From Caulobacterales bacterium (GTDB lineage: Bacteria; Pseudomonadota; Alphaproteobacteria; Caulobacterales; Aquidulcibacteraceae), in the NCBI GenBank assembly GCA_017303355.1, contig JAFLCU010000001.1, forward strand, positions 310,001 through 374,000: a DNA stretch of 64,000 bases. The letters are read 5' to 3'. The notes under the pieces were generated by a model. It ran no database searches. It was not told where the DNA came from and worked only from the letters and a program-made list of their open reading frames with translations. The translations under genes were made by a program, and so were the position numbers. How positions within the stretch are numbered: position 1 is the stretch's first letter; every line of letters starts with the position of its first letter. Positions 1-64,000 of this stretch are shown piece after piece.

Positions 1-512
1 TGGGCGCTGCGTTCTGGGGCTTTATCGCCGAACATTCCTCGTTGCTTGTCGCTTTCGCCTGCGGCGGCGCATTCCTGGCGCTCAGCCTGCTGATGACGTT
101 CTTCGCACCTTTGCCGGGACGCGAGTTTGAAGATCTCTCGCCGCATCCCGCCGCCGATGTGCCGGCGCCGGCGCTCAAGGTCGAAGGCGCGACCGGCCCC
201 GTCTTCATCACCATCGAATACGAGGTGCCGCGCGATCAGATCGATGATTTCCTCGCCACCATGTACGCCATCGGCCGCATCCGTAAGCGCGACGGCGCGC
301 GACGCTGGGGCATTCAGCAGGACATCGACAATCCCAATATCTGGGTCGAGCGTATCGAAAGCGCGACTTGGACGGATCATCTGCGCCGCGCCAATCGCGC
401 CACCGTGGCGGACCAAGCCGTGCGCCGCAAAGCAGAGACGTTTCGCCTAAAAGGCACGGGCGGCATTCGCCGCACTGTCGAACGGCCACAAGGCTCAACG
501 CCGCTCGACTAA
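1..512 (+). CDS. MFS-type exporter, C-terminal part with antibiotic-monooxygenase-like tail (5' end outside window)
   Basis: The reading frame is open to the left edge (first full codon at base 3), so only the last 170 or so residues are present. They hold one hydrophobic helix, ending near the LLMTFFAPLPG stretch, then a soluble tail of about 120 residues. The tail (FITIEYEVPRDQIDDFLATMYAIGRIRKRDGARRWGI) resembles the ABM ferredoxin-like fold found at the C terminus of some EntS/MFS_3-type transporters, which is family knowledge. The substrate cannot be told. The stop codon TAA overlaps the stop of the convergent flavin reductase gene by 3-4 bases, so the two genes share their 3' ends with no terminator between them. 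The family call is moderately secure because only the tail is visible. Confidence 0.6.
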   Translation, partial: GAAFWGFIAEHSSLLVAFACGGAFLALSLLMTFFAPLPGREFEDLSPHPAADVPAPALKVEGATGPVFITIEYEVPRDQIDDFLATMYAIGRIRKRDGARRWGIQQDIDNPNIWVERIESATWTDHLRRANRATVADQAVRRKAETFRLKGTGGIRRTVERPQGSTPLD

Positions 513-1459
513 TCCGTCGCCGGCCGCATGCTGAAGATCAGACGTCGCAGCAATTGGCGCAGCAATTGCGCCTCGGCGAAATCCAATCCGCTCTCGGCTG
601 ACGCTTCGAACGACTTGCCGACCACCGCCAATTCAACCAACGTTCGCCGACCAGTCGAGGTCAGTTCGGGAATCGCCGCGCCGCCGTCGCCATGCAGTCG
701 CATCATCCCAAGACCGCACAATCGCACACATTGCTCTGCGGTGATCACCTGGCCGGTGAAGCGCAGCAAATGGTTCAAGCGATCAATTGATCGGCCCTCC
801 TCGCCGCCGACCATGTTCAGTATCCAATATTCATGCTCGCTCAGCCCGCGCGCGCTCAGATGCGGATCGAGGCTCAAGCGCAAATGCCGATAGGCGATGC
901 CGAGCAGCATGTTGAGGCCATTTGCATCAACAACGAGCTCGCCACTCTCTCTATCCGCCGCGACCGCTTTCGGATCCGCCGCCTTCTGCAACGACAAGGC
1001 ATAGCGTCCGCCATGAAACGCAAGCGCCGGCCGGTCGAAGCGCTCGAAGGTCAGCACCTCGCCGACAATGATTGCGTGGTCGCCGCCCTGATAGAGATGC
1101 GCGCGGCGGCATTCGAACCGCGCGGCGCAATTATCCAGCAGCGGCGCGCCCCCGTGACCGCGAGCAAACGTCAAATCGGCAAAGCGATCGACGCCCCGTT
1201 GCGCAAATCGCGCCGCAAGCGCTTCTTGCTGCGCCGACAGAATATGCACCGCGAAATATTCGGACGCCTCAAACGCCCGCATCGCCGACGATTGCTTGGC
1301 CAGGCTCCACAGCACCAGCGGCGGATCAAGCGACACCGAATTGAAGCTATTGGCCGTCAGTCCGACATCGCGCCCATCGGCGTGCGTCGTTACGATCGTC
1401 ACGCCGGTTGGAAATGCACCCAGAGCGGCGCGAAATTGGCGTGGATCAAGCTCGGCCAT
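509..1459 (-). CDS. Flavin reductase with C-terminal MarR-like domain (p-hydroxyphenylacetate hydroxylase reductase C1 type)
   Basis: A 316-residue protein. Residues 1 to about 165 are a flavin-reductase split barrel (FRAALGAFPTGVTIVTT, GLTANSFNSVSLDPPLVLWSL, and the conserved GGDHAIIVGEV near residue 128). The last 135 residues look like a MarR-type winged helix (GIAYRHLRLSLDPHLSARGLSEHEYWILNMV). This two-part layout is known from the C1 reductase of Acinetobacter p-hydroxyphenylacetate hydroxylase, where the C-terminal domain is an autoinhibitory, ligand-sensing unit. It would supply reduced FMN/FAD to a two-component monooxygenase, but no oxygenase partner lies next to it. It sits 36 bases downstream of the TauD-like gene on the same strand and may share its transcript. 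The ATG at 1459 is the natural start. Confidence 0.8.
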   Translation of the reverse strand: MAELDPRQFRAALGAFPTGVTIVTTHADGRDVGLTANSFNSVSLDPPLVLWSLAKQSSAMRAFEASEYFAVHILSAQQEALAARFAQRGVDRFADLTFARGHGGAPLLDNCAARFECRRAHLYQGGDHAIIVGEVLTFERFDRPALAFHGGRYALSLQKAADPKAVAADRESGELVVDANGLNMLLGIAYRHLRLSLDPHLSARGLSEHEYWILNMVGGEEGRSIDRLNHLLRFTGQVITAEQCVRLCGLGMMRLHGDGGAAIPELTSTGRRTLVELAVVGKSFEASAESGLDFAEAQLLRQLLRRLIFSMRPATD

Positions 1460-1495
1460 GCCTCAGCTTACCGCTCACGGCGATCACGACGTATT

Positions 1496-2341
1496 TCAGC
1501 TGTTAAACTCGCGCGTAAGCACCGCCTGCAATTCCGGCGATCTAAAATGCTTCCATTGATAGAGCGACTCCCCGCCCGCTTGCACCTTCTGCAAAATGCG
1601 CTTGCCTTTGCCTACGAGCGAGCCGCGCGCGTGCTGCGTCGCGACATTGTCCCAAATCACAACGTCGCCGTTGTGCCAAACGTGCTCGTAGATCGCTTCC
1701 TTGCGATACATGATGTCCAGCACTTGCTCGATCAGCGCATTGCTGTCGGCGGGCGACAAGCCTTCTATCCGCGTCGTCTGCATCGCCATGATATAAGGAA
1801 GCCGCTCACCAGTATGGGGATGTGCGATGAGCGCGTCATGCCAATGATGCGGCAGCCATTCGGGCAATATGTCGGTTGAAAGACGATCGGTGAATTGCGG
1901 ATCAGGAAGAACCTGCAGCGCTTTCGCGTCTGTCAGCTTCGACTGCAACTCCGCCGGCATGGCCTTCCATGCCTCACGCGCGCTTGTCCATTGCGTGGAC
2001 GTCTCGCCCGGAACGACATCAAGCGCATGCAACGACAGAACCGTGCGCGGCTCCGACATGAAAGAGCAATCCGAATGGAATGTGAGTTCGCCGCGGCCTA
2101 GCCCACCTTTGGCCTGCTCGGTCGAAACAAAATGCATGCCCTCGCTGTCGCGCGGAACGACGTCGAAGATATCCACGATATCCGCTTGCCGTTCATGACT
2201 GAGCGCCTGGTTCTTAAACACCAGAACACCGTGATCCCAGAGCAGGTTGCGGAGTTCGGCCTGATCGGCCTCGCTCATGGGATTTGAAAGGTCAGCGTCC
2301 ACATAGGCGCCAAAGGGTTGGATAGGTTGCCACTTCAGCAT
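1496..2341 (-). CDS. TauD/TfdA family 2-oxoglutarate-dependent dioxygenase
   Basis: 281 residues from the ATG at 2341, which is preceded by a good GAGGAG ribosome-binding site; the open frame continues upstream without coding character. The Fe(II) facial triad is visible: His89 and Asp91 in FHSDCSF and His237 in WDNVATQHARG. Arg248 in GKGKRIL is placed to bind the 2-oxoglutarate carboxylate. Family members hydroxylate taurine, 2,4-D-type ethers and related acids; the substrate here is unknown. The gene is divergent from the MFS transporter starting at 2532 and lies upstream of the flavin reductase, so uptake and oxidative breakdown of one compound is a reasonable inference. Confidence 0.85.
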   Translation of the reverse strand: MLKWQPIQPFGAYVDADLSNPMSEADQAELRNLLWDHGVLVFKNQALSHERQADIVDIFDVVPRDSEGMHFVSTEQAKGGLGRGELTFHSDCSFMSEPRTVLSLHALDVVPGETSTQWTSAREAWKAMPAELQSKLTDAKALQVLPDPQFTDRLSTDILPEWLPHHWHDALIAHPHTGERLPYIMAMQTTRIEGLSPADSNALIEQVLDIMYRKEAIYEHVWHNGDVVIWDNVATQHARGSLVGKGKRILQKVQAGGESLYQWKHFRSPELQAVLTREFNS

Positions 2342-2531
2342 CTGGCGCTCCTCGGTGCGGTCGGTCTCGGCCCTTGCCACGCTACGCGTCCCGCGCGCGC
2401 CATGACCACCCCTAAACCGCGCTCTGCTCGCTTTGATCGCCAATGCGAATTCTGAGCCGCGCCAGGCATCGGCCGCGTCGACTTACCGCTTTGCCCATGC
2501 ATAGGTGGCCACAAAGATCGAAGGACCACGT

Positions 2532-3842
2532 ATGGCCACGGATTATCGCGACACCAGCCCAGCTTATCGTGGCTACGCGCTCACGCTGCTGGTGGTGATG
2601 TTCACCATGGCCAACATCGATCGTTCCATTCTCTCCATCCTGATCGAACCAATTCGACACGAATATTCGCTGTCAGACACTCAGATAGGCTTGCTCACTG
2701 GCCTCGCATTCGCGATCCCACTTTCGATTGTGATCGTGCCGATAGGCATTCTCGCGGATCGAACCAACCGCATCCGACTCGTTAGCCTCCTCAATGTCGT
2801 GTGGAGCGGTCTCACGATCTTCACTGGAATGGCGCAATCGTTCCTGATGCTTGTGCTGACACGCGCGGGTCTTGGCGCGGCCGAAGCAGGCGCGGCGCCG
2901 ATCTTCACTTCTCTCGCCACGGACATGTTCTCCAAGGAGACGCGCGGCAAGGTGATGGGCTGGCTCTATTTCTCGTCACCGCTCGGCGTGACGCTAGGCT
3001 TTGCGCTGGGCGGCTACATCGCCTCTCATTTTCATTGGCGCACCGCATTCTTCGTCATCGGCGCGCCGAGCCTGCTGCTTACGGTGCTTGCCATTCTCAC
3101 TGTGCGCGAACCGAAGCGTGAGGTGATTGTTGGCGATCATGGCCCCGCCAAGCCATCTTCCATAGCAGCGGTTGTGGGATTGCTCCGCGAGCGCTCCGTT
3201 CTGCGCTACCTTGTATTGGCTGGCGCCTTCTCCATTGGCGGACAAGCAGCCTGCAGCGCATTCATGGCGCCATTCTTCATTCGCGTTCATGGGCTCTCGA
3301 TCGAGCAAACTGGAACCATGTTGGCATTGACCTACGGCGTGGGTGGGATGATCGGCATGCCCTTGGGTGGAATTATATCCGACGCCATACACAAACGTTT
3401 CCCGGGCCGAGAGCTTGCGTTCTTCGGGTGGGTCAACGTTCTCGCCGCAATGATCGCGGCGGCCGCGTTTTTGGTCCCCAGCTGGCATGTCGCGATGGCG
3501 CTCATCGGAATTTACGCCGTGAGCGTGGTCTTCTATTACGCCGTCATCTTCGCGACCTTTATGAACGAAACCCCCGGCCACCTCCGCGCTGGCGCGGGCG
3601 CCACCATGCTACTCGCCATGAATCTTTTCGGCTACGGCCTCGCGCCACAATTCACCGGCATGGTCAGCGACCTTTCGCAATCGCTGGGTCTTGCGGATCC
3701 GCTGCGCTTCGCGCAGGTCTGTTCTGGTTCGTTGCTTATGATCGGCGGACTGTTTCTAATCCTGGCGGGGCGAGAGATTCTTCGCGCACGCGCCTCCAGC
3801 ACGTCTCAACCGTCTTCGGCAAGCGCGCTCGCAAATGACTGA
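2532..3842 (+). CDS. MFS transporter (probable organic-acid or aromatic-acid uptake)
   Basis: 436 residues with about 12 hydrophobic segments in two halves. The loop 2-3 signature is GILADRTNRIRLVS and the second-half copy is GGIISDAIHKRFPGRELAFF. The sequence resembles the MFS_1 group often named spinster-type or hexuronate/phthalate-like transporters in Sphingomonadales and Caulobacterales. ATG 2532 (MATDYRDTSPAYRG) with AAGGA upstream is preferred over the in-frame GTG at 2505. It is divergently transcribed from the dioxygenase, with 190 bases between the starts that must hold both promoters. The substrate is not predictable from sequence. Confidence 0.85.
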   Translation: MATDYRDTSPAYRGYALTLLVVMFTMANIDRSILSILIEPIRHEYSLSDTQIGLLTGLAFAIPLSIVIVPIGILADRTNRIRLVSLLNVVWSGLTIFTGMAQSFLMLVLTRAGLGAAEAGAAPIFTSLATDMFSKETRGKVMGWLYFSSPLGVTLGFALGGYIASHFHWRTAFFVIGAPSLLLTVLAILTVREPKREVIVGDHGPAKPSSIAAVVGLLRERSVLRYLVLAGAFSIGGQAACSAFMAPFFIRVHGLSIEQTGTMLALTYGVGGMIGMPLGGIISDAIHKRFPGRELAFFGWVNVLAAMIAAAAFLVPSWHVAMALIGIYAVSVVFYYAVIFATFMNETPGHLRAGAGATMLLAMNLFGYGLAPQFTGMVSDLSQSLGLADPLRFAQVCSGSLLMIGGLFLILAGREILRARASSTSQPSSASALAND

Positions 3843-3917
3843 TCGCAATTGCGCTAAACCGTCGCCCAGCGGGCTAGCGCGCTTTACACGCGTCCTCAGC
3901 GGATTTAGCGCGGCGGG

Positions 3918-5393
3918 ATGAGCATTGAGACCGACCTCGTTGTCGTGGGCTATGGCGCGGCCGGCGCCGCCGCCGCCCTCACCGCCGCACGGCGCGGCGC
4001 CAAGGTCGCGTTGATCGAAAAGCAAAGCGCCGCACATCATTATTCCAGCACACGCATGTCTGGCGGCCTCGTCATGGGCGCCAATGATGTCGACGGCTGC
4101 GCACGCTATCTCGACGCTTGCTCCGGCGGCATGATCCCAAGCGATGTCAGCCGCGCCTGGGCCGAACGCGCGGTGAAGGTCAAAGCCTGGATGGAAACCA
4201 TCGGCATCGGCTCGGTGCACATGGCTGGCGGCTGGTATCCCAAACTCAAAGGCTACGAAGCCATCGAGGTTTACGGTCCCTTGCCGAAAGGTACGGACCC
4301 GGCGTCCGTGAAAGTCGATCTGCCGACACCCGGCGAACTCAGTTTCAAATTTCCGCTCGCCTTCGGCAACGGCGAATTGCTGCATGATCTTCTGCACGAC
4401 GCCATCAGCGCCGAGCCAAACATCAGCATTCATTACGGCCTCTCGGCAAAGCGCCTCGTCGAAGAGGGCGGACGCATCGTCGGCCTGGAGTGCGAGAACG
4501 GCGAAAGCTTCCGCGCCACGTATGGCGTCGTTCTCGCCTGCGGCGGCTTTGAGCAGGATCAGGAAATGATCCTGAACTACCTCAAAGCGTATCCGATCTA
4601 TTTCTACGGCTCGCCCGCCAACACCGGTGACGGCGTCCGCATGGCGCAAGCTGTCGGCGCCGATCTTTGGCACATGAACCAGATGATCGGCCGCGCCGTC
4701 GGCCATTTCCAGCATCCGGACGGCCGCGAGATCACCTTCAATGTGAGCCTCAATCCGCCCGGCTACGTCATTGTCGATAAATACGGCCGCCGCTTCGCCA
4801 ACGAATATCTGCAGGCGATTTCCAAGGCGAATTTCTATTACGAACTTCTCGCTTACGACGCCGATCTGCTCGAGCACCCGCGTATCCCCGCCTACTGGAT
4901 TTGCGACAAGCGCCGCATCGACGCGAAGGCGCTCTCGCACGGCTCGATCGGCCATTATGCGTGGAGCAAGGACAATCGCGCCGAGATCGACATGGGCTGG
5001 ATCAAGGAAGCAGCCAGCATCGAAGAGGCCGCGCGTCTCGCCGGCTGCCTCGATTCCGAAGCGGCCGCGCGCGCCGTCGCCGATTACAACGAGGCCTGCG
5101 CCAAGGGCGACGACAAATTCGGCCGCCCGGCAAACTCGCTCGTGCCGATCGATCAAGGCCCGTTCTATTGCATCCCCGTCTATCCCGGCGGCGCGACCAC
5201 GAATGGCGGCCCCCGACGCGACGCGAAAGCGCGTATCCTCAACGCGCTGCGCGAACCGATTCCGGGACTATTCGGCGCGGGTGAACTCGGCGGCGCGATC
5301 GGCATGCTTTATCCGTCGCCCGGCTCCAATCTGGGTGAAGCGTTCGCCTTCGGCGCCATCGCCGCCGAGACAGCGCTTGGCGACAACGCCTAG
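3918..5393 (+). CDS. FAD-dependent dehydrogenase, fumarate reductase/3-ketosteroid dehydrogenase flavoprotein family
   Basis: 491 residues. The N-terminal dinucleotide motif VVVGYGAAGAAAALTAARRGAKVALIE binds FAD. The conserved SGGLV and the C-terminal PSPGSNLGEAFAFGAIAA are typical of the FAD_binding_2 family (fumarate reductase, KstD, urocanate reductase, tricarballylate dehydrogenase). The capping domain carries YGRRFANEYLQ, similar to the active-site region of this family. There is no signal peptide or heme-binding motif, so a cytoplasmic dehydrogenase is likelier than a periplasmic fumarate reductase. Its stop overlaps the stop of the convergent lyase in a CTAG. The neighbouring lyase and hydratase suggest work on a CoA-linked or dicarboxylic substrate, which is inference only. 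Confidence 0.8.
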   Translation: MSIETDLVVVGYGAAGAAAALTAARRGAKVALIEKQSAAHHYSSTRMSGGLVMGANDVDGCARYLDACSGGMIPSDVSRAWAERAVKVKAWMETIGIGSVHMAGGWYPKLKGYEAIEVYGPLPKGTDPASVKVDLPTPGELSFKFPLAFGNGELLHDLLHDAISAEPNISIHYGLSAKRLVEEGGRIVGLECENGESFRATYGVVLACGGFEQDQEMILNYLKAYPIYFYGSPANTGDGVRMAQAVGADLWHMNQMIGRAVGHFQHPDGREITFNVSLNPPGYVIVDKYGRRFANEYLQAISKANFYYELLAYDADLLEHPRIPAYWICDKRRIDAKALSHGSIGHYAWSKDNRAEIDMGWIKEAASIEEAARLAGCLDSEAAARAVADYNEACAKGDDKFGRPANSLVPIDQGPFYCIPVYPGGATTNGGPRRDAKARILNALREPIPGLFGAGELGGAIGMLYPSPGSNLGEAFAFGAIAAETALGDNA

Positions 5394-6232
5394 GTTCGGC
5401 CAACCAAACGCAGCGCGCGCTTAACGACAGGCGCATCGATCATGCGCCCATTCAGCGACACCACGGCCCGCCCTTCGCGCTGCGCCGCCTCCCACGCCGC
5501 GAGAATCGCGCGCGCGTCGGCAAGCTCGGTTTCGCTCGGCGCAAACCGCGCATTGGCGATTTCGACCTGTGCGGGGTGGATGCAAAACACGCCGCTCATG
5601 CCGATCGCCCGCGCCGCATCCATCGCCGCCGCATAAGCGTCCAAATCTCGAAACTCGGCGATCGACACCGGCGCGCCCAGCGCCATCAGCCCACGCGACG
5701 CCGCCGCCAGGGCAATCTGCTTGCAGGGCAGATCAAGGCTCGCCGCGCTTGGCGCGACGCCAAGCTCCACGCTCAGATCCTCGCTGCCGAGCGCCAGCCC
5801 GGTTAAGCCCGGCACGGCGGCGATCGCGGCCGCGTCCAGCACGCCCGCGCACGTCTCCACCAGCGCGATCACTTGCGTCGCCCCCGCCGCGAGACCGCGC
5901 GCGGCTTCCACCTCGCGCACCATCTCCGCCACGATTCGCGCCTGCGCCGCGTCGTTCACTTTCGGCGCGATGACGCCAGCGACATCAGCGCTCAGCGACG
6001 CCTCCAAGTCCGCCAGCGCGGCGCGCCATGACGAATTGATGCGCACGAACACGCGCGCGCCCTTCGCGCGCAAGGCGGCCGCGATCGCGCCCACACGCGC
6101 ACGCGCCTGATCCTTGTCAGCGGCGGCGACCGCGTCCTCCAGATCGAGAATGACCGCGTCCGCGCCGCGCTCATGCACGCGCGCAACCCGCTTCTCGTCA
6201 TTGGCCGGGACGAACAGAAACGAACGATACAT
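5390..6232 (-). CDS. HpcH/HpaI-family CoA-ester lyase (CitE / citramalyl- or malyl-CoA lyase type)
   Basis: 280 residues from ATG 6232 (MYRSFLFVPAND), the usual family start; an in-frame upstream extension to 6289 runs into the neighbour and is rejected. The TIM-barrel markers are present: ILDLEDAV, FVRINS with the substrate Arg, IALVETCAG with the metal Glu, ALGSEDLS with the metal Asp, and SGVFCIHPAQV. These enzymes cleave (S)-citramalyl-CoA, malyl-CoA or citryl-CoA to acetyl-CoA plus an oxoacid. The upstream hydratase stop lies 2 bases before this start, so the two are translated from one message. The pairing suggests a hydration-then-cleavage sequence such as mesaconyl- or itaconyl-CoA breakdown. 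Confidence 0.85.
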   Translation of the reverse strand: MYRSFLFVPANDEKRVARVHERGADAVILDLEDAVAAADKDQARARVGAIAAALRAKGARVFVRINSSWRAALADLEASLSADVAGVIAPKVNDAAQARIVAEMVREVEAARGLAAGATQVIALVETCAGVLDAAAIAAVPGLTGLALGSEDLSVELGVAPSAASLDLPCKQIALAAASRGLMALGAPVSIAEFRDLDAYAAAMDAARAIGMSGVFCIHPAQVEIANARFAPSETELADARAILAAWEAAQREGRAVVSLNGRMIDAPVVKRALRLVGRT

Positions 6233-6234
6233 GC

Positions 6235-7044
6235 TCAAGCCAACTCCACGCGCGCGCTCATCGCCACCTCGCCAGCCGCGTTCTTGCACCAGAGATCGCC
6301 CGCATCATTGATGCACAGACTCGCTTCGGCGCCGTCGAACAGCGGCCGCTGCGCCCTGAACGAGAAGCCCTTCACACGCGCCATCGCCGCGCCACGCAGC
6401 ACGTGATCCATCAACAATGTCGCGATGAACGGCCCCTGCACGACCAGTCCGGGATAGCCCTCAACACCAGTCGCATAAGGGCGATCATAGTGGATGCGGT
6501 GCGCGTTGAAGGTCAGCGCCGAAAAACGAAACAGCATCGTCTCATCGGGCGCAAGCACGCGCGTGCGCACGGACGCGCGCTCATCCGGCGCGCCCGCCGG
6601 CGTCGCACCGCCCGCGCCGCGATAGACGATGTCCTGCTCTTCCCGCACGATCAGCGCCCCCTCCGCGCGCACCTCGTGCGCCACCGTGACGAACACCATA
6701 TCGCCGCTCGCGCCGCTCTTGGCCGTCACCTTGCTGATGGTGGACACACGCTCCGCGCGCGCGCCAATCGGCAATGGCGCATGAAAGCTCAGCCGCCCGC
6801 CGGCCCACATGCGGCGCGGCAAGTCGATCGGCGGCAGAAACCCGCCGCGCTTGGGATGCCCGTCGATATCGATTTCAGATTGACGCGCGGTCGGCAAAAA
6901 ATAGAGCCAATGCGCCAAGGGCGGCGCCACGCCCGGCCCCCAAGGCGGCGTCTCGTGATCGAGCAGCGCGCAAAGCCCGCGCAAAGGCGATTCGGAAATA
7001 AAATCCGCGCGCCGCTCCTGGCGGCCTACCCAATCCTGGAACAC
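6235..7044 (-). CDS. MaoC/FAS1-like dehydratase (mesaconyl-CoA / itaconyl-CoA hydratase type)
   Basis: 269 residues if the GTG at 7044 is used (VFQDWVGRQERR). A TTG at 7053 is also possible, and the frame stays open to 7116 without a good start. The first half resembles the HTD2/mesaconyl-C4-CoA hydratase N-terminal hot-dog (HWLYFLPTARQSEIDIDGHPKRGGFLPP). The second half has RFSALTFNAHRIHYDRPYA followed by GVEGYPGLVVQGP, which carries the hot-dog hydratase Asn/His pattern. Genes of this type form pairs with citramalyl-CoA lyases in itaconate and methylaspartate/3-hydroxypropionate routes (family knowledge). Here it lies directly before the lyase gene on the same strand. The exact substrate is inferred from context. 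Confidence 0.75.
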   Translation of the reverse strand: MFQDWVGRQERRADFISESPLRGLCALLDHETPPWGPGVAPPLAHWLYFLPTARQSEIDIDGHPKRGGFLPPIDLPRRMWAGGRLSFHAPLPIGARAERVSTISKVTAKSGASGDMVFVTVAHEVRAEGALIVREEQDIVYRGAGGATPAGAPDERASVRTRVLAPDETMLFRFSALTFNAHRIHYDRPYATGVEGYPGLVVQGPFIATLLMDHVLRGAAMARVKGFSFRAQRPLFDGAEASLCINDAGDLWCKNAAGEVAMSARVELA

Positions 7045-7301
7045 ATTGCTCAATTCATATGACCCGGCGACGCCGCCACCGTCGCGCGAGCGCGCCCCCA
7101 GATCAACCGGCCCCAACTCTCATCGGCTTCGCGATATCGCGCGGGCGGCTGGGGCTTTGTTTGAGGGTTGGCGCAATCCACTCGTCCACCCGGATAGCGG
7201 CGTGGGGGTTATCAGCCTCGACGGGAATTGCCTTCCGCGCTTTCCAAGAAACCCGACTGCCAATCGCGTGCGAGAGACCACATGCGTAAGGCCGTTCTCT
7301 A

Positions 7302-7378
7302 CCGCTCCTCCGTACGGGAGCGGCGCAAACTGACCTTATTTCTCGAGAACTCTTTGGGAGGAAAAGTATTTTTCCCCC
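7302..7378. other. Two small hairpins downstream of tRNA-Leu
   Basis: The stretch 7045-7380 holds no convincing gene. It contains a GC hairpin around 7302-7323 (CCGCTCC paired with GGAGCGG). A second inverted repeat at 7356-7378 (GGGAGG-AAAAG / TTTTT-CCCCC) lies just beyond the 3' end of the tRNA on its strand. The second may end the tRNA transcript or help its 3' processing. Neither has a clean U-tract on the minus strand, so the terminator role is weakly supported. Confidence 0.3.
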
Positions 7379-7380
7379 GA

Positions 7381-7465
<85 letters not shown>

Positions 7466-7591
7466 ATCGGGCGCGCCTTGCGGCGCGATCCGAGGCGGGG
7501 GGTTTAGGCGAGCGGGCGGGCGGCGTCAATGCGGGGCGCCTCGTCGCTTGCGCCTGGGACGCAGCGGCTGGGCGTGGTAGCGGCGTGGGCC

Positions 7592-9370
7592 ATGAAAAAG
7601 CTGACCTTTGTGCTCGCCCTGGGCCTCGCTTTGGGCCTCGCCGCATGCGCCACTGCGCCCTCCGCCCCGTCGACCGCCGGCATCGCGCCGAGCTTCGACG
7701 CCGCCCGCACCGAACAAATTCTGGCGCGGACGCAGCGTCTGCATCTGGCGCCGGACCTGTCGGCGCTGACGCCCGGCGAACGCGCCGCGGTCCAGGAGCT
7801 GCTCGCGGCGGGCGAGCGCATGCATCTTCTCTACATGGATCAGCGCCATCCCCAGGCGCTCGCGGCGGCCGCGTATCTGGAGGCGCACCCAGAACTTACC
7901 GGCGCGCGCGACCTCTTCCGCATGAATAGCGGCCCGATCGCTTCGACCTTGGACAATACGCGCGAGCCGTTTCTTTCCGTGGCGCCCGAGGCGCCGGCGC
8001 GGAACATGTACCCGCAGGGGACGACGCGCGCGACGCTGGATGCGTTCCTCGCGGCGCATCCGGAACGGCGCGATGAGTTGCTGGATGATCGCGGCGTGGT
8101 TTGGGCGGCGACGCCGCAGAACCGCCGTCGCGCGATCGCCACGCTCGATCGCCATCCCACGCTCGACACGCTGCATCCCGGCCTGCGCACGCGCTTGGAG
8201 ACAAGCGAGACCTATCTCGCCGTGCCCTATTCGGTGGCGTACGCGGAGGATTTCTTCTTCATCTTCGATCGTCTGAATGCGGCGGCGGATGCTGTCGAGA
8301 GCGGCGATCCGGCGTTTGCGCGCTATCTGCGTTTGCGCGCACGCGATCTGCTGGCCGATGATTACGAAGGTGGCGATGCCGCTTGGGTGACGGGCGATTT
8401 TGTCGGCAATCTCAACGCGCAGATCGGCTCGTACGAAACCTATGACGACGCGCTTTATGGCGTGAAGACGTTCTTTTCGCTGTCGCTTCTGGTGCGCGAC
8501 CGCCCGCGCAGCGCGGAATTGCAGGCGGCGCTGGCGGACATTCAGACCGTTGAAAACGCACTGCCCTACACGGGCCATCGCGAGGTCCGCACCGACATTC
8601 CGGTCGGCGTTTACAACATCATCGCCGATTTCGGCCAGGCGCGCGGCGCCAACACGGCGACGATCCTGCCGAACGAAGCTTATCTCGCGCGCCAATATGG
8701 CCGCACCATCCTGATGCGCGGCAACATCCTGCTGAACGAGGACATCTTCCAGGAAACGCATCGTGCGTTTGGCGCGGCCGTGATTGCGAGCCAAGCCAAC
8801 GATATCACGCCGGAAGGCGGCTTTTACCGCACGCTCTGGCATGAAATTGGCCATTATCTGGGCGTCGATCAAACTGCGGACGGGCGCGATCTCGATGCGG
8901 CGCTGGAAGATGCGGCCGATCTGCTTGAGGAGATGAAGGCGGACCTCGTCTCGCTGACCTCGGCGCGGATTCTCAATGAACGCGGCCGGCTGACGGATGC
9001 GCAGCTGCAAGGCATCTACGCCTCCGGCATTCGCCGCGTGCTGCAGAAGAACCGCCCGCGCCGCGAGCAGCCCTACAACACGATGCAGCTGATCCAGTGG
9101 AATTGGTTCATGGAGCATGGCGCGCTGCGCTTCGAGGATGGCCGCCTGCGCATCGATTACCGGCGCTATCCCGAAGCGGTGACCAGCCTGTTGCGCGAAG
9201 TGCTGGCGATCCAGCGCGCCGGCGACCGCGACGCCGCCAACGCATTCGTCGATCGCTGGACGACATGGCGGCCCGAGCTGCACGAGGTGATCGCCGCGCG
9301 CATGCGCGAAAGCGAGCGCACGCGGTTCACGCTGGTGACGTATGAGGCGATCGACGGGCCGGCGCATTAG
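7592..9370 (+). CDS. Secreted lipoprotein with zinc-peptidase motif, dipeptidyl-peptidase III (M49)-like
   Basis: 592 residues from ATG 7592 (MKKLTFVLALGLALGL); upstream in-frame sequence overlaps the tRNA side and lacks a signal. The lipobox LAAC near residue 19 predicts an acylated periplasmic or outer-membrane protein. The zinc site is HEIGH (His417, Glu418, His421), with a downstream EEMKAD around 446-451, spaced like the second motif of M49 peptidases and their NUDIX-associated relatives. Classical DPP III has HExxxH, whereas this protein has HExxH, so the assignment to M49 is tentative; a general gluzincin metallopeptidase is the safer reading. The substrate is unknown. It stands alone, 62 bases before the acyl-CoA synthetase. 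Confidence 0.6.
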   Translation: MKKLTFVLALGLALGLAACATAPSAPSTAGIAPSFDAARTEQILARTQRLHLAPDLSALTPGERAAVQELLAAGERMHLLYMDQRHPQALAAAAYLEAHPELTGARDLFRMNSGPIASTLDNTREPFLSVAPEAPARNMYPQGTTRATLDAFLAAHPERRDELLDDRGVVWAATPQNRRRAIATLDRHPTLDTLHPGLRTRLETSETYLAVPYSVAYAEDFFFIFDRLNAAADAVESGDPAFARYLRLRARDLLADDYEGGDAAWVTGDFVGNLNAQIGSYETYDDALYGVKTFFSLSLLVRDRPRSAELQAALADIQTVENALPYTGHREVRTDIPVGVYNIIADFGQARGANTATILPNEAYLARQYGRTILMRGNILLNEDIFQETHRAFGAAVIASQANDITPEGGFYRTLWHEIGHYLGVDQTADGRDLDAALEDAADLLEEMKADLVSLTSARILNERGRLTDAQLQGIYASGIRRVLQKNRPRREQPYNTMQLIQWNWFMEHGALRFEDGRLRIDYRRYPEAVTSLLREVLAIQRAGDRDAANAFVDRWTTWRPELHEVIAARMRESERTRFTLVTYEAIDGPAH

Positions 9371-9432
9371 GCGCGTGCGCGCGGCGCGGCATCGGCTATA
9401 GAGGGAGCTTCCCCAGCCGGAGCCGCCCGCAC

Positions 9433-10965
9433 GTGACCACCGAAGACTTCCGCACCCTCTCCGACATGATCGCCGCGCATGCCGCCTCGCAGCCCGAGGC
9501 GGCGGCGCTGATCCAGGACGAGCGGCGGGTTTCGTACCGCGAACTTGACGCGCTGATGGATCGGATCGCGGCGGCGCTGCAGCGCGACGGCGTGAAGCCG
9601 GGCGAGAGCGTGGCTGTGTGCGCCATGACCTCTATCGAATACGCGACGCTGTTTGTCGGCGCGTTGCGGGCGGGCGCGGCGGTGGCGCCGATCGCGCCCT
9701 CGTCCACGCCCGAGAGCATCGCCGGCATGGTGGCGGATTCCGGCGCCGCGCTCTTCTTCGTCGACACGGAGGTCGCCAGCGCGCTGGCCGGCGTGAGGGA
9801 TCAGATCAAGGCGCAATTCATCGCGCTCGATGGCGGCGCGCACGGCCGCGCGTTCGCGGATTGGCTGGCGCCGGCGGGCGCAAAGCCCAAGCCTGTCGCG
9901 ATCAATCCGGAGATGCCGTTCAACATCATCTATTCCTCCGGCACGACCGGTGCGCCAAAGGGGATCGTGCAGAGCCACGGCATGCGCTTTGGCCATGTCG
10001 CGCGCGCCCAGGCGATGGGCTACGGCCCGCAAGCGGTGTCGCTGCTGTCGACACCGCTTTATTCCAACACGACCTTGGTGGCGTTCTTTCCGACGCTGGG
10101 GCTGGGCGGCACGGTCGTGCTGATGAAGAAATTCGACGCGGCGAAATATCTCGAACTCGCACAGCGCCATCGCGTCACGCACACCATGCTGGTGCCGGTG
10201 CAATATTCGCGGCTAATGGCCCGGCCGGATTTCGACTCGTTCGACCTTTCCAGCTTCATGATGAAATTCTGCACCTCGGCGCCCTTCTCGGCGGCATTGA
10301 AGAGCGACGTGCTGAAGCGTTGGCCAGGCGGATTGGTGGAATATTTCGGCATGACCGAAGGCGGCGGCACCTGCATGCTGGTGGCGCACGCCTATCCCGA
10401 CAAATTGCACACGGTCGGCCAGCCCGCGCCAGGGCACGATATCCGCGTCATCGATGAAGACGGCCAGGAGCTGCCGCGCGGCGAAGCGGGTGAGATTGTC
10501 GGCCATTCGGATCTGACGATGAGCGGCTATCACAATCGGCCGGAGCAAACCTCGGCGGCGATCTGGATTTCACCAGACGGCAAGCGCTTCGTGCGCACGG
10601 GCGATGTTGGTCGCTTCGACGCCGACGGCTTTCTCGAACTGATGGACCGCAAGAAGGACATGATCATTTCCGGCGGGTTCAACATCTATCCCAGCGACAT
10701 CGAAGCCATCGTGCGCGAGCACCCGGACGTGGCCGATGTCGCGGTGGTGGGCGCGCCCTCGGCGGAATGGGGCGAGACGCCTGTGGCCTTCATCGTCTCG
10801 CGCGGCGCCTCGGCGGAAGATATCCGCGCGTTCGCCAATTCCCGCCTTGGCAAGACCCAGCGCATCGCCGAAGCGCTGCTGATCGACGAACTGCCGCGCA
10901 GCCATATCGGCAAGATTCTAAAGCGCGAATTACGCGATCAGTACGTCGCGGGGCGGCCCGGCTAG
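9433..10965 (+). CDS. AMP-dependent acyl-CoA synthetase / ligase (ANL superfamily)
   Basis: 510 residues from GTG 9433. The ATP/AMP loop YSSGTTGAPKG begins at about residue 167. The A5-type motif EYFGMTEGG, the A7 motif RTGDVGRFDADGFLELMDRKKDMI and the A10 lysine region SHIGKILKREL at the C terminus are all present, so the enzyme should be complete and active. It would activate a carboxylic acid to its acyl-CoA through an acyl-adenylate. The sequence is closest in style to fatty-acid or aromatic-acid CoA ligases, but the acid is unknown. The start is a GTG without a strong ribosome-binding site nearby. Confidence 0.85.
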   Translation: MTTEDFRTLSDMIAAHAASQPEAAALIQDERRVSYRELDALMDRIAAALQRDGVKPGESVAVCAMTSIEYATLFVGALRAGAAVAPIAPSSTPESIAGMVADSGAALFFVDTEVASALAGVRDQIKAQFIALDGGAHGRAFADWLAPAGAKPKPVAINPEMPFNIIYSSGTTGAPKGIVQSHGMRFGHVARAQAMGYGPQAVSLLSTPLYSNTTLVAFFPTLGLGGTVVLMKKFDAAKYLELAQRHRVTHTMLVPVQYSRLMARPDFDSFDLSSFMMKFCTSAPFSAALKSDVLKRWPGGLVEYFGMTEGGGTCMLVAHAYPDKLHTVGQPAPGHDIRVIDEDGQELPRGEAGEIVGHSDLTMSGYHNRPEQTSAAIWISPDGKRFVRTGDVGRFDADGFLELMDRKKDMIISGGFNIYPSDIEAIVREHPDVADVAVVGAPSAEWGETPVAFIVSRGASAEDIRAFANSRLGKTQRIAEALLIDELPRSHIGKILKRELRDQYVAGRPG

Positions 10966-10999
10966 CGCCTGGAAACAAATTGCACTAAGCCCCTGCCCG

Positions 11000-11656
11000 A
11001 TGACACCACGTAAGCTTTCCCTGACCGTCGATGGCAAGAACGTCTCGGTCTTTCTGCACAAGGGCGACCTGCCCGATAGCGTTTCGTTCAACGGCCCCGT
11101 GGCCGTGGACAGCGAGACGCTGGGCCTTTCGCTGATCCGCGATCCGCTCTGCCTTGTGCAAATCTCCGATGGCGGCGGCGAAGCGCACCTCGTGCAGCTC
11201 GACCGCGCCACCTATGACGCGCCGAATTTGAAGCGCGTGCTGACCGATCCGGCGCATCTGAAACTCTTCCATTTCGCGCGCTTCGACATCGCCATGTTCA
11301 TGCGCGACCTCGGCATCGTCACGACGCCGCTCTATTGCACCAAGATCGCCTCGAAGCTGGTGCGCACCTACACTGATCGCCACGGCCTGAAGGATCTCAC
11401 CAAGGAGGTGCTCGGCCGCGACATTTCTAAGGACCAGCAATCGAGCGATTGGGGCGCGCCGGAACTGAGCGACGCGCAATTGGCCTACGCCGCCTCCGAC
11501 GTGCTGCACCTGCATGCGCTGAAAGACCGGCTCGACACCATGCTCGCCCGTGAAGGCCGCACCGAGATTGCCCAGTCCTGCTTCGATTTTCTTCCCACCC
11601 GCGCCGCACTCGATCTTGCCGGCTGGGAAGAGACCGACATTTTCGCGCACTCATGA
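11000..11656 (+). CDS. Ribonuclease D-type 3'-5' exonuclease
   Basis: 218 residues comprising only the DEDDy exonuclease fold. ExoI is DSET (Asp37, Glu39), ExoII is HFARFDIAMF (Asp96) and ExoIII is YAASDVLHL (Tyr163, Asp167). The C-terminal HRDC domains of E. coli RNase D are absent, as is usual for the short alphaproteobacterial form. In many alphaproteobacteria this gene lies directly before lptC-lptA-lptB-rpoN. Here that block begins 7.5 kb downstream, after an inserted catabolic region. The next gene starts within its stop (ATGA overlap), so the two are translationally coupled. Confidence 0.85.
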   Translation: MTPRKLSLTVDGKNVSVFLHKGDLPDSVSFNGPVAVDSETLGLSLIRDPLCLVQISDGGGEAHLVQLDRATYDAPNLKRVLTDPAHLKLFHFARFDIAMFMRDLGIVTTPLYCTKIASKLVRTYTDRHGLKDLTKEVLGRDISKDQQSSDWGAPELSDAQLAYAASDVLHLHALKDRLDTMLAREGRTEIAQSCFDFLPTRAALDLAGWEETDIFAHS

Positions 11657-12150
11657 GCATCGACGCTGACGAGGTGCAACGGCGCTGGCGTGGCGTTGCA
11701 CGCCATTTTCCGTTGTGGCGCTTCGGTATCGATCTGTTTTTCGACGTCGATTCATGGCGCATGATCGGCGCCGACATCACCACGATGATGCTGCAAAGCA
11801 AAAATGTCCGCCGCGCCGCGCAGGCGATGGAGGGCGCATCGGCGGAAACGCTGGAAGCCTTGGCTGGAGTCGCGAAGGTCAACGAGTCGCGTTCGAACGA
11901 CATTTTTCGCGCGGTTTTTCTGGGTTACGTCTCCGTGCCGATCGCCTTCGCGGCGCTGCTTTCGGACGCCGCGCCAGACGCGCTGAACGGTTTCGTTTCC
12001 GAATATTCGAGCGCAATCGTCATGATGCTGATCGGCGGCGTGCTTTTTCCGGCCGTTTATTTCTGCGGCAATTGGCGCGCCAAACAAATCGCCTGGACGA
12101 TCGACCTCTATCGCGGCGGCGCGCTGAAGCCGCTGCCAGCTACGCCTTGA
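11653..12150 (+). CDS. Small membrane protein of unknown function
   Basis: 165 residues with two hydrophobic segments: around residues 92-105 (AVFLGYVSVPIAFAALL) and 122-140 (AIVMMLIGGVLFPAVYFC). The soluble N-terminal part is rich in charged residues. I do not recognise a family. The start overlaps the RNase D stop by four bases (ATGA), so it is expressed from the same message. The 3' end overlaps the convergent fumarylacetoacetate hydrolase gene by 11 bases. Confidence 0.7.
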   Translation: MSIDADEVQRRWRGVARHFPLWRFGIDLFFDVDSWRMIGADITTMMLQSKNVRRAAQAMEGASAETLEALAGVAKVNESRSNDIFRAVFLGYVSVPIAFAALLSDAAPDALNGFVSEYSSAIVMMLIGGVLFPAVYFCGNWRAKQIAWTIDLYRGGALKPLPATP

Positions 12151-13147
12151 CCACTTCCTGCTCGATCCGGCCGAAGATCGAATGACCGCGTGCGTCGCGC
12201 ATGTCGATCTCGACGCGGTCGCCGTGCTTCAGGAAGCTGGTGCTGGGCTTGCCGGATTGGATCGTCTCGATCATGCGTTGTTCGGCGATGCAGGAATAGC
12301 CGCGCCCACCCTCGCTGACTGGCTTGCCGGGGCCGCCATCTTCACCGCGATTTGAAACGGTGCCTGAGCCGATGATCGCGCCCGCCGCGAGATCACGGGT
12401 CTTCGCGGCATGCGCGATGAGCTGGCCGAAATCGAAGGTCATGTCCTCGCCGGCGTCGGCGGCGCCGAAGGCTTTGCCGTTGAGGCTGACCCGCATCGGC
12501 AGATGCAATTTGCCGTCGCGCCACGCATCGCCCAGCGCATCCGGCGTCACCGCGACGGGCGAGAAGGCCGACGATGGCTTCGATTGGAAGAAGCCGAAGC
12601 CCTTTTCCAGTTCAGCCGGGATCAGATTGCGCAGGCTGACATCGTTCACGAGCATGACGAGGCGAATGCGTTTGCGTGCCTCGTCGGCGCTGATGCCGGC
12701 TTCGCAATCATCAACAATCACCGCGACCTCGGCTTCGAAATCGCAGCCCCAGGCCTCGTTTCTCAGCGGAATGCTTTCACGCGGGCCGAGAAAAGCGTCG
12801 CTGCCGCCTTGGTACATCAGCGGATCGGTCCAGAAGCTCTCCGGCATCTTGGCGCCGCGCGCCTGGCGCACCAGCGCGACGTGATTCACATAGGCCGACC
12901 CGTCAGCCCATTGATACGCGCGCGGCAGCGGCGCGGCGGCTTCGCGCTCATGGAAGCGCTCGCGCAGAATCGCGCCCGTGTTCACGCCTTCGGCGATGGA
13001 ACGCAGACGCGGCTCGGCATGCGCCCAATCATCAAGTGCTGCCTGCAGCGTCGGCACTTCGGGGCCTGCATGCGCGCACCAGGCGAGATCGTCGGAAACG
13101 ACGACGAGTTTGCCGTCACGGCCATGGCGAAGCGACGCAAGTTTCAT
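12140..13147 (-). CDS. fahA: Fumarylacetoacetate hydrolase family protein (last step of tyrosine degradation)
   Basis: 335 residues from ATG 13147 (MKLASLRHGRDGKLVVVSDDLAW). The long in-frame extension upstream only translates the palindromic repeat and is rejected. The fold's markers are clear: NEAWGCDFEAEVAVIVDD with metal-binding acidic residues, VMLVNDVSLRNLIPAELEKGFGFFQSKPSSAFSPVAV, and GAIIGSGTVSNR. Bacterial enzymes of this size cleave fumarylacetoacetate to fumarate and acetoacetate. It follows maiA on the same strand with a long palindromic repeat between them. With hpd and maiA nearby, the homogentisate route is a well-supported context call. Confidence 0.85.
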   Translation of the reverse strand: MKLASLRHGRDGKLVVVSDDLAWCAHAGPEVPTLQAALDDWAHAEPRLRSIAEGVNTGAILRERFHEREAAAPLPRAYQWADGSAYVNHVALVRQARGAKMPESFWTDPLMYQGGSDAFLGPRESIPLRNEAWGCDFEAEVAVIVDDCEAGISADEARKRIRLVMLVNDVSLRNLIPAELEKGFGFFQSKPSSAFSPVAVTPDALGDAWRDGKLHLPMRVSLNGKAFGAADAGEDMTFDFGQLIAHAAKTRDLAAGAIIGSGTVSNRGEDGGPGKPVSEGGRGYSCIAEQRMIETIQSGKPSTSFLKHGDRVEIDMRDARGHSIFGRIEQEVVKA

Positions 13148-13157
13148 GATTTCACCC

Positions 13158-13300
13158 AATATGGACCGCCGGCGCCCTCGCCGGCGTGCACAAGCGTTTG
13201 CAGAAGTGGAGCGCGGCGCTCCGCGCCGCATGCGCGGCAGCCGCGCGCCCCTACTTTTATGAATTGGCGCATGCCGGCGAGGGCGCCGGCGGTCCATATT
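13158..13300. repeat. Long palindromic repeat, copy 1 (28-bp perfect arms)
   Basis: The left arm at 13158-13185 (AATATGGACCGCCGGCGCCC and on) is a perfect inverted match to the right arm at 13273-13300. The 87 bases between hold a second GC-rich palindrome of the GGAGCGCGGC...GCCGCGC type (13206-13252). The same arms recur at 27842-27911 and 31991-32092. All copies lie between genes. This copy separates maiA from fahA and could act as an mRNA-stabilising or attenuating hairpin. Confidence 0.85.
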
Positions 13301-13304
13301 GGCG

Positions 13305-13952
13305 TCATCGCGCGGCGTCTTTCTGATTTTCCGGCGCGGCCTTGATGAAGGCGGGATGCTGACGCGCATTTTCGTCCCACGCCACGAGACGCGGAAACGG
13401 CGCGAGATCAGTCTTGAAGCGCCGGGCGTTAGCCATTTGCGGCACGAGCAGAATGTCGGCCAGCGTTGGCGCCTCGCCAAACACGAACGGCGTCCGCGCG
13501 CGTTGCGCCGCATGATGCTCGAGCGCGGCGAAGCCAAGCTTGATCCAGTGGCGATACCATTCGCCGACATGTTCTTCGCTGGCCGAAAACTCAAGCTTGA
13601 TACGCGTGAGCACGCTTGTGTTGTTCAGCGGGTGGATGTCGGCGGCGATTGTGAACGCGAAGGCGCGCACTTGGGCCGCCAGCCACGCGTCCTCCGGCAC
13701 GAAGCGCGGCTCTGGATGGGTTTGATCAAGCCATTCGAGAATGGCGATTGATTGGGTGACGAGACCCTGCGGCGTATCCAGCGCCGGCACCCGCATTTGC
13801 GGGTTCTTCGAGCGATACGGCTCGCGCATCTGCTCGTCGGTTCCCGGCGCGATGTTGATCGGGATGCTCTCGTAGCCGACGCCCTTCAGATTGAGCCCGA
13901 TGCGGACCCGATAAGCGGCGGACGAGCGCCAGTAATCGTAGAGCTTGAGCAT
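13305..13952 (-). CDS. maiA: Maleylacetoacetate isomerase (zeta-class glutathione transferase)
   Basis: 215 residues. The N-terminal thioredoxin-like domain carries the zeta-class signature LYDYWRSSAAYRVRIGLNLKG, with the SSxxxRVR motif that binds glutathione. The FVTQSIAILEWLDQTHPEP-type segment and the helical C-terminal domain (ADILLVPQMANARRF) follow. The enzyme converts 4-maleylacetoacetate to 4-fumarylacetoacetate using glutathione as cofactor. It lies between the VOC gene and fahA on the minus strand, in the order expected for a tyrosine catabolic operon. Confidence 0.9.
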   Translation of the reverse strand: MLKLYDYWRSSAAYRVRIGLNLKGVGYESIPINIAPGTDEQMREPYRSKNPQMRVPALDTPQGLVTQSIAILEWLDQTHPEPRFVPEDAWLAAQVRAFAFTIAADIHPLNNTSVLTRIKLEFSASEEHVGEWYRHWIKLGFAALEHHAAQRARTPFVFGEAPTLADILLVPQMANARRFKTDLAPFPRLVAWDENARQHPAFIKAAPENQKDAAR

Positions 13953-13962
13953 GCGACCCTCT

Positions 13963-14040
13963 TACAGGAGCGCGGGTCTTCAGGCCCGCTTTTTTTAGCC
14001 TCGGTCACACTATGCGGGTCCGAAGACCCGCGCTCCTATA
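13963..14040. repeat. Inverted repeat with terminator-like hairpins between VOC gene and maiA
   Basis: TACAGGAGCGCGGGTCTTC (13963-13981) is matched in inverted orientation by GAAGACCCGCGCTCCTATA (14022-14040). Inside, GCGGG/CCCGC (13972-13989) followed by seven T residues looks like a plus-strand intrinsic terminator, although no plus-strand gene reads into it. A second perfect hairpin, GCGGGTC-CGAA-GACCCGC, lies at about 14014-14031. It is a different unit from the 28-bp family but shares the style of a mobile palindrome placed between genes. Confidence 0.65.
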
Positions 14041-14043
14041 TTT

Positions 14044-14610
14044 TTATTCCCCGAGCCGCGTCTTCGCGGCGTGCGCGGCGCGGGCTTTTTCGTGCAGCCA
14101 AGCGGCGTGTCGCGGCGCTTTCTTGGTGCGGTTCCATTCTTCGAGCATTTCCGGCGCGATGCGCCTTAGCTCCGCATATTCTTGCGCCGTGCCGGTATCC
14201 GCCGCGAGTTCGAGGCGATGGCCGTTGGGATCGAAGAAATAGATCGATTGGAAAATGCCGTGATCGGTTGGGCCGATCACGTCGAGACCTTTCGCTTCGG
14301 CGCGCGCCTTGGCGGCGAGCAGTTCGTCCATGCTGTTCACGCGGAAAGCGATGTGCTGAACCCAAGCCGGCGTATTCTCATCGCGGCCCATCGCTTTCTG
14401 CTGCGGCAGTTCGAAGAAGGCGAGCACGTTGCCGCCGCCAGCGTCGAGGAAGACGTGCATGTACGGATCGTATTCGCCGGTGGACGGCACATGATCCTCG
14501 GCGAAGGCGGTAGTATATTCCATCTCCAGCACATCGCGATAGAATTCGACCGTCTGCTTGGCGTCCTTGCAGCGGTAAGCGACGTGGTGGATGCCGTTGG
14601 TGATGGCCAT
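14044..14610 (-). CDS. VOC-superfamily metalloenzyme (glyoxalase / extradiol dioxygenase fold)
   Basis: 188 residues from ATG 14610 (MAITNGIHHVAYRCKDAKQT). Two beta-alpha-beta-beta-beta modules are visible, with candidate metal ligands His9, His86 (VQHIAF) and Glu134 (NGHRLEL). These are the positions used by type I extradiol dioxygenases and glyoxalases. A basic C-terminal tail of about 45 residues follows. It lies inside the hpd-maiA-fahA operon, so it probably acts on or protects against a tyrosine/homogentisate intermediate. Its specific reaction cannot be read from the sequence. A role in ring cleavage in place of hmgA is only a speculation. Confidence 0.75.
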   Translation of the reverse strand: MAITNGIHHVAYRCKDAKQTVEFYRDVLEMEYTTAFAEDHVPSTGEYDPYMHVFLDAGGGNVLAFFELPQQKAMGRDENTPAWVQHIAFRVNSMDELLAAKARAEAKGLDVIGPTDHGIFQSIYFFDPNGHRLELAADTGTAQEYAELRRIAPEMLEEWNRTKKAPRHAAWLHEKARAAHAAKTRLGE

Positions 14611-14640
14611 TAGTGCATCTCCTTGACGCAATCGGTTGCT

Positions 14641-14688
14641 GATTGGAGCGCGCGGCTCCGCCGCGCTTCCACTTTCAAGAGGCGGGGC
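14641..14688. repeat. GC palindrome between asparaginase and VOC genes
   Basis: The 78-base gap (14611-14688) contains GGAGCGCGCGGCTCCGCCGCGCTTCC at about 14645-14670. This is a half or short copy of the GGAGCGCG-type palindrome also seen inside repeat copy 1 and, in fuller form, at 56489-56533. On the minus strand it lies after the asparaginase stop and before the VOC start. Confidence 0.5.
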
Positions 14689-15768
14689 TCATTCTTCATC
14701 GGCAAAAATCTGCACGACCGGTTCTTCGCCAGCGCTCGCCCAGGCGCGATACATGCCCGGCGTGTTCATCGCCCAGGCCGCGCGGCCTTCGCCATCGAGC
14801 ACGATGACGCCGCCATCGCCGGCTTCGCCCCGCGCGTTGGTCAGCGCACCAACCTCCGCGATGACGTGATCGGCCGCTTCTTGGGCGCTTTCGCCATTGA
14901 ATTCCATGCGCGCGCAAATATCGCGGGCGACGCCGACGCGGATGAAGAACTCGCCCGTGCCGGTGGCGGAGACGCCGCAAACGCCGTTCCGCGCGTAGGT
15001 GCCGGCGCCGATGATCGGCGCGTCGCCGACGCGGCCCCAGCGTTTGCCCGTGGCGCCGCCGGTGGACGTACCGGCCGCGATATCGCCATGCGTATCGCGC
15101 GCAACGACGCCGACCGTGCCGAACTGGTGATCATCCGGCCACGCAACACGCGCCTCGCGCCGCGGCGCGCCCAAGGGGCGTTGCGGGATCGGCAGATTAT
15201 TGCGCTGGAGATTTTGTTCGAGTTGCTGCCAACGGCGTTCGGTGAAGAAGAAGGATGGATCGACCTCTTCCAAGTTCTGCGTGCGCGCGAAGGCTTCGGC
15301 GCCTTCGCCAATCAGCATCACGTGCGGACTACGCTCCATCACCGCGCGCGCGGCGCTGATCGGATGACGCGTCCGCGTGAGACCGGCGACACTGCCTGCC
15401 GCACGGGTGCGGCCATCCATGATCGACGCGTCGAGTTCGTTGTGGCCCTCGGCCGTGAAAACGGCGCCGCGGCCTGCGTTGAACAGCGGATCGTCTTCCA
15501 TCTCCTGGATGACGCCCTCCACCGCATCGAGCGACGAGCCGCCGCGCTCGAGAATGGCGCCGCCCGTATGCAGCGCGCGCTGCATGGCGGCGCGGTATTG
15601 CGCTTCGACCTCGGGCGTCAGATTCGCGCGCTCGATGACGCCCGCGCCGCCGTGGACGATGATCGACCAGCGCGGCGCGGGTTCAGGTGCGGTGGCGCAG
15701 GCTGCGAGCGCGAACGCCGCCAGTAGCGCGGCTAGCCATGCTCCCCCGCGCGCGGGGAGGATAAACAT
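14689..15768 (-). CDS. Isoaspartyl peptidase / L-asparaginase (Ntn-hydrolase, family T2), lipoprotein
   Basis: 359 residues from ATG 15768, which overlaps the hpd stop (TGATG). The signal ends in a lipobox (FALAACAT, Cys near residue 23), predicting a periplasmic lipoprotein. WSIIVHGGAGVI, LDAVEGVIQEMEDDPLFNAGRGAVF and the autocleavage site with the nucleophilic Thr in GTVGVVARD mark an asparaginase-2 precursor that splits into alpha and beta chains. The GAGTYARNGVCGVSATGTGE segment forms the substrate pocket. The enzyme removes isoaspartyl linkages or hydrolyses asparagine. Its place inside the tyrosine operon is unusual; coupling to hpd may reflect general amino-acid scavenging. Confidence 0.88.
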   Translation of the reverse strand: MFILPARGGAWLAALLAAFALAACATAPEPAPRWSIIVHGGAGVIERANLTPEVEAQYRAAMQRALHTGGAILERGGSSLDAVEGVIQEMEDDPLFNAGRGAVFTAEGHNELDASIMDGRTRAAGSVAGLTRTRHPISAARAVMERSPHVMLIGEGAEAFARTQNLEEVDPSFFFTERRWQQLEQNLQRNNLPIPQRPLGAPRREARVAWPDDHQFGTVGVVARDTHGDIAAGTSTGGATGKRWGRVGDAPIIGAGTYARNGVCGVSATGTGEFFIRVGVARDICARMEFNGESAQEAADHVIAEVGALTNARGEAGDGGVIVLDGEGRAAWAMNTPGMYRAWASAGEEPVVQIFADEE

Positions 15769-16841
15769 CACCCTGCCTTCAGCACGCCGCGACGGATTTG
15801 GTCGAGCTCGATCGACTCAAACAAAGCCCTGAAATTGCCCTCGCCGAAACCTTCATTGCCCTTGCGCTGAATGAATTCGAAGAAGATCGGGCCGATCGCG
15901 TCCTTGCCGAAGATTTGCAGCAACAGGCCTTGGCCTTCGCTCGGCGCGCCATCGAGAAGGATGCGGCGCTTGCGCAGCTCTTCGACCGGCTCGCCATGCC
16001 CGGGCAAGCGCGCGTCGATCAGATCGAAATAGGCCTCGATCGTGTCCTGCAGCTCGACGCCGCGATCATGCAGACGATCGACGACATCGTAGAGATTGTC
16101 GCAACCGAACGCCAAGTGCTGAATGCCCTCGCCCTTGTAGCGCTGCAGGTATTCCTCGATCTGATCGACCTTGCCTTCCTCGCCCTTCGATTCATTGAGC
16201 GGGATGCGGATCTTGCCGTCCGGGCTCGTCATCGCCTTTGAAAAGAGGCCGGTGACTTTGCCTTCGATGTCGAAATAGCGGATTTCGCGGAAATTGAAGA
16301 TCTTCTCGTAATAATCCGCCCACGTCTTCATGTTGCCGCGGAAGACATTGTGCGTGAGGTGATCGAGATAGGTCAGACCGATGGAATTCTTCTTCTCATC
16401 GGCGCCTTCGATCGGCTTGAAATCGATGTCGTAGATGGTCTGCGCGCCGTAACGGTCGACCAGATAGATATGTGCGCCGCCGATGCCTTTGATCGCCGGG
16501 ATATTGAGCTCCATCGGGCCGACCTTGCCCTCGACCGGCTCGGCGCCGCGCTTCACGGCCTCCTCGAACGCATGCTTGGCGTCGCGCACGCGGAACGCCA
16601 TCGCGTTGGCGGACGGGCCGTGGCTCTCGCGGAAATCCGCCGCTTGGCCGCTCGGCTCCATGTTCAAGATGAAATTGATGTCGTTCTGCTTGTAGCGGAC
16701 GACATTCTTGCTGCGGTGCTTGCCTACTGCGGTGAAGCCGATCTGCTCAAAATACGCGGCAAGCTTTTCTGGTTCGGGCGAGGTGAATTCGACGAACTCG
16801 AACCCGTCCGTCCCGATCGGATTCTCGAACAAATCGGCCAT
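15768..16841 (-). CDS. hpd: 4-hydroxyphenylpyruvate dioxygenase
   Basis: 357 residues. The Fe(II) ligands are visible as His161 (LTYLDHLTHNV), His242 (IQHLAFGC) and Glu322 (IFFEFIQRKG), the standard set for this enzyme. The C-terminal FGEGNFRALFESIELDQ is characteristic of HPPD. It converts 4-hydroxyphenylpyruvate to homogentisate. It is the first gene of the minus-strand operon hpd - asparaginase - VOC - maiA - fahA. The promoter lies in the 52-base gap to the divergent MarR gene, which contains a palindrome (16878-16891). Confidence 0.95.
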   Translation of the reverse strand: MADLFENPIGTDGFEFVEFTSPEPEKLAAYFEQIGFTAVGKHRSKNVVRYKQNDINFILNMEPSGQAADFRESHGPSANAMAFRVRDAKHAFEEAVKRGAEPVEGKVGPMELNIPAIKGIGGAHIYLVDRYGAQTIYDIDFKPIEGADEKKNSIGLTYLDHLTHNVFRGNMKTWADYYEKIFNFREIRYFDIEGKVTGLFSKAMTSPDGKIRIPLNESKGEEGKVDQIEEYLQRYKGEGIQHLAFGCDNLYDVVDRLHDRGVELQDTIEAYFDLIDARLPGHGEPVEELRKRRILLDGAPSEGQGLLLQIFGKDAIGPIFFEFIQRKGNEGFGEGNFRALFESIELDQIRRGVLKAG

Positions 16842-16877
16842 GGCGTTTCCTCAAAAGCTTGCGTTCTTTTCGATTTA

Positions 16878-16891
16878 GTTTCATTTGAAAC
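16878..16891. promoter_or_regulatory. Candidate MarR operator between hpd and its regulator
   Basis: GTTTC-ATTT-GAAAC is a perfect 5+5 inverted repeat with a 4-base spacer, in the 52-base gap between two divergent starts and only 2 bases before the regulator ATG. Binding there would block the regulator's own promoter and probably that of hpd. This is the typical autoregulatory layout of MarR proteins; identification of the binder is inference from position. Confidence 0.5.
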
Positions 16892-16893
16892 CA

Positions 16894-17361
16894 ATGGCAA
16901 GCGCAAAGCGAAAACCATCCTCGGCTGATTTGCTGGTCCTGGAGGAATTCCTCCCCTACCGGCTCTCGGTCCTGTCGAACCGCGTCAGCCGGGCGATCGC
17001 GTCGCGCTATGCGAAAGCGTTTGAGCTGACCATTCCGGAATGGCGCATCATTGCCGTGCTGGGGCGCAAGCCTGGTCTGACGGCCAAGCAGATCGCCGAA
17101 GCAACGGAGATGGATAAGGTCGCCGTGTCGCGCGCCGTGTCGCGCTTGATTGACGCGAGGCGCGTTGAAGCGCGCGCCGATCGCGACGATGCGCGGCGGC
17201 AGTTTCTCTCACTCACAACGCAAGGCGAGAGCGTACACGCGCGCATCGTACCCATCGCGCTGGCGAGTGAAGAAAAATTATTGAGCGCGCTCAGCGCGCG
17301 AGAACGGGCACAGCTCGACGATCTGCTCGATCGCCTGCTTGCTAGCGCTACCAAACTTTAA
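16894..17361 (+). CDS. MarR-family transcriptional regulator, probable repressor of the tyrosine catabolic operon
   Basis: 155 residues from ATG 16894 (MASAKRKPSSADLLVLEEFLPYRL). The winged-helix core is clear: LTIPEWRIIAVLGRKPGLTAKQIAEATEMDKVAVSRAVSRLIDARRVEARADRDDARRQFLSLT, with the wing Asp-Arg pair typical of MarR. There is no Shine-Dalgarno before the ATG and the operator lies two bases upstream, so translation may be leaderless. Divergent placement next to hpd suggests it responds to tyrosine, 4-hydroxyphenylpyruvate or homogentisate. MarR-type regulators of this pathway are known in alphaproteobacteria. Confidence 0.85.
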   Translation: MASAKRKPSSADLLVLEEFLPYRLSVLSNRVSRAIASRYAKAFELTIPEWRIIAVLGRKPGLTAKQIAEATEMDKVAVSRAVSRLIDARRVEARADRDDARRQFLSLTTQGESVHARIVPIALASEEKLLSALSARERAQLDDLLDRLLASATKL

Positions 17362-17377
17362 CGGCGGTTCCACGCTC

Positions 17378-17408
17378 GGAACGGGAACGCATCGGCCGTT
17401 CACGCGTA
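17378..17408 (+). promoter_or_regulatory. Possible EcfG (general stress sigma factor) promoter for the DUF4168 gene
   Basis: Two overlapping GGAAC elements (17378-17382 and 17384-17388) precede CGTT at 17397 and CGTA at 17405. The pair GGAAC 17384 plus N16 plus CGTA 17405 has the spacing of alphaproteobacterial EcfG promoters (GGAAC-N16/17-CGTT), with one mismatch in the -10 element. The gene starts 36 bases later. Confidence 0.4.
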
Positions 17409-17443
17409 CGCCTCATGCTGGGGCGTAGCGAGGAGTACATCGA

Positions 17444-17827
17444 ATGAAGCGTTCTTCATGGATCAACGCAGCCGCGTTCGCCGCTGCGTTTGGTATGGCT
17501 GCGCCAACGCTTGCGTTCGCGCAAACCGCACCGGCGCAGGCGACAGCCGCAACCTACACGGATGCGCAGATCCAGGCCTTCGCCGCCGCCAGCGCCGAGA
17601 TTGACCCGATCTCGCGTTCATTGCCAACCGCAAGCGCGACGCAACGCACGGAAGCCGCGGCGCGGATTCGGACGGTCCTGCAGCAGCACAATCTGGATTC
17701 GAACACGTACAACAGCATCGCCGCACAGGCGCAAACCGACACAGCGCTCGCCGCGCGCATCAACGCAGCGCGCCCTGCGCCGGCGCAACCGGCAGCGCCG
17801 GAAACGACGCCGCCAACGCAAAACTAG
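17444..17827 (+). CDS. DUF4168-domain secreted protein
   Basis: 127 residues with a cleavable signal peptide (MKRSSWINAAAFAAAFGMAAPTLAFAQ). The mature part resembles DUF4168 (YTDAQIQAFAAASAEIDPI, LQQHNLDSNTYNSIAAQAQTD), a short helical domain of unknown role found in secreted proteins. The tail is Ala/Pro-rich. A possible EcfG-type promoter lies upstream, which would make it a general stress protein. It ends at a strong intrinsic terminator. Confidence 0.75.
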   Translation: MKRSSWINAAAFAAAFGMAAPTLAFAQTAPAQATAATYTDAQIQAFAAASAEIDPISRSLPTASATQRTEAAARIRTVLQQHNLDSNTYNSIAAQAQTDTALAARINAARPAPAQPAAPETTPPTQN

Positions 17828-17833
17828 AATGGT

Positions 17834-17862
17834 GGGAGGCGCTTTCGAGCGCCTCCCCTTTT
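17834..17862. terminator. Intrinsic terminator with UUCG tetraloop
   Basis: GGGAGGCGCT (17834-17843) pairs perfectly with AGCGCCTCCC (17848-17857) around a TTCG loop, followed by CTTTT. This 10-bp stem with the very stable UUCG loop lies between the stop of the DUF4168 gene and the stop of the convergent dehydrogenase gene. It ends the plus-strand transcript and may also serve the other. Confidence 0.9.
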
Positions 17863-19087
17863 ATTGCGGCGTCAGCCGCAGCACACGGCCATTGTCTTCA
17901 TCGGTGACGATCCACAAGGCGCCATCCTCGCTTTCCGCGAGATCACGGATGCGGCCGAGATTGAGATTGAAACGTTCCTCGCCGACGACACGCTCCCCTT
18001 CCAGCTCAACACGAACGAGCGCTTGCGTATTCAAGCCGGCGATCAGCACGTCGCCATGCCAGGGGAAGAGATCGCCGCGATAAAAATCCATGTCGCCCGG
18101 CGCGATGACAGGGTCCCAATAATAATTCGGCTGCTCCATGCCCGCTTGTGTGGTGATGCCTGCATTGACCGGCGCGCGGCGATATTCGAGGCCATACGAA
18201 ATGACAGGCCAGCCATAGTTCAAGCCAGCGCGCGTCACGTTGAGTTCATCGCCGCCGCGCGGGCCGTGCTCGATGGTCCAGAGTTCACCCGTCTCGGGAT
18301 GGAGATCGGCGCCTTGCACATTGCGGTGACCGTAAGACCAAATCTCGGCGCGCGCATTGGCGCGACCAATGAAGGGGTTATCTTGCGGAACAGAGCCGTC
18401 CGCATTGATGCGAATGACCTTGCCAAGATGCGCGGAGAGATCCTGCGCAAGCTCACGCGGCTCGTCGCGCTGGCGATCGCCGAGCGTGATGTAGAGGCGG
18501 GCCGCGCGATCAAACACAAGCCGCGAGCCAAAATGACCCGTGGAGGCCCATGCTGGATTTTGTTGGAAGATGACGCTGACGTTTTCAACACGCCTTGCGT
18601 CTTCGCTCAATCTGCCACGCGCGACGCTCGTGCCATTGGCGCCATCGCCGCGCGGCTCTGAATAGCTCCAATAGATCAGCCGATCCTGTGCGAAGCTTGG
18701 CGACAGGACGACATCAAGCAAACCGCCTTGCCCGCGCGCATCGACGGCGGGCAAGCCAGCGACCGGTTCGGAGATTTGTCCCGCGCGCGTGATCACGCGC
18801 AAACGGCCCGCGCGCTCGGTCACAAGCATGCGGCCGTCCGGCAGAAATACGATCGCCCAAGGATGCGCGACGCCGCTGGCGATCACCTCGCTTCGGATCG
18901 TAACGCCAGATCGCGCTTCCGGCGCGCGGGTTTGGCCGGCGAAGGCGGGCTGGTAATCCGTGTTGGGCGCGCCCTGCGCCACCGGCGCGCCGGTCTGGCC
19001 GCTGCTCTCCTGGCTGGCCCCACAAGCCGCGAACAACAGCGCCGAGGCAAAGACGAAAGCGCGCGATCTCAATGGGCTGCTCCACAA
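17861..19087 (-). CDS. PQQ-dependent aldose sugar dehydrogenase-like lipoprotein (soluble GDH / YliI family)
   Basis: 408 residues. A signal peptide with lipobox (LLFAACGAS, Cys near 22) points to a periplasmic lipoprotein. The six-bladed beta-propeller family is recognised from HPWAIVFLPDGRMLVTERAGRLRVI, GGLLDVVLSP, RLYITLGDRQ, GHRNVQGADLHPETGELWTIEHGPRGGDELN and GLNYGWPVISYG. The last two hold the PQQ/calcium-binding residues of soluble glucose dehydrogenase and E. coli YliI. It would oxidise aldoses in the periplasm. No PQQ synthesis genes lie in the window, so the cofactor source is unseen. Confidence 0.88.
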   Translation of the reverse strand: MWSSPLRSRAFVFASALLFAACGASQESSGQTGAPVAQGAPNTDYQPAFAGQTRAPEARSGVTIRSEVIASGVAHPWAIVFLPDGRMLVTERAGRLRVITRAGQISEPVAGLPAVDARGQGGLLDVVLSPSFAQDRLIYWSYSEPRGDGANGTSVARGRLSEDARRVENVSVIFQQNPAWASTGHFGSRLVFDRAARLYITLGDRQRDEPRELAQDLSAHLGKVIRINADGSVPQDNPFIGRANARAEIWSYGHRNVQGADLHPETGELWTIEHGPRGGDELNVTRAGLNYGWPVISYGLEYRRAPVNAGITTQAGMEQPNYYWDPVIAPGDMDFYRGDLFPWHGDVLIAGLNTQALVRVELEGERVVGEERFNLNLGRIRDLAESEDGALWIVTDEDNGRVLRLTPQ

Positions 19088-19212
19088 GCTGATGGCGCTG
19101 ATTTAGGGCGCGCGGCTGATGCGCCCAGCGGGAATGCGACAGGCGGACCGCGCCGCGCGATGCGCGCGCCGCCTTGCTTCCGCCCCCTGCCCAGGCGACA
19201 AGCGCAAAGCCC

Positions 19213-19866
19213 ATGACCACCGCCGCCACTCATTACGCCAATTTCGACTGGGAGCCCGCGCGCGAGCAGACGCTGCGCCGCGCCCGTCGGCGTTCGCGCT
19301 TGGTTGCGGCGCTGCGTCGATTTTTCGTGGCTGGCGCCGGGGCGTCGTTCGCCGCCGTGTTCGTGTTCATGACGCTCCACGCCATCGAGGGCGGCTTCAA
19401 TGCCGGCCAATATTCGCCGACCGAACCGCTGCGGATGCTCAATCCGCGCTTCATCGGCAGTACCGAACAAGGCGGCCCCTACCAGCTCTCGGCCGAAATC
19501 GCCGAACGCGCGCCTGGGGAAAACCAGCCGATCGAGCTGATCTCGCCGGTCTATCGGACCGAAGCCGGAACGATCATGCTCGCCCCCCGGGGGATTTATG
19601 ACGAGCAGGCCAAGACCGTCGTGTTCGACGGCGAGGTCTTATTCTCGGATAGCGGCGGCAATCGCTTCACCACCCCCAACATGGTCGTGGACCTCGAACA
19701 GGGCACTTTGACCGGCCGGGGCGGCGTCACCGGCGCCGGCCCCCTTGGCGTGCTCCAGGCCGGGGCTTATGAATTGCGGGACAGCGACCGCGCTTTGGTG
19801 CTTCGCGGCGGGGTTCGGGGACAAATTCCGGACCGCGATCAACAGAATGGGGAACAGACGCCATGA
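19213..19866 (+). CDS. lptC: LPS export ABC transporter periplasmic protein LptC
   Basis: 217 residues from ATG 19213 (MTTAATHYANFDWEP). A single membrane anchor spans about residues 38-55 (FFVAGAGASFAAVFVFMTLHAI), followed by a periplasmic beta-jellyroll (MLNPRFIGSTEQGGPYQLSAEIAER, NMVVDLEQGTLTGRGGV). This long alphaproteobacterial form differs from E. coli LptC, but the position directly before lptA and lptB identifies it. It hands lipopolysaccharide from the inner-membrane LptBFG complex to LptA. The lptA start overlaps its stop (ATGA). Confidence 0.9.
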   Translation: MTTAATHYANFDWEPAREQTLRRARRRSRLVAALRRFFVAGAGASFAAVFVFMTLHAIEGGFNAGQYSPTEPLRMLNPRFIGSTEQGGPYQLSAEIAERAPGENQPIELISPVYRTEAGTIMLAPRGIYDEQAKTVVFDGEVLFSDSGGNRFTTPNMVVDLEQGTLTGRGGVTGAGPLGVLQAGAYELRDSDRALVLRGGVRGQIPDRDQQNGEQTP

Positions 19867-20399
19867 AGCCCGTAGCGCTCCTGATCGCCGCCGGCGCCTT
19901 TCTGCTTGGCGCATTCGCGGCGGCGCCCGCGCATGCGCAATTGAGCGAAAATGGCGGCCCGGTCTCCTATTCCGCTGACAATCTTGAATATTTCGACGGC
20001 GAGCGCCGGCTGGTGCTGATCGGCGATGTCGACATCGTTCAGAACGATGCGCGCCTGCGCGCCGACCGCATCACCCTGTTCTTCAGCCAATCGAGCGGCG
20101 GCGGCGCCCAGCAAGGCGGCCAGGGCGGCCTCGGCTCGGGCGACATCCAGCGCATGATCGCCGAGGGCGAAGTCTATTACGTGCGCCCGGCCCAATCGGC
20201 GCGCGGTAACCGCGCGGTTTACGAAGTGGCCCAGGACGCGGTGACCTTCACCGGCAACGTCGTGGTGGCCTCCGACGAGAACGTGATCCGCGGCGAAACC
20301 TTGGTTCTCCAGATCGGAAACCGGCGGACAACTATTCGCCCCACGCCAGGGCAGCGGGTGCGGGGTGTGTTCGTTCCCCGAAACAATCCCCAAAATTGA
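19863..20399 (+). CDS. lptA: LPS transport periplasmic protein LptA (OstA-like)
   Basis: 178 residues with a cleaved signal (ALLIAAGAFLLGAFAAAPAHAQ). The OstA-like jellyroll strands include VSYSADNLEYFDGERRLVLIGDVDIVQNDARLRADRITLFF and ENVIRGETLVLQIGNRRTTI. A Gly/Gln-rich loop (GGGAQQGGQGGLGSGD) interrupts the fold near residue 80. It forms the bridge that carries LPS across the periplasm. It is translationally coupled to lptC and followed by lptB after 58 bases. Confidence 0.92.
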   Translation: MKPVALLIAAGAFLLGAFAAAPAHAQLSENGGPVSYSADNLEYFDGERRLVLIGDVDIVQNDARLRADRITLFFSQSSGGGAQQGGQGGLGSGDIQRMIAEGEVYYVRPAQSARGNRAVYEVAQDAVTFTGNVVVASDENVIRGETLVLQIGNRRTTIRPTPGQRVRGVFVPRNNPQN

Positions 20400-20457
20400 A
20401 CCCCGAGCGGTCGGTGATAACCCGAACTTCACGAAATCTTAGCGGCGGTAGGACCAT

Positions 20458-21225
20458 ATGAGCCCCGAGGGCGCTGCACGCCGTTCGACCCAATCCGACA
20501 CCGCCCAAGGCGGCCTCGGCGTGGTCTCGATCGGGAAATCCTATCGCGGCCGCCGCGTGGTGAAGGACGTTTCCCTCACCGTGAATCGCGGCGAAGTCGT
20601 CGGTCTGTTGGGCCCCAACGGAGCAGGCAAAACGACCTGCTTTTATATGATTACGGGGCTCGTACGCGTGGACCAGGGGCAAATCTTGTTGGACGGCCAG
20701 GACGTCACAACGCTGCCCATGTATCAGCGCGCAAGGCTTGGCGTGGGCTATCTCCCACAAGAGCCGTCGATCTTCCGTGGTCTGACCGTCGAACAGAACG
20801 TCATGGCGATTGTCGAACTCTCCGAGCGCAACAGCTCGAAGCGTCGCGATATCGTCGATGGGCTGCTCGCCGAGTTGCGCGTGGACCATCTGAGGGATTC
20901 TCCCGCTTCGGCCCTGTCGGGCGGCGAGCGGCGCCGGGTGGAAATCGCGCGGGCTTTGGCGACGCGGCCGTCGTTCATGTTGCTCGATGAGCCTTTCGCC
21001 GGCATCGACCCCCTCGCCATCAACGACATCCGAGAGTTGATCCTGTTTTTGAAACAGCGCGGCCTCGGCATCCTGATCACCGACCACAATGTGCGCGAAA
21101 CGCTGCAGATCGTGGATCGGGCTTCGATCATGTTCGACGGCGAGGTGATGTTCGAAGGCAGCCCCCAAGAGGTGCTGGCTTCGGCGGTCGTGCGCGAAAG
21201 GTATCTCGGCAAAGATTATCACTGA
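20458..21225 (+). CDS. lptB: LPS export ABC transporter ATPase LptB
   Basis: 255 residues. Walker A is GPNGAGKTT (52-60), the Q-loop is around YLPQEP, the signature LSGGE is at 153-157 and Walker B is MLLDEPF with the catalytic Glu178; the switch His follows in ITDHNV. FYMITGLVRVDQGQILLDGQDVT is typical of LptB. It drives LPS extraction from the inner membrane with LptF/LptG, which are not in this window. It has an extra 20 N-terminal residues compared with E. coli. rpoN follows after 12 bases. Confidence 0.97.
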   Translation: MSPEGAARRSTQSDTAQGGLGVVSIGKSYRGRRVVKDVSLTVNRGEVVGLLGPNGAGKTTCFYMITGLVRVDQGQILLDGQDVTTLPMYQRARLGVGYLPQEPSIFRGLTVEQNVMAIVELSERNSSKRRDIVDGLLAELRVDHLRDSPASALSGGERRRVEIARALATRPSFMLLDEPFAGIDPLAINDIRELILFLKQRGLGILITDHNVRETLQIVDRASIMFDGEVMFEGSPQEVLASAVVRERYLGKDYH

Positions 21226-21237
21226 GCGGGGCCGCCG

Positions 21238-22713
21238 ATGGCGATGACCCCCCGCTTAGAGCTGCGCCAGGGCCAGGCCCTGGTGATGACGCCGCAATTG
21301 CAGCAGGCGATCAAGCTGCTGCAGCTCTCGAACATCGAGCTTCAGGAATTCGTCGAAGGCGAGCTTGAGCGCAATCCGCTGCTTGAGCGCGAGGAAGGCT
21401 CGACCGAAGCGAAGAAGGCCGAAAGCGGCGACGCGCAAGCGCTCGAGTTTGAAAGCGGCATGACCCCGGACGAAGCGGGTCTGGACGTTTCCGTCGCCGA
21501 TCTCGCGCCAGATTTGAGCGCGGGCGAATTGGCCGAAGCGGGTGCGGCCCCCCTCACCGATTGGTCGAAGGCGTCGTCGGGCAAGAGCCTCGATGATCTG
21601 CCGGGCCTTGAAGAGACATTGGCGCAAGACATCACGCTCGCCGAACACCTCGACGCACAGCTTACCGAAGCAGGCTTGAGCGCGGTGGAGCGCATGATCG
21701 GCGGGGTGCTGATCGATGCGGTCGACGATTGGGGCTATATGCGCGCCGACACGCGCGAGATCGCCGGCCGCATCGGCGCCGAAGAATGCCAAGTGCTGCA
21801 CGTGCTGCAAGTGATGCAGGGCTTTGAGCCGACTGGCGTGATGGCGCGCGACATTCCGGAATGCCTGACGCTGCAGCTGAAAGAGCGCGGCCGGTTCGAT
21901 CCGGCGATGGAGAAGCTGATCCAGAATCTGGACCTGCTCGCGCGTGGCCATTTTGATCGCCTGATGACGGTCTGCGACGTCGATCGCGAAGACCTCACCG
22001 ACATGATCGCCGAAGTGCGCGCGCTGACGCCGAAACCAGGCGCGGGCTTTGGCGGCGGCGTGGTGCAATCGGTCGCGCCGGATGTGTACGTGCGCCAGGC
22101 GCCGGACGGCATGTGGGCAGTGGAGCTCAATTCCGAAACCATGCCGCGCGTGCTGATGAACCAGCGCTATTACGCGACGGTCTCGAAAACGGCCAAACGC
22201 GAGGAAGACAAGCAATTCCTCACCGAGTGCGCGGCGAACGCATCATGGCTGGTGAAGAGCCTGGATCAGCGCGCCAGGACGATCCTGAAGGTCGCGCGTG
22301 AAATCGTGCGGCAGCAGGACGCATTCTTCGTGCATGGCGTGGCGCATCTGCGCCCGCTCAATCTGAAAACGGTCGCGGCCGCGATCGAGATGCATGAATC
22401 GACGGTGAGCCGTGTCACCTCGAACAAATATCTCTCCTGCGCGCGCGGCGTGTTCGAGTTGAAATACTTCTTCACCGCCGCGATCAACGCCGCCGATGGC
22501 GGCGAGGCGCATTCGGCCGAAGCCGTGCGCTATCAGATCAAGGGCCTGATCGACGGCGAAGGCGCCGACGATGTGCTGAGCGACGATCGCATCGTCGAAA
22601 TCCTGCGCGAAAAAGGCATCGACATCGCAAGGCGCACGGTCGCGAAATATCGCGAGAGCTTGCGGATACCGAGCTCGGTAGAGCGCAAGCGCAAGATGGC
22701 GAACGGGATTTAG
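21238..22713 (+). CDS. rpoN: RNA polymerase sigma-54 factor
   Basis: 491 residues with all three regions. Region I (LELRQGQALVMTPQLQQAIKLLQLSNIELQEFVEGELERNPLLE) contacts activators, and an acidic region II follows. Region III contains the core-binding part, the helix-turn-helix (LKTVAAAIEMHESTVSRVTSNKYLSCARGVFELKYFF) and the C-terminal RpoN box ARRTVAKYRE, which reads the -24 element. It directs transcription of nitrogen, flagellar and other genes with enhancer-binding activators. In related bacteria hpf and ptsN follow immediately; here 3.3 kb of accessory genes come between. Confidence 0.98.
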   Translation: MAMTPRLELRQGQALVMTPQLQQAIKLLQLSNIELQEFVEGELERNPLLEREEGSTEAKKAESGDAQALEFESGMTPDEAGLDVSVADLAPDLSAGELAEAGAAPLTDWSKASSGKSLDDLPGLEETLAQDITLAEHLDAQLTEAGLSAVERMIGGVLIDAVDDWGYMRADTREIAGRIGAEECQVLHVLQVMQGFEPTGVMARDIPECLTLQLKERGRFDPAMEKLIQNLDLLARGHFDRLMTVCDVDREDLTDMIAEVRALTPKPGAGFGGGVVQSVAPDVYVRQAPDGMWAVELNSETMPRVLMNQRYYATVSKTAKREEDKQFLTECAANASWLVKSLDQRARTILKVAREIVRQQDAFFVHGVAHLRPLNLKTVAAAIEMHESTVSRVTSNKYLSCARGVFELKYFFTAAINAADGGEAHSAEAVRYQIKGLIDGEGADDVLSDDRIVEILREKGIDIARRTVAKYRESLRIPSSVERKRKMANGI

Positions 22714-22716
22714 GCG

Positions 22717-23211
22717 TCACTCGATCAAAGCATAGATATCGACAACGAGTCCGGTGCGATCATCGCGCCAGACGACGTCGCGGGGGCCATATTCAGGAGG
22801 ATATCTGAGAATCTCCGCCAGACTGGCCTCCCAAACATCCCAGCCCAACGCTTCGTTTCCTGTGTGTTCGATGTTGGTATACTGGAACATCCAGCCCGAG
22901 AACCCAGGATCACCTTCAGGCGAGTCACTCTCTTTCCAAAGATAGAATTTGCGATGTGGCGGTCCGATCCATTCGCCGACATATGACCGCACGGGAATCA
23001 CGGGCGACGCATAAGTCACTGCGGCGCCAAGTTGAGCTTCGGTGAGTTCTGGAAATTTCGCACGAACCTCTTTCGCGCCGACGCCCGCTTGTTTCCAAAA
23101 CTTCTGGACCTCAGAAACAGTGCGCGCCGTGCCGCGAATGTGAGGCTGACCCTCAAATAAGTCTGCATCCACATCAATCCATTGATCATGCCAATTACTA
23201 TGCCACGGCAT
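22717..23211 (-). CDS. DUF433-like protein, third gene of a toxin-antitoxin-like operon
   Basis: 164 residues from ATG 23211, which overlaps the preceding stop (TGATG). Residues 15-62 (PHIRGTARTVSEVQKFWKQAGVGAKEVRAKFPELTEAQLGAAVTYA) match the DUF433 pattern, a short helical module usually found in VapB-like antitoxins paired with PIN-type toxins. The C-terminal 100 residues, rich in Trp and Tyr (FYLWKESD, GWMFQYTNIEHTGNEALGWDVWEASLAEIL), are not recognised. No PIN-domain gene adjoins. Its stop lies 3 bases from the rpoN stop on the other strand. Confidence 0.65.
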   Translation of the reverse strand: MPWHSNWHDQWIDVDADLFEGQPHIRGTARTVSEVQKFWKQAGVGAKEVRAKFPELTEAQLGAAVTYASPVIPVRSYVGEWIGPPHRKFYLWKESDSPEGDPGFSGWMFQYTNIEHTGNEALGWDVWEASLAEILRYPPEYGPRDVVWRDDRTGLVVDIYALIE

Positions 23212-23642
23212 CACGCTTCCTCCCGCGCCGCCCATCCCTCGGTCGCCAGCATCACGGTTTTCGGGATCACTTTTTCGCCGCTGAGATAATACGCCACCAT
23301 CCGGCGTGAGAGACCGAGCGCTTGCGCGGCAGCTTCTTGCGTCAGGCCGTGCGCATCCATCCAGGCGCGGAAATCCTCGACACGCATGATCTCGCCGGCT
23401 TGCTCGTCGGCCCAGCGACGCAATTGCGGCGCGCCGAAATCCATGCCGCTCGGCCATTCGATCGACCAAGCATCATCACTCAGCGCAACGCGCCCGAACT
23501 CGGCTTTCTTCTTGAGGGGCGCGAGCGCTTTGTGCGCGTCGATCAGATCACCAAGATCGACAGGCGCGACGTGGCCGTCGTCCCAAGCGATCTCCAATCG
23601 CTTGTCGCCAATCACCGCAACGCTTGTGAGCTTGCCAATCAT
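23211..23642 (-). CDS. DUF2442 protein fused to an XRE-type helix-turn-helix
   Basis: 143 residues from ATG 23642, coupled to the DUF4160 gene by an ATGA overlap. Residues 1-80 (LTSVAVIGDKRLEIAWDDGHVAPVDLGDLI ... GRVALSDDAWSIEWPSGMDF) are DUF2442. Residues 90-135 (FRAWMDAHGLTQEAAAQALGLSRRMVAYYLSGEKVIPK) are a lambda-repressor-like HTH. DUF4160/DUF2442 pairs are widely regarded as putative toxin-antitoxin modules; the HTH makes this one the likely autorepressor. The palindrome at 23882-23898 upstream of the operon is its likely operator. Confidence 0.75.
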   Translation of the reverse strand: MIGKLTSVAVIGDKRLEIAWDDGHVAPVDLGDLIDAHKALAPLKKKAEFGRVALSDDAWSIEWPSGMDFGAPQLRRWADEQAGEIMRVEDFRAWMDAHGLTQEAAAQALGLSRRMVAYYLSGEKVIPKTVMLATEGWAAREEA

Positions 23643-23866
23643 GATCCGCTCAATTCCATCCATTTGGCGCGTAACAGCGCCTTGTTCAGCGCCGCCCATG
23701 CCAACGCTTCACGCAAATCCAAACGCCCGCTCATGGCGATGATCTCCAAGTCCTCGATCGTCACCTGCGCCGCGCCATCCCGGCCGAGCACGTGAAAGTG
23801 CGGCGGGTTGTGGTCGGCGAAATACATCGCGATCTCAGTGCTGGAGAAACGGATGAGCCTCGGCAT
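23639..23866 (-). CDS. DUF4160 protein (putative toxin of a TA-like module)
   Basis: 75 residues from ATG 23866 (MPRLIRFSSTEIAMYFADHNPPHFHVLG); an in-frame ATG at 23875 would add three residues. The DHNPPHFH core and the following AQVTIEDLEIIAMSGRL...EALAWAALNKALLRAKWMEL are the DUF4160 signature. The family is thought to be the partner of DUF2442 proteins and has no established biochemical activity. It is first in a three-gene operon with overlapping starts and stops. No clear Shine-Dalgarno precedes either start. Confidence 0.75.
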   Translation of the reverse strand: MPRLIRFSSTEIAMYFADHNPPHFHVLGRDGAAQVTIEDLEIIAMSGRLDLREALAWAALNKALLRAKWMELSGS

Positions 23867-23881
23867 TGGCTTCATACCATA

Positions 23882-23898
23882 TGTGCAACCATTGCACA
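23882..23898. promoter_or_regulatory. Perfect palindromic operator of the DUF4160/DUF2442-XRE operon
   Basis: TGTGCAA-CCA-TTGCACA is a perfect 7+7 inverted repeat with a 3-base spacer, located 16 bases before ATG 23866 (minus strand). The lipoprotein gene on the plus strand starts 88 bases away at 23986, so the site could influence both. Size and placement suit a dimeric XRE repressor. Confidence 0.65.
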
Positions 23899-23985
23899 AT
23901 ACAAGCATTGGTTGGGCGCCGCAAAGTGATGCCGTTCCGTCGCAATGAGATTTTCGCCCCGCTATGGCGGGCTCACGCTTCGCAT

Positions 23986-24870
23986 ATGAAGCACCTCGCC
24001 CTCGCCGCCGCGCTCGTTCTTTCGGCTTGCGCAACCGCCGAAGCGCAAACCCCGGCTTGCCCGCCCGCCGGCTATGACCGCGCGCGCTTGGAGGCGATCA
24101 AGGCGGATGGTTGGACCATTGCCAGCGATCGCGAGCGCAATCGGTTGGCGCGGGCGCTGACGGCGTGTCTTGCATCGCCTGATCCGACGATGCGCGACGG
24201 CATCGCGTTTGAGGCTTATGCGCATTGGTTGCGCGGGCGTCAGCTCAGCGTGGAAACGATGCGCGCGCTGGCCGATGATCTTGACGCGCGCTTGGTGGCA
24301 AATGATCCGAACGGGTTCGAGCGCCCGTTTGCGGCGCTTGTGCTTTCGGAGGTCGTGCGCGCGGATCGGATCGAGGCGTATCTCGATCCAGGCGCGCGCA
24401 TGCGCGCGTTGGACGATGCGCTGCGCTATTTCACCAGCGTCCGCGATTATCGCGGCTTTGACGCCGCCGAAGGCTGGCGCCATGGCGTCGCGCATGGCGC
24501 GGACGTGTTGCTGCAATTGTCGCTCAATCCGGCGTTCGGCGCTAATGAACTCGAGCGCATCGCCGACGCGGTCGCGACACAAGTCGCGCCGGATGGACAT
24601 TTTTACATTTACGGCGAAAGCGAACGCTTGGCGCGGCCGATCCTGTTCATGGCGCAGCGTGGTTTGATCAGCGAGGCGCATTGGACCGCGTATTTCGCGC
24701 AATTCTCAAGCGTGGGTGAAACCCCCTATGGCTCACAAGCCGGGCTGGCCCGCATGCATAATGTGAAAGCGTTCCTGCAGGCGCTCTTCCTCAATGCGCG
24801 CCTGAGCGAGAGCAGCGCGGATGACGTGTTGTTGCCGGGCGTGGAAGCCGCGCTGCGTGCTTTGCCCTAG
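23986..24870 (+). CDS. DUF2785-domain lipoprotein
   Basis: 294 residues from ATG 23986 (MKHLALAAALVLSACAT), which gives a clean lipobox (VLSAC, Cys15); the frame upstream of it overlaps the operator and lacks a signal. The body is helical and resembles DUF2785: ACLASPDPTMRDGIAFEAYAHWLRGRQLS, ALRYFTSVRDYRGFDAAEGWRHGVAHGADVLLQLSLNP and the C-terminal LFLNARLSES. The family has no known activity. The gene faces away from the DUF4160 operon and ends 4 bases into the convergent EamA gene. Confidence 0.75.
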   Translation: MKHLALAAALVLSACATAEAQTPACPPAGYDRARLEAIKADGWTIASDRERNRLARALTACLASPDPTMRDGIAFEAYAHWLRGRQLSVETMRALADDLDARLVANDPNGFERPFAALVLSEVVRADRIEAYLDPGARMRALDDALRYFTSVRDYRGFDAAEGWRHGVAHGADVLLQLSLNPAFGANELERIADAVATQVAPDGHFYIYGESERLARPILFMAQRGLISEAHWTAYFAQFSSVGETPYGSQAGLARMHNVKAFLQALFLNARLSESSADDVLLPGVEAALRALP

Positions 24871-25787
24871 GCCTTGCGCACGCGCATCAACAGCACCTGG
24901 CCGAGCAACACCAGTGCTACGCCGCCGAGCGCAAGCAAGCCCCAGGTTTTTCCCTCGAACAAGGTCGAGATCGTCATCGCCACCGGCGGCGTAAGTGCTG
25001 AGATGTACGAAGCCAGCGCATAGCCGCGCCGCCGCGCCAAGCCGTAATAAAGCAGGAACGCGATCACCGAGCCGATGATCGCGAGATGCGCGAGGGAGAG
25101 CACATAGGGCCAAGTGAATTCAAACGCCCAGGCCTTGCCCGTGATCAAGGCGAAGATCGCGAGCAAGCCCGCGCCATAAGCCATCGCCCAGCCCGTTGAA
25201 GCGGCCACGCCAACGCCGACCATTTCGCCCCGGCGCGCATAGATGTTGCCCACCGCAGATGCGACGACGCCCGCCAAGGTAAGGCCAATGCCCGCCCAGG
25301 CGCGCGCGCTCATTTGCGCCGCGGCGATTTCTTCCCAGGACAACAGCGCGACGCCCGCGACACCTAAAGCCGCCGCCGCCCACGCAAGCATCGGCGCGCG
25401 TTGGCCGAAGGCGATGCGAAATCCGACCAGGTTCACGAACGCGAGCGCGGCGAACAGCACGGCGACAACAGCGGACGAGACCCGCTCCTCGGCCCAATAG
25501 ACGAAGGCGTAATTGAGCGAAAACGTGAAGAAGCCCACGCCCAGCGCCGCAAGATGTTGCGCGCCGCTCAGCTTCAGCGTTTCGCCGCGCAGCGTGCACC
25601 ACGCGAACAGCACCGCCGCCGCCAGCGCGAAGCGATAGGTGATCGAAATCACGGGATCGACCACGCCGAGCTGATGCGTGATCGCGTACCAAGTCGTGCC
25701 CCACGCCAGCGTGCACACGATGATGGCGATGAGATCAGCCCATCGGCCACGCGTTGGCGCCGCCTCAGCGCTTGTCTCGCCGCTCAT
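24867..25787 (-). CDS. EamA/DMT-superfamily transporter
   Basis: 306 residues with ten hydrophobic segments arranged as two EamA repeats. The first runs from IAIIVCTLAWGTTWYAI through VSSAVVAVLFAALAFVNLVGF. The second runs from GIGLTLAGVVASAVGNIYA to the conserved LAHLAIIGSVIAFLLYYGLARRRGYALASYISALTPPVAMTIS. Such proteins export amino acids, nucleosides or other small metabolites; the substrate is unknown. It separates the DUF2785 gene from hpf. Confidence 0.88.
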   Translation of the reverse strand: MSGETSAEAAPTRGRWADLIAIIVCTLAWGTTWYAITHQLGVVDPVISITYRFALAAAVLFAWCTLRGETLKLSGAQHLAALGVGFFTFSLNYAFVYWAEERVSSAVVAVLFAALAFVNLVGFRIAFGQRAPMLAWAAAALGVAGVALLSWEEIAAAQMSARAWAGIGLTLAGVVASAVGNIYARRGEMVGVGVAASTGWAMAYGAGLLAIFALITGKAWAFEFTWPYVLSLAHLAIIGSVIAFLLYYGLARRRGYALASYISALTPPVAMTISTLFEGKTWGLLALGGVALVLLGQVLLMRVRKA

Positions 25788-25922
25788 ACGTTCTCCCCTC
25801 GCGCGGGCTTCGCGCGCGCCCCGTGTTTAGGGCGCAAATGGGAACGCAAACAGCGCATTCCAGAGGCGCTGCTGGTAAAAGCGGCGAATGGCGGCAAGCG
25901 GCGTTTTTGAACCGCCATTGCG

Positions 25923-25951
25923 TTGACCTAAGTGCGCCTCGGGCCTACGTT
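25923..25951 (+). promoter_or_regulatory. Probable housekeeping promoter before hpf
   Basis: TTGACC (25923-25928), a 17-base spacer and TACGTT (25946-25951) form a reasonable -35/-10 pair about 90 bases before the hpf start. The rest of 25788-25922 shows no gene. This promoter lets hpf-ptsN be expressed separately from rpoN, which is needed because the operon has been split. Confidence 0.45.
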
Positions 25952-26042
25952 TTTGCTAAGGCATCGGCCGCGCTCCTGGGGGGCGGAGCACGATCCCGAG
26001 CCCCGGGCCGCGGCGTTGCGGCAAGACCAAGGAGGCTCCTAC

Positions 26043-26651
26043 ATGCGCATACAAGTCGCCGGACGGCAGATGGATGTCGGCGAAGCATTGAGGACCAGGA
26101 TCGAGGGCGAATTAGCGGGCAGCGTCAGCAAATATTTCAGTCGTGCGACTGACGCGGTGGTCACCGTTGGCCGCAATGGCGGCGCGGGCGTGGCCGTGGA
26201 TTGCACGGTCCACCTCTCGTCAGGAATTTCCCTACAATCCGAAGGCCAAGGCGGCGACGCGCACAGCGCGTTCGCGGATGCGCTGGATAAGCTCGAAAAG
26301 CGCGTGCGCCGATACAAACGGCGGCTGAAGAATCATCACGCCGACAACAAATCCCCCCTTCCCGCCGAGGACGCGACAGCCTATGTGCTCGCCCCGTTAA
26401 CGGAAGAAACCGAATCCGAAGCTGACGCTTCGTCAGGGGAGCACGAGGCCCCCCTGGTGATCGCCGAGACCACCGTCCCGGTGCGCACAATGACTGTTTC
26501 CATGGCGGTGATGCAGCTGGACCTGTCCAATAACCCCGCACTCCTGTTCCGGAACGCGGCCAATGGCGGTCTTAACCTTGTGTATCGGCGTGGTGACGGA
26601 AATATCGGCTGGATTGATCCGGCGCGGACGAATGGCCACGCCGGAGGTTAG
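26043..26651 (+). CDS. hpf: Ribosome hibernation promoting factor, long form
   Basis: 202 residues from ATG 26043 (MRIQVAGRQMDVGEALR), with a strong AAGGAGG ribosome-binding site. The N-terminal beta-alpha-beta-beta-beta-alpha domain (residues 1-100, ending LDKLEKRVRRYKRRLKNHH) binds the decoding site. An acidic linker leads to the C-terminal dimerisation domain (MAVMQLDLSNNPALLFRNAANGGLNLVYRRGDGNIGWID), which allows 100S ribosome dimers. It shuts down and protects ribosomes in stationary phase. ptsN follows as usual in alphaproteobacteria. Confidence 0.96.
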   Translation: MRIQVAGRQMDVGEALRTRIEGELAGSVSKYFSRATDAVVTVGRNGGAGVAVDCTVHLSSGISLQSEGQGGDAHSAFADALDKLEKRVRRYKRRLKNHHADNKSPLPAEDATAYVLAPLTEETESEADASSGEHEAPLVIAETTVPVRTMTVSMAVMQLDLSNNPALLFRNAANGGLNLVYRRGDGNIGWIDPARTNGHAGG

Positions 26652-26716
26652 GAACGCTTCGCGCGTTCGCGACGTTGGCGCCCCCCATGCAGGGCGGGGG
26701 CCAATCGGGTGAGGGA

Positions 26717-27184
26717 ATGAACGAACTAGGCGATCTTGTCGCGTCGGAAGCGATTCTGCCGCGCCTCCTTGTTACGTCGCGGCGCCAAGCGCTGCAGCTC
26801 ATGACGGAAGCGCTGGAGAGCGCGACCGGCGTTTCCGCGCGCGGCGCTTTCGACGCCGTGCTGCTGCGCGAGCGACTCTCGGGCACGGGCGTGGGCGACG
26901 GCGTCGCCATCCCGCACGCTTTGATCCCCGGCCTCAAGCAAGCCATCGGCGCCTTCGCGCGACTGGAGCCAGCGCAGGATTTCGACGCACTCGACGGCCG
27001 CCCGGCTGATCTGGTGTTCATGCTGCTGGCGCCGGCGGAGCGTGGTGGCGATCATCTGAAAGCGCTTGCCCGCGTTTCGCGGTTTTTCCGCAGCGCCGAG
27101 ATGCGCGACAAGCTTCGCGCGGCGCGCGGCGCCGATGAGCTTTACGCGCTGATCGCCGGCAACCTGCATAGCGACGCCGCATGA
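26717..27184 (+). CDS. ptsN: Nitrogen-regulatory PTS enzyme IIA (EIIA-Ntr)
   Basis: 155 residues from ATG 26717 with GAGGGA upstream. The phosphorylated His67 lies in GVGDGVAIPHALIPGL. The rest of the PTS EIIA type-2 fold is intact (DLVFMLLAPAERGGDHLKALARVSRFFRS). It takes phosphate from NPr in the PTS-Ntr chain and regulates potassium, nitrogen and stringent-response functions. It belongs to the rpoN-hpf-ptsN set. The next gene overlaps its stop. Confidence 0.95.
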   Translation: MNELGDLVASEAILPRLLVTSRRQALQLMTEALESATGVSARGAFDAVLLRERLSGTGVGDGVAIPHALIPGLKQAIGAFARLEPAQDFDALDGRPADLVFMLLAPAERGGDHLKALARVSRFFRSAEMRDKLRAARGADELYALIAGNLHSDAA

Positions 27185-27843
27185 TGACCGCGGCCGACAG
27201 GCTGTTCTCGTATTTTCCGCTGATGATGACGGTCGCGGCGCTGATCGCGCTCGGCGTGTTCGCGCAATGGCCTTCGATTTGGAGCGGGCTGCTGCTGGTG
27301 CTCGTCATCTATGTGCTGCCGCCGCTGGTGCAGCGCGTGATGTTTCGCTGGGCGCCGCTGAAACAGGGCGTTGCTTGCATCGACGGTCGCAGTTTTTGCC
27401 CGTGGCTTGCCGCGCACCACATTCAGGCCTTCTACGACGCGCTGCCTTATCTGGAAGCTTTGCTGCGGGTGATCCCCGGCTTCTATTCGATGTGGCTGCG
27501 CATGTGGGGCTCACGCGTCGGCTACGGCGTGACTTGGCCGGTACGGATGGATGTGATCGACCGCCATCTGATGGAGATCGGCAATCGCGTCACCTTTGAC
27601 CGCGAGGTCGAGCTGGTCGCGCACGTAAGGCAGAAAGCAGAGGGTGCTGGCTCGCGCGTGCTGGTGCGCATTGTCCGCGTGGGCTCACATTCTTTCCTCG
27701 GCGCTCGCGTGCGCGTCGGCCCCGGCGCCACGATCCCGCACAACGCCAACATCCCGGCCATGACCGTCGTCGGCGTAAACGAAACCTACGGCGAAATCGC
27801 GCGCCATCCAGACAAGGACGAAGCGCTGTTTGCGATGAGCTAA
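27181..27843 (+). CDS. Membrane-anchored hexapeptide-repeat protein (LbH acyltransferase-like)
   Basis: 220 residues. Two hydrophobic helices lie at the N terminus (LMMTVAALIALGVFAQW and SGLLLVLVIYVLPPLVQRV). A left-handed beta-helix-like region follows (WGSRVGYGVTWPVRMDVIDRHLMEIGNRVTFDREVELVAHV, VGSHSFLGARVRVGPGATIPHNANI). This resembles the acyltransferase regions of membrane-bound or NRPS-linked LbH proteins, but a catalytic His is not certain. It may modify an envelope component. The start overlaps the ptsN stop. A long palindrome begins at its stop codon. Confidence 0.6.
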   Translation: MMTAADRLFSYFPLMMTVAALIALGVFAQWPSIWSGLLLVLVIYVLPPLVQRVMFRWAPLKQGVACIDGRSFCPWLAAHHIQAFYDALPYLEALLRVIPGFYSMWLRMWGSRVGYGVTWPVRMDVIDRHLMEIGNRVTFDREVELVAHVRQKAEGAGSRVLVRIVRVGSHSFLGARVRVGPGATIPHNANIPAMTVVGVNETYGEIARHPDKDEALFAMS

Positions 27844-27911
27844 TATGGACCACCGGCGCCCTCGCCGGCATGCACCGGAGTTGGCCGGCGAGGGCGCCGG
27901 CGGTCCATATT
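27842..27911. repeat. Long palindromic repeat, copy 2 (28-bp arms, 14-base loop)
   Basis: The left arm 27842-27869 and right arm 27884-27911 are inverted matches with a single mismatch and share the sequence of copy 1. The palindrome spans the whole gap between two convergent genes and overlaps both stop codons, so it should form a very stable bidirectional transcription-ending hairpin. Here the loop is short, unlike the 87 bases in copy 1. Confidence 0.9.
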
Positions 27912-29811
27912 ATTCCACTTCCAACCTCGCCAACAGCACACCCTCACTGACTTGCGCGCCGGGTTTGGCGTTGAGTTCGGCGAGCTTGCCGTCGAACGGC
28001 GCGGTGAGCGTGTGCTCCATCTTCATGGCTTCGAGCACGAGGATGGGATCGCCTTTCTTCAGCTTCGCGCCGGCTTTCGCGGCGACGGAGACGATTTTGC
28101 CGGGCATCGGCGAAAGGATTGCGCCATCGCCGGCGGTGGCTTCGTCTGCGCTGCGTTCGCCGGTGTCGAGGGTGAATTCGTAGGCTTCTCCGCGATCGAA
28201 GACGATCACAGTGTCCGCATCTCGCACAGACTCCGGTGGCCCCGGTTCGAATTTCGCGACGGCGGCGATAGCCTCACCTTCGAAACGCATCCTAACGGTC
28301 CGGCGAGCGAGTCCATTCACCCGAAACCCACGCAAGCGATCCCATGGGGACAATTGGTCGATACGTGACCGATGCTTTCGAACGTCGAAGCGCTCGCCTT
28401 CGAGGGCGGACGCCGCACGCGCCAAAACTGCTGAACTCGGCTGTGGACGTTTAAGGAGCGCATCGCCTTGAGACCCAATGAGGCCAGTATCGACGTCACC
28501 AGCGACAAAGCTGGCGTCATGGAGACATCTAGCGAGAAAGCCCGCATTCGTTCTGACTGGGGAAACCTGAAGCCGTTCGCAGGCTTCGCGGAGATCAACG
28601 ATCGCCTCTGAACGCGTCGGCGCGTGAACAACGAGCTTCGCAATCATCGGATCATAAAATTGCGTGACTCGATCGCCTTGCTCGACCGCGGATTCAACGC
28701 GCACATACTTCGCGATCGGATAGAAGTGATCAAGTTGCCCTATGCTTGGCAGAAAGCCACTGTCCGGATTCTCCGCATACAACCGCGCTTCCATTGCCCA
28801 GCCGTTGATCTTCAGCTCTTCCTGCTTCAGCGGCAGCTTTTCGCCGCTGGCGACGCGGAGTTGCCATTCGACCAAGTCTTGGCCGGTGATCTCTTCCGTC
28901 ACCGGGTGCTCAACCTGCAGCCGCGTGTTCATTTCCATGAACCAGATGCGATCGCCGCGCAGGCCCTCGCTGGCGTCGGCGATGAATTCGATGGTGCCGG
29001 CGCCGACATAGCTCACCGCTTTCGCCGCGAGCACCGCCGCATCGGTGACAGCTTTGCGCGTGGCGTCGTCCATGCCCGGCGCGGGGGCTTCTTCGATCAC
29101 CTTCTGGTGGCGGCGTTGCAGCGAGCAATCGCGCTCGAACAGATGCACGACATTGCCGTGCGTATCGCCAAACACCTGCACCTCGATATGGCGCGGGCGT
29201 TGCACATACATTTCGAGCAGCACGCGATCGTCGCCGAACGCCGCCGCCGCTTCGCGCTTGGCTGATGCGAGCGCAGCTTTGAACTCGGCTTGTCTCTCGA
29301 CCTTGCGCATGCCCTTGCCGCCGCCGCCGGCGACGGCTTTGATCAGCACCGGATAGCCGATCGCGTCGGCCTCCTTCTGCAGGCGCTCTTCGCTTTGATC
29401 TTCGCCGAGATAGCCAGGCGTCGTCGGCACGCCGGCTTCGGCCATGAGTTTCTTGGCGGCGTCTTTCAACCCCATCGCGCGGATGGAAGCCGGCGCCGGA
29501 CCGATCCAGATCAGCCCCGCATCCATCACCGCCTGCGCGAAATCGGCGTTCTCGGAGAGAAAGCCGTAGCCCGGATGGATCGCCTCGGCGCCGGTTTGCT
29601 TCGCGGCCGCGATGATCTTGTCACCGCGCAGATAGCTGTCCTTCGCGGGTGACGCGCCGATGTGCACGGCGGCGTCCGCCTCAAGCACATGCAGCGCTTT
29701 GGCGTCTGCGTCGGAATAGACAGCGACAGTGCGCACGCCGAGACGCTTGCACGTCCTGTTCACACGCCGCGCAATTTCTCCGCGATTGGCGATGAGCACG
29801 GATTTCAGCAT
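27910..29811 (-). CDS. Methylcrotonyl-CoA carboxylase biotin-containing (alpha) subunit
   Basis: 633 residues from ATG 29811 (MLKSVLIANRGEIARRVNRTCKRLG). It has the biotin carboxylase ATP-grasp (GYPVLIKAVAGGGGKGMRKV, MEMNTRLQVEHPVTEEITGQDLV) and the C-terminal biotin-carrier domain with the biotinylation motif EAMKMEHT. Leucine catabolism needs this subunit to carboxylate 3-methylcrotonyl-CoA. It lies with the carboxyltransferase subunit and isovaleryl-CoA dehydrogenase on the minus strand. Propionyl- or geranyl-CoA carboxylase alpha is a less likely alternative. Its 5' region is odd: a second, diverged copy of the first 16 codons lies 174 bases upstream. Confidence 0.88.
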   Translation of the reverse strand: MLKSVLIANRGEIARRVNRTCKRLGVRTVAVYSDADAKALHVLEADAAVHIGASPAKDSYLRGDKIIAAAKQTGAEAIHPGYGFLSENADFAQAVMDAGLIWIGPAPASIRAMGLKDAAKKLMAEAGVPTTPGYLGEDQSEERLQKEADAIGYPVLIKAVAGGGGKGMRKVERQAEFKAALASAKREAAAAFGDDRVLLEMYVQRPRHIEVQVFGDTHGNVVHLFERDCSLQRRHQKVIEEAPAPGMDDATRKAVTDAAVLAAKAVSYVGAGTIEFIADASEGLRGDRIWFMEMNTRLQVEHPVTEEITGQDLVEWQLRVASGEKLPLKQEELKINGWAMEARLYAENPDSGFLPSIGQLDHFYPIAKYVRVESAVEQGDRVTQFYDPMIAKLVVHAPTRSEAIVDLREACERLQVSPVRTNAGFLARCLHDASFVAGDVDTGLIGSQGDALLKRPQPSSAVLARAASALEGERFDVRKHRSRIDQLSPWDRLRGFRVNGLARRTVRMRFEGEAIAAVAKFEPGPPESVRDADTVIVFDRGEAYEFTLDTGERSADEATAGDGAILSPMPGKIVSVAAKAGAKLKKGDPILVLEAMKMEHTLTAPFDGKLAELNAKPGAQVSEGVLLARLEVE

Positions 29812-29821
29812 ACGACGACTC

Positions 29822-29984
29822 CACCCCCGCCCCCTCGCGGGGCGGGGGCAGGGGGTGGGGGGCGATGGGCAGCGCGCGCTATTGCGGAACGCGCACGAAT
29901 GGCGGTGCAAACTTCGTCAAACGTCAGCGCGTTTGAACGCCCCCCCTCCCCTGCCCCTCCCCCGCAAGGGGGGAGGGGTGAAGA
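29822..29984. repeat. C/G-rich paired repeats inserted before the biotin-carboxylase start
   Basis: Two runs of very C- or G-rich sequence flank about 70 ordinary bases. The first (29822-29860) contains CCCCTCGCGGGGCGGGGGCAGGG; the second (29939-29980) contains CCCTGCCCCTCCCCCGCAAGG. They are roughly inverted relative to each other and each has an internal palindrome (CCCCGCCCCCTCGCGGGGCGGGG and CCCCTCCCCCGCAAGGGGGGAGGGG). Paired palindromes of this kind are typical of REP/BIME or small MITE-like elements. The element separates the two copies of the gene start. Confidence 0.65.
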
Positions 29985-30032
29985 ACGGCGGGCGATCTCG
30001 CCGCGGTTTGCGATGAGGACGGATTTCAGCAT
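29985..30032 (-). pseudogene. Diverged duplicate of the first 16 codons of the biotin-carboxylase gene
   Basis: Minus-strand codons from ATG 30032 read MLKSVLIANRGEIARR, identical in protein to the start of the gene at 29811. Eight of the 16 codons differ, all at the third base. The copy begins directly after the TAG stop of the upstream small membrane-protein gene, the natural operon position. After codon 16 the frame runs into the C/G-rich repeat and continues for 75 residues in all, ending 4 bases past the true start at 29811. It is therefore either a gene remnant or a small upstream reading frame coupled to the carboxylase gene. Confidence 0.7.
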
Positions 30033-30362
30033 CTAGGATTGTGGTGGCTGCTGTTGCTGAGCGTCACGTGCTGCGATGTCGGCGCGTATGCGCTCCATCT
30101 CCCGATCGAGATGGCCGCCGCCGGGCTTCTGCGCTCGTTGCCATTTGCGGAACAGAATGACCGGCGTGGCGATGGCGGCGAAGATCAAGTCCCCTATCGC
30201 CGTCGCCACGAGAAACGGAGACCACTGGTCCGGGGTCATGCTCCAGCCGATCATGAGGGTGTAGAGCACATTGTTCGCGAGAATGAAGAAGGCCAGAAAT
30301 TTGAATTCCGGCACTCTCCAGAGAATGCCGAGGATGAGAATCCAGAAAATGATGCCGATCAT
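30033..30362 (-). CDS. Small membrane protein of unknown function
   Basis: 109 residues from ATG 30362 (MIGIIFWILILGILWRVPEF). Three hydrophobic segments are visible (2-15, about 21-38, and 50-72: FLVATAIGDLIFAAIATPVIL), followed by a charged tail ending in Gln/Pro. No family is recognised. It lies 10 bases downstream of the carboxyltransferase gene and directly before the biotin-carboxylase start region, so it is part of the leucine operon. Confidence 0.65.
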   Translation of the reverse strand: MIGIIFWILILGILWRVPEFKFLAFFILANNVLYTLMIGWSMTPDQWSPFLVATAIGDLIFAAIATPVILFRKWQRAQKPGGGHLDREMERIRADIAARDAQQQQPPQS

Positions 30363-30372
30363 TTGTGGCTCT

Positions 30373-31977
30373 TTACATTCTGAACACGCCGAAGCGTGTT
30401 TCTGGGATTGGCGCATTGAGTGAAGCGCTAATGGCGAGCCCTAACACATCGCGGGTTTGCGCTGGATCGATTATGCCATCATCCCACAAGCGCGCGGTGG
30501 CGTGATACGGGCTGCCCTCCGCTTCGTATCTCGCGCGGATGGGGTCTTTGAATTTTTCTTCTTCGGCCTTGGCCCAGCTTTCGCCTTTCGCTTCCATGCC
30601 GTCGCGCTTCACTTGCGCGAGCACGCTGGCGGCTTGTTCGCCGCCCATGACGGAGATGCGGGAGTTGGGCCAGGTGAAGAGGAAGCGCGGCGAATAGGCG
30701 CGGCCGCACATGCCGTAATTGCCGGCGCCGAAGGAGCCGCCGATCAGCACGGTGAATTTCGGCACTTCGGCGGAGGCGACGGCCGTCACCATCTTCGCGC
30801 CGTCCTTGGCGATGCCGCCGGCTTCGTATTTGCCGCCGACCATGAAGCCGGAAATGTTTTGCAAGAAGAGCAGCGGGATGCCGCGCTTGCAGGCAAGCTC
30901 GATGAAGTGCGCGCCCTTTTGTGCGCTCTCGCTGAACAGGATGCCGTTGTTGGCGAGGATCGCGACGGGGAAGCCCCAGATGCGCGCGAAGCCGGTGACG
31001 AGCGTCGGGCCATAGAGGGGGCGGAATTCATCCAGCTCGCTGCCGTCAACGATGCGCGCGATGACTTCGCGGACGTCATACGGTGTGCGCACGTCGTCGG
31101 GGATCACGCCATAGATGCTCTCCGCATCATAGGCGGGCGGGATCGGCTCGCGCAGATCGAGGCCGACTTTTTTCACCGTGTTCAAATTCGCCACAATGCG
31201 GCGTACGAGATGGAGCGCGTGCGCATCGTCTTGCGCGAGGTGATCGACGACGCCGCTCTTGCGCGCGTGCAGATCGCCGCCGCCGAGATCTTCGGCGCTG
31301 ATCACTTCGCCGGTCGCCGCTTTCACGAGAGGAGGTCCGCCGAGGAAGATGGTGCCCTGGTTCTTGACGATGACGGTTTCGTCGCTCATCGCCGGCACGT
31401 AGGCGCCGCCGGCGGTGCATGAGCCCATGACGCACGCGATCTGCGCGATGCCCTCGCCCGACATGCGCGCCTGGTTGAAGAAGATGCGGCCAAAATGGTC
31501 GCGGTCCGGGAAGACTTCGGCTTGGTGCGGCAGGTTCGCGCCGCCGCTATCGACGAGATAGACGCACGGCAGCTTGTTCTGCATCGCGATCTCTTGCGCG
31601 CGCAGGTGCTTCTTCACCGTCATCGGAAAATACGCGCCGCCCTTCACCGTGGCGTCGTTGGCGACGATCATCACTTCACGGCCGGAAACGCGGCCAATGC
31701 CGGTGATCACGCCGGCGGCGGGCGCTTCGCCGTTGTAAAGATCGTACGCCGCAAGCGCGCCAACTTCGAGAAACGGCGCGCCGGGATCAAGCAAGCGCTC
31801 AACACGCTCGCGCGGGAGCAGCTTGTTGCGCTTGGTGTGACGCGTACGCGCCTCTTCCGGCCCGCCCAGCGCGATCTGCGCCGTGCGTTGACGCAGCTCA
31901 CCCGCCAGCGCGCGATGATGCGCCGCGTTTTTGGCGAACGCTTCGCTATTGGGATCGATTTGCGATTTGAGCTTCAT
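30373..31977 (-). CDS. Methylcrotonyl-CoA carboxylase carboxyltransferase (beta) subunit
   Basis: 534 residues from ATG 31977 ([28 protein letters not shown]); an upstream in-frame extension only reads the palindromic repeat. Two crotonase-like halves are present. The N-terminal half has [30 protein letters not shown] and [19 protein letters not shown]. The C-terminal half has [47 protein letters not shown] and [16 protein letters not shown]. These match MCC beta better than propionyl-CoA carboxylase. It transfers carboxyl from biotin to 3-methylcrotonyl-CoA, giving 3-methylglutaconyl-CoA. Confidence 0.92.
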
Positions 31978-31990
31978 GCAAGACCTAACA

Positions 31991-32092
31991 TGGACCGCCG
32001 GCGCCCTCGCCGGCATACGCCAGATCGAACAGATATCGGCGCTCGTCGGTAGCGCGCGCGCCGTGCCGGCGAGGGCGCCGGCGATCCATATT
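31991..32092. repeat. Long palindromic repeat, copy 3
   Basis: The left arm at 31991-32014 (TGGACCGCCGGCGCCCTCGC and on) matches in inverted orientation the right arm at 32065-32092, which carries one change (GATCCA for GGTCCA). About 50 unrelated bases lie between. This copy sits between the oxidoreductase stop and the carboxyltransferase start, inside an otherwise tight operon, and may uncouple expression of the two parts. Confidence 0.85.
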
Positions 32093-32128
32093 TGCACGCC
32101 ATTCTGAGAGCGCAGTTCGCAATGAGCC

Positions 32129-33136
32129 TCATTGATCGAGACCTGGTTTAAGAATGACGCGGCCAACGCAAACGCGCGAGGTCACGCGTTCCACGCCTTC
32201 GCGCCACGCTTCAAGTGGCAAAGTTGTATCGACACGCGGCCGGAGCACGCCACGCGACCAAAGCTCCATGAGCTGTCGCGTCGTTTCGCGCCGCTTCTCA
32301 GGAAAGCGCCGGCTGAACTCCCCCGCGCGCACGCCGATGACGGAGGCGTGCTTGATCAAAGCTCGATTGACGGAAAGCGTCGGAATATCACCCGAGGCGA
32401 AGCCGATCACCAGCATGCGGCCGGCGAACGCCAAGCACGACATCGCCTCCGCGAACACATCGCCGCCTACCGGATCGAACACCACATTGACGCCGCCGCC
32501 GGAAATCTCGCGGACGACATCCTTGAACGGCTTGGCCGTATCGATCACGAGCGCATCCGGCGCGTAGGCACGCAGCGCCGCGCGCTTCTCTTCGCTGGAT
32601 GCGCCGGCGATCACCTTGGCGCCGAGCGCGCGCGCGAGATCGACTGCGGCAAGGCCGACGCCACCCGCCCCTCCGAGCACCATCACCCACTCGCCCGCCT
32701 CGATGCGCGCGGCGTGAACGAGCGACACGTGCGCCGTGACATAGGCTGAAGGAAAGCACGCGGCTTCCGTAAAGCTCACGCGTTCGGGAATGGGCAGCAG
32801 ACCCTGCGTCGGCGCCGCTAAATATTCCGCGAACGATCCTGTGACGGCGCCACCAGCGACACGCGCGCCGATGGCGATGTCGGCGCCCTCGCCTGCAGCC
32901 ACAACTTCACCGGCAAAGTCGCCGCCGAAGATGAACGGCGTATCCGGGCGATGCTGATAGGCGCCGCGCGTCATCAACAGACCAGGAAAGCCAAGCGCCG
33001 CCGCCCGCACGCGCACCAACGACTCACCCGCCTTCAATGCTGGCGTCGGCGCCGTAACGATCTCGACGCCTTCGAACGCCTCACTCAGCGTCGTCACTTG
33101 CAGCGCGCGCATTGTTGCGGGCGTCGGTTCACTCAT
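32129..33136 (-). CDS. MDR-family NADPH:quinone oxidoreductase-like protein
   Basis: 335 residues. GroES-like N-terminal domain ([37 protein letters not shown]), then the Rossmann fold with [31 protein letters not shown]. No structural or catalytic zinc cysteines are seen, so it is a quinone-reductase or enoyl-reductase type MDR protein. Its start overlaps the stop of the acyl-CoA dehydrogenase (ATGA), placing it firmly in the leucine operon. Its exact reaction there is unknown; similar genes often accompany acyl-CoA catabolic clusters. Confidence 0.82.
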
Positions 33137-34293
33137 GCGCCAATGATCTCCCGACCGATCAGGAAGCGGCGCACTTCATTTGTGCCCGCGCCGATGTCGT
33201 AGAGCTTAGCGTCGCGGAGGAAGCGCTCAACCGGGAAGTCGCGCGTGTAGCCGGCGCCGCCGAGCGCCTGGATGGCTTCTAGCGATACTTTCACGGCGCT
33301 TTCCGACGCGTAAAGAATGGCGCCGGCTGCGTCGTGGCGCGTGGTCTTGCCGGCGTCGCAGGCTTTCGCCACGGCATAGACGTAGGCGCGCGCCGAATTG
33401 AGCGCGACGATCATGTCGGCGACCTTGGCCTGCATCAACTGGAATGAGCCGATGGCGCGGCCGAATTGTTTGCGCTCGCGCACGTAGGGCAACACGACAT
33501 CGAGGCAAGCCTGCATGATGCCGAGTGGCCCGGCCGCGAGCACGGCGCGTTCATAGTCGAGGCCGCTCATCAGCACGGCGACGCCGCGATTGAGACCTCC
33601 CATGACGTTTTCTTCCGGTACTTCGCAGTCCTCAAACACCAGTTCGCCGGTGTCGGAGCCGCGCATGCCCATTTTGTCGAGCTTCTGGCTGGTGCTGAAG
33701 CCCTTCATGCCGCGCTCGATCAGGAACGCGGTGATGCCGCCCGAACCTGCTTCCGGATTCGTCTTCGCATAAACGACAAGCGTATTGGCTTCTGGCGCGT
33801 TGGTGATCCAGAACTTCGTGCCGTTCAGCACGTAGCGATCGCCTTTGTGCTCAGCGCGCAATTTCATGCTCACCACATCAGAGCCCGCACCCGCCTCGCT
33901 CATGGCCAGCGAGCCGACATGCTCGCCGCTGATCAGCTTGGGCAGATATTTCTGCTTTTGCTCAGGCGTCGCCCAACGGCGGATTTGATTGATGCAGAGA
34001 TTGGAGTGCGCACCGTAGGAAAGCCCGATCGAGGCCGAGGCGCGGCTCACCTCCTCCATCGCCACCACGTGTTCGAGATAGCCGAGCCCCAGGCCGCCAT
34101 CCTCTTCGGCGACGGTGATGCCGTGCAGCCCGAGCTCGCCCATTTCCGGCCAAAGCTCGCGCGGGAATTTGTTCTGCGCGTCGATCTCGGCGGCCATCGG
34201 GGCGATGCGGTCGGCGGCGTAGCGGGCCGTGGTGTCGCGGATGGCGTCGGCGGTTTCGCCGAGCTGGAAATCGAGTTGGTAGGAGTCAGTCAC
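33133..34293 (-). CDS. ivd: Isovaleryl-CoA dehydrogenase
   Basis: 386 residues from GTG 34293 ([20 protein letters not shown]), preceded by GTGGAG. The acyl-CoA dehydrogenase fold is complete: [34 protein letters not shown], and [37 protein letters not shown]. The Glu in [19 protein letters not shown] is the catalytic base position specific to isovaleryl-CoA dehydrogenase (helix G Glu), which separates it from medium- and short-chain enzymes. It makes 3-methylcrotonyl-CoA, the substrate of the carboxylase encoded downstream. First gene of the operon. Confidence 0.9.
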
Positions 34294-34304
34294 GGGTGGC
34301 TCCA

Positions 34305-34402
34305 CTTCGGACCGCCGGCTTCCAGCCGGCACGGTGCACACAACCGACAATCAGCCGGCCGCTTGAAACGCCAAAGGCCGGCTGGAAGCCGACGGTCCGA
34401 AG
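34305..34402. repeat. Palindromic repeat, variant arms (GGACCGCCGGC-TTCCA-GCCGGC type)
   Basis: CTTCGGACCGCCGGCTTCCA and on (34305-34330) matches in inverted orientation 34377-34402 with one mismatch. The arms share the GGACCGCCGGC...GCCGGC frame of copies 1-3 but carry TTCCA in place of GCCCTCG. It lies in the 5' leader region of the isovaleryl-CoA dehydrogenase gene. Two single arms of the same variant occur at about 56566-56590 and 56649-56672. Confidence 0.75.
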
Positions 34403-34452
34403 ACCGTAATTGATTTGCCAAGCCAATTGAAATTGAACGGAAGGAACAGAAC

Positions 34453-34464
34453 TGATAGATATCA
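34453..34464. promoter_or_regulatory. Palindrome just before the LysR start
   Basis: TGATA-GA-TATCA is a perfect palindrome ending 3 bases before the regulator ATG. ATAG-N7-CTAT (34455-34469) overlaps it. Either could be part of a LysR-type autoregulatory site. No Shine-Dalgarno is visible between it and the ATG, which suggests a leaderless message. Confidence 0.35.
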
Positions 34465-34467
34465 CCT

Positions 34468-35349
34468 ATGGATCGCTATCTGCTGCGCTATTTCCTGGCC
34501 GTGGCCGAGCTGGGCTCATTCTCCAAGGCGGCGGCGCGGGTGAACGTGACCCAGCCGACGCTTTCGGTCGGCATCGCCAAGCTTGAAGCGCAAGTCGGCG
34601 CGCGCCTATTCGAGCGCACAACGCGGCGGGTTTCGCTGACGCCGGCCGGCAGCCGGTTCCTCGGCCACGCGCGGCGCATCACGCAGGAATATGAAGCCGC
34701 GCTCCGCGAGGTAGCTGAAGCGCCGCGTCGTAAACGCGTCCGCGCCGGCATCCTCTCCACCATTCCCGCGCGCGATCTCGAACGCTTGGTCGCGCATCAC
34801 GCCAAGCACGCGGACGGCGAAGAATTGGAATTGTTGGATTCCACCGAGCGCGACATCGCCAACCGTTTAAGTGATGGCCGGCTCGATGCGGCGCTCACCA
34901 TCATGCGCCCCAGCCTGGAGAGCTTCGCGCAAGAGAAAATGCGTACTGAGCCTTACGTGCTTTTCGTTGGCGCCGGCCATAAGCTGGCACGCGCGGAAAA
35001 CATCGAAGGCGGCGAACTGGCGGGCGAGACGATGATCGTACGCCGGCAATGCGAAGGCCTGCCGGAGATCAGCCGCTATTTCACCAATCGCGATGTGCGC
35101 CCGTTCTTCAGCCTGCGCACCTTGAGCGACGATCGCGCATTGAGCATGGTCGGGGCCGGGCTCGGCATCACTGTTGCGCCGGTGAGCTTCAAACAGCCAG
35201 GGCTCGCCGCGATTAAGCTCAACGGCTTCGATCTCACCCGTGAAATTGGCCTCGTTTTCTCCGACCGCGCACGCGATCAGGGCGCGCCGAGCGCGTTTGT
35301 GGAGGCCGCTCGCGCCACCTACGGCACCGCGCGTCGCAAAACGAGGTAA
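34468..35349 (+). CDS. LysR-family transcriptional regulator, divergent to the leucine operon
   Basis: 293 residues. The N-terminal HTH is typical (YLLRYFLAVAELGSFSKAAARVNVTQPTLSVGIAKLEAQVGARLFERTTRRVSLTPAG). A substrate-binding domain follows from residue 90 (RVRAGILSTIPARDLERLV ... GLGITVAPVSF). Divergent orientation next to isovaleryl-CoA dehydrogenase suggests control of leucine/isovalerate breakdown. MerR-type LiuR is the usual regulator of such operons in proteobacteria, so a LysR protein here would be a variant; its target is inferred from position. Confidence 0.85.
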   Translation: MDRYLLRYFLAVAELGSFSKAAARVNVTQPTLSVGIAKLEAQVGARLFERTTRRVSLTPAGSRFLGHARRITQEYEAALREVAEAPRRKRVRAGILSTIPARDLERLVAHHAKHADGEELELLDSTERDIANRLSDGRLDAALTIMRPSLESFAQEKMRTEPYVLFVGAGHKLARAENIEGGELAGETMIVRRQCEGLPEISRYFTNRDVRPFFSLRTLSDDRALSMVGAGLGITVAPVSFKQPGLAAIKLNGFDLTREIGLVFSDRARDQGAPSAFVEAARATYGTARRKTR

Positions 35350-35397
35350 ACGGCGCCGCCGCGCGTTGCCGCAATGCCGGGCAAATGTTACGCTTGC

Positions 35398-35423
35398 GGA
35401 ACGTCGGGTCTCACAAGGGCGTT
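35398..35423 (+). promoter_or_regulatory. EcfG-type general-stress promoter before ku
   Basis: GGAAC (35398-35402), a 17-base spacer and CGTT (35420-35423) match the alphaproteobacterial EcfG/SigT/RpoE2 consensus exactly. The ku ATG is at 35432, so the transcript leader would be only a few bases long. Control of Ku/LigD genes by the general stress sigma factor is known in rhizobia. Confidence 0.65.
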
Positions 35424-35431
35424 AGCCTCTC

Positions 35432-36376
35432 ATGCCACCTCCAGCTCGTCCCGTTTGGACTGGGCAAATCCGGCTTGCCCTCGTGGCGTTGCCGGTGAAG
35501 CTCTATTCCGCCTTGGATTCACGCGAGAAGATCTCGTTCAACCAGATCCATGAACCGTCCAAGCAGCGCATCAAATATGAGAAGGTCGTGCCGGGTATCG
35601 GCGCGGTCGATAAGGACGAGATCGTCAAAGGCTACGAATTCTCCAAGGGCCGCTACGTCCTGTTCTCGGATGAGGAATTCGACGCGCTGAAGGTCGACTC
35701 AAGGAAGACGCTCGACATGGTGCAATTCGCGCCATCCGAGACGATCGACCCGATCTATTTCGACAAGCCCTATTACGCGCTGCCGGACGGCAAGCTGGCC
35801 GATGAGCCTTACCGCGTCGTGCGCGATGCGCTGCGCCGCTCGAAGACGGTGGGCCTCGGCCAGATCACGATGCGCGGGCGTTCCTATATCGCCGCCGTAA
35901 AGCCGTACGACGATGGACTGATCGTCGAGACCGTGCACTACGCCGAAGAGCTGCGCGCGGCGAAAGGTTTCTTCGATGAAATTCCGGACGGCAAATCCGA
36001 TCCGGATTTGGTCGACCTCGCCGAGGAGCTGATCAACCGCAAGAAAGCGAAATTCGATCCGGCGAAATTCGAGGACGAGTATGCCGCGGCCGTCGAGCGC
36101 CTGGTGAAAAAGAAAATCGAGCGCCACGGTGAATTGGTGCTGGAAGACCAGGAAGAGCCCGCGCCGGATTATGGCGATAATGTCGTCTCGCTGGTCGATG
36201 CGTTGAAGAAGTCGCTCGCCAGGAAGCAAGCCGCAGGCAAAGCAGCAGCCGCAAACGACAAAGAAGAGACGCCAGCCAAACCCGGCAAGCGCCAACGCGC
36301 CGCCGCGGAAAAGGTGAAGCCCGCGCCACGCGCAAAGGCGCCAGCGAAAGCCGCGCCAAAACGCGCGAAGAAATAG
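35432..36376 (+). CDS. ku: Non-homologous end-joining protein Ku
   Basis: 314 residues. The bacterial Ku core is clear from WTGQIRLALVALPVKLYSALDSREKISFNQIHEPSKQRIKYEKV through GYEFSKGRYVLFSDEEFDAL and the ring-forming beta-barrel (YFDKPYYALPDGKLADEPYRVVRDALRRS). After about residue 255 comes a Lys/Ala/Pro-rich tail of about 60 residues, which in this family aids DNA binding and end-bridging. It binds double-strand ends and recruits LigD, encoded 139 bases downstream on the same strand. Confidence 0.96.
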   Translation: MPPPARPVWTGQIRLALVALPVKLYSALDSREKISFNQIHEPSKQRIKYEKVVPGIGAVDKDEIVKGYEFSKGRYVLFSDEEFDALKVDSRKTLDMVQFAPSETIDPIYFDKPYYALPDGKLADEPYRVVRDALRRSKTVGLGQITMRGRSYIAAVKPYDDGLIVETVHYAEELRAAKGFFDEIPDGKSDPDLVDLAEELINRKKAKFDPAKFEDEYAAAVERLVKKKIERHGELVLEDQEEPAPDYGDNVVSLVDALKKSLARKQAAGKAAAANDKEETPAKPGKRQRAAAEKVKPAPRAKAPAKAAPKRAKK

Positions 36377-36515
36377 CTTCGGAATAAAATGACGCGCGGC
36401 CGGTTCACCCCCCCATACCCGGATGCGCCAACGGCGCAATCAGGGGCCCATAGCCGACGCCGCCTGAGCGTATGGGCACAGGATTTGGGCTGCGCCCAAT
36501 CCGGGGATTGGTGAG

Positions 36516-38984
36516 ATGGCGCGCAAGGCGACACCTAAGCCCGCGAAGAACACGAGCGGCGTGAACAGCCTCGTCGAATACAATCGCAAGCGCGACTTCG
36601 GCAAAACCAGCGAACCGGCCGGCGGCAAACTCAAAACCGCTGGCGGCGTGTTCGTGGTGCAAAAGCACGCGGCGACGCGGCTGCATTACGATTTCCGGCT
36701 CGAGCATGACGGCGTGTTGATGAGCTGGGCGGTGCCCCAGGGCCCCTCACTCGATCCCGCGATCAAGCGCCTCGCCGTGCGAACCGAAAATCACCCGCTC
36801 GAATATGGTGCGTTCGAAGGTGTCATCCCAAAGGGCGAGTATGGCGCGGGCGCCGTGATCATCTGGGACGACGGCAAGGTCAAATGGATCAACGATCCCG
36901 ATGAGGGCATGAAGAAAGGCGAGCTGAAATTCGTGTTGAGCGGCGAACGGCTCAAAGGCGAATTTCACATGGTCAAAATCAAGCCGCGCGAAGGCGAACG
37001 CAGCGAGCCGTGGCTGCTGTTCAAATCTCGCGACGCGCACGCCGGCAAGGATGATCCGACGCGCGCGGTGACGAGTATCAAGACAGGCCGCACTGTGGAG
37101 GATTTGAAAGCCAAGGGTGGCCGCGTCTGGAGCAAAGGCGGCGAACGCGCGCCGATGACGAAGGCGCCGAAATGGGGTTTCGTCGAACCGGCGCTGTGCA
37201 CGCCGATCGAAACGCCGCCTGATGGCGACAAGTGGATACATGAGATCAAGTATGACGGCTATCGCATGCAAGCGGCCGTCAGCGGCGACGCAGTGCGGCT
37301 CTACACGCGCACCGGACTGGATTGGACCAGCAAGTTCAGCCACGTCGCGAACGCGCTAAGAGAGCTTGGGCTAAAGGACGTTCTGCTCGATGGTGAAGTC
37401 GCGGTAGCCGACGCAAGTGGACACACAAGCTTTTCGTCGTTGCAACGTTCGCTCGAAAACGGCGACGCTAAAGGTGTCTCCTATTTTGTGTTCGATCTGA
37501 TCGCCGAGGGCGACAAGGATTTACGCAAAATGCCGCTGCTTGAGCGCAAAGCGCGGCTCGAGAAGCAGCTCGGCGGCGCATGTGCGCCGATCCGGTTTTC
37601 ACCTTACGTTGAAGGCGATGGTCCGCACGTGCTGGAAGCCTTCGCCGAAAAAGGTCTCGAAGGCGTCGTTTCGAAGAAAGCTGATTCCACTTACCGTGCG
37701 GGCCGCACGCAATCATGGCTCAAGGCCAAATGCGTCAACGAACGCGAGTTCATTGTCATCGGCTACCAGCCATCGCTCAAAGGCCGTCAATTCGCGTCGC
37801 TTATGCTGGCGGAGCGCGAGAACGGAAAGCTCTCCTATCGCGGCAACGTGGGCACGGGTTTCAATGACAAGACGCTCACGTCTCTGGCCGCACAGCTTGA
37901 AAAACTCGTGCGTGCGAAGCCCGCGCTCGCAGTACCGCGCGAGGCCGCGCGCGGCGCCAAATGGGTGGAACCGAAACTCGTCGTGCAAATTAAATATGCG
38001 GATATCACGCCCGATGGCGCCGTGCGGCACGCTGTGTTTCTCGGACTGCGCGGCGACAAAAGCGCCAAAGATGTGAACGCCGAAAACGAAGCCCCCGCTC
38101 TCAGATCGCGCGTGCGCCTCACGCATCCCGATCGCGTGCTCTTCCCTGCGGCGGATATCACCAAGGCCGAATACGCGGCGTACCTGGAGATGGTTGCATC
38201 GCTTATGGGGCCACACATTTTCGGACGCCCGGTCAGCCTCGTGCGCGCGCCCGATGGCGTCGGCGGCCAGCAATTCTTTCAAAAGCACGCCATGGCCGGC
38301 GCGCCGAAAGAGATCAAAACCATTCCGATCACGGAGTCCGAAGGCAAGGCGGAGGACTATCTTACACTGCCCAACGTCGATGCACTCGTGGCGTGTGCGC
38401 AGATGTCGGCGCTGGAGCTGCACATCTGGGGCGCGCGCAATGACGACGTCGAAAAGCCTGACCGCATGGTGTTCGATCTTGACCCCGATGAGGACCTCGA
38501 TTTTTCGTTCGTGAAGCGCGCGGCGTTCGACATCAAGGCGCTGCTGGACAACGCCGATCTGCCCTCCTTCGCGATGATCACCGGCGGCAAAGGCATCCAC
38601 ATCGTGCTAAATTTAAAGCGCCGGCACGATTGGGACGACGTGAAGGGCTTCGCGGCCGCGTTTGCGGAACAAGTCGCCGCCCTCGATCCGAAACGTTTCG
38701 TCGCGAATATGTCGAAGGCTAAGCGCAAGGGCCGCATTTTCATCGACTACCTGCGCAACGGCCGAGGCGCTACCGCGATCGCACCCTATTCGACGCGCGC
38801 CAAACCCATGGCCCCTGTGGCGTCTCCGGTGAGTTGGGATGAGCTCCGAACCATTCCGGAAGCCTCCGCGTTCAAGTTGAAAGACATGAAAGCGCGACTG
38901 GCCGAACCCGATCCATGGGCGATCTACGCCGACTCCGCCGTATCGCTGACCAAGGCGGCGCGCGCCAAGCTCGGCCTCGATTGA
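36516..38984 (+). CDS. ligD: Multifunctional DNA ligase D (phosphoesterase - ligase - polymerase)
   Basis: 822 residues with three domains. The 3'-phosphoesterase lies at about 40-200 (FVVQKHAATRLHYDFRLEHDGVLMSWAVPQGPS). The ATP-dependent ligase has the nucleotidyl-lysine Lys245 in EIKYDGYRM and runs to about 520. The archaeo-eukaryotic primase-type polymerase spans about 530-820 (RVRLTHPDRVLFP, with catalytic acids in MVFDLDPDEDLDF). The order PE-LIG-POL is that of Pseudomonas and most alphaproteobacteria; mycobacteria have POL-PE-LIG. It processes and seals broken ends held by Ku. An imperfect GC hairpin lies just before the start. Confidence 0.96.
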   Translation: MARKATPKPAKNTSGVNSLVEYNRKRDFGKTSEPAGGKLKTAGGVFVVQKHAATRLHYDFRLEHDGVLMSWAVPQGPSLDPAIKRLAVRTENHPLEYGAFEGVIPKGEYGAGAVIIWDDGKVKWINDPDEGMKKGELKFVLSGERLKGEFHMVKIKPREGERSEPWLLFKSRDAHAGKDDPTRAVTSIKTGRTVEDLKAKGGRVWSKGGERAPMTKAPKWGFVEPALCTPIETPPDGDKWIHEIKYDGYRMQAAVSGDAVRLYTRTGLDWTSKFSHVANALRELGLKDVLLDGEVAVADASGHTSFSSLQRSLENGDAKGVSYFVFDLIAEGDKDLRKMPLLERKARLEKQLGGACAPIRFSPYVEGDGPHVLEAFAEKGLEGVVSKKADSTYRAGRTQSWLKAKCVNEREFIVIGYQPSLKGRQFASLMLAERENGKLSYRGNVGTGFNDKTLTSLAAQLEKLVRAKPALAVPREAARGAKWVEPKLVVQIKYADITPDGAVRHAVFLGLRGDKSAKDVNAENEAPALRSRVRLTHPDRVLFPAADITKAEYAAYLEMVASLMGPHIFGRPVSLVRAPDGVGGQQFFQKHAMAGAPKEIKTIPITESEGKAEDYLTLPNVDALVACAQMSALELHIWGARNDDVEKPDRMVFDLDPDEDLDFSFVKRAAFDIKALLDNADLPSFAMITGGKGIHIVLNLKRRHDWDDVKGFAAAFAEQVAALDPKRFVANMSKAKRKGRIFIDYLRNGRGATAIAPYSTRAKPMAPVASPVSWDELRTIPEASAFKLKDMKARLAEPDPWAIYADSAVSLTKAARAKLGLD

Positions 38985-39029
38985 TCTCGCGGCCCTGGAC
39001 AGTCCATAAAGCGCGCTCAGGAGACTATC

Positions 39030-39788
39030 ATGCGCCGCATCGCCCTCAGCCTCGTCCTCGCCGCCACGCTCATAGCTTGCGGCCAGCCCGAACCGCCACC
39101 GCCCGTGGAAGAGGCAGTGCGGCGCGCGCCGCCGCACTGGTTCATTTGCGACGCGATCAACGCGCCGGCCCTCTTCGTGTTCGACCGCGACGGCGCCAAT
39201 GTGCGCGTGGCGGAATACGATAAGCCCAACGGCGCCATCGTGCAGCGCATCGGCTACAATGTCGGCACTGAAGAGGGTGCGGCCGGCAGCGTGACGACCG
39301 AGCTTTATCGCGACATGGGCGTCGATGGCTCGGTGCGGCAAGTCAATCCAGGCATGCTGGAGAATCCGGGCTCGGCATATACGCTGCCCTTCACGTCCAT
39401 CAATATGGATAGCCGCGACATCGATTGCCGCTGGATGCCGCGCACGCGCGTGCTTGGTTTCACCGGGCGCCGCAGCTTCGTCGTATATGAAGATTCGAGC
39501 GGCGATCTAATCTATACATCGTACGATTTCGATCAGGCGGCGAACACGCGGCCAGTCGAGCTGAGCGAAAATGGCCGCACGACAACCCCGTTCAGCGTGG
39601 AGGTGCGCGACGGCACGGAAGCGACCACGCCGCAGGCCACAACCTATACGTTCGAAACCCAAGGTTTCCGTTACGTTGTGACGGTGCGCCCGGATGGCAC
39701 GGGCCAATTGGATTCGTTCTTGAACGATGCGCCGCTGCAATCGGAAGGCCTTGTCGGCTTTGTTGAGGGTTCGGCGCCTGCACAATAA
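39030..39788 (+). CDS. Lipoprotein of unknown function
   Basis: 252 residues. The signal ends in a lipobox (AATLIACGQ, Cys17), followed by a short Pro-rich linker (EPPPPVEEAV). The body is rich in beta-forming residues (PALFVFDRDGANVRVAEYD, RSFVVYEDSSGDLIYTSYDFD, TYTFETQGFRYVVTVRPDGTGQL). It contains two cysteines (FICDAIN and DIDCRWM) that could form a disulfide. No family is recognised. Likely periplasmic and anchored to a membrane; it stands alone between ligD and the enoyl-CoA hydratase gene. Confidence 0.75.
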   Translation: MRRIALSLVLAATLIACGQPEPPPPVEEAVRRAPPHWFICDAINAPALFVFDRDGANVRVAEYDKPNGAIVQRIGYNVGTEEGAAGSVTTELYRDMGVDGSVRQVNPGMLENPGSAYTLPFTSINMDSRDIDCRWMPRTRVLGFTGRRSFVVYEDSSGDLIYTSYDFDQAANTRPVELSENGRTTTPFSVEVRDGTEATTPQATTYTFETQGFRYVVTVRPDGTGQLDSFLNDAPLQSEGLVGFVEGSAPAQ

Positions 39789-39842
39789 ATTTCCATCGCG
39801 TTCGGCCAAGGTCGAAGCATCGATTTTCGGAGCATCAGATTC

Positions 39843-40643
39843 ATGACGTTTGCAACGTTTGAGAAAAAGGGCCGTGTGGCCATCGTCACGCTGAACAAGC
39901 CAGAGAGCCGCAATGCCATCGCGACACAGCAAGATTGCGACGATCTGGCCGGCGCATTGCGTAGAGCCAATGACGATCGCGAGATCAATGCCGTGGTGCT
40001 GACGGGCGCGGGAAAATCTTTCTGCGCGGGCGGCGATTTGAAAGCTATTCGCGAGCGCACCGGCATCGGCCCGCGCGAAACGCCGGACGACACACGCGCC
40101 AATTATCGTCGTGGCGTGCACTCGGTGATCCGCGCCTTGGCGGACGTCGAGGTGGCGACGATCGCGGCGATCAACGGCCACGCCATCGGCCTTGGCCTCG
40201 ACATCGGCATTCTGTGCGACATCCGCATTGCCGGCGCATCCGCTAAGATGGCGTCGAGCTTTGTGAAGGTCGGGATCATTCCGGGCGATGGCGGCGCGTG
40301 GATTTTGACCAACGCGATCGGCGCTTCTCGCGCGGCGGAATTGGTGCTGACGGGCGATACGATCGACGCTGAAGAAGCCGTGCGTTTCGGCCTCGTTAGT
40401 CGCGTCGTGCCGGATGAGTCGCTGCTGGACGAAGCGCTAAAGCTGGCCGAACGCGTCGCCGTGAACCCGCCGCGCTCCGTGCGCTTGGCGAAGCGCTTGC
40501 TGCGCGAGGCGCAGCATGGACGCTTGAGCGATGTACTTGAACTGTCGGCGGCGTTCCAGGCGCTGGCGCACGAGACGGCCGACCATAAGGAAGCCGTTGA
40601 CGCCTTCACCGAAAAGCGCACGCCGAAATTCACAGGCGCTTGA
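39843..40643 (+). CDS. Enoyl-CoA hydratase/isomerase family protein
   Basis: 266 residues. The crotonase core has the oxyanion-hole segments GAGKSFCAGGDLKAI and INGHAIGLGLDIGILCDIRIA. The second catalytic-acid position falls in SFVKVGIIPGDGGAWILTNAIG. This fits a hydratase such as methylglutaconyl-CoA hydratase, which the nearby leucine operon would need, but generic beta-oxidation roles are equally possible. It lies 9 kb from that operon on the opposite strand. The HAD-family gene begins within its stop (TGATG). Confidence 0.82.
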   Translation: MTFATFEKKGRVAIVTLNKPESRNAIATQQDCDDLAGALRRANDDREINAVVLTGAGKSFCAGGDLKAIRERTGIGPRETPDDTRANYRRGVHSVIRALADVEVATIAAINGHAIGLGLDIGILCDIRIAGASAKMASSFVKVGIIPGDGGAWILTNAIGASRAAELVLTGDTIDAEEAVRFGLVSRVVPDESLLDEALKLAERVAVNPPRSVRLAKRLLREAQHGRLSDVLELSAAFQALAHETADHKEAVDAFTEKRTPKFTGA

Positions 40644-41185
40644 TGAAGCCGCTGGCCGTCGATCTCGACGGCACGTTGATCAAGACTGACCTCTTCGCAC
40701 GCGGCATGGCGCGCTTCTGCGCGGCTCGACCATGGCATGCACTCGTGCTGCTCTGGTGGCTGCGACGCGGCCGAGCGCACGCGAAAGCGAAGCTCGCATC
40801 GCTCTATCCCATCGATGCAGCGTCTCTGCCCTATGACGCGCGCGTACTGGCCTGGCTGCGTGAGCAAAAGGCTGCAGGACGCATCACCGCGCTTGCCACG
40901 GCGTTTGATCAGGCGGGCGCGAACGCCGTCGCGGCGCATCTTGGCGTGTTCGATCACGTCTTCGCCTCCGATGGCCGCGGCAATCTGAAATCCGCGCGCA
41001 AGGCGGACCGATTACGGCGAGAATTCCCGGACGGCTTTGTCTACGCCGGCAATGAACGGGCCGATCTAAAAGTCTGGAGCGCGGCGGCCGCCGCGGTGAT
41101 TGTAAATGCCGCGCCCGCGTTGGAGCGCGAAGCGAAGCGGCGCTTTACGGTCGAGCGCATCTTCCCGCGCGACGAAGTGGCTTGA
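40643..41185 (+). CDS. HAD-superfamily hydrolase
   Basis: 180 residues from ATG 40643. Motif I is VDLDGTLIKTD with the nucleophile Asp; motif II is ITALATAFDQAG and the motif III/IV region is FVYAGNERADLKVW. The small helical cap (WHALVLLWWLRRGRAHAKAKLASLYPID) resembles the HAD domain that is fused to UbiA-like prenyltransferases in some bacteria; here no prenyltransferase follows. Substrate unknown. It is translationally coupled to the enoyl-CoA hydratase gene. Confidence 0.78.
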   Translation: MKPLAVDLDGTLIKTDLFARGMARFCAARPWHALVLLWWLRRGRAHAKAKLASLYPIDAASLPYDARVLAWLREQKAAGRITALATAFDQAGANAVAAHLGVFDHVFASDGRGNLKSARKADRLRREFPDGFVYAGNERADLKVWSAAAAAVIVNAAPALEREAKRRFTVERIFPRDEVA

Positions 41186-41229
41186 AGCAGCGCCCGTGAG
41201 CGCCGATCTTGGCGCAAGGAGCAAAGCAC

Positions 41230-41964
41230 ATGATCCGTGTCGGCATCGGCGGCTGGAATTACGAGCCCTGGGAAGAGACCTTCTACCCGTCTGCGCTGCC
41301 GGCGGCGAAGCAGCTTGAGTATGCGAGCCGCCAGGTGACGGCGATTGAGATCAATTCCACCTTCTATCGCACACAGGGCGAGACATCGTTCAAGAAATGG
41401 GCGGCCGCGACACCCGATGATTTCATGTTCTCGGTGAAGGCGCCGCGCGCCGCCGTGCAACGCAAGGATCTGCGCGAGGCCGCGCAATCGATCGAATGGT
41501 TCTTCGATAGCGGCGTGGGTGAGCTCGGTACGAAGCTCGGCCCCGTCTTTTGGCAAATGGCGCCTTACAAGAAATTCGATCTCGCTGAGATGACCGCCTA
41601 TTTCGACATGCTTCCCGAGAAGCTGAAGAAGCGCAAATTGCGCCACGCCATCGAGGTACGCCACGACAGCTTCACCGATGACGCATTCTTGAAGCTCGCG
41701 CGTGAGCGCAACATCGCGGTCGTAACGGTGGAGTCCGAAAAACACCCATTGATCGTAGAGCCGACAGCGGATTTCTCCTACGCGCGGCTTGAACTTACGC
41801 AGGCCGCCGAACCGGCCGGCTACGCCAAGCCCGCGTTGAAGAAATGGCTGAAAACGGCGCGCGACTGGGAGAAAAGCGGTGACGTCTTTCTCTATTTCAT
41901 CAGCGGCGCGAAAGAGCGCAATCCCGCGGCTGCGAAGGCGATGCTCGCCTTGCTGAAGTCATGA
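41230..41964 (+). CDS. DUF72 (YecE-like) protein
   Basis: 244 residues from ATG 41230 (MIRVGIGGWNYEPWEETFYP). The DUF72 hallmarks are ASRQVTAIEINSTFYRTQ, TPDDFMFSVKAPRAAV, FWQMAPYKKFDL and the C-terminal DVFLYFISGAKERNPAAAKAM. It is a TIM-barrel family whose biochemical role is unresolved. It stands alone, 45 bases after the HAD gene and 90 bases before the URC-type operon. Confidence 0.9.
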   Translation: MIRVGIGGWNYEPWEETFYPSALPAAKQLEYASRQVTAIEINSTFYRTQGETSFKKWAAATPDDFMFSVKAPRAAVQRKDLREAAQSIEWFFDSGVGELGTKLGPVFWQMAPYKKFDLAEMTAYFDMLPEKLKKRKLRHAIEVRHDSFTDDAFLKLARERNIAVVTVESEKHPLIVEPTADFSYARLELTQAAEPAGYAKPALKKWLKTARDWEKSGDVFLYFISGAKERNPAAAKAMLALLKS

Positions 41965-42054
41965 TTTCGGCGCGCTTTACCATGACTTGCCAAGCCCACG
42001 CCTTACGCACACATTAACGGGATTGAAGCGCGTTTATGCGCTCATAGAAACATC

Positions 42055-43299
42055 ATGTCCGAAAACCGTATCGGTCACATCCGCCTGACCTCCCACCCCG
42101 GGGCCGGCGCACCCTCCCGCTTCCCCATCCATTGGGGCGCGGCAAGCGCGCGCGAGCGCGGCCCTATCATCGGCTCGGCGACGCCGGAGCGTAACGCGAT
42201 CGGCGCTTATGGCGGCGCATATTCCGTCTATCGCGCGTTGGCGGTTTCCGCCGGCGCGCTGAATCCGAAAATACGCCCCGATCTCACGGATACCGCGCCC
42301 GTCGTGCAGGTCGGCCCATTCGCGCAATGGCGCGATCCCGCCAAGATCGTTTCGCTCGATCCTTGGGGCCACCTCGTCGCCGAAGCGTTCAAATCGGAGA
42401 TCGAAAGCGGCGCGGACATTCGCCCAACGATCGCCATCACCAAGGCGCGACTGACGCTGCCGGAAATTCGCGAAGCGATCGACAAGGGGCGGCTGCGCGT
42501 CGACGGCTCCATCGTGCGCGAGAGCGGCGATGTCGCCGTGACGAAAGCCGCACTTGATCCGGTTTGGTATTTACCCGGAATCGCCGAACGCTTTGGCGTG
42601 AGCGAAGAGCGCTTGCGCCACACGCTGTTTGAACAAACCGGCGGGATGTACCCGGAACTCGTCACGCGGCCAGACCTTAGCGTTTTCCTCCCCCCCATCG
42701 GCGGCATCACGCTTTACATATTCGGCGATCCCGACGCGATCGCCGCCCCGAAGCGACGCCTCACGTGCCGCGTGCATGATGAATGCAACGGCTCGGACGT
42801 ATTCGGCTCGGATATCTGCACCTGTCGCCCCTATCTTACGCACGGCATTGAGGAATGCGTGCGCGAGGCGCAAGCTGGCGGCGCGGGGCTAATCGTCTAT
42901 AATCGCAAGGAAGGCCGCGCGCTTGGTGAGGTGACGAAATTCCTCGTCTATAACGCGCGCAAGCGTCAGCCGGGCGGCGACCAAGCCGCAACCTATTTCG
43001 AGCGCACCGAATGTGTCGCCGGCGTGCAGGATGCGCGCTTCCAGCAATTGATGCCGGATGTGTTGCACTGGCTGGGCATCACGCACATCGACCGCTTCGT
43101 CTCGATGTCGAATATGAAGTTCGATGCCATCGCCGGCAGCGGCATCAGCATCGGCGAACGCGTGCCGATCCCGGCTGACCTTGTGCCACCAGACGCCAGC
43201 GTCGAACTCGAGGCGAAGAAGGCGGCAGGCTATTACACGCCGGAAGCGCCGAGCGATGATCTCACTCGCGTGGTGGGCCGTGACCTCAAAGACTTCTGA
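42055..43299 (+). CDS. URC1-like GTP cyclohydrolase II homologue (uracil catabolism)
   Basis: 414 residues. The C-terminal 200 residues are GTP cyclohydrolase II-like. Zinc ligands Cys244, Cys255 and Cys257 have the exact spacing of RibA (54/65/67 in E. coli), and LIVYNRKEGRALGEVTKFL replaces the usual RQEGRGIGL. An N-terminal extension of about 190 residues (SATPERNAIGAYGGAYSVYRALAV, LDPWGHLVAEAF) is not in RibA but is typical of fungal URC1 and its bacterial homologues. In the Lachancea kluyveri URC route this protein acts with URC4 and uracil phosphoribosyltransferase, the products of the next two genes. It is therefore unlikely to serve riboflavin synthesis. Confidence 0.85.
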   Translation: MSENRIGHIRLTSHPGAGAPSRFPIHWGAASARERGPIIGSATPERNAIGAYGGAYSVYRALAVSAGALNPKIRPDLTDTAPVVQVGPFAQWRDPAKIVSLDPWGHLVAEAFKSEIESGADIRPTIAITKARLTLPEIREAIDKGRLRVDGSIVRESGDVAVTKAALDPVWYLPGIAERFGVSEERLRHTLFEQTGGMYPELVTRPDLSVFLPPIGGITLYIFGDPDAIAAPKRRLTCRVHDECNGSDVFGSDICTCRPYLTHGIEECVREAQAGGAGLIVYNRKEGRALGEVTKFLVYNARKRQPGGDQAATYFERTECVAGVQDARFQQLMPDVLHWLGITHIDRFVSMSNMKFDAIAGSGISIGERVPIPADLVPPDASVELEAKKAAGYYTPEAPSDDLTRVVGRDLKDF

Positions 43300-44503
43300 T
43301 CGCGACGCCGCGCGCGCGTTGTTGAGCGCAGGCGCCGTTCGCGCGCGCGCGAACGAAATCTGCGCGCTGGCCGAGGCCGACAAGCTGGAGTACTGGCGGC
43401 TCAACGCTGATGCGCTGCCCGCGTGCGCGGACTTTGTCGCCGAGATCGTGCGCACGAATTATCCATCGCTCGCGATTCCGTTTCATGCGCGCTGGCGGCA
43501 TTTTGTATTCAACGGACGCGACCTTTGGGCCGAGACCGCGAACAACACCGCATGGATCAGCGCGGATGCGCGGGCGCGCGCTGAATTCGATCTGGCGATC
43601 ACGTCGGTACTGCTCGATGCCGGCGCGGGCGCGGCGTGGCGCTACCGCGATGATCTGACCGACATCGAGGTCGCGCGCTCCGAAGGGCTCGCGCTGGCCA
43701 GCTTGCGCTTGTTCGAATGGGGCGGCTTCTCCGCCGATCCGCGCGACCCGCTTCGCGCGGACGCCGAAGCGCTGGCGCGGTTCGATGCACAATCTCTCGG
43801 CGACGCATTCCAGGTGAGTGAGCGCAATCCCCTCGCCGGCCTTGACGGGCGTGCGCGCTTGCTCAATCGGCTCGGCCATACCGTCGACGCGCATCCGCAT
43901 CTGTTTGCGCTCGCGGACGGGCCGCGGCCGGGCGGCCTTTATGATTTGCTGCGCGCGCGTGTCAGCAATAACGAACTGCCGGCGCCGGTCATTCTTGAGG
44001 CATTGCTCACAGGTCTTGGGCCAATCTGGGAGAATCGGCCGAGCCTCGGCGGCGTGCCGCTCGGCGATTGCTGGGATGTGCCGGGCTTAGGTTTCGTGCC
44101 GCTACATAAGCTTTCGCAATGGCTGGCCTATTCGCTGATCGAACCGCTGGAGCGCGCCGGCGTGCGCGTGACGGATATCGATGGCCTGACGGGGCTTGCC
44201 GAGTATCGGAACGGCGGCCTCTTCATTGACGCTGGCGTACTTGAATTGCGAGATGCGGCAGCGCTTGCGCGCGTGCATGACGTTTCCGACCCGCTCGTTG
44301 TGACGTGGCGTTCGATGATCGTCGCACTGCTGGATCGCATCGCCCCGCTCGTGCGCGAACGTTTGGGCGTAACGGCGGATGCGTTTCCGCTCGCGCGCGT
44401 GCTTGAAGGCGGCACCTGGGCGGCAGGCCGCGCGATCGCAAAGCGAAAGCGCGCCGATGGCGGCCCGCCTCTTCTCATTCATAGCGACGGCACGGTGTTT
44501 TGA
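43280..44503 (+). CDS. DUF1688 protein, URC4-like (uracil catabolism)
   Basis: 407 residues from GTG 43280 ([24 protein letters not shown]), overlapping the URC1-like gene by 20 bases with GGTGGG before it; ATG 43256 in the same frame is an alternative. DUF1688 is recognised from [49 protein letters not shown] and [35 protein letters not shown]. In yeast URC4 is required for uracil use through uridine nucleotides; its chemistry is not settled. Both neighbours overlap it, so the three proteins are made from one message. Confidence 0.88.
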
Positions 44504-45132
44504 TGCAAGGCGTAACCATCGTCGATCATCCCTTGGTGCAGCACAAGATCACGATCCTGCGCGACAAGGAAACATCGACGCGTTCTTTTCGCGGCCTGTT
44601 GCGCGAGATCGCGACGCTGCTTTGCTACGAGGTGACGCGCGATCTGCCGCTTGAGGACGTTGAGATCGAAACGCCGGTCGCCACGATGCGCGGCAAGCAG
44701 CTCGCGGGAAAGAAGCTGGTGTTTGCGCCGATTTTGCGCGCCGGCATGGGATTGCTCGATGGCATGCTTGAACTCGTGCCATCGGCGCGCGTGGCGCATA
44801 TTGGGCTTTATCGCGATCCGAGGACGCTGAAGGCCGTCGAGTATTATTTCAAAGCGCCGAGCGATGTGGCCGAGCGGCTTGTGATCGTGATCGATCCGAT
44901 GCTGGCGACGGGCCACACGGCTGTCGCCGCGATCGATCGGCTCAAGGAATATGGTGTAAGACACATACGCTTCGTCTGCGTGCTCGCCGCACCCGAAGGC
45001 GTCGACGTGGTGCGCGGACACCATCCCGATGTCGAAATCTGGACTGCGGCGATCGACGAACGCCTCAACGACCATTCCTACATCGTGCCCGGCCTCGGCG
45101 ACGCCGGGGACCGCATCTACGGCACGAAATAG
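44503..45132 (+). CDS. upp: Uracil phosphoribosyltransferase
   Basis: 209 residues from ATG 44503, coupled to the DUF1688 gene (TGATG). UPRT markers are [31 protein letters not shown], the PRPP loop in [23 protein letters not shown] (about residues 130-150) and the C-terminal uracil-binding [17 protein letters not shown]. It converts uracil and PRPP to UMP. In the URC pathway this nucleotide step is the entry reaction (FUR1/URC6 in yeast), so here it probably serves degradation as well as salvage. Confidence 0.95.
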
Positions 45133-45134
45133 CG

Positions 45135-46190
45135 TTAGCGCAGGCTGGCGTTGATCTTTTCGAGCGCGCTGAGCGGCGGGATCAGCTCTTGATCGGTGAG
45201 CTTGTTGAGCTGGCAGGCGACGGTGTTCAGGCCGTCGTGCAGATCACTCGCGTCCGGATCGACATAGAGCAGCCCGGTTACGATCTCGCCTTCCGCCGCT
45301 TTGCGCGCGAGATAGCCGAGTGCTGCGTTGCGATCGGTTGAATCGTAATCGTCTTCCAATTTGCGCAGGCGCAGGATCGAGCCGTCATGCTGGACGACCT
45401 CCTTCAGCTCGCCCGGCTTGTAGTCGGCGCGGATCGGCGCGCGCGGGCTGATCACGTCCATACGATTTACGGCTTCGTTGTGCTCGCGCACGTAATCGAA
45501 GCTCTTGGTCGAACCGACGTGATTGTTGAACGCCACGCACGGGCTGATCACATCGATGAAGGACGTGCCCTTGTGCGAGAGCGCGCCTTTGATCAGCGGC
45601 ACGAGCTGCGATTTGTCGCCAGAGAATGAACGGCCCACATAGGTGGCGCCAAGCTGCAGCGCGAGCATGACAAGATCGATGGCGCTATCCTTGTTCTCCG
45701 CGCCTTTCTTGGCTTTTGAGCCTTTGTCGGAGGTGGCGGAGAATTGGCCCTTGGTGAGGCCATATACGCCGTTATTCTCGCAGATATAGGTCATGTTCAC
45801 GCCACGGCGCACCGCGTGACAGAATTGGCCGAGACCGATCGAGGCGCTATCGCCATCGCCCGAGACGCCGAGATAGATCAAATCCTTGGCCGCGATGTTC
45901 GCACCCGTCAGCACGGAAGGCATCCGCCCGTGCACGGCGTTGAAGCCGTGCGCGGGGCTGACGAAATAGTCCGGCGTTTTCGACGAGCAGCCGATGCCGG
46001 AGAATTTCGCGAGCCGATGCGGTTCGAGGTCGATCTCGAAGCACGCTTGAATGATCGCGGCGCTGATCGAGTCGTGGCCGCAGCCGGCGCAGAGCGTGGA
46101 GATGCGCCCCTCATAGTCGCGGCGCGTGAAGCCAACGGCATTGCGCTCGAGCGACGGGTGATGCAGCGGCGGTTTGGCGAGATAAGTCAT
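45135..46190 (-). CDS. korB: 2-oxoglutarate (2-oxoacid):ferredoxin oxidoreductase, beta subunit
   Basis: 351 residues. The TPP-binding region is GVSGDGDSASIGLGQFCHAVRRGVNMTYICENNGVYGLTKGQFSAT. Cysteines for a 4Fe-4S cluster are seen in CAGCGHD, SGIGCSSKTP and ISPCVAFNNH. Together with KorA it oxidises 2-oxoglutarate to succinyl-CoA and reduces ferredoxin, bypassing the NAD-linked dehydrogenase; this two-subunit aerobic form is known from actinobacteria and some alphaproteobacteria. Its start overlaps the korA stop (ATGA). Confidence 0.92.
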   Translation of the reverse strand: MTYLAKPPLHHPSLERNAVGFTRRDYEGRISTLCAGCGHDSISAAIIQACFEIDLEPHRLAKFSGIGCSSKTPDYFVSPAHGFNAVHGRMPSVLTGANIAAKDLIYLGVSGDGDSASIGLGQFCHAVRRGVNMTYICENNGVYGLTKGQFSATSDKGSKAKKGAENKDSAIDLVMLALQLGATYVGRSFSGDKSQLVPLIKGALSHKGTSFIDVISPCVAFNNHVGSTKSFDYVREHNEAVNRMDVISPRAPIRADYKPGELKEVVQHDGSILRLRKLEDDYDSTDRNAALGYLARKAAEGEIVTGLLYVDPDASDLHDGLNTVACQLNKLTDQELIPPLSALEKINASLR

Positions 46191-48022
46191 TTCGCTTTCT
46201 CCGGCAGCGCGGCGGCTTGGCCAGCCTGCAGCTTCTCGGTGATGTCCTTGATGATGAAGCGCGCGGTGATCGGCGTGCCGTCATAATGCAGCACCGAGAC
46301 AAGGCGCGCGGGATGCACGCCGCCCTCGTTCACCAGCAGTGACTTGAGCTGTCCGTCGCGGTTTTGCTCGACGACAAAAACTTGCTCATGGTCGCGGATG
46401 AAATCGAACACCTCGTTGTTGAACGGGAAGGCGCGTACACGCAGCGCGTCGAGGTGGATGCCGTGGCTCTCCATCGCGCAGAGCGCTTCTTCCATCGCCG
46501 GGTCCGTCGAGCCCATATAGATCACGCCATCGGGCGCACGCTTCTTGGCCTTCTTTATGATGGGCGCGGGCACATGGGATTTCATCGTCTCCCATTTGCG
46601 CAGCAGGCGCGCCATGCCCTCGGTGTAGTCCTCGCCCTTCTCGGAATAGCGCGCGTCCTTGTCGTGGCTTGAGCCGCGGGTGAAATACGAGCCCTTGGTC
46701 GGGTGCGTGCCTGGATAGGTGCGATATGGCACCGCGTCGCCATCGACATCGCGATAGCGGCCGAACGGCACGCCCTGCTCCAGATGCTCATACGTCAGCA
46801 CCTTGCCGCGATTGAGCCTACGCTTCTCATCCCATTTGAACGGCTCGGTGAGCCATTCCTGCATGCCGATATCGAGCTCGAGCATGACGAACACGGTCGT
46901 CTGGAAGAAATCCGAAAGATCGAACGCCTGCGCGCCCATTTCGAACGCTTCGGTTGGGTTGGCCGGAAACAGCATCGGATGCTTAGTGTCGCCGTGCGAG
47001 GCGTAAGCCGCGAGCAACAAATCCGATTGTTGCGTGCGCGTCGGCATGCCGGTTGACGGCCCGCCCCGCTGCACATCGAAAATCACCGCTGGGATTTCGG
47101 CGTAATACGAGAAGCCGACGAATTCGTTCATCAGCGAAATGCCGGGGCCAGAGGTGCAGGTGAAGGCGCGCGAGCCCGCCCAGCCCGCGCCCATCACCAT
47201 GCCGATCGAGGCGATTTCATCTTCGGCCTGCACGATGGCGAAGCGGTTCTTCCCATCCGCGTCCTTGCGCAGCATGGTGCAATATTTCTGGAAACTCTCG
47301 GCCAGCGACGTTGATGGCGTGATCGGATACCAAGCGCAGAAGGTCGCACCGCCATAGACGGCGCCGAGGGCGGCGGCATCATTGCCTTCGGCGAAGATGC
47401 GATCGCCGACTTTGTCGCTGCGCTTGATGCGCAAACCGATTGGCGGAATGTTCGCTTCGGCGTAGGCGCGGCCCAATTCGAAGGCGCGGAAGTTCGGCTC
47501 GATCAGCTTGTCCTTGCCTTTGAATTCCTCGGTGAGCAGCTGCTTCACCGTATCGGCTTCAAGCCCGAGCAATTGCGCGAGTACGCCGACATAACAGATA
47601 TTCTTGAACAGCTGCCGTTCGCGCGGGATCGAGAATTCGGTCGCGATCAATTCGGTGAGCGGCGCGCCGATGACGTTGATGTCGTCGCGAAATTTCGACG
47701 CCGGCAGCGGCTTCGATGAATCGTACAGCAGATACCCGCCCGGCATGATCTCCTTGAGATCGGCATCCCAGGTCTGCGGGTTCATCGCGACCATGAGATC
47801 GACGCCGCCGCGCCGGCCGAGCCAACCGGCCTCGGAAACCCGCACCTCATACCAAGTGGGCAAGCCTTGGATGTTCGACGGGAAAATGTTGCGCGCGCCC
47901 ACCGGCACGCCCATGCGCAGGATCACTTTCGCGAACATCCCGTTCGCGCTCGCGGAGCCTGACCCGTTCACATTGGCGAATTTGACGACGAAATCGTTGG
48001 TCGCGGCGATCGGCTTAGTCAT
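46187..48022 (-). CDS. korA: 2-oxoglutarate (2-oxoacid):ferredoxin oxidoreductase, alpha subunit with fused gamma domain
   Basis: 611 residues. The gamma domain is at the N terminus (residues 1-190: VVKFANVNGSGSASANGMFAKVILRMGVPV ... YVGVLAQLLGLEADTVKQLL). The pyrimidine-binding alpha domain follows (AALGAVYGGATFCAWYPITPSTSLAESFQKY, AFTCTSGPGISLMNEFVGFSYYAEIPAVIFDVQRGGPSTGMPTRTQQSDLL). The C-terminal transketolase-like domain ends the chain. This fusion is typical of the large alpha-gamma subunit in two-subunit KOR enzymes. It is the first gene of the korA-korB pair. Confidence 0.93.
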   Translation of the reverse strand: MTKPIAATNDFVVKFANVNGSGSASANGMFAKVILRMGVPVGARNIFPSNIQGLPTWYEVRVSEAGWLGRRGGVDLMVAMNPQTWDADLKEIMPGGYLLYDSSKPLPASKFRDDINVIGAPLTELIATEFSIPRERQLFKNICYVGVLAQLLGLEADTVKQLLTEEFKGKDKLIEPNFRAFELGRAYAEANIPPIGLRIKRSDKVGDRIFAEGNDAAALGAVYGGATFCAWYPITPSTSLAESFQKYCTMLRKDADGKNRFAIVQAEDEIASIGMVMGAGWAGSRAFTCTSGPGISLMNEFVGFSYYAEIPAVIFDVQRGGPSTGMPTRTQQSDLLLAAYASHGDTKHPMLFPANPTEAFEMGAQAFDLSDFFQTTVFVMLELDIGMQEWLTEPFKWDEKRRLNRGKVLTYEHLEQGVPFGRYRDVDGDAVPYRTYPGTHPTKGSYFTRGSSHDKDARYSEKGEDYTEGMARLLRKWETMKSHVPAPIIKKAKKRAPDGVIYMGSTDPAMEEALCAMESHGIHLDALRVRAFPFNNEVFDFIRDHEQVFVVEQNRDGQLKSLLVNEGGVHPARLVSVLHYDGTPITARFIIKDITEKLQAGQAAALPEKAK

Positions 48023-48121
48023 GTTGGTGTGTGCGCTCGCTACCCGTCATCAAAGGCGGCCCAGTCCGCCCCCAAGCCCACGAACAATAGCCCGCCGCGT
48101 CGCGAAACGGAACCCGAAAGC

Positions 48122-48856
48122 CTAGCTTTGCTGTGCGGCGGCCGGTGGCGGGTGCTGGCCGCTGAACACGATTGCTGCGTCGCCGAAGGCGTTGCGATAG
48201 CGTTCAAGCTTTGTGAAGCTGATGGTGCGATATCCCATCACCGGCTCGATCACGACGAAATGGCCGTTGCCGTGGCCGACCACGAGCAAATAATGATCGA
48301 CCATGGCCAAGTCGGTGAATTCGGACACGCGCCCGGCGCGGTGCATGAGAGAATTGCGAACGATTCCCAACACGGGCGCGTCGCCGCCGGGCATCACGCG
48401 CTGTTGCACATAGATGGAGGGCAAACGCACCGGCACAAGTACCGGCCGGCCACGCTCCAGCTCCTGGGTGATCTGGTCTTGATTGAGCCGCACCGCGCTC
48501 GCGATCAGATCGTTGTCACGGGCGAGTTGCATGACCTCCGCCATACTGTAGCCCGAGGGCGAGGTCGGTGGATGATCGCGAAACAATGCTTCGCCCGCCA
48601 CGGAGCCGGCGCCGTTCCAATAATTGATCACGCTCGCCAGCACATGCGCGCCGCATGAGGGGCCAGAATACTGGCGATCATGTTCGACCGGAAGCACTAA
48701 AGCGTCCGGAGAACTCATCTCTCGATCGAAGACCTCGAAACTGTTTCTGCCGCTGTGCGCGGCGAACTCCTGGATATTGGAGTTCGGGCTGATGGCGCAG
48801 CCGGCCGCGCACAGTCCAAGCAGAAACGCGCCGAGGCTGGCGCGCGACGGGATCAA
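48122..48856 (-). CDS. C39-like cysteine peptidase lipoprotein (PA2778-like)
   Basis: 244 residues from TTG 48856, whose codon overlaps the preceding stop (TTGA) and gives a proper lipoprotein signal (SLGAFLLGLCAAGCAI). The papain-like core is visible: Gln and Cys in RQYSGPSCGAHVLASVINYW, and the His in LAMVDHYLLVVGHGNGHFVVIEP. Family C39 enzymes cut leader peptides, but this one is predicted to act in the periplasm and lacks ABC-transporter parts. Pairing with a small membrane protein recalls the PA2778/PA2779 gene pairs of Pseudomonas and relatives, whose substrate is not known to me. Confidence 0.7.
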   Translation of the reverse strand: MIPSRASLGAFLLGLCAAGCAISPNSNIQEFAAHSGRNSFEVFDREMSSPDALVLPVEHDRQYSGPSCGAHVLASVINYWNGAGSVAGEALFRDHPPTSPSGYSMAEVMQLARDNDLIASAVRLNQDQITQELERGRPVLVPVRLPSIYVQQRVMPGGDAPVLGIVRNSLMHRAGRVSEFTDLAMVDHYLLVVGHGNGHFVVIEPVMGYRTISFTKLERYRNAFGDAAIVFSGQHPPPAAAQQS

Positions 48857-49152
48857 TCGGCGACCACCACGGCGATGACGATGACGCCGGCGAGGATGCC
48901 AAGCAACAGCCATTGATTGTCGGTGATGCCGGCCTGGTATTGCGCGGCTTCTTCTCCCGACAGAACACGGACCTCATAGCCCTGCTCTTGCAACGCGACG
49001 GCGCGATCCGAGGCCGCCTGGTCGAGACCGTAGGCTCGGAGCTCCTGCGCGGTGAAAGTTTGCGGCGTGGCGGAGCGGAATTGCGTTTCCGCGAAGGCCG
49101 GGGCGGTGATAAGGGCGGCGCTCATGGCGAGCGCGACAGCAAAACGGGTCAT
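48853..49152 (-). CDS. Small secreted protein with C-terminal membrane anchor (PA2779-like)
   Basis: 99 residues. N-terminal signal peptide (MTRFAVALAMSAALITAPAFA), then a helical stretch (FTAQELRAYGLDQAASDRAVALQEQGYEVRVLSGEEAAQYQAG), then one C-terminal hydrophobic segment (WLLLGILAGVIVIAVVVAD). This layout resembles the PA2779 family that accompanies C39-like peptidases. It could be the substrate, the anchor or the inhibitor of the peptidase encoded by the overlapping downstream gene; the sequence does not decide. Confidence 0.65.
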   Translation of the reverse strand: MTRFAVALAMSAALITAPAFAETQFRSATPQTFTAQELRAYGLDQAASDRAVALQEQGYEVRVLSGEEAAQYQAGITDNQWLLLGILAGVIVIAVVVAD

Positions 49153-49316
49153 GGGAAATCCCCTTTCAAGTGAGGCGTGGTTCTACGGCACACAAAGTTT
49201 AAGCGTCGCGCGCGTGCTCGGCGCTGCGCCGTGTGCAAACGACGCCTCAAACAAAAGTTAGTTCCGTATCCACCGCGCCTCACGAGATTACGTCTCGTCC
49301 ATGCTGCGGCGCGGCG

Positions 49317-51137
49317 TTACTCGGCGGCGACGGGTTTCGGTGCGCGCTTCGGCTTTACGGACTTGGCGCTGCAACCGGCATGCGTGATGTCGAGATAGAA
49401 TTGCTGCATGTCCCACGCGCCGGTTGGGCAACGCTCCGCGCACAAGCCGCAATGCAAGCAGACGTCCTCATCTTTCACCATGACGCGGCCGGTTTTGAGG
49501 TCGTCGCCGATATAGAGGTCTTGCGTGAGATTGAGTGCGGGCGCGTTAAGGCGATCGCGAAGCTCCGTCTCCTCACCATTCTCGGTGAAGGTGATGCAAT
49601 CCATCGGGCAGATATCGACGCAGGCGTCGCATTCGATGCAGAGCTTGCCGGCGAACACGGTCTGCACGTCGCAATTCAGGCAGCGTTGCGCTTCCTTGTA
49701 GCCGAGCAGCGGATCGAAGCCCTTCTCGACCTCGACCTTCACATTGCGCAGCGCCACTTCGTTTTCGACCATCGGCACTTTGTAGCGAAGGTCGAGCGAG
49801 ACATCGTTGTCATAGCTCCATTCATGGATGCCCATCTTGGTGGACACCATCGAGGTTCCTGGCGGCGGACGCTTCTTTACGTCCTGGCCCGTCAGGAAGA
49901 GATCGATCGACACGGCCGCGTCGTGGCCATGCGCGACCGCCCAGATGATGTTCTTCGGGCCGAAGGCGGCGTCACCGCCGAAGAAGACGTTCGGAATGGT
50001 CGATTGGAACGTGGCCTGATCGACAACGGGCATGTCCCATTTGTCGAAATCCATGCCGATGTCGCGCTCGATCCAGGGGAACGAATTCTCCTGGCCGACC
50101 GCCATCAGCACGTCGTCGCACTCATAATGCACGTCCGGCTCACCGGTCGGCTCGAGCTTCTTTTTCCCGTCTTTCTCGACCCAGTGCATTTTCGTGAACC
50201 ACACGCCGGTCAGCTTGCCGTTCTCGTGCGTGAACTCGCGTGGATTATGGAAATTGATGATCGGGATGCCTTCGTGCTGGGCGTCTTCCTTTTCCCAGGG
50301 GCTGGCTTTCATCTCGTCAAAGCCGGAACGCACGATCACCTTCACGTCTTCGCCGCCCAAGCGGCGCGAGGTGCGGCAGCAATCCATCGCCGTGTTGCCG
50401 CCGCCAAGCACGATCACGCGCTTGCCGATCTTGTCGATGTGCTCGAACGAGACGTTGGAAAGCCAATCGATGCCGATATGGACGTTGGCGGCAGCTTCCT
50501 TCTGGCCCGGCAGATTGAGGTCGCGGCCGCGCGGCGCGCCGGTGCCGACGAAAACCGCGTCATAGCCTTCAGCCAGCACGGCTTTCAGCGAATCCACGCG
50601 CTTGCCGAAATGCGTCACCGGTTCGTAGGCGAGGATGTAATTCACCTCTTCGTCGATCACGCTTTCCGGCAGGCGGAAGCGCGGGATCTGGGTGCGGATC
50701 ATGCCGCCGCCCTTGGCTTCGCCATCATAGATGTGAACTTCGTAGCCCAGCGGCAGCAAATCGCGCGCCACCGTCAGCGATGCGGGCCCCGCGCCAATGC
50801 AGACAACGCGCTTACCGTTCTTCTTCACCGCCTTCGGCGGCATGAGCTGCGAAACCTCGCCCTTGTTATCGGCGGCGACGCGCTTCAGGCGGCAGATCGC
50901 CACCGGTTCGTCTTCCACACGGCCACGCCGGCACGCCGGCTCACAGGGGCGATCGCAGGTGCGGCCGAGAATTCCCGGAAACACGTTCGACTTCCAATTG
51001 ACCATGTACGCGTCGGCGTAACGCTGCGCGGCGATCAAGCGGATGTATTCAGGGACAGGCGTATGCGCGGGGCAAGCCCATTGGCAGTCGACGACTTTAT
51101 GAAAATAGTCCGGCTGCCCGATGTCGGTGGGCTTCAA
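49317..51137 (-). CDS. GltD-like FAD/NAD(P) oxidoreductase with ferredoxin domain, probable electron partner of KorAB
   Basis: 606 residues. An N-terminal cysteine-rich region (VDCQWACPAHTPVP, GRTCDRPCEPACRRGRV) binds Fe-S as in glutamate synthase small subunits. Two nucleotide folds follow: VVCIGAGPASLTVARDLLPLGYEV for FAD and VIVLGGGNTAMDCCRTSRRLGGEDV for NAD(P). The C-terminal ferredoxin domain has CIECDACVDICPMDC and CLHCGLCAERCPTGAW, two 4Fe-4S sites. The long linker with a further Fe-S-like segment (AQRCLNCDVQTVFAGKLC) is specific to this subfamily. It lies 1.3 kb upstream of korA on the same strand and likely passes electrons between ferredoxin and NAD(P)H. Confidence 0.85.
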   Translation of the reverse strand: MKPTDIGQPDYFHKVVDCQWACPAHTPVPEYIRLIAAQRYADAYMVNWKSNVFPGILGRTCDRPCEPACRRGRVEDEPVAICRLKRVAADNKGEVSQLMPPKAVKKNGKRVVCIGAGPASLTVARDLLPLGYEVHIYDGEAKGGGMIRTQIPRFRLPESVIDEEVNYILAYEPVTHFGKRVDSLKAVLAEGYDAVFVGTGAPRGRDLNLPGQKEAAANVHIGIDWLSNVSFEHIDKIGKRVIVLGGGNTAMDCCRTSRRLGGEDVKVIVRSGFDEMKASPWEKEDAQHEGIPIINFHNPREFTHENGKLTGVWFTKMHWVEKDGKKKLEPTGEPDVHYECDDVLMAVGQENSFPWIERDIGMDFDKWDMPVVDQATFQSTIPNVFFGGDAAFGPKNIIWAVAHGHDAAVSIDLFLTGQDVKKRPPPGTSMVSTKMGIHEWSYDNDVSLDLRYKVPMVENEVALRNVKVEVEKGFDPLLGYKEAQRCLNCDVQTVFAGKLCIECDACVDICPMDCITFTENGEETELRDRLNAPALNLTQDLYIGDDLKTGRVMVKDEDVCLHCGLCAERCPTGAWDMQQFYLDITHAGCSAKSVKPKRAPKPVAAE

Positions 51138-51214
51138 GACGCCTCCTCCTGGCTCTATTGCGTCAACCTAAAGCGCAACGCGCGCCACGCAAGCGATGGT
51201 GTTGCGATCGATTC

Positions 51215-51904
51215 TCAGCGTGGCCCGATTTCGAACCGCAACGTCGCCACGCCATCGACGCCGCACGTGACCTGATCCCCCGCGACGAGCGGGCCGACGC
51301 CGGATGGTGTGCCGGTGAACACCAGATCGCCCGCGCGCAATGCCCAGGACCGCGAAAGGTGCGCGATGATTTCTGGAACGCTCCAGATCATGTCGGCGAT
51401 GTCGGCGCCCTGTTTGGTCTGCCCGTTCACGGAGAGCCAGATGCGGCCCCGCGCCGGATGCCCCACCGCTGACGCAGGGCGCAGCGCGCTCAACGGCGCT
51501 GAATTGTCGAACGCCTTGGCGGCGTCCCATGGGGCGCCGCCTTTCTTGGCTTCAGCCTGGCGGTCGCGCCGGGTGAGATCGACGCCGACGCCATAGCCCC
51601 AGATGTGGGATAGCGCGTCGGTTTCGACAATGTTCACGCCGGCCTTGCCGATCGCCAGCACGAGTTCGACCTCGTAGTGCAGATTATCGGTGTTCAGCGC
51701 GTACGGGATCGTAGCGCCGTCCGGGACCACCGCGTCAGCGGGTTTCGAGAAAAAGATCGGCGGCTCGCTCTTGGGGTCATTGCCCATTTCGCGAACGTGG
51801 TCGGCGTAATTACGCCCTACGCAGAATATGCGCCGGATCGGAAATCGCCCGCCGCCGTCGATTGTGGCGAAAGCTTGGGGCGGCGGATCAAGAACGAAGC
51901 TCAT
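51215..51904 (-). CDS. Fumarylacetoacetate hydrolase family protein (fumarylpyruvate hydrolase type)
   Basis: 229 residues from ATG 51904 (MSFVLDPPPQAFATIDGG). RIFCVGRNYADHVREMG, PPIFFSKPADAVV, LHYEVELVLAIGKAG (metal Glu residues) and GVGVDLTRRDRQAEAKKGGAPW are typical of the short FAH group. That group includes NagK fumarylpyruvate hydrolase and YcgM. It would cleave fumarylpyruvate or a similar acylpyruvate from gentisate-type aromatic breakdown; alternative activities are oxaloacetate decarboxylation and acylpyruvase. No gentisate dioxygenase lies nearby. Confidence 0.85.
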   Translation of the reverse strand: MSFVLDPPPQAFATIDGGGRFPIRRIFCVGRNYADHVREMGNDPKSEPPIFFSKPADAVVPDGATIPYALNTDNLHYEVELVLAIGKAGVNIVETDALSHIWGYGVGVDLTRRDRQAEAKKGGAPWDAAKAFDNSAPLSALRPASAVGHPARGRIWLSVNGQTKQGADIADMIWSVPEIIAHLSRSWALRAGDLVFTGTPSGVGPLVAGDQVTCGVDGVATLRFEIGPR

Positions 51905-52036
51905 ACGCGCTTCAAGCACGCGCCTTGCGCGCTGGCAAACTCGCGTTGGCGGGGAAAGCGACGAGCACTGCGTACAATCGCTTGCGCCTGACCCATTGGT
52001 GCTGGATTCTATGCATTCTTCCGCAAGGGGCGGTGC

Positions 52037-55000
52037 ATGGAATGGCTGGTCATCCTTGGCCTTGGCGCCTGGGTGTGGCTGCAATCACGGCGCATCGACG
52101 CGTTGACGCGACGGCTCGATGAGCTGGACCGCGCTCAGGCCGCGCCGGCGCCGGGGCCTTGGCGCGCGCCAAGCGAACCCACAACAAGCGCCCTCGCTGA
52201 AGCGCCCCTCATTCTCGATACGCCGCTGCCGCCGCTCCAAGAGGAGCCCCTGCTGCTGACCGTGCCGGCGCCGCCCGAGGAAGAGCCGCTGCTGCTCGAC
52301 ACGCCCGTGCCCGAAGCCGCGAACGAAGAAGACGCGGAAGCCTTCAAAGGGCGCGTGCTGCCCTACGAGCCGCCGAGCGCGCGCAAACCGCCGCCACCGT
52401 CGCGGCGTGCGCTTGAAAACTGGATCGCCGAGAACGGGCTCGCTTGGCTCGGCGGGGGCGCGGCGGCGCTCGCCGGCATTTTCGCGGTTCCGCTATTGAT
52501 CGCGCAATCCTGGTTCACGCCCGCGGTGCAGATGTCTTGCGCCTTCATCCTGGGCGTCATGTTTATTGGCCTCAGCGAGTGGGCGCGCCGCATCGGCATT
52601 GCGCGTCCGCCTGGGCACCCCCTGGTCGCCGCGTTGCTCGCCGGCGCCGGCGCCGCGACGCTCTACGCAACCGCCTGGGGCGCGCATGGCTTGCACGGCT
52701 TGATCGGGCCGTGGACGGCCACGGTGTTTCTCCTGATTTGCGCGCTGCTGCTGGCGGCGCTTTCATTCCTGCACGGCCAAGCGTTCGGCGTGCTGGCCAT
52801 CGCCGCCGCGATGCTAACGCCCGCGCTCGCCAGCTTCGTTGTCTGGCCATCCTACGCTGTGACGCTGTTTGTGTGCGGCGTGGCGGCGTCTGGGTTCGCG
52901 CTCGCGGCATTGCGTAGATGGGGCTGGGTCGCCGTCGCCACAATGGCGGGGCTCTATTTCTGGTTCGCGGCGGCGATTGCTGTTGCTGAAACGACGCGTG
53001 CGTTGACGCTTCTCGGCTTCGCTGGCCTCGGCGGCGTGGCGCTCGCGCTTCGCCCGCCCGCCGACGAAACGCTTCAGACCGGACTGACATGGCGGCGCAC
53101 GATCGGCGCTCTGCCGGCGGCGGCGATCGCGATTTCGGCCGTGCTGCTGCTTTGGGTGTGGTTTGCGACGTCGTCGTCGCTGACGGGCGCGGTGCGCGGC
53201 CCCGCAAGCATTGGCGCCATTCTTGTCGCGCTCTCGGCGCTGGCCGTGCGCGCGCGCGTGGCGCCGCCGGCGACGCTTGCGGTCGCGATTGGCGCGCTTG
53301 TGTTCGGGTTCATGGCGCACTTGGCGACGCGCATGAGCTACGGCCCGCCGAGCGCGGATTTCTTCGCCTTCATCGTGCTCGCCGCCGCCGTGGTCGCCGC
53401 GTCCGCGATCGGCGCCAAAGCGCATCATAGCGCGCGCTTGCTGGTGGCCGGCTTCGGCGCCGGCGGTACGGCCATGCTCATCTTGCTCGCCGCGTCGTCG
53501 CGCGGCGATTGGAACAGCTTGCCCGCCGCCGCTGCTTTGTTCAGCGGCGCGATCTTGCTTGCGGCGTGCGCGTGGCGCACCGCGCGCGATGCGCCGGACG
53601 CCGCGCAGGATACGGTGGTGGATTTCTGGGCTGGCGCCGGCGCCCTGCTTTTGCTGCTCGGCTTTGAGTCCATCTTCCACGGCTACGTGAACACGATCAT
53701 GGACGCCGCGCTCGCGGGGAGCTTCGCGGCGGCGTTCGGATGGAAACGCTGGAGGGTGCTGCGGTTCGCGGCGTTGGGCGCGGCCGTATTCTCGCTCGGC
53801 CACGCGCTCTCCGCCGACGTCTTCGCCGACACGATCGCGGGCGTTCGCCCGGTCTGGGGCACGTTGCTGCTGCTCGGCGGAACGAGCGCATTGCTCTTCC
53901 TTGCCGGGCGCGTGGCTGAACGCGCCGAGCCGCGCGGCATGATGGCGGAATCATTGAGCGTCGCGGGCGTCTTCGCCGCTTTGATCGGCGTCTTCTTGGC
54001 GCTGCGCTGGCTCGCCACGGAGGGCGGCGGCGGCGTGCTCGATGAGTTCACGCAATCATCGTTGAGCGCGCTGAGCCTGGCGATCGCCGGGCAGATCACC
54101 TTGGCGCGCGCGGGCGAGGAGCGCGGCTTGATCGCCAAATGGCGCGGGCATGTCCTGCTGGGCGCCGGCCTCTTGCTGACGCTGTTCGTCGCGGGGCTTG
54201 GCGCAAATCCGTGGTGGGGCGCGAACGCGGCGACGATCACCGGACCGGCTTTGTTCAATGGCATGCTGATCGCCTATCTGGCGCCGGCGGCGCTGGCGCT
54301 CTACGCGGCGCGGCGGCTTTATGAGCGCCAGCTTTGGTCGGCGCGCGTGTTCGCGAGCGCGGGCGGCGTGCTGCTTTTGCTGTGGGCGGCGCTGGAGCTG
54401 CGCCGCTGGTTCCACGGCGTCGACATGGCGCATGCGCAGGTCGGCGTGTTCGAGGGCGCGTGCTATGCGTTGCTCTTCCTCGTCAGCGCGCTTGCGATCA
54501 CCGTCACCGGACGGGCGCGGGAACCGCGCCACGCCGCGCAACCCTTCACCCATGATCTCATTCTGATCTCGCGCGGCGGCGCCTGGGTTGGATTGATCGC
54601 GGCGTTGTTGCTGATGCTGCTGGTGCGCCACCCTTGGTGGGGCGCGCAATTCGCGCCCGATAGCGACGCCGCCTCCACCGGATGGGCGACGCTGGCGCAA
54701 TTCGCCGGCGTGATGCTGAGCCTTTTGCTTGGCCGCGCGCTCTCACGTTCGCGCGCCGCCGACATTACCCGGTTCGCGGCCGCGGCCAGCGCGGTGCTGC
54801 TGGCGTGGAGCTTCGGCCACGCCGGCATACGCTGGCTTCACCATGGCGGCGCGATGGATGACGCAACGCCGCTTTCGGGCAGCGAAGGCTTGCTGCATGC
54901 GTTATGGCCGCTGGCGTTGGCGTGCGGTGGCGCATTCCTCGCTTTGCGCGCGCCCGGTCGCGATACAGTCCGTGCGTACCTCTATGATCTGCTGGCGATC

Positions 55001-55639
55001 TTCGCGACGGCGGTGTGGCCGGCGCTCGGCTTCGCGGGCTTGGGCTATTGGCTCACCTTCAATCCGTATTGGGGCTTTGCGCCGGCGGATATGTCGTCGC
55101 TTACGTCGGCCGGCTTTAGCCTTGCGCTGTTCGCGGCGGCCGCGTGGCTGAGCGCGATGTCGCCGGATATGCCGCGTATTCGCGGGCGCGACTGGTTCGA
55201 GCGCTTCGCCACCATCGCCTGCATCGCGCATCTGTTCACGGGCGCGACGCTCGCGGTGCGGCGCCTCTATCACGCGACCGAGATCAGCGAAGCGCCGACG
55301 CTCGACGTTGAGATGTGGACGTATTCGGCGGTGTGGGCGCTGTTTGGCGCGGGTGCGTTCTGGCTTGGCGCGCAACGACGCGAGGCCGTGCTGCGCTGGA
55401 GCGGACTGGTTATCCTGTTGGGCGCGACGGCTTACGTGTTCTTCCTCACGCTCACGCGGTTGCGCGGCATTGTGCAATTCGGCTCGGTGCTTGGGCTCGC
55501 GGCCGTGTTGCTGGGCGTCGCCTGGTTCGCGCGGACGTATCAGGCCGGCCCGAAACTCTCCGGCCCGCGCGACATGCAGGCGATTACCCCAGCCGCGCGG
55601 CGTGAAAGGCGACGTGCTCGGCGATATAGGTCGCCATGA
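52037..55639 (+). CDS. DUF2339 polytopic membrane protein
   Basis: 1200 residues. A short membrane anchor at residues 1-20 (MEWLVILGLGAWVWLQSRRI) leads to a coiled, Pro/Glu-rich cytoplasmic linker to about residue 125. Then come roughly 28 to 30 hydrophobic segments up to the end. GLAWLGGGAAALAGIFAVPLLIAQSWFTP and the ...HPLVAALLAGAGAATLYATAWGAHGLHGL region are DUF2339 hallmarks. The family is common in proteobacteria and its function is unknown. The last 56 bases overlap the convergent S-formylglutathione hydrolase gene. Confidence 0.9.
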   Translation: MEWLVILGLGAWVWLQSRRIDALTRRLDELDRAQAAPAPGPWRAPSEPTTSALAEAPLILDTPLPPLQEEPLLLTVPAPPEEEPLLLDTPVPEAANEEDAEAFKGRVLPYEPPSARKPPPPSRRALENWIAENGLAWLGGGAAALAGIFAVPLLIAQSWFTPAVQMSCAFILGVMFIGLSEWARRIGIARPPGHPLVAALLAGAGAATLYATAWGAHGLHGLIGPWTATVFLLICALLLAALSFLHGQAFGVLAIAAAMLTPALASFVVWPSYAVTLFVCGVAASGFALAALRRWGWVAVATMAGLYFWFAAAIAVAETTRALTLLGFAGLGGVALALRPPADETLQTGLTWRRTIGALPAAAIAISAVLLLWVWFATSSSLTGAVRGPASIGAILVALSALAVRARVAPPATLAVAIGALVFGFMAHLATRMSYGPPSADFFAFIVLAAAVVAASAIGAKAHHSARLLVAGFGAGGTAMLILLAASSRGDWNSLPAAAALFSGAILLAACAWRTARDAPDAAQDTVVDFWAGAGALLLLLGFESIFHGYVNTIMDAALAGSFAAAFGWKRWRVLRFAALGAAVFSLGHALSADVFADTIAGVRPVWGTLLLLGGTSALLFLAGRVAERAEPRGMMAESLSVAGVFAALIGVFLALRWLATEGGGGVLDEFTQSSLSALSLAIAGQITLARAGEERGLIAKWRGHVLLGAGLLLTLFVAGLGANPWWGANAATITGPALFNGMLIAYLAPAALALYAARRLYERQLWSARVFASAGGVLLLLWAALELRRWFHGVDMAHAQVGVFEGACYALLFLVSALAITVTGRAREPRHAAQPFTHDLILISRGGAWVGLIAALLLMLLVRHPWWGAQFAPDSDAASTGWATLAQFAGVMLSLLLGRALSRSRAADITRFAAAASAVLLAWSFGHAGIRWLHHGGAMDDATPLSGSEGLLHALWPLALACGGAFLALRAPGRDTVRAYLYDLLAIFATAVWPALGFAGLGYWLTFNPYWGFAPADMSSLTSAGFSLALFAAAAWLSAMSPDMPRIRGRDWFERFATIACIAHLFTGATLAVRRLYHATEISEAPTLDVEMWTYSAVWALFGAGAFWLGAQRREAVLRWSGLVILLGATAYVFFLTLTRLRGIVQFGSVLGLAAVLLGVAWFARTYQAGPKLSGPRDMQAITPAARRERRRARRYRSP

Positions 55640-56411
55640 AGAAGTACGAGTGATCGTAACCTTCATGACGGCGCAGCGTGAGCTTTTGGCCAGCCTTCGC
55701 CGCCGCTGCTTCCAGCAAGTCGAGCTTCAACTGGTTTTCAAGGAATGGATCGCCAAGGCCCTGATCGATGAGAATATCATCGAACGGCTTGGCCTTGCCG
55801 GCTTCGATCAGCAGCGCGGAATCGTGCGCCTTCCAAGTTTCGCGATCGGCGCCGAGATAGGCGCTGAACGCCTTCTCGCCCCATGGGCACCGCGTCGGCG
55901 ACGAGATCGGCGCGAAGGCCGAGACGCCGCGAAACAGGTTCGGATGCTTCATCGCTAAAGTCAGCGCGCCGTGCCCGCCCATGGAATGACCAAGGATCGA
56001 ACGCCGCGCCTGCAAGGGAAACGCCGCTTCGACAGCGGCGATGAGGTCGCGCGTGACGTAGCTTTCCATCTTGAAATGCGCCGCCCAGGGCGCTTGCGTC
56101 GCGTCGATGTAAAAGCCCGCGCCCTGCCCCAGATCATAGGCTGGATCGTCGGCCACGCCCTCGCCGCGCGGCGACGTATCTGGCGCGACGATCGCCACGC
56201 CATGGCGCGCCGCCGCTTCATAGGCGCCGGCCTTGGTGGTGAAATTGTCTTCCGTGCAGGTGAGGCCGGACAGCCAGATCAGGTACGGGAACGGGCCCTC
56301 GCCTGGCGGCGTGAAGACCGAGAGCGTCATCTTCGTGCCGGTGGCGGCGCTTTGGTGGTGCGCGTACGCGAGCGCACCCCCGTGAACGCGATGTGTCTTG
56401 GTGATGTCCAT
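55584..56411 (-). CDS. fghA: S-formylglutathione hydrolase
   Basis: 275 residues, alpha/beta hydrolase of the esterase D family. The oxyanion/entry segment is PYLIWLSGLTCTEDNFTTKAGAYEAAARHG. The nucleophile is in ILGHSMGGHGALTLAMKHP and the catalytic His in RRHEGYDHSYFF, with an Asp in the DILIDQGLGDPF region. It hydrolyses S-formylglutathione to formate and glutathione, completing formaldehyde detoxification started by the class III alcohol dehydrogenase encoded 1.4 kb upstream on the same strand. Confidence 0.95.
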   Translation of the reverse strand: MDITKTHRVHGGALAYAHHQSAATGTKMTLSVFTPPGEGPFPYLIWLSGLTCTEDNFTTKAGAYEAAARHGVAIVAPDTSPRGEGVADDPAYDLGQGAGFYIDATQAPWAAHFKMESYVTRDLIAAVEAAFPLQARRSILGHSMGGHGALTLAMKHPNLFRGVSAFAPISSPTRCPWGEKAFSAYLGADRETWKAHDSALLIEAGKAKPFDDILIDQGLGDPFLENQLKLDLLEAAAAKAGQKLTLRRHEGYDHSYFFMATYIAEHVAFHAARLG

Positions 56412-56678
56412 GCGCGCTCTCTAGCGCGTAAGGCGGGATTTCGGAAGAATGGCGTCCAAGAAGAGCGTGCGCCGGTGTTTGCAGGTTGGAGCGCGCGGCT
56501 CCGCCGCGCATGCGCCGCGGAGCGGCGCGCTCCCTTCTTTCAAGGGTTGTGCTCACGCCGGCGGGGACGCCGGCGGTCCAAGAAGATTGCGCCCAGCACG
56601 TTTGGCCGCGTGGAGCTTGGGCTCCGCGCGGTTGTGGGGATGATAGGTGCCGGCTGGAAGCCGGCGGTCCGATGGGAT
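56412..56678. repeat. Cluster of palindromic repeat units between fghA and the next gene
   Basis: The 267-base gap has no gene. It holds a near-perfect GC palindrome at 56489-56533 (TTGGAGCGCGCGGCTCCGCC ... GCGGAGCGGCGCGCTCC). A single arm of the GCCCTCG-related family, GCCGGCGGGGACGCCGGCGG, lies near 56566, and a single arm of the TTCCA variant, GTGCCGGCTGGAAGCCGGCG, near 56648. This is the densest collection of repeat pieces in the window and shows that different units insert near each other. Confidence 0.7.
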
Positions 56679-57176
56679 TTAGGACGAGTCAGCGACGGCC
56701 GGCATGGGGGCGAGCGCGTGCGTGATGAAAGTGCGCGACGGCGGCGCGTAGGCGATCAGGCGCGTATCGATATAGCCGTGGCTGAGACGGCGCTTGACGC
56801 GGGCGACGTATTTCGTGGGATCGAACATCGCGGCGATCAAGCGCATGCAGCGTTCGAATGGCGAAGCGTTGCGCAAGCGCACGCGGCTGCATTTCACGAT
56901 GACGCGCGCGTTCGAACGCTGTTTGCGAAAGCCAGCGCGACCGCTCAGCATCGGCGCTGCGCGCGAGACCAGGCCCATCTCATGGATGGCTTGCTGGAAG
57001 ATGGTGCATTCGACTTGGCGCTCGGCGTGACGCAGCAGCTTTTCGAGCCGGCGGGTTTTGCGTGGTTTGCCGAGACGGAGCAGCAACCCCACCAGACACG
57101 CCAGCCCATAGATCATCGCGGCCGCGAGGGCCTCGATTTCTGTTTTGCTGACGATGGGGCGGGGGTTCTGTTTCAT
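56679..57176 (-). CDS. Hypothetical membrane-associated protein
   Basis: 165 residues from ATG 57176. One hydrophobic helix lies near the N terminus (AAAMIYGLACLVGLLLRLG), followed by a very basic body (KPRKTRRLEKLLRHAERQVEC, GRAGFRKQRSNARVIVKCSRVRLRNASPFERCMRLIAAMFDPTKYVARVKRRL). No family is recognised. It stands alone between the formaldehyde genes, with 121 bases to the next gene. It could be a lineage-specific gene; codon use looks ordinary. Confidence 0.55.
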   Translation of the reverse strand: MKQNPRPIVSKTEIEALAAAMIYGLACLVGLLLRLGKPRKTRRLEKLLRHAERQVECTIFQQAIHEMGLVSRAAPMLSGRAGFRKQRSNARVIVKCSRVRLRNASPFERCMRLIAAMFDPTKYVARVKRRLSHGYIDTRLIAYAPPSRTFITHALAPMPAVADSS

Positions 57177-57306
57177 GCGGCGCATTATGCGGCCGTTTTG
57201 ATGCGGTCGGATTGAATCGCACGATTATTTTCGAAGTGCTTGGCGCGATTGGGCTTTTGAAAATGACGCCCGGGGATAGAGCGCGCCTCTATCCCCCCAA
57301 ACGCGG

Positions 57307-57774
57307 CTATGGCCGTCGCTGCGCCGCCGCCGCTGTCTGCGCTTGATCGAGCGCGACGCCGAGGGCTTGGGCTTCCTCCGGCGTCGGCTCGCCGCGGATA
57401 AAGCGCAGCCGCAACGCGCCCTCGTTGACCTCCAAGGTCGCCAGGCGCGGGCCGCTGCGCAGGAAGAGCGGCACCGAAAGATCGGTGAGCACGCGATGAT
57501 CATTGGCGCCGAGATAGATCGAGGGGCGATCGCAGATCACCGCGTCGACATAGGGCTGGCCAGCCGGACGCGTGAACGGCGTTGGCGCCGTCAGGATCGA
57601 GAAGCCTTCGACGGGAATGTACGAGACGCTGGCTGGCTGACGCACGAACACGCCGCACAATTCCTGCTGCCCCGGCGGCGGCGCGATCATGGGCGCGGCC
57701 GGGACCTCCTGCGCGGCGGCGCCGGCCGAAAACATGGCGCATGCCGCGCACGCCGCAATGATCCATCGCTTCAT
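57307..57774 (-). CDS. Hypothetical secreted protein
   Basis: 155 residues with a signal peptide ([22 protein letters not shown]). The mature part contains two cysteines (QELCGVFV and AVICDRPS) and a short conserved-looking segment (PSIYLGANDHRVLTDLSVPLFLRSGPRLATLEV). It ends in an Ala/Gln-rich helix. No family is recognised. Its start codon overlaps the stop of the formaldehyde dehydrogenase gene (TGATG), so the two are coupled, but a role in formaldehyde metabolism is not evident. Confidence 0.65.
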   Translation of the reverse strand: MKRWIIAACAACAMFSAGAAAQEVPAAPMIAPPPGQQELCGVFVRQPASVSYIPVEGFSILTAPTPFTRPAGQPYVDAVICDRPSIYLGANDHRVLTDLSVPLFLRSGPRLATLEVNEGALRLRFIRGEPTPEEAQALGVALDQAQTAAAAQRRP

Positions 57775-58883
57775 CAGAACACCACCACCGAGCGAATGCT
57801 CTCGCCCTTATGCATCAGGTCAAACGCATCATTGATGCGCTCGAGCGGCATCGTGTGCGTGATCATGGAATCGATCTGTATCTTGCCGTCCATGTACCAG
57901 TCCACAATGCGCGGCACATCGGTGCGACCGCGCGCGCCGCCGAAGGCCGTGCCTTTCCAGACCCGGCCCGTCACCAATTGGAATGGGCGCGTGGCGATTT
58001 CCTTGCCGGCTTCGGCCACGCCGATGATGATGCTCTCGCCCCAGCCGCGATGGCAGGCTTCGAGCGCCTGGCGCATCACATTGGTGTTGCCGGTGCAATC
58101 GAACGTGTAATCGGCGCCGCCGCCGGTGAGTTCGACAAGGTGCGCGACCAGATCGCCGCTGACATCCTTCGGATTGACGAAGTGCGTCATGCCGAATTTG
58201 CGGCCCCATTCTTCGCGCGCGGAATTGATATCGACGCCGATGATCATGTTGGCGCCGACCAGCTTGGCGCCTTGGATCACGTTGAGGCCGATGCCGCCCA
58301 GGCCGAAGACGATGACATTGGCGCCGGGCTCCACCTGCGCCGTGTTCGTCACCGCGCCGACGCCGGTGGTGACGCCGCAGCCGATATAGCAGGCCTTATC
58401 GAACGGCGCGTCCTTGCGGATTTTCGCGAGCGCAATTTCCGGCAGCACGGTGAAATTCGAAAACGTCGAGCAGCCCATATAGTGCGCGACGGGTTGGCCT
58501 TTGTAGGAAAAGCGCGACGTGCCATCCGGCATCAGGCCCTTGCCTTGCGTCGCGCGGATGGCGGTGCAGAGATTGGTCTTGCGCGAGAGACAGCTTTTGC
58601 ACTGGCGGCATTCGGGCGTGTAGAGTGGAATGACGTGATCGCCGACGGCGACGCTCGTGACGCCGGCGCCAATCTCGCGCACGATGCCCGCGCCTTCGTG
58701 GCCCAGAACGGACGGGAAGATGCCTTCGCTATCGAGACCATCAAGCGTGTAGGCGTCGGTATGGCAGATGCCGGTGGCCTTGATCTCGACCAGAACCTCG
58801 CCCGCCTTCGGGCCTTCAAGATCGAGTTCGACAATTTCCAGAGGCTTTTTGGCCTCGAACGCGACAGCCGCTTTGGTCTTCAT
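57774..58883 (-). CDS. adhC: S-(hydroxymethyl)glutathione dehydrogenase / class III alcohol dehydrogenase
   Basis: 369 residues. The catalytic zinc site is seen in [15 protein letters not shown] and [10 protein letters not shown]; four structural-zinc cysteines lie in [15 protein letters not shown]. The NAD-binding fold has [58 protein letters not shown] is specific to class III enzymes. It oxidises S-hydroxymethylglutathione, formed from formaldehyde, to S-formylglutathione; S-nitrosoglutathione reduction is a known side activity. fghA lies downstream on the same strand. Confidence 0.96.
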
Positions 58884-58922
58884 GCATACGCTCCGAAAGT
58901 CAGGAGCGCGCTATAGCCTCGT

Positions 58923-59360
58923 TCAGGGGCCCTTGCCCATGGTTTTTCTGCGCCGCTTCGCCTTCGCTGGCGGCTTCTTCTTTGCGGCGGCAAGCTTCTT
59001 CTTCGGCGGCGCGACATTCTTCGCCGGCCGCTTCGCGCGCACTGGCTTCGGCGCGGCCTTGGGCGCGACAGCCTTGCTGGCGGGAAGCGCGTGCAAGAAG
59101 ATGCTGGCTAAGCGCCTGATCTTCTCTTGCGTCGCCGGCTCGACCTCCTGGTCGCGGCCAGCCAGCAGGCGCACGGCGTCTATCGACACCAGCGCCGCGA
59201 CCGGGCGGCCGTAGCGATCAAAGCCAATGACGGCGTTTTCCAATTGCGCCGTTTCGAGAGCTTCGGCGAAATTCGCGCGCGCCTCCGAGGTGGAGTAAAC
59301 TTGCGCTTTCTTTTCGGCGCGCGCGGCGACCTTTTTCCGGAGCTCTCTAACAGGCTTCAT
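58923..59360 (-). CDS. Phd/YefM-like antitoxin with a Lys/Ala/Pro-rich tail
   Basis: 145 residues. Residues 20-66 (VYSTSEARANFAEALETAQLENAVIGFDRYGRPVAALVSIDAVRLL) match the Phd/YefM N-terminal DNA-binding and dimerisation fold. The last 50 residues are a histone-like tail (KAVAPKAAPKPVRAKRPAKNVAPPKKKLAAAKKK), unusual for this family. The start overlaps the stop of the upstream gene (ATGA), as in many toxin-antitoxin pairs, but the partner is not a recognised RelE or Doc toxin. It may be a true antitoxin, a nucleoid-type protein, or a relic. Confidence 0.6.
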   Translation of the reverse strand: MKPVRELRKKVAARAEKKAQVYSTSEARANFAEALETAQLENAVIGFDRYGRPVAALVSIDAVRLLAGRDQEVEPATQEKIRRLASIFLHALPASKAVAPKAAPKPVRAKRPAKNVAPPKKKLAAAKKKPPAKAKRRRKTMGKGP

Positions 59361-60100
59361 GTGAAGTCGCCCTCCAGCCGCGCGCCGAACAGAGTGATCG
59401 GCCAGAGCGGTTCAAACGCTGGTTCAATGTGGAGATTTCGCATTGTGTAGAAAGGCAGCCGTATCACGCTGTTGAGTTCTATCGGTTCGAGCCGGGCTTC
59501 ATAGGCGACAAGATGCGATCTGGCCGTCTCTATCTCCCGGAAAAGCGAGATGATCGGCGATGTCAAAGCGTCCAGGCGCGGCCAAGTCAATGCCGGTAAT
59601 CGCAAATCGCGCAATCTTGCGATGATGGGACGAGCGCCAATCATGGATTGTACGTGTCGTACAACATCGTGTCGGAAAAAAGTTCGCGCGCTCCGCAAGC
59701 ATAGATAATGCACAATTCGCTTTAATGTCGCGCGTTTCGATCGCCGCGACTGCGCCGCGCGCGCGCTCACGCGCTTGTTTCCAATGTGCCCGCCTTCGGA
59801 ACCCCCGTCGCGCCGGCCGCCCTTCTTCGGCTCGGGATGCATCACGATGTGAAGCACCCAATACCCGTCCTCGTGATCGTACTCGAGCGAGAAGCCGTAG
59901 CCATGTAGCATGAAAGCATAGCGGCCCACGGCCACGCCGTTTTGCAGCGGAAACGTGCGCGGCGCCCGCTCGATCAAGTCGTAACAATGATCAGTGAGCT
60001 CGACCATCTTCGGATGTGAGAACGGAGGCTTGCCTTCTACAAACCCCGTTCCGAAGCGGAGGCCTCTTCTGCGAATTCTTTTCTTGGGATTTTTCGCCAT
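59357..60100 (-). CDS. Unrecognised protein upstream of the Phd-like gene, possibly two fused or adjacent genes
   Basis: 247 residues from ATG 60100 (MAKNPKKRIRRRGLRFGTGF) with GAGGAA upstream. Residues 1-92 (LIERAPRTFPLQNGVAVGRYAFMLHGYGFSLEYDHEDGYWVLHIVMHPEP) look like a folded domain. Residues 95-150 are very basic and poorly coding in character. From Met153 (ATG 59644) a second ordinary stretch follows (MIGARPIIARLRDLRLPALT). A palindrome TTGTACG-TGT-CGTACAA (59648-59664) lies just before that ATG, as if a promoter/operator region had been read through. An alternative annotation is a separate 95-residue gene at 59357-59644 paired with the Phd-like gene. No family is recognised. Confidence 0.45.
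   Translation of the reverse strand: MAKNPKKRIRRRGLRFGTGFVEGKPPFSHPKMVELTDHCYDLIERAPRTFPLQNGVAVGRYAFMLHGYGFSLEYDHEDGYWVLHIVMHPEPKKGGRRDGGSEGGHIGNKRVSARAAQSRRSKRATLKRIVHYLCLRSARTFFRHDVVRHVQSMIGARPIIARLRDLRLPALTWPRLDALTSPIISLFREIETARSHLVAYEARLEPIELNSVIRLPFYTMRNLHIEPAFEPLWPITLFGARLEGDFT
59648..59664. promoter_or_regulatory. Palindrome TTGTACG-TGT-CGTACAA
   Basis: Perfect 7+7 inverted repeat with a 3-base spacer, 4 bases before ATG 59644 on the minus strand. It shares the pattern TGTAC-N5-GTACA with the site at 60219-60233, 0.6 kb upstream. It could be the operator of the Phd-like antitoxin system. Confidence 0.45.
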
Positions 60101-60218
60101 CCGCATTTCCTCGCCAAATTCTTGATGAGCGCCGCAGCCGGTTTGTGTGCGCGAAGACATCAGCAAAAGCCGAGGGCGTCAACATGTGTCGGATGCATAA
60201 CAGCCAATCCCTACATCT

Positions 60219-60233
60219 TGTACATATTGTACA
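60219..60233. promoter_or_regulatory. TGTACA-TAT-TGTACA operator-like site
   Basis: TGTAC-N5-GTACA in an AT-rich stretch 119 bases before the minus-strand gene at 60100. Its half-sites equal those of the palindrome at 59648-59664. Both suggest one dimeric regulator acting on this locus. Confidence 0.5.
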
Positions 60234-60488
60234 GAATGCTTGCGCTGGCCGCGCCGGATGGGAATGCTGCGATCGCCAGCGGGGCTGGGCTTGGCGAAAT
60301 GGCTGGCGCGCCAGCGACCGTGCAGTCGGCGGCCGCTGGCGCTTCAGCGCAACCCTACCCCTCCGCGCCGCTCCGGCCCACGCTGGCGACGCCTAAATTT
60401 TTTGAATGTTTTCGGAACTGGGATGGTCGGCGCGAGTTTTATCCGCGGCGCCGATCTACTCCCCCCGCCCAAGGCGCCACCGCAGCAC

Positions 60489-60512
60489 GGGCCGGATCGC
60501 AAGATCCGGCCC
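60489..60512. terminator. GC hairpin downstream of the phosphoesterase gene
   Basis: GGGCCGGATC (60489-60498) pairs perfectly with GATCCGGCCC (60503-60512) around a GCAA tetraloop, 22 bases past the stop of the minus-strand phosphoesterase gene. No U-tract follows on either strand, so it may be a terminator that works with Rho or a stabilising 3' hairpin. Confidence 0.45.
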
Positions 60513-60533
60513 ACTTGCGCATCTAGGGGCGGC

Positions 60534-61292
60534 TCACAATCCCATGAAATGACTGGCGAACCCGCCCTGTTCCGTCCAGGCGTGGAGCATCCAGCCGGGT
60601 TGCTCGCTGGTGCGCGGCGCGATCGGCTGGCCGTCATGCATCGCCAGCCCGTAAATCCAGGAGGTCGAAGGGGCCACGATCACCGGCGCGTGCGCGCATT
60701 GGCCGAAGGAGACGCGGTGATGGTGCCCGCAAATGACCCGGCTGACTTGAGGATGATGGGCGATCACCTCGGCGAGCAAATCCGCGTCCAGCAAGCCAAT
60801 GCGATCGAACAGGAGATCATGGGTGAGGAACGGCGGGTGGTGCAGCGCGATGATGGTGGGCTTGTTTGGCGCGGCGGCGAGCGTGCGATCGAGCCAGGCG
60901 GCGAGTTCCGGCGTGAGCAGACCATGGGTCTCGCCCGGCACGATCTGGTCGAGCACGACGATACGCACCGGAAAGTGCTCGATCACGTAGGAGAGATTGC
61001 CGGCTTGCGGCAGATAATCGTGCCCCGGCAAAAGCGCGCGCATATGGCCGCGCGCATCATGATTGCCGGGCATGAGAAAAAGCGGCGCCGGGGGATCGGC
61101 GATCGCCCGCGCCAATGCCGCGTATTCCTCGCGCAATTCGTCGTTCACGAGATCGCCGGTGAGTACAATGGCGTCGGCGCGATATGCGGCCGCCTGCGCC
61201 ATCGCCTTCTTGAGTTGCGCGGCGGCGGCGCCCGCATCGTCGGCGCGGACATGCGTGTCCGATATCTGCGCCAGAATAAACTTGCCGCTCAT
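60534..61292 (-). CDS. Calcineurin-like metallophosphoesterase (CpdA-like, 3',5'-cyclic-AMP phosphodiesterase family)
   Basis: 252 residues from ATG 61292 (MSGKFILAQISDTHV); a GTG at 61301 would add three residues. All metal-binding motifs are present: QISDTHV, VLTGDLVND, MPGNHDARGHM, LHHPPF and CGHHHRVSFG. The sequence resembles class III cyclic-nucleotide phosphodiesterases such as CpdA, but other phosphodiesters are possible. The neighbouring gene upstream encodes a class III nucleotide cyclase domain on the same strand, so synthesis and breakdown of a cyclic nucleotide may be linked here. Confidence 0.85.
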   Translation of the reverse strand: MSGKFILAQISDTHVRADDAGAAAAQLKKAMAQAAAYRADAIVLTGDLVNDELREEYAALARAIADPPAPLFLMPGNHDARGHMRALLPGHDYLPQAGNLSYVIEHFPVRIVVLDQIVPGETHGLLTPELAAWLDRTLAAAPNKPTIIALHHPPFLTHDLLFDRIGLLDADLLAEVIAHHPQVSRVICGHHHRVSFGQCAHAPVIVAPSTSWIYGLAMHDGQPIAPRTSEQPGWMLHAWTEQGGFASHFMGL

Positions 61293-61392
61293 GCGGCCCA
61301 CCCCATGCTTATGTCACGCCCTAAGCGGCGAGCATGGCGCGCCGCATGTGAATCGTCTGTGACCATGGGCACAGTGTGTGCAGTTGACAGGC

Positions 61393-62832
61393 TCAGTCCA
61401 GGGTCCGCGCGACCCGAAAGCCAACCACGGCGATGCGGCGATCGGCGGGCGCGGATTGGCGCGCGGCGGCGCGCAGGACATTGGCCGGATCGGTGAAGCC
61501 GCCGCCGCGATAGACGCGACGCGCGCAATTGTCAGCCTGCACCGCGCCGCCATCGATTGGGGCCCGCTCGTAATTGGCGACGTAGCAATCCTCGACCCAC
61601 TCGCCGACATTGCCATGCACGTCGAACAAGCCCCACGCATTGGCGGCGTGCTCGCCCACTGGCGTGGTTTGCCGCGTACGGAATGTGGCGTCCGTGGCGG
61701 TGACGCGCGGACCGAAGGCGTAGGCCTCGCCGGCGCCGGCGCGCGCGGCGTATTCCCATTCGGCTTCGCTGGCCAAGCGATAGCGCAAGCCGCCGGCCCT
61801 CTCGTTCAGCCAATCGAGGTAAGACTGGATGTCGTTCCACGACACGCCCGTGACCGGGCGCGCGCCGCGGCCCCAGCCGCTATCGGGCGGTGAAAACCCG
61901 CCGCAACCGCCGGCCGCCAGGCACGCATCCCATTGCGCGAACGTGACTTCATATTTGCCGATCGCGAACGGCGAGATCGACACCTCGTGCTGCGGGCCTT
62001 CATCGCGGCCGCGCCCGGCTTCGCCAGCGGGCGAGCCCATGGTGAAGATGCCGCCGGGCAACACGACCATCTCGGGGCACGTCTCGCAATCGCTGAATTG
62101 ATAGCCCGCGGCGTAGGTCGGCCCGCTCGTGCGGATTTCCGGTTGTTCGTCCCCGAGCGCGCCGGTCTCGACTGGCGCCGCGACCGCGTCAGGCTGTTCG
62201 GACGGCATGAATTGCTGGGTGAAGCGCCAGATGCTTGGCGCGAAATAGGCGCCGATCGCCAAGAGCGCGACGGCCGCGCCCATCGACGCATAGCGCCGCG
62301 TCGCGCGCATGAACCGCTGGCGCTTGGAGAGAATTTCGAACGTCTGCACGCGCTGCTCGATATTATCGAGCGGCTTTTGCCCACGCGATTGGAACGCCGC
62401 CGATGGCGACGAACGCGCCATCGACCGAAACTCGGCGGAGACCAAGGCCGTGCCGGGTTCGGCCAATTCCTGCAAACGCGCGGCGACGTTCACGCCATGG
62501 CCGAGCAGATCATTGGTCGCGGTGACGACAACGTCGCCCACGTGCGCGCCGACGCGGATCGGCGGCTCGCCCTTCAAGCGTTTGTCGAGAATATCTTGCA
62601 CGGCGCCGAGTGCGGCGCCCGCTGAACCGAACTCAAGCATGAAGCCGTCGCCGGCTGTGTTGAAGAGCCGCCCGCCATTCTTGGCCGCGACGCTTTCAAT
62701 CCGCGCACGCAGGTTTTCCACCTTGCGCGCGGCGTTGCGCTGGTCGCGCTCGGACATTGTCGAGAACCCGACGATGTCGACCGCCACGATCGACGCCAAA
62801 CGGATTGTCCGTTCGTCAGTATTTTCCACCAC
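61393..62832 (-). CDS. Class III adenylate/guanylate cyclase fused to a formylglycine-generating-enzyme-like (SUMF1) domain
   Basis: 479 residues. The cyclase domain (10-170) has VAVDIVGFSTMSERDQ and NTAGDGFMLEF with both metal Asp residues, and LLGHGVNVAARLQELAEPGTALVS with the transition-state Asn/Arg. A single membrane helix follows at about 180-205 (ASMGAAVALLAIGAYFAPSIW). A linker leads to an FGE/SUMF1 domain (260-479: MVVLPGGIFTMGSPAGE, GKYEVTFAQWDACL, PVTGVSWNDIQSYLDWLNE, LASEAEWEYAARAG, FDVHGNVGEWVEDCY, VYRGGGF). The SUMF1 part would be periplasmic. Such fusions may bind a signal outside and set cyclic-nucleotide output inside. Confidence 0.88.
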   Translation of the reverse strand: MVENTDERTIRLASIVAVDIVGFSTMSERDQRNAARKVENLRARIESVAAKNGGRLFNTAGDGFMLEFGSAGAALGAVQDILDKRLKGEPPIRVGAHVGDVVVTATNDLLGHGVNVAARLQELAEPGTALVSAEFRSMARSSPSAAFQSRGQKPLDNIEQRVQTFEILSKRQRFMRATRRYASMGAAVALLAIGAYFAPSIWRFTQQFMPSEQPDAVAAPVETGALGDEQPEIRTSGPTYAAGYQFSDCETCPEMVVLPGGIFTMGSPAGEAGRGRDEGPQHEVSISPFAIGKYEVTFAQWDACLAAGGCGGFSPPDSGWGRGARPVTGVSWNDIQSYLDWLNERAGGLRYRLASEAEWEYAARAGAGEAYAFGPRVTATDATFRTRQTTPVGEHAANAWGLFDVHGNVGEWVEDCYVANYERAPIDGGAVQADNCARRVYRGGGFTDPANVLRAAARQSAPADRRIAVVGFRVARTLD

Positions 62833-62891
62833 GGCTCATATCCCCACGCCCGCGAGGATAGCCTCCTGCCCGAGGCGTTTCCACCTTTCTG

Positions 62892-64000
62892 CTAGTGGCC
62901 TGAATCCGCGATGAGCAAAAGCGCGCTCATGTTCTGGATGAAGGTTCCCGTTGAAATGCCTGTTACGGGGGCGTCGGTCACGTAGGGCGAGGTGTCGAAG
63001 CGGTCGCCGACCAGGGTTTGGGAGAAATCGCCGGGCGAAGGGGTTGCCGGGGGCTCGCCCGCATAGGGCTGGGAGGTGGAGCTGAGCGGTGTGGGCCAAT
63101 AGCCCTCGGCGTTCAGGCCGGCGATCAGCTCGCGGGTGCGTTCTGGCGTTGGGCGCTCGAAGCTTTGGCCGCCGGCGTTTGAGGTCATGTCGGAGACTTC
63201 GATATTCTCGGTGGTGAAGAAACGCGGCAGCTCGAAGCCGGCTTGTGGGCGCAGCGGCGAGGACGCGCGGAGCAGATCAGGCGACGCGGCGCGCAAACGT
63301 TCGTAACGCGCACGCAGAGCTTCGATATTGATCGCGCGCCATTGCGAGTAATGCGTGATCGGTTTGGCCGGATCGTAATTCCAATAATATGCGCCGCTCG
63401 CCTGGTTCGAGCCGCGACGATGATTGATGCGCGCGCGGTTCGTGCCGAGTTCGATGAAGGTTGGATATTCGCGGCCGCGTACTTGGATTTGATCGGCGGG
63501 CAAGCGCACCGATTGCAGCCAATCGAGCGCTTCGGGAATACGCGCGATGAAGCGCGCCTCGCCCGTCCATTCATAGAAATCCATCATTTGCGCGATATTG
63601 CCGGCGCTCGTGTGCGTGGCCAGCGCGTCGGGCTCATATGAGCGCGCGCCGATCGGCAGAAGCGTTTCGTGATGGTGCTGCAAGCCCCAGCCCGCTTGTG
63701 GCGCGGGTTGTTGCGTGACGATGAAAATCTCCATTGCGCGGCGGATCGCGGCCAAGGCGCGCTCATCGCCGAGCGTATGATAGACCATCAGCAGGAATTT
63801 GATGTTCTCATCCGCGACCGCGTCGTTGAAGGTGATATAGCGGGTATAGTCTGGATGGCCGTGCAGCGACGGCGCGTCGTTCACGAACGGAAAACGCTGC
63901 GGCCAGCCGCCGTTTTCGTATTGGCTATCGAGCACAAACGAGATCGCGCGCTCCAGCGGCGCGCGCAAACGCGAGGAGCGGCGCTCCAAATAAAGACGCA
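62892..64000 (-). CDS. Pectate lyase, polysaccharide lyase family 10 (5' end outside window)
   Basis: About 369 residues up to the right edge, where the frame stays open (RLYLERRSSRLRAPLERAI), so the N terminus is missing. FVLDSQYENGGWPQRFPF and the (alpha/alpha) repeats with HTSAGNIAQMMDFYEWTGE, LDWLQSVRLPADQIQVRGREYPTFIELGTNRARIN and YYWNYDPAKPITHYSQWR are typical of PL10. The C-terminal 60 residues are Ser/Thr/Pro-rich with an unusual alternative end. It would cleave polygalacturonate; plant matter degradation is implied. It lies 60 bases upstream of the cyclase gene on the same strand, without an obvious link. Confidence 0.85.
   Translation of the reverse strand, partial: RLYLERRSSRLRAPLERAISFVLDSQYENGGWPQRFPFVNDAPSLHGHPDYTRYITFNDAVADENIKFLLMVYHTLGDERALAAIRRAMEIFIVTQQPAPQAGWGLQHHHETLLPIGARSYEPDALATHTSAGNIAQMMDFYEWTGEARFIARIPEALDWLQSVRLPADQIQVRGREYPTFIELGTNRARINHRRGSNQASGAYYWNYDPAKPITHYSQWRAINIEALRARYERLRAASPDLLRASSPLRPQAGFELPRFFTTENIEVSDMTSNAGGQSFERPTPERTRELIAGLNAEGYWPTPLSSTSQPYAGEPPATPSPGDFSQTLVGDRFDTSPYVTDAPVTGISTGTFIQNMSALLLIADSGH

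Follow-up and report, generated by a model that had tools for sequence, protein, structure and literature searches.

Which gene is the partner of the small Phd-like gene on the minus strand of this locus, and what is the function of the two TGTAC-N5-GTACA palindromes that accompany it? A preliminary description of the window (the whole stretch of 64,000 nucleotides analysed here) had proposed that the real pair is formed by the Phd-like gene and a 95-residue gene with its own operator, beginning at an internal ATG of the upstream frame, and that the longer frame of 247 residues, here called gene A, results from a lost stop codon. The features on which the argument depends are as follows.

58923-59360, minus strand: Phd/YefM-like protein, 145 aa (profile, alignment, conservation)
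59169-59303, minus strand: residues 20-64, the YefM-like DNA-binding core (aligned to E. coli YefM by hhalign)
58926-59081, minus strand: Lys/Ala/Pro-rich tail, residues 94-145 (composition)
59357-60100, minus strand: gene A, 247 aa, toxin-like partner (open frame and ribosome site)
59828-60070, minus strand: residues 11-91 of gene A, the N-terminal domain, modelled with a RelE/YoeB-like fold
59492-59779, minus strand: predicted helical body of gene A, residues 108-203 (model, low to medium confidence)
59384-59404, minus strand: C-terminal WPITLFG motif of gene A, residues 233-239, conserved
59357-59360, minus strand: ATGA overlap of 4 nt between the gene A stop and the Phd-like start
59648-59664, no strand: internal site TTGTAC-N5-GTACAA, putative operator at a putative promoter for the Phd-like gene
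60219-60233, no strand: upstream site with a pair of TGTACA hexamers at a distance of 9 bp, candidate operator for the operon promoter
59647-59675, minus strand: promoter-like CCGACA-17-TACAAT (consensus match only), overlapping the internal site

The basic geometry is as the preliminary description gave it: the Phd-like gene overlaps its upstream neighbour by 4 nt, both sites are present with identical half-sites, and one of them lies inside the upstream frame, four bases before the ATG at 59644.

A YefM-like core joined to a basic tail

The Phd-like protein of the window matches the Pfam profile PhdYeFM_antitox at E 0.0017 with 18.5 bits, below the cut-off of 29.8, and a PF02604 match at E <= 1 is present in 13 of the 19 members of the family (lowest E 2.1e-4). 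Aligned by hhalign with E. coli YefM, the core gives 45 gap-free columns (E 5.6e-5, probability 66). Relatives from 19 of the 24 loci that carry the gene share 18 invariant positions, and the conserved core reads STSEARANFAEALETAQ...VIGFDRYGR. Among the invariant positions are Arg28 and Arg49, which align with Arg10 and Arg31 of YefM; the first of these YefM residues is, we assume, a DNA contact. The core is under strong purifying selection, with dN/dS of 0 to 0.15 in 7 pairs.

Where Phd/YefM antitoxins have their C-terminal toxin-neutralising region, this protein has a basic Lys/Ala tail, which after the residues 'LAG' carries a net charge of +20, compared with -1 for the tail of E. coli YefM. 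This tail is a fixed trait of the family: the region after the core is basic in all 24 loci, with net charges from +7 to +24 (median +15). The Phd/YefM-type protein with a Lys/Ala tail is thus real, and the suggestion that its tail is unlike that of known members holds against E. coli YefM and fails within the lineage's own family, in which a basic tail is standard. The stretch before the tail could still bind a partner.

The genome also has two ordinary Phd/YefM genes, which lack a Lys/Ala tail and, in the stretches examined, TGTACA; a search of the genome for a YoeB-family gene found none. A RimM-like protein, also of this genome (L096 95-1459), has a very long Lys/Ala/Pro-rich N-terminus, so Lys/Ala-rich stretches may be a habit of the lineage.

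The pair keeps one chromosomal place

The Phd-like protein is found in 24 of the 30 genomes of the genus. Across the order it occurs in 25 of 299 genomes, namely these 24 and one of a sister genus, and in 0 of the other 268. The relatives that bear names (20 loci) are Hyphomonadaceae or alphaproteobacterial metagenome assemblies. In the loci that were read, the pair lies between what we take, from translations, to be an alcohol dehydrogenase-like gene downstream and a metallophosphoesterase-like gene upstream. The sister-genus protein (L054 1501-1917) also has a basic tail; there is no gene A-like frame in front of it and no TGTACA upstream in the stretch examined.

Six genomes of the genus have no Phd-like protein, and five of them, all but G012, were compared at this place. 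In G008 and G014 (L090 and L091) the two neighbours stand side by side, and neither gene A nor the Phd-like gene nor TGTACA occurs in the 4,107 bases examined. The other three (G015, G016 and G026) are without the near-identical dehydrogenase. The 73-aa Phd-like core matched none of 72,556 plasmid and 50,697 phage records at E 1e-5, the gene A query (A1) had no match among viral contigs, and a mobile element was ruled out on these grounds.

Gene A is coding along its whole length

Gene A has a GAGG-type ribosome site before its ATG at 60100, and a frame occupies the same position in 23 of the 24 loci. In 13 loci its last 4 nt overlap the Phd-like start and in 4 a gap of 4 nt separates the two, giving the operon-type arrangement of adjacent small genes in 17 of 24. 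In 6 loci the stop falls 114 to 360 nt before the Phd-like start, and in one, L015, gene A is absent.

The protein evolves fast: that of the window is 12-28% identical to 14 relatives. In the closest pairs dN/dS is 0.11 to 0.28 in all five windows along the gene (L005/L006) and 0.08 to 0.37 (L004/L008); single windows of distant pairs reach 0.78 and 1.03, at synonymous change near saturation. These ratios indicate that gene A is coding from end to end and that, in the closest pairs, purifying selection acts on all of it.

Close to the C-terminus (about 14 to 18 residues from it) lies a motif, W-x(2-5)-[LIPW]-F-G, which is present in 16 of the 17 proteins whose frame extends to the Phd-like gene, the exception being L013; with shuffled ends the count is 0.21 on average and at most 2. 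It is doubled in four proteins (L007, L011, L014 and L016) and absent from the five short forms of gene A. From its sequence, it looks like a short contact motif. Searches of Pfam and NCBIfam returned no family match for gene A, and a protein search of the genome contigs with gene A returned no match.

Two variants of the gene were seen besides. In L025 (795-1274) and L026 (811-1284) gene A itself has a Lys/Ala-rich tail. In L009 (L056 91-1193) it is split over two frames, which accounts for its early end there, with a TGTACA near the break; this is a frameshift, an assembly error or real.

The sites are placed non-randomly and resemble the yefM operator

The internal site, TGTACGTGTCGTACA at 59649-59663, and the upstream site, TGTACATATTGTACA at 60219-60233, are the only two occurrences of TGTAC-N5-GTACA in the window, against 0 in 100 shuffles. 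In the whole genome of 3,671,922 bases the pattern is found at 3 places, and a reversed control pattern at 1; the third place is within an 870-aa reading frame unrelated to the locus, which we take from its translation to be TonB-dependent receptor-like. The bare hexamer TGTACA is no more frequent in the window than chance predicts (2 copies against 2.0 expected), and both copies fall inside 60219-60233, the internal site here being without any complete hexamer. What exceeds chance is the paired form and its recurrence in relatives, not plain TGTACA. In all 3.67 Mb of the genome there are only 17 copies of TTGTACAA. The half-sites of the locus equal those of the E. coli yefM-yoeB operator, where the yefM start is preceded by TTGTACAATGAACTGTACAA.

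The upstream site sits 119-133 nt before the ATG of gene A. The internal site overlaps CCGACA-17-TACAAT, the sole promoter-like match in 59300-60400 (0.4 expected), which is directed toward the Phd-like gene and whose second hexamer, TACAAT at 59652-59647, falls inside the site; the consensus is that of E. coli sigma-70. The internal site is more likely to serve a promoter of the Phd-like gene itself than to be the operator of a 95-residue gene, judging from this arrangement.

The sites recur in relatives. In 23 of 24 loci the 1200 bp before the Phd-like start contain TGTACA or TGTAC-N5-GTACA; the exception is L015, the locus that lacks gene A. The loci are not all independent, since they include the near-relative pairs L005/L006, L004/L008 and L020/L023. 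Upstream of the Phd-like gene TGTACA ties with its shifted form GTACAA as the top hexamer among those with two G/C, and it is found 35 times in 27,981 bp upstream compared with 4 times in 34,301 bp downstream, where 1 of 28 windows of 1200 bp contains it (windows from 14 of the 20 named loci). Its positions fall into two recurring groups, one before gene A and the other either within it or between it and the Phd-like gene. Of the 23 loci with gene A, 10 have an upstream site 124 to 220 nt before its start, and in L025 and L026 the distance is 364-390 nt; some, not all, of the remaining loci are cut by contig ends. The two sites are about 500 to 1000 bp apart, and no fixed spacing between them was seen by eye across loci. 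A GTCAA element, mostly GTCAAGC, precedes the upstream TGTACA by about 15-20 nt in 7 of these 10 loci (L005, L006, L011, L018, L019, L021 and L022) and is possibly part of a promoter.

Are the internal sites kept as DNA or as encoded peptide? Among 16 full-length gene A frames of the 23 (partial, split and short genes were left out), 14 contain an internal TGTACA, with 17 sites in all, not counting the internal site of the window. Codon shuffles that keep the protein sequence gave a mean of 3.7 and a largest count of 9 in 1000. The sites are read in two phases, as x-V-Q or L-Y-N/K (V-V-R in the window), and lie at widely differing places along the protein. The two phases and the excess over codon shuffles together argue that a DNA motif is kept rather than a peptide. 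Chance occurrence of the sites was ruled out by the shuffles, the genome count, the recurrence in relatives and the codon-shuffle test.

The N-terminal domain of gene A is modelled with a RelE-type fold

In an AlphaFold2 model built from 15 sequences, the N-terminal domain of gene A has block pLDDT values of 81-95 except in the loop 51-60; beyond it the model has a long helical part and a disordered end. In a Foldseek search of the PDB, ranks 1-18 were all toxins of the RelE/ParE superfamily (the RelE/YoeB/HigB/PfiT group), the best at E 0.016 and probability 0.99 and none at E <= 0.001. VIA-align gave Z 6.5 for RelE, and an rmsd of 4.2 A over 75 residues for 4fxe_E; by that method's own warning a Z under 8 may reflect a common arrangement, and here Z is at most 6.5 and the rmsd over 4 A. 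A second model, built for the gene A protein of L067, which is naturally only 100 aa long (mean pLDDT 72), placed toxins of the superfamily at ranks 1-14 with Z up to 6.4; the two models come from related alignments and so are not independent.

At the sequence level, comparison of gene A with Pfam and NCBIfam gave no RelE/YoeB relationship, hhalign against YoeB gave no match (probability 0.6), and hmmsearch of PDB chains gave no RelE-type match. A RelE/YoeB-like N-terminal domain is nevertheless the best reading, because the modelled fold is joined with a YefM-like partner and a YefM-type operator. In a by-eye comparison of secondary structure over the 15 sequences, the positions that we take to form the RNase active site of the RelE branch have no conserved Arg, His or Tyr, and there is one near-invariant Trp. 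With the canonical catalytic positions not conserved, the toxin-like protein may have no activity, although this would not exclude a ParE-like or other target. The N-domain profile had no match in five genomes (G003, G004, G006, G027 and G029) where the Phd-like gene is present with a frame preceding it, and in which the domain may have been replaced or strongly changed. One weak match was found in another genus (G077, E 0.005).

A proposed toxin-first operon with two promoters, and its alternatives

We propose, with a probability of about 0.58, that the locus is a chromosomal, autoregulated two-gene operon descended from a toxin-antitoxin module of the YefM-YoeB/RelE type, with the toxin gene first. 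In gene A, a RelE/YoeB-like N-terminal domain would be followed by a long extension that evolves fast and ends in the W-x3-LFG-type motif. Gene B, the Phd-like gene, would encode a YefM-like DNA-binding protein in which a histone-like basic tail has replaced the toxin-binding tail. Because the toxin comes first, an extra source of antitoxin would be needed. A second promoter inside gene A could supply it by driving B alone, so that B would be made both with and without A. Protein B, alone or with A, would bind the TGTACA palindromes at the operon promoter and inside gene A, repressing both promoters, while the basic tail would contribute contacts to DNA that are not sequence-specific. The analysis shows the genes and their conservation, the sites with their non-random placement and their likeness to the yefM operator; the fold has the support of a model only, and we infer that B binds DNA, that there are two promoters and that A and B form a complex. 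Against this reading stand the modest fold scores, the lack of a sequence match to RelE or YoeB, the five genomes without an N-domain match, the unconserved catalytic residues and the hexamer spacing, which is not that of YefM. In addition, an upstream site no more than 220 nt from the gene A start is present in only 10 of the 23 gene A loci, and the usual charge complementarity of toxin and antitoxin is missing, the tail being basic and gene A mostly basic as well.

The strongest alternative, although on balance unlikely, shares this origin and holds that the pair has been fully domesticated, with gene A non-toxic and the pair acting as a chromatin-like regulator, or as a repressor with its co-regulator, to which the basic tail would supply non-specific DNA binding. 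Such a history would fit the unconserved catalytic positions, the Phd-like gene that L015 keeps without gene A, the single chromosomal place in 24 of 30 genomes with no plasmid or phage match, and a tail that is positive in 24 of 24. However, gene A changes more quickly than a settled co-regulator would, its dN/dS reaching about 1 in some windows, and the whole module is absent from two genomes in which the neighbourhood is intact.

Still less probable is a locus that does not derive from a toxin-antitoxin module as a unit, in which gene A is a fast-evolving orphan, some other regulator binds the sites and the tail is only a Lys/Ala-rich habit of the proteome. The Lys/Ala/Pro-rich N-terminus of the RimM-like protein and the lack of a family match for gene A would be explained in this way, but the sites equal an operator known from just the family to which the Phd-like protein is similar, loci without gene A lack them, and neither TGTACA nor such a tail accompanies the two ordinary Phd/YefM genes of the genome.

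Very improbable, finally, is a 95-residue gene from 59644 that has its own operator and is the true partner, with the long frame arising from a lost stop codon: the palindrome does end 4 bases before that ATG, and in L020 and L023 gene A has only 99-100 aa and the site falls in the gap before the Phd-like gene, so that the internal region can be non-coding, but there is no ribosome site in front of 59644, such a start is not conserved elsewhere (an in-frame ATG within 45 nt of the internal site is found in L016 only, and an in-frame GTG with a weak ribosome-site match near it in L007 and L024), and a lost stop codon, which cannot yield a conserved C-terminal motif, is ruled out by a frame that reaches the Phd-like gene in 17 of 24 loci, keeps the motif in 16 of those 17 and is under purifying selection. 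Of the earlier proposal of a pair with a shared operator, the toxin-antitoxin-like pair and its likely operators are probably right, and the 95-residue partner is not.

The toxin-first operon is therefore the reading that we carry forward. It is ordinary in kind, as a relative of toxin-antitoxin systems, and unusual in form. Doubtful, though worth stating, is a bolder version: a genus-specific YefM-YoeB offshoot in which the antitoxin has exchanged its toxin-binding tail for a histone-like one, the toxin has turned variable while keeping a conserved C-terminal W-x3-LFG contact motif, and in-gene operators persist in changing frames, the whole serving as a sequence-directed DNA-coating or sensing device. 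In this version the fast change of gene A would point to a possible conflict or defence system. If the operon reading is true, the locus shows a toxin-antitoxin pair becoming a fixed chromosomal regulator, with the operator and DNA-binding core kept while the toxin-binding tail and the toxin body were rebuilt. It would also be a natural case of an operator preserved in coding sequence while the protein changes, with 23 loci available for testing.

Comparison with known systems

In PMC7730913 the yefM-yoeB and axe-txe operators are described as two palindromes with a TGTACA core, 12 bp apart centre to centre, which are bound by the N-terminal domain of the antitoxin and of which the first covers the -10 box in E. 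coli. Our locus shares with YefM-YoeB and Axe-Txe the Phd/YefM-type N-terminal core, aligned without gaps, the TGTACA palindromes overlapping a TACAAT -10-like hexamer, and, in the model only, the RelE-superfamily fold of the partner. It differs from them in that the toxin-like gene comes first and has a long extension, a basic histone-like tail stands in place of the YefM tail, a second site lies inside the toxin-like gene, and the catalytic residues are not conserved. The hexamers at 60219 are 9 bp apart and not 12.

Searches of the openly licensed literature found no paper on a Lys-rich or histone-like antitoxin tail, on such systems in Hyphomonadaceae or on a RelE protein with a C-terminal extension. 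The gene order has a parallel in MqsRA, whose proteins we take to belong to other families than this pair. There too the toxin gene precedes the antitoxin gene, and promoters drive the antitoxin alone, according to PMC6918082; here, by contrast, the presumed antitoxin promoter has the operator motif of the operon promoter.

The tail itself has its likeness elsewhere, by composition only. Bacterial histone H1-like proteins have a Lys/Ala/Pro-rich basic tail of this kind; in the Phd-like protein, unlike in them, such a tail is joined to a DNA-binding core of a sequence-specific type.
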